Positions 1-20,149 of a DNA stretch of 20,149 bases are shown in pieces (positions within the stretch are counted from its first letter, which is position 1; every line of letters starts with the position of its first letter). The stretch spans positions 1 through 20,149 of the IMG/VR virus record IMGVR_UViG_3300009184_000294; one strand, written 5' to 3'. Made by a program: the position numbers and the translations under genes. The notes under the pieces are model-generated. The model did no database searches and had not been told where the DNA came from. It saw only the letters and a list, made by a program, of their open reading frames with translations. Source of the DNA: a virus.

Positions 1-510
1 GAATACATTGACCGAATCATCAACGATTCCAAAGAGCAGGGTCGTTCGGCGGCTGACGCGGGGACTGACATCCACGCATCCATCCAAGGACATTATGAAA
101 ATAACCCCACAGGCAAACACCAAGAGAGTGTCAAAGCCTGCGAACTTGCAATCACCAATCACTTTGGCCCACAGCAATGGGTCTCTGAGCGGTCATTTGC
201 ACACGACCTCGGTTTTGGCGGTAAGTGCGACCTATTTACTGGGGCTGGAGAAGGCATCGTCTCTGACATCAAGACCAAGGAGTTCACCGACCCCACCAAG
301 GTCGATGGCTACGACGAACACCTCATGCAACTCTCGGCTTACCGAGTTGGTCTAGGCGTCCCCAAGGCACGCTGTGCCAACGTCTTTGTGTCCCGTAGCG
401 TCCCTGACCTTGTCGTGGTAAAGGAGTGGAGCCTTGAAGACCTTGACCGTGGTTGGGGGATGTTCTTGCATCTACTGCAATTTTGGCAATTGAAAAACTC
501 ACACAAGTAA
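1..510 (+). CDS. PD-(D/E)XK exonuclease (RecB/Cas4-like), 3' part
   Basis: Frame 1 is open from the first base to the TAA at 508-510, giving 169 residues; the start lies outside the window. The motifs of the RecB/Cas4/lambda-exonuclease nuclease superfamily appear in order: G-T-D-I-H (residues 21-25), G-G-K-C-D (73-77, metal-binding Asp77), D-I-K-T-K (89-93, the catalytic D-x-K) and Q-L-S-A-Y (110-114, the QxxxY motif). Family members are metal-dependent DNA exonucleases, and in phages they usually serve recombination or replication. Two small genes follow on the same strand, the first 10 bases downstream, so this is probably the end of an early or replication operon. The superfamily call is firm; the exact subfamily and role are not resolved. 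Confidence 0.85.
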   Translation, partial: EYIDRIINDSKEQGRSAADAGTDIHASIQGHYENNPTGKHQESVKACELAITNHFGPQQWVSERSFAHDLGFGGKCDLFTGAGEGIVSDIKTKEFTDPTKVDGYDEHLMQLSAYRVGLGVPKARCANVFVSRSVPDLVVVKEWSLEDLDRGWGMFLHLLQFWQLKNSHK

Positions 511-520
511 GGAGCGAAAA

Positions 521-742
521 ATGTTGAGTGAAGAAGAAATCCGCCAAATCTATTTCTACTGCGACGAGAAGCTGCCCAATGCAATCTACGCAGACGAGGT
601 TGACATCATCCAGTTTGCACGCAAAATAGCGGCCTACGCGGAGGTCGCCCACGCCCGCAAGGAACACGCTCGGTGCGTGGAAATTGTGAGCCACATGAAC
701 CCTGAAGTAGCCAAGGCACTGGAAACCCAACGACCAAAATAA
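521..742 (+). CDS. Hypothetical protein, 73 aa
   Basis: Begins at an ATG with a good Shine-Dalgarno (AAGGAG, 7 bases upstream) located in the 10-base gap after the exonuclease stop. The product is 73 residues, mostly helical in composition and acidic at the N-terminus, with no membrane segment or recognisable motif. The spacing makes it co-transcribed with the exonuclease. I do not recognise the family. The clear ribosome site and fit to the operon support a real gene. Confidence 0.65.
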   Translation: MLSEEEIRQIYFYCDEKLPNAIYADEVDIIQFARKIAAYAEVAHARKEHARCVEIVSHMNPEVAKALETQRPK

Positions 743-744
743 TC

Positions 745-930
745 ATGGACATCAATCTCATCAAGTTCCTAGCAAAACAACACGATGAGGGTCGGCGCGA
801 CGCAGAAGCAGTTCTGGCAAGCGCCTGCCTTGAAGCCTACGAGCAGGGGTTTGATGATGGGGCCAAAGATGCCGAAGAACGCATCGCACAGACCCAGATG
901 TTGCTGATGTTTACCGCAGGAAGCGCGTAA
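745..930 (+). CDS. Hypothetical protein, 61 aa
   Basis: The ATG lies 2 bases after the stop of the preceding gene and has no clear Shine-Dalgarno, so translation is probably coupled. The product has 61 residues, is rich in Ala, Glu and Asp, and contains a run E-A-Y-E-Q-G-F-D-D-G-A resembling helical segments of small phage proteins of unknown role. Its TAA stop (928-930) overlaps the U-tract of the terminator that serves the opposite strand. Function unknown. Confidence 0.55.
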   Translation: MDINLIKFLAKQHDEGRRDAEAVLASACLEAYEQGFDDGAKDAEERIAQTQMLLMFTAGSA

Positions 931-954
931 AAAAAGCCCCCCGTTAAGGGGGCT
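929..954 (-). terminator. Intrinsic terminator of the minus-strand virion operon
   Basis: A perfect 7-bp stem (AGCCCCC at 935-941 pairing with GGGGGCT at 948-954) encloses a 6-base loop. Read on the minus strand it is followed directly by six U residues (929-934), the classic rho-independent layout. It lies 33 bases past the stop of the transglycosylase gene, the last gene of the minus-strand block. On the plus strand the hairpin is followed by AAAAGG with no U-tract, so it should not terminate the convergent plus-strand genes efficiently. Confidence 0.85.
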
Positions 955-986
955 AAAAGGAGAGTGGCAACTGCTCCTCGAAACTT

Positions 987-2849
987 TTACTGCGGTTCTT
1001 GTGGTAAATTTTTATCAAACACCTGCCGACCAAGGTCGTAGCCGTAGGTTCCAACCATCCCAAGCGCCCCTAGACCCTTTGCCTTAGTCATTCGTTTTCC
1101 CGCTGGGGGTAGCAACGACAAACCAGCCGAACCCGCCTGTATAGCCTTTAAAACAGCTTCGCTGGTGTCTCCAGCTTTGGCCCGCTCTAGAGCCTCTTGT
1201 AGACTCATTACGCCAGCCATGCCAGCCAGCCCGCCAGTGATGGTGCGACCAACTGGGCCAATCTTGGAAGAGCCAACGCCAGCCCGCTCAAGGACTCGAC
1301 CAGCCATGCCGGGTTGCTCCTGCGCACGAGCCAGCCGACGACGAGCAATTTCAGCATCGGTCTCAGCCTTGGTGAGCGCACGTTGCACGGGGGCCGCTTG
1401 TCTAACTTGGCCCGCAAGCACATTGTGCTGTTGACCAGCCTGCGCCCGCGCTTGGCGCAAACGCTCTATTTCGGCCTCGTGATAAGCCCGCTCCATCTCC
1501 AATTGCTGAGATTGACGCTCTTGCTGAATGCGGGCTTGCTCGGCCCTGCTTTCTATTTCAGACTGGTTTGCTTGGTTCTGACGCGCAATGTCAGCTTGAC
1601 GCTCTGCAACCGTAGTAGGAGGCAATTGCAACTGCACGCCGCCCTCGGTGGTGACCAGCCCATAATCTCCAGCGCCAAGCTGTTTGATTTTTTCAATGTT
1701 TTGCAGGTCTTTATCAATCAAAGCCTTGCCGCCAGTTGGGCTGTCTTTGGTCTTGTCGGTGACCATGTTCAGCACAGCCTCTGGCATTTGATGCTGCTGA
1801 CCAGCCTCTGCAATTGTCCAGTTCCTAACGCCAGAGTCGCCTTCAACTTTGGGGCCGCTGGCTCGACCCGCACGACCAGAATCTTGAGCGGGCAAAGAAA
1901 TTTCAGGAGCCTCTATCGTAGGCGCACTTCTAGGCAATGACCTCAATCGCTCTTGAGCAAGCCTTTGCTCATTCTTTAAGTTCTCAAGTTGCGCTTGGCT
2001 TTCCCTGTAGGCGTCATCCAGCCCCGGAACGCTCTCCCGTCGCAAATTTTGACGGGCCAAATCCAGCCTATCTTGCGCTAATGCGTTTGCTTCGGTTGCC
2101 TTACCAGTGTCAACCCTTGGGGAGACTTTTGGCTCTTCGGTGAGCATTGGAGCAAACAAGTTTGCCGCCGCGCCAAGAACGCCTGCGCCTACGGGGCTAA
2201 TCTCGTTGGCGGTGTCACTAGCCCTTTCAAGCATGGTCTTGGGCGCGGGAGGCTTGCGCCTTTCTTCTGCCGCCCTAGCCTCGTCCTCTGTTCTTAGCTT
2301 TGACGCCTCAGATTCATACCCCTGAAAACGATTTTCTTTAACTGGTTCAATTAAGCCAGTTTCTTTGTCGTCATCAAGGTTAAAGTTTTTGGAAATGCGC
2401 AAAGAATAATTGCGGGTCTCTTCTGGCAAAGACATGATTGCCGCGTCTGGGTCTGTGCCATATGTCTTCATAAAATTCGCAACGGCCTTGGGGCTGGCGT
2501 TGTACAGGGCCACAGCGTTTCGCGGGCTTTTGTACTGCGTCAACAAGTCCTTGAGAATAAATACGCCGCCCTTGATGTTGCTGTCTTCATCATTTGGGTC
2601 AATGTCAAGGTTGAATTTTTTGTTGTACAGGTTTACCGTATCGGGCATCATTTGCATGAGACCCCTAGCGCCAGCGGGAGACTCAAGAACGCCATTTTTC
2701 CCGTAGTGGGAAAACTTCCCGCCAGTCTCAGCGTCAGCAATAGCAATCGCTAATTCGGGCTTGACGCCTTGGCGCTCCGCCTCCTTGGCAATCTTAATGA
2801 CCGTGGCTTGCTGGGCTTCAGATAGGGCGCTAAATTTCTTCTCGTCCAT
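987..2849 (-). CDS. Virion lytic transglycosylase (SLT domain), internal virion protein
   Basis: A 620-residue protein whose N-terminal 130 residues form a soluble lytic transglycosylase (SLT/GH23) domain. Glu41 in A-D-A-E-T-G-G is the likely catalytic acid, followed by G-L-M-Q-M-M-P-D-T (63-71), N-I-K-G-G (91-95) and A-L-Y-N-A-S-P (114-120). These enzymes cleave peptidoglycan glycan strands. The rest is Ala/Gln/Glu-rich and probably coiled coil (about 250-310 and 410-490), and the C-terminus has Gly/Ala-rich hydrophobic stretches (about 540-605) that could enter a membrane. A fused transglycosylase at the end of the internal-protein genes parallels T7 gp16, which degrades the wall locally during DNA ejection. 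The ATG lies 2 bases past the preceding stop, with GGGAG upstream. The enzyme class is secure; the ejection role is inferred from position. Confidence 0.88.
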   Translation of the reverse strand: MDEKKFSALSEAQQATVIKIAKEAERQGVKPELAIAIADAETGGKFSHYGKNGVLESPAGARGLMQMMPDTVNLYNKKFNLDIDPNDEDSNIKGGVFILKDLLTQYKSPRNAVALYNASPKAVANFMKTYGTDPDAAIMSLPEETRNYSLRISKNFNLDDDKETGLIEPVKENRFQGYESEASKLRTEDEARAAEERRKPPAPKTMLERASDTANEISPVGAGVLGAAANLFAPMLTEEPKVSPRVDTGKATEANALAQDRLDLARQNLRRESVPGLDDAYRESQAQLENLKNEQRLAQERLRSLPRSAPTIEAPEISLPAQDSGRAGRASGPKVEGDSGVRNWTIAEAGQQHQMPEAVLNMVTDKTKDSPTGGKALIDKDLQNIEKIKQLGAGDYGLVTTEGGVQLQLPPTTVAERQADIARQNQANQSEIESRAEQARIQQERQSQQLEMERAYHEAEIERLRQARAQAGQQHNVLAGQVRQAAPVQRALTKAETDAEIARRRLARAQEQPGMAGRVLERAGVGSSKIGPVGRTITGGLAGMAGVMSLQEALERAKAGDTSEAVLKAIQAGSAGLSLLPPAGKRMTKAKGLGALGMVGTYGYDLGRQVFDKNLPQEPQ

Positions 2850-2851
2850 AC

Positions 2852-4810
2852 TCAGTTACTCCCACTTTCTTTTTTGAGGCGCTCCAACCTTTGGGAATAA
2901 GTTTCACCCGCTGGAGGCTGGGCCGCAGGAGCCGCAGGAGTGGAGGGAGCCGCAGAAGCTGGCTTAGATGTATCACCCTTTCTCTTTGGGGACAGTAAGT
3001 CCATGTTTTCATCGCGCACGCGGTCAAGCGTTGTGCGGTAGTTGTTTTTAAGTTCTTTAAAGTCTTCGTCACCCATAAAATCGTTGTAACTGTAGCCAGC
3101 TTTTTTGCTTTTCTGAGTCCACAGTTTGTGCCTCTCTTCATCAAAAGCACTTTGCAGAATAAGAGCCTCAGACTTCAAAATAACAGCGCGTTGGCTATCA
3201 GACGGCAGTGCGTAAATAGAGCCAAGCAGTTTGGTCTCGTAGTCGGAAGTGGAGCCTTCGCCCGGAGTCCTATTCAACTGACGACCACGCGATTGCAACT
3301 CAGCATATTTCTGAGCAAAAATTTGCAGAGCCGCCAAATCTTCAGTAGTGAGATTTGCCTCCGCAAGAGTTTTGGCTGGGATGTTTACGCTAAAGTTGCC
3401 AACAGAAATTCCCTCCTGAGCCGCCCGTGTAATAGCGCCCAAAACGCCCGGCTTGTTCATAGCCGCCAATATCTTTGGATTGTTCTTTGCGTAGGCAATC
3501 ATGTCCTTTGCGGTGTTTGTATTGCTAAACGCAACGTCAGCCGCATTTGCCATCTTGGTAGCCTTAGCCGAAGACTCTTTAGACCTTTCTTTGGCTGTTT
3601 CCTCTTCCCCAGCTTGCTGAACCGCAATAGGAAGTTTGCCTCTGGCAATGTCTAAATCTTTTTGCACTTCAATCGGGGCTTTTCCAGTGGCAATAGCAAT
3701 TTCTTCTGCTATTTTTATTAATGATTTATCTTTGGCTTCTTTTATTACACCCGGCGCAAGAGCAGACTGCTCCGCAACTTTTTGGTCGGTTTCTAACTCT
3801 TTGGCGGTTTTTGCAATTAAGGCGCTGTAATCTGCGGCGGAAATAGGTGTTGTTCCTGCGTTTTTCCCAGCCGCCGAAAGGGCGCGGCCCTGCTCCTGCT
3901 CTAACCATCCCATTCCAGCGTAATACTGATTCATCTTCAATGGGTCGCCGCCAGTCTTTTTGAGCATATCCCTGTATTCGCCATACTCCTTGTTGGTAAT
4001 CTCGCGCTCAGTACGCAATCCAACAGGCGTAACTTTTCGAGTTTTCTGCGCTGTTTCCGTGAGTTGGTTTTGCAAAGTTCTTTCCGAGATGTCCAGCTTT
4101 ACGTCTTCTTGCTGACGAGCCAACATTTTTTCAAGCACAGGAACCATTTTGGGCGAATACCGATTGGCCCAAGCAACGTGTTCTTCTGTGACTGGCAACC
4201 GACCAGAGGCCGCACCCTGTACCTGCGCGGCGGCGGCGGGTGTGTTTTGACCAGCTTCCACTTGCGCCGTTGCAACCGATGAGCCAGAAGAAATCCCTGC
4301 GGGAGACGCGGGAGATGCGGGAGATGCGGGAGATGCGGCCCCAGCAGGACGAACGCCCTTAAAAATATTGCCCATAAGTTGGTCGCCAGCCAATTGCTGG
4401 CGGAACTCCTGCTCCTTGCCCATGAGTTCCATTTCCATCTTCTGGGTCTCTGCATCACGAGCCAATTCGCGCTCTGAGGCAATTCCAGCGTTCTCTGCGG
4501 CATACCCCAAGGACTCGCCGAACGAACCCGTTTTGGTGGGTTTTAAGAAGCCTGCGGCAGTCTGCATCAGGACGGGGTCAAACATCCTGTTCTTGCGGGC
4601 GTCTAACCCTGCGCGAAGTTGCAACAAGGCTTTGTTCATGGCCTCGCGCTGGTCGTCAAGGTCTCCAGCAACTTTTTGCAAGTTGGTCTGACCCGATTGT
4701 TTTTCTAGGTTTTCGGCCTGTACCGCGTCAGTGTCAAACTTCCCACTAGCAGGAGCGGGAGTTTTTGTTTGAGCGGAGGCTTGGCCTAATCCACCTTGAG
4801 GTTGCGCCAT
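2852..4810 (-). CDS. Probable internal virion protein, 652 aa, with Ala-Ser-Pro repeat
   Basis: A 652-residue protein with a Gln/Ala/Pro-rich N-terminus, long helical and probably coiled-coil segments (about 40-150 and 200-260), and an Ala/Pro-rich C-terminal tail (about 615-645). Residues 158-172 hold four tandem A-S-P units encoded by 9-bp repeats. No enzymatic motif or clear membrane segment was seen. Its place among the other repetitive proteins and directly before the virion transglycosylase suggests an internal or ejection-complex protein. The ATG lies 1 base past the preceding stop, with TGGAG 8 bases upstream. I do not recognise a named family. It is clearly coding; the function is inferred from context. 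Confidence 0.75.
   Translation of the reverse strand: MAQPQGGLGQASAQTKTPAPASGKFDTDAVQAENLEKQSGQTNLQKVAGDLDDQREAMNKALLQLRAGLDARKNRMFDPVLMQTAAGFLKPTKTGSFGESLGYAAENAGIASERELARDAETQKMEMELMGKEQEFRQQLAGDQLMGNIFKGVRPAGAASPASPASPASPAGISSGSSVATAQVEAGQNTPAAAAQVQGAASGRLPVTEEHVAWANRYSPKMVPVLEKMLARQQEDVKLDISERTLQNQLTETAQKTRKVTPVGLRTEREITNKEYGEYRDMLKKTGGDPLKMNQYYAGMGWLEQEQGRALSAAGKNAGTTPISAADYSALIAKTAKELETDQKVAEQSALAPGVIKEAKDKSLIKIAEEIAIATGKAPIEVQKDLDIARGKLPIAVQQAGEEETAKERSKESSAKATKMANAADVAFSNTNTAKDMIAYAKNNPKILAAMNKPGVLGAITRAAQEGISVGNFSVNIPAKTLAEANLTTEDLAALQIFAQKYAELQSRGRQLNRTPGEGSTSDYETKLLGSIYALPSDSQRAVILKSEALILQSAFDEERHKLWTQKSKKAGYSYNDFMGDEDFKELKNNYRTTLDRVRDENMDLLSPKRKGDTSKPASAAPSTPAAPAAQPPAGETYSQRLERLKKESGSN
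4295..4339 (-). repeat. 9-bp tandem repeat encoding Ala-Ser-Pro units
   Basis: On the plus strand GGAGATGCG (with one GGAGACGCG variant) recurs head to tail about four times, in frame. It gives four A-S-P tripeptides in the 652-aa protein. Such a repeat can gain or lose units by slippage without shifting the frame. Confidence 0.85.
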
Positions 4811-4811
4811 G

Positions 4812-5864
4812 TTATTGCTCCACTAAGTAGCCGTCGGCATCGTAAAAATTACCCTTGCCATCGTGATATTCTGCACCAGAAGGAGCCATGCCCCCATCCG
4901 CAAGGCGAACACCGCCGCCGTTTGCTTTGTGAATTGCCCCGCCTTTTGCCGTCTTTGCCGCAAGTTTTCTTTTGTATTCGGCGTCAGCGGCGGCGGCATC
5001 TGCCTGTTGCTTAATCAAGTTGCCTTGAGCGTCTAAATTTGGATTCTCGGACGGGAACAACGAGGCAACCAAAGAACCTAAGCCAGCAATCTGCGACAGC
5101 GGGCTTGCGGAGTAACCCTCGGAGCCAGTTGCCTGCGTAGTCGTACCCATAGGCATTTGGTAGCCCTGCATCAGCTTGGCAAACTGCTGGGTCTGGGCCA
5201 TTGGATAGTCCAGCAAAGCCTGACCCTGCTTCTGCTGTTGAGCGCCGTAGTCGGACATGGTCTTCAAACCCGCAACGCCCAATTGCTGTTGCTCTTGGCC
5301 CAATTGAGTAAAGCCTTGGCCCGCCTGCAAGGCACGCTGTAAGTCGGCCTGAGCCTGCGTTCCAGCCTGCGTATAGCCTTGCTGGAGGGCTTGCATCTGC
5401 TTACCAGTCAAGTCAGCTTGGATGTCGCGCAAAGTGTTGCCAGTGACTTGCTGTTGACGACGTGAGCCGAATTGACCAGAACTGATAGCGCCAGCCCCAA
5501 GGTTGGGGAGTATATTTTCGTTGACATTGCGGTTTGTCAACCTGCCCATCTCATCCACCACGCTGGAGGTGTAGGGATTCATGTAGTCTGCGACCACATC
5601 AGGCATGGTCGTGGAGCCAGCCTCGCCCAACAACTGGGAAGACGCGCCCAAGGAGCCAGCGCCAGCAAAGGCCACGTCTGGGGCCATTTGGAAGGCTTGC
5701 TGTTGCAGTGGGCTAAAACCAGCAATTCCGCCCTGTTGGACAGCGTTCTGGCCTAAGTTGGCAATGTCCTGAAGGTAATTCGTGTAAAACTCTGGAGCCG
5801 TCTGTTGCGACTCGGTCGTCTTGGTAATCGCTGGTAGCGGGTCACCTTGAAATAAGCCAGCCAT
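4812..5864 (-). CDS. Probable structural/internal virion protein, 350 aa
   Basis: A 350-residue Gln/Ala/Gly-rich protein. The segment Y-M-N-P-Y-T-S-S-V-V-D (about 93-103), followed by an Ala/Gly/Gln/Arg-rich stretch with G-Q-F-G-S-R-R, resembles a motif I know from hypothetical virion-region proteins of uncultured aquatic phages; no biochemical role is known to me. The middle (about 145-225) is a Gln-rich helical region. The C-terminus has spaced Gly pairs (residues 307-325) and ends with D-G-K-G-N-F-Y-D-A-D-G-Y, both echoed in the neighbouring 840-aa protein. The ATG overlaps the preceding stop by one base (TAATG), with AAGGAG 9 bases upstream. A structural role is inferred from context. Confidence 0.75.
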   Translation of the reverse strand: MAGLFQGDPLPAITKTTESQQTAPEFYTNYLQDIANLGQNAVQQGGIAGFSPLQQQAFQMAPDVAFAGAGSLGASSQLLGEAGSTTMPDVVADYMNPYTSSVVDEMGRLTNRNVNENILPNLGAGAISSGQFGSRRQQQVTGNTLRDIQADLTGKQMQALQQGYTQAGTQAQADLQRALQAGQGFTQLGQEQQQLGVAGLKTMSDYGAQQQKQGQALLDYPMAQTQQFAKLMQGYQMPMGTTTQATGSEGYSASPLSQIAGLGSLVASLFPSENPNLDAQGNLIKQQADAAAADAEYKRKLAAKTAKGGAIHKANGGGVRLADGGMAPSGAEYHDGKGNFYDADGYLVEQ

Positions 5865-8386
5865 TATTTTGCTCCTTTGAGGTACGAGGTCAGCGCCTTA
5901 GTCTTAGGTGGAATTTTATTCAGCGGGGCCGAACGCTTGTGAGCGCGGATGCCCTCGCGAAACCTATCCAACGCCTGAGCGCCAGCCTTGGTTGAACCGT
6001 TGCCAATCTGGGCTACGGTCTCGGCGTCAATCACATACTCGCCATCTGCAAGCATAGCTGGGATGTCATCCGACTGTCCATCACCTTCGCCATGAACGGC
6101 GGAGCCATTGCGAAAATCCATGCGACCTTCAACTAGCGGCACATTAGAAACGTGGGGCAGGCCACCGCTACGCATCGGGGGAGGCATACCTTGTTGTTGG
6201 GGCATCATGCCGTTTTGCGGGATACCCTGCTGTGGCATCGTAGGCGACATCTGCTGTTGGGCCATCGGAGGAGCCTGCTGTGGCAAGCCCTGCTGTTGAG
6301 CCTGTTGGGCGGGTTGCTGTTGCCCGACTTGGGTCATCATGTCTGGTGGGTTCATGGGAGGCTGTGGGCGCATACCCAAGTTCGCCATGATGTCGGCAGG
6401 CTGTCCAAAGGTGTAGTACGAAGCAACGGGAGAGGCCATTGCAGACAAACCGCCAGAAGCCTTTTTCTGAACAGGCGCGTCCTCGTAGCCGTAATCACCC
6501 TCGTTCACAGGGTTGTACCCCGGAGCGTTCAAGTTCTTCAGCAACTCCGCGTTTGGCGTGTACCCGCCGCCGTCAGTGCCGTACTGGTCGTAGCCAACAA
6601 AGTTGGTTGGGCCAACACCAAAGTCAGTGGTGCGAGGGTTGATGACGCCAACCTTGGACATATCCAAGCCTTGGTTTTGGTCGCCACTACCGCTGAAATC
6701 TTGGCCTAGCAATGTGGCAAGCAAAGCACCAGCGCCAGCCGCGCCTGCGGTTGTTCCAAGGGCGCTTTTAATGCCCGTCAAAGCGCCACTGCCTAAATTA
6801 CTAACAGTATCAATTCCCTTGGTCAACAGGTTACCTTGGTTGTAACTCTTTGCTCCACTACCAACATTTGTGATTGGCGCACTTTCATACAGGGAGCCAT
6901 TTTTAAAAATGTTCCCAAGAGAATCTGTACTGTAGTAGTCATCTTTTGGGGTTGGGGAGGAAACTGCATCCTCATTTACATATGAAATTTCACCAGTGTC
7001 GGGGTCAGTTGAGTACAGGTAATTATCCGTATTCATGTCGTAAGTAAAATTGCCAATGGTGTATGTTTCATCACCGTTGTCAACAGCGCCTTCAGGCAAA
7101 GAACCACCCGTAGCCATATGCATACCCCCACCATTCTTCATCATAGTAATTAAGCCGCCAGCCCTTTCTTCTGGCAACGGCTCCTCATCGGTTACAACTA
7201 GGTCTTCCTCATCGGTTGCAACTGGGACTTCTTCCTCATCGGTTACGACGGGGGCGTAAGGCTCAACGTAATCAGTATTCCAAGAGCCGTCCGCACTCTG
7301 AGTCCACAAAGCCCCAGTATCTGGGTCAGTCCAAGTTTCTGGCGCAACGTCCTCGGTAACGTCCTCGGTAACGTCCTCGGCAACTTCAGCCGCACGATAC
7401 AAGTCATATCCACCATCGGCAGTGGAGATGTAAATATTGCCCAAGGAGTCTTGGAAATATTCAGGCTCAAAAGGAGCCTCTGGCGTTACTGCCGCAACTT
7501 GGTCACCCTCAAGCGGGGCGGTTGTGGTTTCTGCGGCTTTATACAACTCATAAGAACCATCGGGCATTGTTTTATAAACATTACCCAATGAGTCGGTCAT
7601 AAATTCATCTGGAACTTCTGCGGCGCGATAAAGTACAGATGTTCCATCGGGCATGGTTTTGTAGACATTGCCTAATGAGTCGGTTGTAAATTCTTCATCT
7701 TCTTTTCCAAAACCAGTGCCAGACGGCAAGCCAGTAGCGGGGTTTGTAACTGGGGGAGTTACAACGCTTGTTACTGGAGCCTTTGGGTCTGGCTTTTTAT
7801 TTGGGGCATTTAACGCCGCCGCTTTTTTTTCTGCGGCAATTTGAGCGGCGGATTTGACGTTTTTTGAGTCATCTCTAATTGGAGGAGTGACAACAGGCTT
7901 TCCAGTCAGCTTGTCAATGATTAACTTTGTGCCAGCACCAAGCGCCGCACCAGTGAGCGCGTTTGTGATTGCGTTTGTGGTTGCGCTTGGCTTTGTAGTA
8001 TTTGGCTTAATCGCAGGCTTTGTTGCAGGCGTAGGCGTAGTGATGCTTGTGATTGGCTTGGTCGTGCCAGTCGAAATTGAGGGCTTGGTCGTAACAGCTG
8101 GCTTAGTTGTGCTGGTAGTGATGCTAGGCTTAGTGCCAGTCGTAGATGTCAAAGTCTGTTTTGGCGCACCAGTCGCGGGAGTGGTAATTGCAGGCTTAGT
8201 AGTCGCAAGCGTGGTAATCGCAGGCGTAGTAATCGCTGGCCTCGAACCAGTCGGGGTCGGGCGATTAGACGTGTCGTAGATAGAGGGAGCATTCCCGCCG
8301 CTAATGACGCTACTCAGCGGTGCGCGGTCAATCCCCCTTGCTTCAGGAAGCCGTCTGCTTGATGTGCGCTTTTTTAGAATAGCCAT
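5864..8386 (-). CDS. Large modular repetitive virion protein, 840 aa
   Basis: An 840-residue protein of distinct low-complexity modules. Residues 45-140 are Thr/Lys/Pro repeats (K-P-A-I-T-T type). Residues 232-334 hold three copies of a D-S-L-G-N-x-Y...D-G...L-Y-[RK]-A-A-E motif, with a shorter copy near 488-502. Residues 336-347 are V-T-E-D repeats and 380-405 are T-D-E-E repeats. A Gly-pair motif lies at 410-428, an Ala/Gly-rich stretch at 533-562, and a Gln/Pro/Met-rich stretch at 672-738. The C-terminal module at 766-815 contains S-D-D-I-P-A-M-L-A-D-G-E-Y-V-I, a signature I recognise from virion proteins of uncultured aquatic and cyano-/pelagiphage-like genomes, function unknown. There is no catalytic motif. 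Position suggests an internal or tail-associated structural protein. The ATG has AGGA 7 bases upstream. Confidence 0.78.
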   Translation of the reverse strand: MAILKKRTSSRRLPEARGIDRAPLSSVISGGNAPSIYDTSNRPTPTGSRPAITTPAITTLATTKPAITTPATGAPKQTLTSTTGTKPSITTSTTKPAVTTKPSISTGTTKPITSITTPTPATKPAIKPNTTKPSATTNAITNALTGAALGAGTKLIIDKLTGKPVVTPPIRDDSKNVKSAAQIAAEKKAAALNAPNKKPDPKAPVTSVVTPPVTNPATGLPSGTGFGKEDEEFTTDSLGNVYKTMPDGTSVLYRAAEVPDEFMTDSLGNVYKTMPDGSYELYKAAETTTAPLEGDQVAAVTPEAPFEPEYFQDSLGNIYISTADGGYDLYRAAEVAEDVTEDVTEDVAPETWTDPDTGALWTQSADGSWNTDYVEPYAPVVTDEEEVPVATDEEDLVVTDEEPLPEERAGGLITMMKNGGGMHMATGGSLPEGAVDNGDETYTIGNFTYDMNTDNYLYSTDPDTGEISYVNEDAVSSPTPKDDYYSTDSLGNIFKNGSLYESAPITNVGSGAKSYNQGNLLTKGIDTVSNLGSGALTGIKSALGTTAGAAGAGALLATLLGQDFSGSGDQNQGLDMSKVGVINPRTTDFGVGPTNFVGYDQYGTDGGGYTPNAELLKNLNAPGYNPVNEGDYGYEDAPVQKKASGGLSAMASPVASYYTFGQPADIMANLGMRPQPPMNPPDMMTQVGQQQPAQQAQQQGLPQQAPPMAQQQMSPTMPQQGIPQNGMMPQQQGMPPPMRSGGLPHVSNVPLVEGRMDFRNGSAVHGEGDGQSDDIPAMLADGEYVIDAETVAQIGNGSTKAGAQALDRFREGIRAHKRSAPLNKIPPKTKALTSYLKGAK
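7169..7381 (-). repeat. Short acidic tandem repeats (VTED and TDEE)
   Basis: A 12-bp unit (AACGTCCTCGGT on the plus strand) repeats about three times at 7340-7381 and encodes V-T-E-D units. A second array at 7169-7249 has a CCTCATCGGTT core three times and encodes T-D-E-E units separated by short variable linkers. Both sit in frame in the 840-aa protein and produce strongly acidic segments. Confidence 0.8.
7526..7693 (-). repeat. 87-bp tandem repeat encoding the DSLGN module
   Basis: Two adjacent near-identical copies (period 29 codons) encode D-S-L-G-N-V-Y-K-T-M-P-D-G followed by L-Y-[RK]-A-A-E. A third, more diverged copy lies at about 7382-7450 and a short fourth at about 6880-6940. The pattern indicates in-frame duplication of a small protein module. 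Confidence 0.8.
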
Positions 8387-8389
8387 GTC

Positions 8390-10036
8390 TTATCCTGTCT
8401 TTTTCACCGTTGAGGTTAAGCCTGCAATGTTTTGTATGGGCGTCAATTTTGCAGTGCTGTCCAACCGTTGCGCTGGCGCATTGACGGGCTTCTTCACTGA
8501 AGGCAATGCGGTAGCCTTCTGAATTGGAATTAGTTGAGCCACATCCATTTTTTGCGGAGGCGGTCTGTTTACTGGACGAGCCGCTGGCTTTGCCGCTTGC
8601 AGTCCACCTACAGGCCGCTGAGGGCGGGCCGCAGGTTTTTTCTGCATTAAGGTGGATTTCAAAATATTGCCCGCCGAAGCAACCAAAGGCTTGGTAATGT
8701 CAGTCGCTTTTAAGCCTTGTGCCTCAGCCATCTTCTCTTCTGGCGTTTTGCCAGCCACCGCATTCAAACCACCTTGCGGGGTTTCTGGGGCAAGTCCAGT
8801 AGCCGTCAAACTTTGACCCAATGGTGCTTCAGAAATAACTGGTACTGCGGAAGTTGCAACAGGCTCTTCGCCAATCTTAGACAAGTCAAGCGAGTCAGAC
8901 ACAGCCGCCAAACCGCCCTTTGGCGTCAAATCAGGCGCTTCATCAATTTTTTGCTCAGAGCCAACTTCAGCCAAGTCCTCTGGAATTTCTTGACCAAGGT
9001 TAGTTTCTTCAGTCTTGGGATTGTTCAAGTCAATCAAGTCAGAAAAGCTGGAAACCTCTTCTGCTTTAGGAGCCTCAGACAAACTAACATCCGAGTCCGA
9101 GTTGTCTGGTTGCTTGTATGCCGAGTCAGAAATAATTTGCGCAACATCAGCAGTTTGCACTGGCTCGGCTATTATTTTAGAAGATGCGTCTACAGGTTGG
9201 TTGTCAGTCCCAATATCGGAAACCTTAACCTCGGTCACCAAGTCATTGGGAATGCCTGCGCCAGTGATGGCAACATCAACGGGGTCGCTTTCTTTGTCTT
9301 TTTCATTCCAGTTGGAAGCTACATCTTTGAATTGCTTGTCAATCGTATTGTTCAAAGAGCCAACGCCATAATCAACAGAGGAGCCAATTGCACTGTTGGT
9401 AAACGCCGTAGCAAAATCATTCTTACCAGTGATTTCAGAAGTTACCCCCGCAGAGATTGCTCGTGTGCCAGCGTTAAAAAGAGAAGTTGCATCTTTTAAA
9501 TCAAGGCCGCTTTCTTGCGCTAATGCAATCACATCAGGCTTGACGTAATCTCCAACCTCTCTAACGCCTCCACCCACCATGCCACCAACAAAACCGCCAG
9601 AAAATCCATCTTCAAAATTGCCGCCTTTAATTTCGGCAACAGTGCCATTTACCAAGCCCTTGCTAACAGAAGAGCCAATAACATCAGACACCGTTTCGTT
9701 AATGCCCGCCTCAATTAAAGTGTTTGAAAACGTAGAGGTAAGCGAACTTCCAACAGTAGGCGCAAAGTAAGCCGCCCCAGCGGAGAGAACAATGTCCTCT
9801 AAGTCGCCGCCGCGTGCCGCAGTAATAGCCGCCATCGTCACAGGCGCAGGAATGCCAATCATTTGGCCCCCAATAGCCAAAAGAGTTGGGATTGGGTCTG
9901 CAATTACAGCCTCAACAACTTGAACAACTTTATCAGCAACCGCTGTGACAACGTCTGCAACAGCCTCAACAACAGCGCCAACAACGTCAACAACCGCGCC
10001 AACAACGTCTTCGACAAAACTTACTACTGCGCTCAT
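8390..10036 (-). CDS. Probable internal/membrane-active virion protein, 548 aa
   Basis: A 548-residue protein. Residues 4-47 are a Val/Ala-rich, heptad-like repeat (V-V-G-A-V-V-D, V-V-G-A-V-V-E and variants) predicted to form an amphipathic or membrane-inserting helix. Residues 48-150 are Gly/Ala/Ser-rich with repeated G-G-[DN]-[LF]-E-D motifs, resembling glycine-zipper-like hydrophobic regions. The second half is acidic (about 270-420), and the last 110 residues are Lys/Pro/Ala-rich and basic. No enzymatic motif was seen. As the first large gene after the tail hub and ACP/ketosynthase cassette, it sits where T7 has its ejection proteins. Start at ATG 10036 with AAGGGA upstream. Membrane interaction is inferred from composition. 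Confidence 0.72.
   Translation of the reverse strand: MSAVVSFVEDVVGAVVDVVGAVVEAVADVVTAVADKVVQVVEAVIADPIPTLLAIGGQMIGIPAPVTMAAITAARGGDLEDIVLSAGAAYFAPTVGSSLTSTFSNTLIEAGINETVSDVIGSSVSKGLVNGTVAEIKGGNFEDGFSGGFVGGMVGGGVREVGDYVKPDVIALAQESGLDLKDATSLFNAGTRAISAGVTSEITGKNDFATAFTNSAIGSSVDYGVGSLNNTIDKQFKDVASNWNEKDKESDPVDVAITGAGIPNDLVTEVKVSDIGTDNQPVDASSKIIAEPVQTADVAQIISDSAYKQPDNSDSDVSLSEAPKAEEVSSFSDLIDLNNPKTEETNLGQEIPEDLAEVGSEQKIDEAPDLTPKGGLAAVSDSLDLSKIGEEPVATSAVPVISEAPLGQSLTATGLAPETPQGGLNAVAGKTPEEKMAEAQGLKATDITKPLVASAGNILKSTLMQKKPAARPQRPVGGLQAAKPAARPVNRPPPQKMDVAQLIPIQKATALPSVKKPVNAPAQRLDSTAKLTPIQNIAGLTSTVKKTG
9899..10009 (-). repeat. Degenerate 21-bp repeat encoding Val-rich heptads
   Basis: The DNA shows recurring CAACAACGTC/CAACAGC-type units on the plus strand, encoding V-V-G-A-V-V-D-like heptads in the N-terminus of the 548-aa protein. 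The units have drifted but keep the heptad hydrophobic pattern. Confidence 0.65.
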
Positions 10037-10038
10037 GT

Positions 10039-10482
10039 CTAATCCCTTTCAGCCCGCTTCGGGCCTAGTTTGACCGTAACGCGAAAGCCGTTCTTGGTCT
10101 TCTCAGCGCGATAACCCATATCCTCTTGGGGCGGGTTGCGCGAGATTGCTTTGAAAATGTTCATAATCGTTGGGTCTTGGAAGTCAGACACCAGAACATC
10201 AAAACCCATTTTGTATGCGGCTTGAATGAAAGCGTAAGAACTCTCCAAGTAATTACGGGCGGTGTCTGCGTTTAAAGCGCGGAAAACACCAGTCCGACCC
10301 TCGGCGTTATGGACGACGAAAAGAGTATTGCCCTCACGCACGGTGGTTGTGCCGGGCATATTCATCTCTTTGATGATTGCCGCGTAAACCGTGGAAGCGG
10401 GATGGGGAGACTTGGTCTCCTGAGCCGCAATCATTAAGATTGCCTGTTCACCCAATTTTTTCTGTTTGCTATCTACCAGCAT
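10039..10482 (-). CDS. GNAT-like protein of unknown function, 147 aa
   Basis: The ATG at 10482 overlaps the ketosynthase stop by one base (TGATG), with AGGGG 6 bases upstream; a GTG one codon earlier is an alternative start. The product is 147 residues. Its apparent order of elements fits the C-terminal half of a GNAT acyltransferase: strands around G-N-T-L-F-V-V and T-G-V-F-R-A, a helix (N-Y-L-E-S-S-Y...), strand F-D-V-L-V-S-D-F, helix P-T-I-M-N-I-F-K-A, then two strands ending F-R-V-T-V-K-L. The classic acyl-CoA-binding motif (Q/R-x-x-G-x-G/A) is not evident, so activity is uncertain. It lies directly downstream of ACP and ketosynthase and upstream of the internal virion proteins, a position like that of T7 gene 13. 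It may transfer an acyl group, or may be a small structural protein. Confidence 0.65.
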   Translation of the reverse strand: MLVDSKQKKLGEQAILMIAAQETKSPHPASTVYAAIIKEMNMPGTTTVREGNTLFVVHNAEGRTGVFRALNADTARNYLESSYAFIQAAYKMGFDVLVSDFQDPTIMNIFKAISRNPPQEDMGYRAEKTKNGFRVTVKLGPKRAERD

Positions 10483-11591
10483 CACATCCCCTTAAAAATT
10501 GCGGCGGAGTAGATGTTGCCCATCCCAGCCGCCAGACTCATTATCAAGCCACTCGGTGGGCTTGTCGATTCCGAAAGGAATACCGAGTCGGTTTCAGTTC
10601 GGTTTTCAATTGCTGGAATAAAGCCCGCCTTCATGTCATCCAACAATAAAAGTGTTTCAAGCAGTCCACTGCTACCCATCGTGTGACCAATCTTCTGCTT
10701 GTACGAAGTAGCCACAAACGCTTTTAGTGTATTGCCCAGCGCCGTTTTTTCAGCCAAGTTGTTGGAAGCTGTACCAGTGCCGTGGGTCTTGACGATTTTA
10801 ATTTCATCTGGGTTGACGTTGGCAAAGTGCATAGCGCCCTCCATAGCCTTCTTGAAGCCCTCGCCGTCCTCACATTGCCCAATTGCGTTTGTGGAGCGTT
10901 CTGAGGCGCTGTACGCCCCTACTAGGCGGGCGTGAGGCTTGAGATGCTGACTGGCAACCGCCTCGCGGGATTCAAAAACCGCCAAGGCCGCGCCCTGACC
11001 GACTCGAAAGCCAAAGTTGGTCGAATCAAAAGCGGATGGCTTGATGCCCGTCTCTTCCTGCTTTTGGGTGAGTACCGCCTTGGCTTCGCCAAAGAACTCC
11101 AACACCGCGTTGGAGACACCATCCTCGACCGTCAGGACAATGACGCGGTCAAAGTGGTAGAACTGGATAAGGTTTTGCACGTCCATCATCACCTTGAGAC
11201 TGGAAGCACAGGCCGAGGAATCGGTCGTCACCATGTCCATGTCACCAAAGGACTGGGCAACGCGGCCCGCGTAGACCTGCGTTAGCGTGAACGGCAAGAA
11301 CCTGTAGTTGTAACTCAGACGAGAGTTGTAGGGGCGCTGATTCAATCCAGCAAAGTGGGCGTTGCCACCCGCAAGGATGAAGGCTGTTTTCCCTATAGGG
11401 TTCTCGCGCAGGTAGGTCAGCAACTCAGGGTCAAGTACCTTCTCCGCCAACTTGTGGGGAACGTAGACCAGCCCCGACTTGGCTCGGTTGTAGGTATCAG
11501 GGAACCAATTGACCTTCTGGGGGAAGACGATGTCATCCAGCAACTCCACGTTGGTGGTGGAGGCTGTGCGGTAGTGCGTGAGGTAAATCAT
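10482..11591 (-). CDS. Beta-ketoacyl-ACP synthase (FabB/FabF-like ketosynthase)
   Basis: A 369-residue ketosynthase, the enzyme class that condenses malonyl-ACP with an acyl thioester on its active-site Cys. Cys128 sits in S-S-A-C-A-S-S, close to the FabB nucleophile motif. His270 is in T-H-G-T-G-T, Lys298 in Y-K-Q-K-I-G-H, and His303 in G-H-T-M-G-S-S-G. The K-to-H spacing of five matches FabF K335/H340, so the catalytic set looks intact. F-R-V-G-Q-G-A-A (195-202) replaces the usual GEGA-type strand. The C-terminal G-M-G-N-I-Y (356-361) replaces the usual G-F-G-G-T-N loop. The N-terminal region is divergent, and the protein is shorter than the roughly 410 residues of FabB/FabF. The ATG at 11591 overlaps the ACP stop (ATGA) with GAGG 7 bases upstream; an in-frame start at 11687 would overlap the ACP gene by 100 bases and is unlikely. 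Neighbouring genes are phage structural genes. Confidence 0.9.
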   Translation of the reverse strand: MIYLTHYRTASTTNVELLDDIVFPQKVNWFPDTYNRAKSGLVYVPHKLAEKVLDPELLTYLRENPIGKTAFILAGGNAHFAGLNQRPYNSRLSYNYRFLPFTLTQVYAGRVAQSFGDMDMVTTDSSACASSLKVMMDVQNLIQFYHFDRVIVLTVEDGVSNAVLEFFGEAKAVLTQKQEETGIKPSAFDSTNFGFRVGQGAALAVFESREAVASQHLKPHARLVGAYSASERSTNAIGQCEDGEGFKKAMEGAMHFANVNPDEIKIVKTHGTGTASNNLAEKTALGNTLKAFVATSYKQKIGHTMGSSGLLETLLLLDDMKAGFIPAIENRTETDSVFLSESTSPPSGLIMSLAAGMGNIYSAAIFKGM

Positions 11592-11869
11592 TTGCACACC
11601 TCTTTGACTTCTTCCATAGAGGCTGGCTCTTTGGTCTTGCTTCCCATCACGAGGTCGTGCAGTTCCTGAACGGTCTTGGGAGACCACTCCTTGCTGTCCT
11701 CGTCAGCGATTCCATAGAGGTCATCAAAGTACATCAGCATGACCAGCCCGTCAAGGCTGTCCAAACCAATGTCCTCGAATTTGTCGTCAAGCGACGTGGC
11801 GATGCTTGGCTTGGTATGCGCAGGACGCGCCACCTTTGCCACATAGTTAAAGATTTCAATGAAGTTCAT
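11588..11869 (-). CDS. Acyl carrier protein
   Basis: A 93-residue acidic protein with the acyl carrier signature: D-I-G-L-D-S-L-D (33-40), where Ser38 would carry 4'-phosphopantetheine, followed by a helix (G-L-V-M-L-M-Y-F-D-D) and Y-G-I, matching helix II of AcpP and its E-x-x-F/Y-x-I ending. The N-terminus is longer and more basic than AcpP, and a polar tail follows after about residue 76. It carries acyl chains as thioesters for the ketosynthase encoded next, whose start overlaps this stop by 4 bases. The start itself overlaps the stop of the 86-aa gene (ATGA) and has AGGA 9 bases upstream. No phosphopantetheinyl transferase is visible here, so the host AcpS would have to activate it. The alternative, a carrier domain for polyketide or amino-acyl transfer, cannot be excluded. 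Confidence 0.9.
   Translation of the reverse strand: MNFIEIFNYVAKVARPAHTKPSIATSLDDKFEDIGLDSLDGLVMLMYFDDLYGIADEDSKEWSPKTVQELHDLVMGSKTKEPASMEEVKEVCK
11597..11602 (-). promoter_or_regulatory. Ribosome-binding site that fixes the ketosynthase start
   Basis: GAGGTG on the minus strand, inside the last codons of the ACP gene, with GAGG 7 bases before the ATG at 11591. Together with the ATGA overlap it supports this start over the in-frame start 96 bases upstream, and indicates coupled translation of ACP and ketosynthase. Confidence 0.7.
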
Positions 11870-12126
11870 GTTGCCGTTTCCTGTGTAGGTTGATTGACTG
11901 CTCCGACTAGTGCTGATGCCCAGTCTTGCCAGTTCTCATATATATAGGGGCCGGGGATACCTTCATTTGTGAAAACGTCGATAGCCTTTAAACCTGCCGC
12001 CCACTGCTTCCACTCCTCTTCGGGAGTATTCATTGATAGCTGTTGCGCCGCATACGCCTCCACCATGAGACTCGTCCACGAGTTCCATGTGTGATAACGG
12101 GGGTCGTATACGACTGCAAGAGCCAT
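11866..12126 (-). CDS. Small Trp-rich phage protein, 86 aa
   Basis: An 86-residue protein with repeated aromatic motifs (Y-H-T-W-N-S-W-T near 11-18, E-E-W-K-Q-W near 37-42, N-W-Q-D-W-A near 65-70). The pattern D-P-R-Y-H-T-W-x-S-W recalls small unknown proteins encoded next to podovirus tail-hub genes, but I cannot name a family with certainty. It starts 1 base after the tail-hub stop and overlaps the ACP start by 4 bases, so it is translated with both. It could be a small virion or assembly component, or a partner of the ACP; function unknown. Confidence 0.7.
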   Translation of the reverse strand: MALAVVYDPRYHTWNSWTSLMVEAYAAQQLSMNTPEEEWKQWAAGLKAIDVFTNEGIPGPYIYENWQDWASALVGAVNQPTQETAT

Positions 12127-12127
12127 G

Positions 12128-14383
12128 TTAGGTTCCGTAAGGTCTGACGTCGCCTAGCGTGACGCTCAACAGAACCTTGCCCATTTGGTAGTCGCCACCG
12201 CTCACGTTGCTTCTGAAACGCAAACGAATCTCGCGCCGTTGCTGGCGCATATCAATCTTGCCCGTGTCAGGGTCAAACGGGTACTCTTGCGAAGCAACGT
12301 CCGCAGACTGGGCATAAGGCCGACCAGTCACTTGGAATGTCATTGGCCCCTGCTGAATGAAGTCAGGCTCCACGCGCTCCAAGTTAACCCAAAAGTTATC
12401 GCCAATGGGCGCAGTCTGCGCAGGCCCGCCAGCCACAAAGCCCAAATCGCTGGTCTCAAAATAGCTATCAATGGCGTTGGAGGTTTCAAAGATAACCTCG
12501 TCAGTCCCAATTTCGTGTTGCCACAAAGTCACTCGCCCAGCAACCGACTCAAAGTCAGCCAGCACAATGGCGGTCGCCGTAGCCGCAGAAGTGAGGGTTA
12601 CATTGAACCCAGAGAACCCAATGGCTCCCGATACCGCACCGCTGTTGACCGCCGACAGGGTGACCGTCGTACCCACGATGCTCACCACGGTTGCGCCTGT
12701 ACCGATTCCTGTACCAGTCACCAATTGATTGCGAAGAATTCCCGTGGCGCTTGCCACAATGATTGTGCTTGCACCAGAAGTCCCCGTAGCCGTGGTTGAG
12801 GCCGAGTTGCTTGAAAGCAAAGAAACTGTTGTATTGTCGGGGATTCCAGTAGCCACAACCAACTGCCCAAAGGCCACCGTGTTGACGGGGGACATGGTCA
12901 CCACCGCGCTACCGTTGGTTGTTGCAATCGAGGCAGAGAACAAGATGTCCTGAGTGCTGAGAGTTGCGCCAGCGTTGATGGGGTAATGGAACACTTGCGA
13001 GAAGTACCCAGCGGTACGATAGGCTCCCAAAGCGCCGCCAGCGTCATACCAGCAGTCTTCGCGAATGTTGTAGATGATGCAATCGTTGCACTCCTCGCTG
13101 TCTCCAGAGGGGAAAAACCACCAGATTTCGCCAAAGCGGGGAACCTTGTTGGCGTAGACCTTCTGGCGCTGGTTGTAGTTCAGATTGTCAAAGAAGTAGT
13201 TCTGATTGAACGTGTTCTTGATTTCCTTGACCACACCGTTGTACAGCAGGAAGCGGTCAACCCCAATCCAGTAGTAAATGCCGTCGTACTCAATGATGCA
13301 CTGGCTTGACATGATGGAGGACTGGCTTGTGATGAGGTCATAGCGCCAGTAGAAGGTCTGAGGAGTGCCGCCAACCGTCACTGTGGTGGGTGTGTAGCTG
13401 ACGCGAATCAATGAGTCCAACGACCAAAACAGGCCAGAAGGCGAGTTGGAGCCGCCGCGTACTGGTAATCCTTTGACAATCTTTGTGGAGGACACGTTGG
13501 TCTCGTTGGAGTCTGGGCCATTCCAATCGTAGGGATTACCTGCTACGCAGTTCTTGATGAGGCCGTTGTCGCCATAGACGAAGACATAGGGGTGAAGTAC
13601 CACCACGCCGCCAGAGACTTCAATGAGGTCACCCGTCGGGGTCGAGCCAGCGGTGTCCGCCAATGGCGACATATTGGTTCCGCTGATGTCTCCAGCAAAC
13701 ACGGGGGTGTTGACGATGGCGTCAATCTGGGCCAAGTTCTGACCGGGGTGCGCCAACAGCAATTGATTGCCCGAACCCTGCGAATCAAACATGGAGTCAA
13801 ACTGCCACAGGTTTAAATCGCTTGGGGTGAAAGAGCCTGTAACGGTTGCAATCAACACAGAAAATCCAGCGCCAGTTCCGCCAATGGAGGCGGCAGGGGC
13901 GGTCAAAGACTCTCCTGCGTTGTAGTAGTCTCCACCGTTAGTTATTGTGACGGTGATGACGATGTTGCCCGCCACCACAACGGTAGCAATTGCGCCAGAG
14001 CCAGTGCCGCCAGTTAAGGCAACGCCTGTGTAGGTTCCATTGGTGTACCCAGCGCCGGGGGTTATTGTCCCTAGCGTGAGAATTGGAGCGCCAAAATGTA
14101 TTTGTTGGATGCCAGCGCCGATGCCGTTGTTGTCCATATTGACAACTTCGAGTCCATCATTGAACCCATTGAAGACTTGGTTGTTGCCGTCTACCGAATT
14201 GACGTACAGGCCGCGTGAGTACCCTTGAGCCTCACTGGTGATGGCGCGGTAGCCGCCAATCTTGCGAGGGCGACCACGTTGGAACCGAACCCAAAGTGCG
14301 TCGGTGTAGAAGTTCATATCGAATATCGTGCCGTCCCGTTGGACTCCCGGCAACGTGTCGATGGTAAAGACCTTCTTCACCAT
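12128..14383 (-). CDS. Tail hub / DNA-stabilisation-like tail protein, 751 aa
   Basis: A 751-residue beta-rich protein. The N-terminus (G-V-Q-R-D-G-T-I-F-D near 13-22, W-V-R-F-Q-R-G-R-P-R-K-I-G-G-Y-R near 31-46) is the opening I associate with large tail proteins of uncultured podoviruses, resembling P22 gp10-type packaged-DNA stabilisation and T7 gp12-type tail-tube proteins. Two Gly/Thr-rich beta insertions interrupt the core. One at about 104-182 has G-A-G-Y-T-N-G-T-Y and G-G-T-G-S-G-A motifs. The other at about 489-602 holds two copies of a G-x-x-x-V...G-T-G-I-x-x-x-T-x-V unit. It lies shortly downstream of the adaptor gene, as tail-hub genes usually do. The ATG overlaps the preceding stop by one base (TGATG), with GGAG upstream. 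A structural tail role is likely; assignment to gp10 or gp12 is tentative. Confidence 0.75.
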   Translation of the reverse strand: MVKKVFTIDTLPGVQRDGTIFDMNFYTDALWVRFQRGRPRKIGGYRAITSEAQGYSRGLYVNSVDGNNQVFNGFNDGLEVVNMDNNGIGAGIQQIHFGAPILTLGTITPGAGYTNGTYTGVALTGGTGSGAIATVVVAGNIVITVTITNGGDYYNAGESLTAPAASIGGTGAGFSVLIATVTGSFTPSDLNLWQFDSMFDSQGSGNQLLLAHPGQNLAQIDAIVNTPVFAGDISGTNMSPLADTAGSTPTGDLIEVSGGVVVLHPYVFVYGDNGLIKNCVAGNPYDWNGPDSNETNVSSTKIVKGLPVRGGSNSPSGLFWSLDSLIRVSYTPTTVTVGGTPQTFYWRYDLITSQSSIMSSQCIIEYDGIYYWIGVDRFLLYNGVVKEIKNTFNQNYFFDNLNYNQRQKVYANKVPRFGEIWWFFPSGDSEECNDCIIYNIREDCWYDAGGALGAYRTAGYFSQVFHYPINAGATLSTQDILFSASIATTNGSAVVTMSPVNTVAFGQLVVATGIPDNTTVSLLSSNSASTTATGTSGASTIIVASATGILRNQLVTGTGIGTGATVVSIVGTTVTLSAVNSGAVSGAIGFSGFNVTLTSAATATAIVLADFESVAGRVTLWQHEIGTDEVIFETSNAIDSYFETSDLGFVAGGPAQTAPIGDNFWVNLERVEPDFIQQGPMTFQVTGRPYAQSADVASQEYPFDPDTGKIDMRQQRREIRLRFRSNVSGGDYQMGKVLLSVTLGDVRPYGT

Positions 14384-15627
14384 CAGAAGGCTCCGCCAGA
14401 AATGCCACCCGTAAAGTTTCCTGTTCCAACAATTGCCAACCCAGTCGCTGAAAGCGTCGAGCGCAAAACGCCCAAGATGGAGGTATTAAATTCTCCAGAG
14501 GCGGCGCGATACAAGCCCGTCGTTGGCTCGGAGCCGTAGTACAAAGCAGGCGAGGACACCGTGCCGTCAATCAAACCGATGGACGAGGAACCCGCCAGCA
14601 CCGTGTTGGCGTTCACCAAATTCACCGAATCGCAAATCAGCGTAGCTTGTTGATTGGAGGCAATCGTTGCGTTAGAGCCGCCCGTGTTTGTCGTTAGGGT
14701 GACGGTGTAGTTGGACGCGCCGCCCACCGTGGCGTTCTGGATGTAGTACACCTGCACCGTCGGCGGGACAATGATGGTCACATTGCCAGACAGGGTTCCC
14801 GTGTACTTCTGAACCACGTTTGACGCCTCTGCGGCGGTCAGGGTGTAGGTTCCAGTGGTTACAGCTTTGGTCAGTTGGGTGAACGCAAACTGCGTATTCT
14901 TGCCCAAGCCAACCGTGTAGAACGTCGTGCCAGAACAAACAATGATTGCCGAGTCGGTGGGCTGGAAAACCAAAGAAACCGAACCATTGATGAGGTTTCC
15001 GCTTGTACCCGTGATGGTCAAGGAGCCTGTACCAGCGTTGCGCACCAGCATGAACCAAGAGTTACCAAGGGATGCGGCAGTTGGCAAAGTCAAAGTGCCT
15101 GCACCGCCTGTCCACACATAGCAGTTGGAGAGGTCGGAGAACTGGGCCGTGTAGTTGGACGAGAAGGTTGTGACTGGCTGGGACTGGTTCAGCGTTTGCC
15201 CGATGGCAATCAAGCCATACCCAGCAAGGGTGGCGGCATCTTGACCAGAGGAGCCAATGCCAAAAGCAATGATGCCCCAAACACCTTCTTCAGTCCCGTT
15301 GTCGGTGATGTAGATATATTGGGCTTCGCCTACTAACACGGTCACAATCGTGTTAATTCCCGCGTAGTCCATGACCGTGAAGTCTTCACCGCCAATATTG
15401 CGAATCAGTGCGTCTTGCCCTACCGAAGCCTGATTTGCAGGGGGCATCCACAACTCAGAAACGCCAGTTGTGGTGACTTCCATAATACGAGCGGCGGCAT
15501 CATTGGTTGTACTCCCGTTGATGGGCCACTCCAATTGAAGGGTTGTGTTCGCTATTGAAATCTCGCGATACGAGACATCCGTCGGTTGAATGACGTTGCC
15601 TGTGAAGGGGGAGTTGAATGACGACAT
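14383..15627 (-). CDS. Fibre/decoration-like virion protein, 414 aa
   Basis: A 414-residue, Thr/Ser/Gly/Val-rich beta protein. The N-terminus (S-P-F-T-G-N-V-I-Q-P-T-D near 6-17, then D-A-A-A-R-I-M-E-V) is a conserved opening I recognise from virion proteins of aquatic phages. The middle is repetitive beta structure. The C-terminus (S-P-A-L-Y-Y-G-S-E-P-T-T-G-L-Y-R near 358-373) matches the S-x-x-x-x-x-x-T-G-x-Y-R repeat common in tail fibres, but there is no Peptidase_S74 domain. It lies between the adaptor and tail-hub genes, so it is probably a tail or head-fibre component that may touch the host. The Shine-Dalgarno is weak, and the start is 2 bases past the preceding stop, suggesting coupled translation. 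Confidence 0.7.
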   Translation of the reverse strand: MSSFNSPFTGNVIQPTDVSYREISIANTTLQLEWPINGSTTNDAAARIMEVTTTGVSELWMPPANQASVGQDALIRNIGGEDFTVMDYAGINTIVTVLVGEAQYIYITDNGTEEGVWGIIAFGIGSSGQDAATLAGYGLIAIGQTLNQSQPVTTFSSNYTAQFSDLSNCYVWTGGAGTLTLPTAASLGNSWFMLVRNAGTGSLTITGTSGNLINGSVSLVFQPTDSAIIVCSGTTFYTVGLGKNTQFAFTQLTKAVTTGTYTLTAAEASNVVQKYTGTLSGNVTIIVPPTVQVYYIQNATVGGASNYTVTLTTNTGGSNATIASNQQATLICDSVNLVNANTVLAGSSSIGLIDGTVSSPALYYGSEPTTGLYRAASGEFNTSILGVLRSTLSATGLAIVGTGNFTGGISGGAF

Positions 15628-15629
15628 GA

Positions 15630-16265
15630 TTAAGTATCCAATACAGTTGCTTGACGGTCACCAATGCGCTGTACGTCCTCAGACTTCAGGGTCTGAATGA
15701 TGAGGTCGTAATTCTGTTGCCACATGGGCATCCGCTCATCGTTCTTGATGTACGGCATAGCCTGCAACAAACACCCATACAGCAAAGCCTGTGGAGCGTA
15801 GATGGTGAACCAATTCGTTTGGTTGGAGGAATCAAGAGGTTGAAGCCTCTCGTAGTACAGAACTTCAAAATCATATGCAACATCAGGCGAGGGAGCGACT
15901 AGCCAATGGGTGTAGTCGTAGTCGCCGTAGTAGGCTGGCGCACCAGTCGTTGTGGCGTCTGGGGTGAACTCGCGTAGGTACTCGTACTTGCGAAGCAGTA
16001 CAGGTTGTTTCTGACCGTCTACGGTGACGTTAAAAGACACCGTTTTGTGCCAGCGGGCAGGCTTGTCGATGATGGGTTGGCCCGCCACCATTGTGGAAGT
16101 CTGAACCGTCAGGTTGCCAAGGAACTTGATTTGGCTGGCGATGATTTGCTCTGCCAGCATAATGAACAGGGGTATTTTGGCAAGCGTGTCGTCATCAGTA
16201 CGGTCAAGGTAAGACTGAATGTTTTCGACCAAAGAGTCGTAAGTCATTACCGATGCGGTTGCCAT
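15630..16265 (-). CDS. Head-tail adaptor (T7 gp11 / P22 gp4-like)
   Basis: A 211-residue protein with the pattern of podovirus head-to-tail adaptors. It has an N-terminal helix with I-P-L-F-I-M-L-A-E-Q-I-I (31-42), then a beta region with P-A-R-W-H-K-T, and near the C-terminus V-L-Y-Y-E-R-L-Q-P-L, a T-N-W-F segment, A-P-Q-A-L-L-Y-G-C-L-L and M-P-Y-I-K-N-D-E-R-M. The L-Y-Y...P-L...T-N-W...L-Y-G...P-Y...D-E-R series is what I recognise from T7 gp11 (tail tubular A) and related adaptor families. It would bind the portal and connect it to the tail hub, whose gene lies one gene downstream. The ATG lies 2 bases past the endolysin stop, with GGGG upstream. Confidence 0.78.
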   Translation of the reverse strand: MATASVMTYDSLVENIQSYLDRTDDDTLAKIPLFIMLAEQIIASQIKFLGNLTVQTSTMVAGQPIIDKPARWHKTVSFNVTVDGQKQPVLLRKYEYLREFTPDATTTGAPAYYGDYDYTHWLVAPSPDVAYDFEVLYYERLQPLDSSNQTNWFTIYAPQALLYGCLLQAMPYIKNDERMPMWQQNYDLIIQTLKSEDVQRIGDRQATVLDT

Positions 16266-16267
16266 AT

Positions 16268-16609
16268 TTACCCCACGTTTCGTTCAAAATGTGGACAATC
16301 CACCAAAGATTTAAAGTTGCCACCCCAGCGGTTTTTAGGGTGTAGAGACTCCCAGAAAGCGCCCAGCGGCGCGAGGATGCCCTTATCCCAGATTATCTGC
16401 CCATCCTTGAAGAAGTTCAAGTCGATGGCGCATCGCTTGAGGTGGATGGAGTTGAGGGTCTTGGAGCGTCCCGTGTTGACGTAGATGGCCTGTTGCTCAG
16501 GTGTACGGGCCAACTCCCCGCCAGTGACCATAAAACCCTGTTCTGTGGCGTATTGAATCAGCTTGCAGGCATCCAGCAGGAATGCCGCTTGGTCTTGGCT
16601 AAGGCTCAT
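16268..16609 (-). CDS. M15-family peptidase endolysin
   Basis: A 113-residue enzyme of the M15 peptidase family (D-Ala-D-Ala carboxypeptidase / L-Ala-D-Glu endopeptidase type), which cuts peptidoglycan stem peptides to lyse the host. Zinc ligands fit His56 and Asp63 in S-I-H-L-K-R-C-A-I-D-L and His107 in D-C-P-H-F-E-R. G-G-E-L-A-R-T (30-36), Q-Q-A-I-Y and R-W-G-G-N-F match conserved M15 motifs. The length fits small phage endolysins, and there is no signal peptide, consistent with holin-dependent release. I chose ATG 16609, which overlaps the holin stop by 4 bases (ATGA); an in-frame start 75 bases upstream would lie inside the holin gene. Confidence 0.88.
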   Translation of the reverse strand: MSLSQDQAAFLLDACKLIQYATEQGFMVTGGELARTPEQQAIYVNTGRSKTLNSIHLKRCAIDLNFFKDGQIIWDKGILAPLGAFWESLHPKNRWGGNFKSLVDCPHFERNVG

Positions 16610-17118
16610 TTTTTGCTCCTCATGTCCGCCAGCTTCTCTACTGTTCGACCGCCAAAATACGCGAGAAAGATTATTTGGCCCCACTGGCCCAGCAAATTTA
16701 CATAGCTTTCTTGTGCGTTATACCCGAACGCGGACATCATGGTGAACAAAAAGAACGCCACAAAAATGGCAATCAGGGCCATTGGACGAATGTTCTTGGA
16801 CAGCCAAGAGTCGGAAGACATATCAGCCTTCCAGCGGTCACTGATGTTGTCTTCTTGATTCGCTTGTGCCTCCAACAAGATTTTTAGTTCTTCTTGCTCA
16901 ACACGAGCCTTTTCAATGCCTAACTCAAGCAGGCGCTCTTCGTGGTCATACTGCAACTGACGCAGTTTGCCAATTTCTTCGGGGCTTGGGTTGTCGGAAA
17001 TCTTCACGCCCAGAGCGTTCTCGACGACTTCTTTGCCCTTTGCTTGGATTGCAGAAGACAAAAGGCCCAGACCATTCTGAGCCAATGTACCAAGGAGTGA
17101 TGCAACAATTGGAATCAT
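16606..17118 (-). CDS. Holin, 3-TM type
   Basis: A 170-residue protein with an N-terminal hydrophobic segment (1-25), a charged coiled-coil region (about 45-100), and two C-terminal membrane segments (about 112-133, preceded by N-I-R-P, and 139-157, ending G-G-R-T). This layout, with the R-P before the second segment, matches the 3-TM phage holin family seen in phages and gene transfer agents. Holins permeabilise the inner membrane so the endolysin can reach the wall. The downstream endolysin start overlaps its stop. The ATG has AGGGA 7 bases upstream and lies 1 base past the preceding stop. Confidence 0.82.
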   Translation of the reverse strand: MIPIVASLLGTLAQNGLGLLSSAIQAKGKEVVENALGVKISDNPSPEEIGKLRQLQYDHEERLLELGIEKARVEQEELKILLEAQANQEDNISDRWKADMSSDSWLSKNIRPMALIAIFVAFFLFTMMSAFGYNAQESYVNLLGQWGQIIFLAYFGGRTVEKLADMRSKK

Positions 17119-17119
17119 G

Positions 17120-17473
17120 TCAGTCCCTTCCAGTTACAGTTTTGAGTGATTTGTTCACTGGAACCTTCTCTTCCAAGATGGCAATATGCATTCGGTTCTC
17201 AGCAATCTGGTCGCGGTTGCGTTGAATCTCTTTTTCAAGGTCTTGGCGCAGTTTTTCACGGGCCAGTTCGGCTCCAGTGTTTGACGCCTGCTTGTTGTCC
17301 GATGTGACAACGAGCGAAATTTTGCTGTTGAGGATGGTGACCTCATGCGCCAAGTTTGACAAGGCGCTCATTAAATAGACGACGCAAGAAAATAATAGAG
17401 GGAGAAGAGCAAACGTAATCTTCTCAATAAGTTGACCTTTGGCTTCCATACTTTGTATTTTCTCTTCGCTCAT
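17120..17473 (-). CDS. Single-TM coiled-coil protein of lysis cassette, 117 aa
   Basis: A 117-residue protein with one hydrophobic membrane segment at about 20-41 (F-A-L-L-P-L-L-F-S-C-V-V-Y) followed by a long charged helix (about 65-105), probably coiled coil. No lipobox or cleavable signal peptide is evident. A single TM with a coiled coil, just before the holin, suggests an accessory lysis protein (spanin-like i-subunit or holin regulator), but I cannot assign a family. The start overlaps the preceding stop by 4 bases (ATGA). Confidence 0.7.
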   Translation of the reverse strand: MSEEKIQSMEAKGQLIEKITFALLPLLFSCVVYLMSALSNLAHEVTILNSKISLVVTSDNKQASNTGAELAREKLRQDLEKEIQRNRDQIAENRMHIAILEEKVPVNKSLKTVTGRD

Positions 17474-17685
17474 AATCCGAACACCTTTTTAACCATCTCG
17501 GCGGCAACACCGGGGCCAAGCAACACAGCCAAGATGACTACATACAGGAGGTACTCAATCTTGGTCATGCGCTTGGAGCCTTCGTCGAAGCGGCCCTGAA
17601 TGTTTTCGTACCGCTGGGCGCATATCGCCTCATGGACGCTTAGGCGCTTGTCTGTTTCGGTGGCTAATTCGTGAACCGCTTCCAT
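17470..17685 (-). CDS. Small C-tail-anchored coiled-coil protein, 71 aa (XhlA-like topology)
   Basis: A 71-residue protein. An N-terminal helical coiled coil (about 1-42) is followed by a C-terminal membrane segment (about 44-62: Y-L-L-Y-V-V-I-L-A-V-L-L) and a short basic end. This length and topology resemble XhlA-type hemolysin/holin-accessory proteins, though sequence identity is not obvious. It sits first among three membrane-protein genes leading to the endolysin, so a lysis role is likely. Its ATG is 4 bases past the preceding stop. Confidence 0.7.
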   Translation of the reverse strand: MEAVHELATETDKRLSVHEAICAQRYENIQGRFDEGSKRMTKIEYLLYVVILAVLLGPGVAAEMVKKVFGL

Positions 17686-17689
17686 TCAT

Positions 17690-17839
17690 TTACTCCGCTT
17701 TTGGTTGCTCTGCCATGCTGGCTTGAGCCTCTTTTTGCAAGGCTTCAATCAGTTGGAAGGTCTCTTGGTATGGGCGTGAACCCAAGTAACCAAGAATTTG
17801 GTTGACCAATTGAGTAGAGAGAGTCAGTTTGTCGTTCAT
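17690..17839 (-). CDS. Small hypothetical protein, 49 aa
   Basis: A short frame encoding 49 residues: M-N-D-K-L-T-L-S-T-Q-L-V-N at the start, a helical middle with Y-L-G-S-R-P-Y-Q-E-T-F, and Q-P-K-A-E at the end. AAGGA lies 7 bases before the ATG at 17839, whereas the in-frame ATG at 17845 is too close to it, so I chose 17839. It fills the space between the 85-aa and 71-aa genes with tight spacing. Composition resembles small phage proteins of unknown role encoded near lysis genes. Function unknown. Confidence 0.65.
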   Translation of the reverse strand: MNDKLTLSTQLVNQILGYLGSRPYQETFQLIEALQKEAQASMAEQPKAE

Positions 17840-17859
17840 TGCCATTTCCTTCAAAATTT

Positions 17860-17892
17860 CCGCTGTTATGGGCCAGCGGTTCGCCCTTTTTT
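17860..17892. other. Overlapping inverted repeats between small genes
   Basis: CCGCTG (17860-17865) pairs with CAGCGG (17874-17879) around an 8-base loop. An alternative, mutually exclusive hairpin pairs GGGC (17870-17873) with GCCC (17883-17886), followed on the plus strand by six T residues (17887-17892), a weak terminator-like layout for antisense transcription. On the minus strand the structure lies between the tandem stops (TAATAA) of the 85-aa gene and the ribosome site of the 49-aa gene. Function is not established. Confidence 0.45.
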
Positions 17893-17893
17893 A

Positions 17894-18151
17894 TTATGCC
17901 TTTGGGAGCGCATTCTTTGCCACTTGAGCCTGATAAGCCGCAATGACTTCAGGTGTCCATGCCACGTTGCAGATTGCCACGACGTTAGCAGGAAGACCCG
18001 TGAGGTCTTGTGCTGGTGTCAGGCTTGTGCGGTGGTAGGTTTGGCTCAGTTGATTGCCGTCTTCCATGATGCGAGTTGCCTCACGATAGAGAACGATACC
18101 GTTCTCAGTCACGGTGATTTGGTCGATTACTTTTTCTTTCGTGATTGCCAT
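17894..18151 (-). CDS. Conserved phage hypothetical protein, 85 aa
   Basis: An 85-residue protein of a pattern I recognise from many uncultured phage genomes: I-T-V-T-E-N-G near 12-18, Y-R-E-A-T-R-I-M-E-D-G near 22-32, a Y-H-R-T segment, and A-W-T-P-E-V-I-A-A-Y near the C-terminus. It is usually encoded near tail-fibre genes; its role is unknown to me. AAGGAG lies 8 bases before the ATG. It ends with tandem stops (TAATAA). Confidence 0.75.
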   Translation of the reverse strand: MAITKEKVIDQITVTENGIVLYREATRIMEDGNQLSQTYHRTSLTPAQDLTGLPANVVAICNVAWTPEVIAAYQAQVAKNALPKA

Positions 18152-18183
18152 TTGGGTTTCTCCTTAAAGTTGGCGTTGTGTCC

Positions 18184-18206
18184 AGCCTGACCAATCCAGT
18201 CAGGCT
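18184..18206. other. Perfect hairpin downstream of the third fibre gene
   Basis: AGCCTGAC (18184-18191) pairs perfectly with GTCAGGCT (18199-18206) around a 7-base loop, 14 bases past the stop of the 210-aa fibre gene on the minus strand. No U-tract follows on either strand, so it is not a standard intrinsic terminator. It may protect the fibre mRNA 3' end, attenuate transcription, or be a processing site. Confidence 0.6.
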
Positions 18207-18220
18207 AATGAACTTCGTGG

Positions 18221-18853
18221 TTAAGCGGTTGTATATGCCATAGAAATATATGGCGTACCATTAGAAAATGCTGAATTGGCAAGTTGGGCATAAGAACCCG
18301 CACCCTGCCTGTAAAATGTCATGCTGACTGCTGAAGGAATAATAAAAGGCCAAATGTTCTGGTTTACGTCGTTCATGCAAGACCCCGTTGAGTAATTTGC
18401 ATCACCTAGGGCTGGAAATGGCAAACCACCAATAGAGGCCGTTAGAACGCTTGCGGTAGATGGATAATTAACCTCTATATCAATAAACACTTTGTTTCCA
18501 ATTTTTGTATATCTTGCGCTAGTTATTCCACCAAACGTCAATCCCGCACCGCTTGCATCAGTTGGAGTAAAAGTACCCTCCTCATAATCATCCAATGTGT
18601 TTGCATTTGATGATGCTGATTGAGTTGCGGGGAAGGTGATGCCCGCACCAGAAGTTGAGGGCGTAGTCGCCCCGACACCAATTGCATTGGCAAACTGCAC
18701 ACCCTGCGAAGCGTTGGCAAGCATTGCCTGCGTGCCAGAAGTGGCAATAGCCACCTGATTGGCGGCAGGGTAGTAGACACCAGTATCAGTGTCCGTACCA
18801 GTCACCGCTGGGGTTGTGGCGCTGTTGTCAGTGCCGTTTAATATGAGGGTCAT
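18221..18853 (-). CDS. Tail-fibre protein, 210 aa
   Basis: A 210-residue, Thr/Ser/Gly-rich protein. The N-terminal part has D-T-D-T-G-V-Y-Y-P and A-I-A-T-S-G-T-Q-A (fibre-type repeats). The middle has A-N-T-L-D-D-Y-E-E-G-T-F-T-P-T (84-98) and then Y-T-K-I-G-N-K-V-F-I-D-I-E (115-127), a domain common in phage tail fibres and collars. The last part is beta-rich and probably forms the receptor-facing tip. There is no S74 chaperone domain, unlike the two fibre genes upstream. AGGAG lies 9 bases before the ATG, within the end of the preceding gene. Confidence 0.8.
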   Translation of the reverse strand: MTLILNGTDNSATTPAVTGTDTDTGVYYPAANQVAIATSGTQAMLANASQGVQFANAIGVGATTPSTSGAGITFPATQSASSNANTLDDYEEGTFTPTDASGAGLTFGGITSARYTKIGNKVFIDIEVNYPSTASVLTASIGGLPFPALGDANYSTGSCMNDVNQNIWPFIIPSAVSMTFYRQGAGSYAQLANSAFSNGTPYISMAYTTA

Positions 18854-18856
18854 GGT

Positions 18857-19792
18857 TTAGGCTCCTGCTTTCAGTGCTGCTACGTCAGTTTGCAGTTGGG
18901 TGATTAGGGCTTGCTGTTCTTGGATTGCTTTAATGCACAAAGAAACCATATTCCCGTAAGCCAAAGCGTCAGGGGAGCCGTCTTCTGCGTATTGCACAAA
19001 CTCAGTAAGACCAGCTTCATGTACTTCTTCAGCAATCAAACCACCAAAAATAGTCTCGCCGTCGTTCTTGCCTTTGTATGTGACTGCTCTTAATTTCAGC
19101 GCATCAACAAGACCATGTGTTGCATCTTGGACATCTGTTTTGTATTTCAAAGATGATGTCGAACGCTGTAAATCTCCACTAGTACCAACTGTCATGTTTG
19201 CGGCGGCGGCTGTTGTATTGTTATACGGGCAAGCGGCTAATCCTGAAGTTGATGTTCCCGTAAAAATAGCACCATCATTTCTAACAGATAACAAAGCGAC
19301 ATTGGAAGAGTTATATGTAAGTGTTGCGTAAGTTGCACTTGTTGTACCAATACCGTTAAGTCTCAATCGTGCGCCGCCACCTGTTGAGCCAATGCTTACA
19401 TCACCACTGGAGTCGATACGCATACGCTCTGCGTTATTAGTGCCAAATAACAAAGACCTTGCACCACGACCATTGATTGCAAAAGTATCGTTTCCACCAG
19501 AACCAAAACAGTTTGTTGCAGTACCTAAATCAGCAATTACAGTTCCGCTAGTTGCTACGGTTATATATCCACCATTAGCATTTGTACTGTTAAAACCAGT
19601 AATAATGCCAGCAGTGGTATCTATAGCCAGTCTTGCGGAACCCGGCGAAGTCGTTCCTAGCCCCATATTCTGTGAAGCATCAATGGTGACTGCCGCCGTA
19701 CCATTGGTCTGGAGTTGCAGAATGCCGCTGGCGTCTGCCGTCTGGACTATGCCGCCGCTGCCTGTGCTTGAGGCATTTATCGTTGATGTCAT
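18857..19792 (-). CDS. Tail fibre with Peptidase_S74 (ICA) domain, 311 aa
   Basis: A 311-residue fibre. Residues 1-200 are beta-repeat rich, with the typical A-E-R-M-R-I-D-S-S-G-D-V-S-I-G fibre motif near 121-135. From about 211 to the end is the intramolecular chaperone auto-processing (ICA, Peptidase_S74) domain: Ser213 and Lys218 in S-S-L-K-Y-K fit the Ser-Lys dyad (five apart), followed by F-G-G-L-I-A-E-E-V and a C-terminal trimerisation helix (K-A-I-Q-E-Q-Q-A-L). These domains fold fibre trimers and then cut themselves off before the dyad Ser. The start overlaps the preceding fibre's stop by 4 bases (ATGA). Confidence 0.9.
   Translation of the reverse strand: MTSTINASSTGSGGIVQTADASGILQLQTNGTAAVTIDASQNMGLGTTSPGSARLAIDTTAGIITGFNSTNANGGYITVATSGTVIADLGTATNCFGSGGNDTFAINGRGARSLLFGTNNAERMRIDSSGDVSIGSTGGGARLRLNGIGTTSATYATLTYNSSNVALLSVRNDGAIFTGTSTSGLAACPYNNTTAAAANMTVGTSGDLQRSTSSLKYKTDVQDATHGLVDALKLRAVTYKGKNDGETIFGGLIAEEVHEAGLTEFVQYAEDGSPDALAYGNMVSLCIKAIQEQQALITQLQTDVAALKAGA
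18868..18933 (-). repeat. Copy A of a 66-bp repeat at the 3' end of the S74 fibre genes
   Basis: Matches 19800-19865 at 60 of 66 positions by direct comparison. It encodes the C-terminal trimerisation helix of the 311-aa fibre. The shared end marks the two S74 domains as duplicates or products of exchange. Confidence 0.85.
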
Positions 19793-20149
19793 GCTGCGCC
19801 TTTCAATGCTGCTACGTCAGCTTGTAGTTGGATGATTAGGGCTTGCTGCTCTTGGATGGCTTTAACAAGTACAGGCAACATAAAGTCTGGAGTAATTGTT
19901 AAATAAGGCGTCCCGTCTTCAGCTTTTTCGTCTTTCTCAACCACCATTTCGGGAATTAGCGGCAATAAATTTTGCGCTTTAAACCCAAGTTTTTTAGGGC
20001 TGTTATCGTCTTCCCAGTTAAAGTGAAATTTAACGGGTTCAATTTGCAATACTTCTGCAAGACCTTGAGATGGCTCAAAGTTTTTCTTTTGACGAACATC
20101 AGATGCGCCAGCAGCCCAATTTGCCGAACCTTGTGATATAGATGGGCCA
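19789..20149 (-). CDS. Tail fibre with Peptidase_S74 domain, C-terminal part (gene continues beyond window)
   Basis: The frame is open from the right edge to the TGA at 19789-19791, giving the last ~119 residues of a larger protein; the start is outside the window. It carries an S74 domain: A-S-D-V-R-Q-K-K-N-F places the Ser (codon at 20101-20103) and Lys (20086-20088) five apart, as in the dyad. It is followed by L-G-F-K-A-Q-N-L-L-P (the F-I/K-A-Q-E/N segment) and a C-terminal helix K-A-I-Q-E-Q-Q-A-L-I. The fibre body upstream of the cut site is mostly missing, so its host-contact part cannot be judged. Confidence 0.88.
   Translation of the reverse strand, partial: GPSISQGSANWAAGASDVRQKKNFEPSQGLAEVLQIEPVKFHFNWEDDNSPKKLGFKAQNLLPLIPEMVVEKDEKAEDGTPYLTITPDFMLPVLVKAIQEQQALIIQLQADVAALKGAA
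19800..19865 (-). repeat. Copy B of a 66-bp repeat at the 3' end of the S74 fibre genes
   Basis: The direct-repeat partner of 18868-18933, 932 bp away. It encodes the C-terminal helix of the upstream partial S74 fibre. Recombination between copies could remove or swap one fibre gene. Confidence 0.85.

Follow-up and report, generated by a model that had tools for sequence, protein, structure and literature searches.

The virus record analyzed here (IMG/VR record IMGVR_UViG_3300009184_000294; the entire stretch of 20,149 bp is hereinafter referred to as the window) encodes, in the midst of a block of virion genes, a divergent acyl carrier protein (ACP) and a ketosynthase (KS) that are followed by a predicted GNAT-fold protein and a large protein with an amphipathic N-terminus. 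We interpret this gene set as a phage acyl-modification module that would consist of a dedicated ACP, a FabF-fold KS, a GNAT-fold acyltransferase and, probably, an acceptor encoded in the virion block. The activity is predicted from sequence comparison, structural models and analogy with characterized systems, and we put the probability of this reading at about 40%. That the ACP, the KS and the GNAT-fold protein belong to one acyl-transfer pathway, as their sequences and models suggest, appears to us about an even bet. The genes occur in a large phage group whose members are mostly uncultured.

All the genes in question are on the minus strand, and their order in the direction of transcription is an SU10-type adaptor protein (15630-16265; PF24175), a 414-aa protein, a tail hub or stabilization-type virion protein of 751 aa (12128-14383; phrog_3287), an 86-aa Trp-rich gene (p86; 11866-12126), which is present in KS-less relatives too, the ACP (93 aa; 11588-11869), the KS (369 aa; 10482-11591, with the ATG at 11591), the 148-aa GNAT-fold gene (10039-10485), a 548-aa virion-block protein (8390-10036), further large virion-block genes and, finally, an ejection-type virion protein containing an SLT transglycosylase (987-2849). 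In the window, the stop codon of the ACP and the start codon of the KS share the sequence ATGA, a 4-nt overlap, and the start codon of the GNAT-fold gene overlaps the KS stop codon. An earlier note on this DNA had placed the pair, as overlapping genes, between the tail hub and internal virion protein genes; the position and the overlap hold, and we add that p86 separates the hub from the ACP and that the GNAT-fold gene comes after the KS.

By both sequence and structural model, the 369-aa protein is a ketosynthase of the KAS I/II superfamily with the FabF fold. The Pfam domains Ketoacyl-synt_C (E = 2.5e-15, 56.9 bits) and ketoacyl-synt (E = 4e-10, 40.2 bits) both score above the cut-off of 20.8, and the protein aligns to FabF across residues 97-367, where Cys128 (11208-11210), His270 (10782-10784), Lys298 (10698-10700) and His303 (10683-10685), the residues singled out previously, correspond to the Cys/His/Lys/His set of FabF. 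The AF2 model of the KS (mean pLDDT 91.8) adopts the ketosynthase fold, and a Foldseek search with this model retrieved AntD, the actinorhodin KS and FabF, with E-values of about 1e-24 to 1e-22 (best 2.7e-24) and TM-scores of about 0.8. Structure prediction and profile searches had both been proposed as checks. Among NCBIfam profiles, the KS is nearest to FabF, yet remains far under all equivalog cut-offs, and its matches include pathway enzymes, such as AmcF. Given that the score with the FabF equivalog TIGR03150 is only 110.7 bits, compared to the cut-off of 493.75 bits, we consider this protein to be a ketosynthase, but not FabF. It shares with FabF and FabB (KAS I/II) the fold, the Pfam domains and the catalytic residues, but is about 45 residues shorter, chiefly in the N-terminal half. 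Furthermore, where FabF has a gating loop of the GFGG type, the phage enzyme contains GMGN (residues 356-359; window 10513-10524), which is found in 194 of the 194 unique sequences and may signify a different acyl specificity.

The 93-aa protein is, judging from its sequence, a divergent ACP. The GLDSLD motif that had been reported is present in the window, and Ser38 (11756-11758) aligns with the phosphopantetheine serine of the DSL motif; across 192 unique ACP sequences, D37 and S38 are invariant, and L39 is found in 187, with Met in the other 5. The proposed HMM check of the ACP, in contrast to that of the KS, was only partly positive: with the Pfam PP-binding profile, the window ACP scored 16.5 bits, under the cut-off of 20.8, whereas matches to ACPs from the PDB (E = 3.5e-4) and to the PHROG ACP family (6e-4) were detected. 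Similarly, only 2 of 22 ACP relatives reached an E-value of 0.01 with PP-binding. The assignment thus relies on the PDB and PHROG matches, the DSL motif and the strict pairing with the KS.

The earlier note had regarded absence of the pair from all related phages, together with disruption in read data, as grounds for abandoning its reading, and such absence was not borne out: a scan of IMG/VR produced 575 confirmed stretches with relatives, making the ACP-KS family an abundant one in which the pair recurs. Inspection of 324 loci, many of which share contigs, yielded 193 unique complete KS sequences beyond that of the window (194 in all). The ACP adjoins the KS in 318 of the 324 loci, and in the remaining six, the stretch retrieved, or the contig itself, ends close to the KS; the 4-nt overlap of the two genes is found in 148 of 156 loci. 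His270, Lys298 and His303 are present in all 194 unique KS sequences, and Cys128 in 193. Median Ka/Ks values are low for the KS (0.092) and the ACP (0.147), as well as for the GNAT-fold gene (0.103) and the hub (0.117). Because, in addition to the numerous relatives and the low Ka/Ks, the computed chance of a 369-codon open frame at the position of the KS is about 8e-7, the pair can hardly be a chance occurrence. The invariant residues together with the low Ka/Ks support the conclusion that the ACP and the KS are real and evolve under selection for catalysis, in agreement with what had been surmised from the retention of catalytic residues in the window. The sole unique KS without the catalytic Cys, in locus L306, has Arg in its place and represents either a sequencing error or an inactive copy.

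This conservation bears on two rival explanations. The fixed place of the genes in the virion block of most loci would be compatible with a structural role, with a KS dimer and the ACP serving as virion or assembly components and catalysis being incidental. However, a structural role is hard to reconcile with the near-invariant catalytic residues, or with a clade that has the pair among replication genes and an unchanged order of the neighboring virion genes, which makes this explanation very improbable. Alternatively, the two proteins might interfere with the host, by sequestering phosphopantetheine, malonyl or acyl groups, or by acting as a malonyl-ACP decarboxylase or decoy, and thus shut down lipid synthesis in the host or release its ACP-binding proteins. 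The divergence of the ACP and the KS fits such interference, as does the fact that host take-over genes are often found among early genes, a setting to which the replication-block clade can be compared, but a decoy would have no need for the complete Cys/His/Lys/His set, with the condensation Cys preserved in 193 of 194 unique KS, and we regard this possibility as decidedly improbable.

The only clear relative of the KS among annotated phages is that of MW202545 (Manatee Spring), with 63% identity; the other matches in INPHARED, at 24-29% identity, belong to records that are unannotated or named fabB, and are host-type in appearance. A scan of bacterial genome contigs gave a single KS match, in a contig of a Balneolaceae MAG whose gene set is phage-like. 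Within the sensitivity of these searches, the KS family is essentially phage-borne, and recent capture of host FabF and AcpP finds no support in the bacterial scan.

The virion block is not the only location of the pair. In 58 of the 324 loci, ACP-KS is found between an SNF2-type helicase and a 99-aa gene (p99), in a replication block that also includes a primase, a nuclease, a single-strand-binding-like protein and a ribonucleotide reductase (names assigned from reading the sequences, not from library matches). In the KS tree, the replication context amounts to two changes, with one clade nested within sequences from the virion context, and L312 as an apparent reversion. Where the pair resides in the replication block, the order of the remaining virion-block genes is unaltered: G001, G003, G005, G008 and G013 contain the hub, p86 and GNAT in the usual virion-block order, and contigs of the same group have ACP-KS in the replication block, whereas G009 presents the reverse case, with ACP-KS in the virion block and none between the helicase and p99. 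Given that a related clade retains the same overlapping ACP-KS beside the SNF2-type helicase and the ribonucleotide reductase, the virion operon is not essential to the pair, and we rejected it as the explanation for the pair. Of the earlier suggestion that the phage makes or redirects an acyl group late in infection, the part on the acyl group, through the phage's own ACP and KS, probably stands, whereas late expression as an intrinsic feature of the pair is not supported. The note did not cover the GNAT-fold and helix genes that go with the pair even after relocation, the PPTase gene found in one lineage, or the shared absence of the set from KS-less relatives.

The location near a ribonucleotide reductase in one clade, a typical site of metabolic genes, brings up auxiliary lipid metabolism, that is, the possibility that the KS and the ACP boost fatty acid synthesis of the infected host, or retune it with respect to chain length or unsaturation, and so affect the supply or the state of the membrane, the GNAT being unrelated. 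A FabF-fold KS with the full catalytic set is well suited to this role, which is also the usual reading of other phage ACPs (PMC11705849, PMC8224337). We nevertheless find it unlikely because both proteins are highly divergent rather than host-like FabF and AcpP (111 bits vs 494 for FabF), no further fatty acid gene was noticed in the stretches read, and the regular occurrence of a single GNAT and a single helix-bearing protein alongside the pair would be left unexplained.

This third component, the 148-aa protein, is a candidate acyltransferase for which the GNAT fold is predicted confidently. Sequence-library searches returned no match for it; in the AF2 model (pLDDT 89), the secondary structure elements follow the GNAT order, and the best 50 matches in a Foldseek search of the PDB were all GNAT-type acetyltransferases, with E-values from 2e-4. 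The Q/RxxGxG/A motif of the CoA pyrophosphate loop occurs, anywhere in the sequence, in only 12 of 138 GNAT sequences and is absent from the other 126. RtxC-type acyltransferases are marked by the use of acyl-ACP and by a conserved Ser/His pair; among the phage sequences themselves, the conserved positions are Ser6 (100%), His59 (93%) and Asp74 (100%). Alternatively, the protein might use acetyl-CoA, like a typical GNAT enzyme, or have a structural function. In the virion context, it is encoded immediately after the KS in at least 225 of the 234 loci with room for it, and among the seven counted misses that were inspected, six merely overlap the KS by a few nucleotides. In the opposite direction, 80 of the 80 loci retrieved by GNAT similarity contain the KS. 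Where ACP-KS is found among the replication genes, the GNAT keeps its place behind the hub and p86 in the virion block.

The only KS-less contig in which this GNAT was found is L373 (6.5 kb), where the ACP lies directly beside the GNAT (5128-5916) and both frames are intact; this could be a natural loss of the KS or an assembly variant. We also considered whether the GNAT is the generic acetyltransferase that other phages encode behind the hub. The sole example, a 124-aa putative acetyltransferase after the hub in L352 (MW202879; 8839-9213), which lacks ACP-KS, is unrelated to the 148-aa GNAT by profile comparison, and this explanation was rejected; different GNAT-like genes seem to occupy the post-hub place in different phages.

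Relatives of the hub allow a comparison of phages with and without the KS. Among those with more than 2.5 kb of downstream sequence, the GNAT was found in none of the 46 that lack the KS and in all 4 that have it, and 13 long KS-less contigs together with Caulobacter phage RW, searched over their whole length, contain neither gene. The KS-less relatives, including the cultured phage RW, are devoid of the ACP, the KS, the GNAT and, where inspected, the N-terminal helix of the downstream protein, and keep p86. In L088-type lineages, the gene order ACP-KS-GNAT-helix is the same, and a hub homologue is undetectable. On the hub tree, the presence of the KS and that of the GNAT change approximately twice, always together. 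With about two independent changes, the co-occurrence is only suggestive, and a statistical test of co-dependence was set aside because one or two independent pairs provide no power. Relocation of ACP-KS that leaves the GNAT behind is better evidence than adjacency, although it is largely one event; shared descent or co-mobilization of neighbors could account for part of the co-occurrence.

The gene that follows the GNAT is represented by 148 unique sequences, and in 142 of these, the encoded protein starts with M-[S/G/A]-A-V and a helix that is strongly amphipathic and rich in Val and Ala; in the window, the 548-aa protein starts with MSAVV, and the Val/Ala-rich helix spans approximately residues 1-50 (9887-10036). 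An amphipathic start was seen in none of the 35 positional equivalents measured in KS-less relatives (moment of 1.5 or less for the distinct ones listed, vs a median of 2.2). Because this protein has the same distribution as the gene set and a membrane-active look, we tentatively favor it as the candidate acceptor. No Lys is conserved in the helix, and 48 of the 142 sequences have none in the first 50 residues, so that Lys acylation is not favored. N-terminal acylation at the small residue in position 2 is suggestive only, given that other virion genes share this feature, with a small residue in that position in 64-81%.

A different outlet for the acyl chain would be a small molecule, with the ACP, the KS and the GNAT making an acylated metabolite, such as an N-acyl amino acid or a lactone-like compound, for signaling or host manipulation. 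GNAT-like LuxI synthases make such compounds from acyl-ACP, a dedicated ACP-KS together with a GNAT suits specialized acyl products, and AmcF is among the profile matches of the KS. The persistence of the GNAT beside the helix-bearing protein in the virion block when ACP-KS leaves favors a virion-linked target instead, and a metabolite as the product seems improbable.

For acylation of a virion protein, a complete scheme can be outlined: the phages would build their own fatty-acyl chain on the dedicated ACP, and the GNAT, acting as an acyl-ACP transferase, would attach it to the virion protein with the amphipathic helix, which would be ejected into the envelope of the host. Taken as a whole, this scheme is rather less likely than not. 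Its first step would be the conversion of the ACP to holo-ACP by a host or phage phosphopantetheinyl transferase (PPTase). KS enzymes condense acyl groups with malonyl-ACP, and the phage KS, along with host FabD, FabG, FabZ and FabI, would elongate or prime a specific acyl chain carried by the phage ACP. The GNAT would transfer this chain, possibly from acyl-ACP, to the favored acceptor, the protein encoded next, the start of which resembles that of membrane-active ejection proteins. Once acylated, perhaps at the N-terminal residue left by the removal of Met, this protein would enter the membrane more readily during genome delivery. In the ORF lists around the pair (loci only), the ACP and the KS are co-encoded and a full set of fatty acid synthase genes was not seen; with no such set in its surroundings, the pair presumably leans on the host FabD/G/Z/I. 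An AcpS-like PPTase (PF01648, 54 bits vs the cut-off of 25; TIGR00556, 60 vs 45) is encoded in two contigs of a single KS-bearing lineage (L338:10083-10448, minus strand; L344:6382-6747, plus strand), between the primase and an 82-aa gene, about 4 kb from ACP-KS.

Two characterized systems offer counterparts of these steps. In rhizobia, NodA transfers the acyl chain of NodF-NodE. NodF serves as the dedicated ACP and NodE as the KS, and together they direct a special acyl chain (PMC9048898). The phage pair likewise combines a specialized ACP with a KS, a likeness by description, but differs in being phage-borne and in having a divergent 369-aa KS and a GNAT-fold transferase candidate. In RTX toxin activation (HlyC/ApxIC), the RtxC-type enzyme ApxIC has the GNAT fold, uses acyl-ACP and lacks CoA-contact elements (PMC8339906). 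The phage GNAT, similarly, mostly lacks the CoA-loop motif and is linked to an ACP and to a membrane-active-looking neighbor; this, too, is a likeness by description, and ApxIC was not among the best 50 Foldseek PDB matches of the phage protein. To our knowledge, the ACP used in RTX systems is that of the host, and these systems do not include a KS, in contrast to the phage set, which includes both, with the use of acyl-ACP by its GNAT being putative. Counterparts of each NodFE and RtxC step in the phage set led us to propose the route of charging the ACP, building the chain and transferring it. Myristoylated capsid peptides exist in some animal viruses, and acylation of a phage virion protein, if true, would be the bacterial-virus counterpart of these peptides and of RTX toxin activation.

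Phage-borne ACP genes are also found in R22Y, vB_EliS-R6L and R16F (phrog_5934), where, in the parts of the descriptions available to us, they are presented as single genes of unclear function, with no mention of a KS partner. An acpP-fabF-fabG combination, that is, an ACP and a KS as in the present case, by description only, has been reported in predicted prophage regions of Rhodobacteraceae (PMC8224337), but because the order fabG-acpP-fabF is that of the host fab operon, these genes may be host flanks. A literature search on phage ketosynthases, fabF/acpP auxiliary genes and virion fatty acylation, which covered few subscription papers and no bioRxiv preprints, found nothing on the ACP-KS family, on the GNAT that accompanies it or on the move of the pair between blocks; the earlier note, too, named no characterized role for such a pair in a virion operon. 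The superfamilies of the parts are known, and their combination in a phage appears to be new. Phage ACP genes have been repeatedly reported without a function. Accompanied by a dedicated condensing enzyme, by a candidate transferase that is regularly present and, in one lineage, by a PPTase, the ACP would cease to be an ill-defined auxiliary metabolic gene and become part of a short pathway whose product can be tested for. Should the acceptor be a virion protein, the pathway would point to lipid-anchored crossing of the envelope, a poorly understood step, in podovirus-type phages.

Several other features of the window, away from the gene set, were noted. A Peptidase_S74-like chaperone end (18857-19792, minus strand) scored 18.4 bits, against a cut-off of 22, and is followed by a short ORF (19789-20049, minus strand) that resembles it at the C-terminus; the tail-fibre end appears to have been duplicated. 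A gene for an M15-type peptidase, an endolysin candidate, overlaps a 3TM-holin-like gene (16268-16684 and 16606-17118, minus strand). Finally, two small ORFs on the opposite strand (521-742 and 745-930, plus strand) are kept in 15 and 10, respectively, of 82 related loci, and probably mark the start of the next transcription unit.
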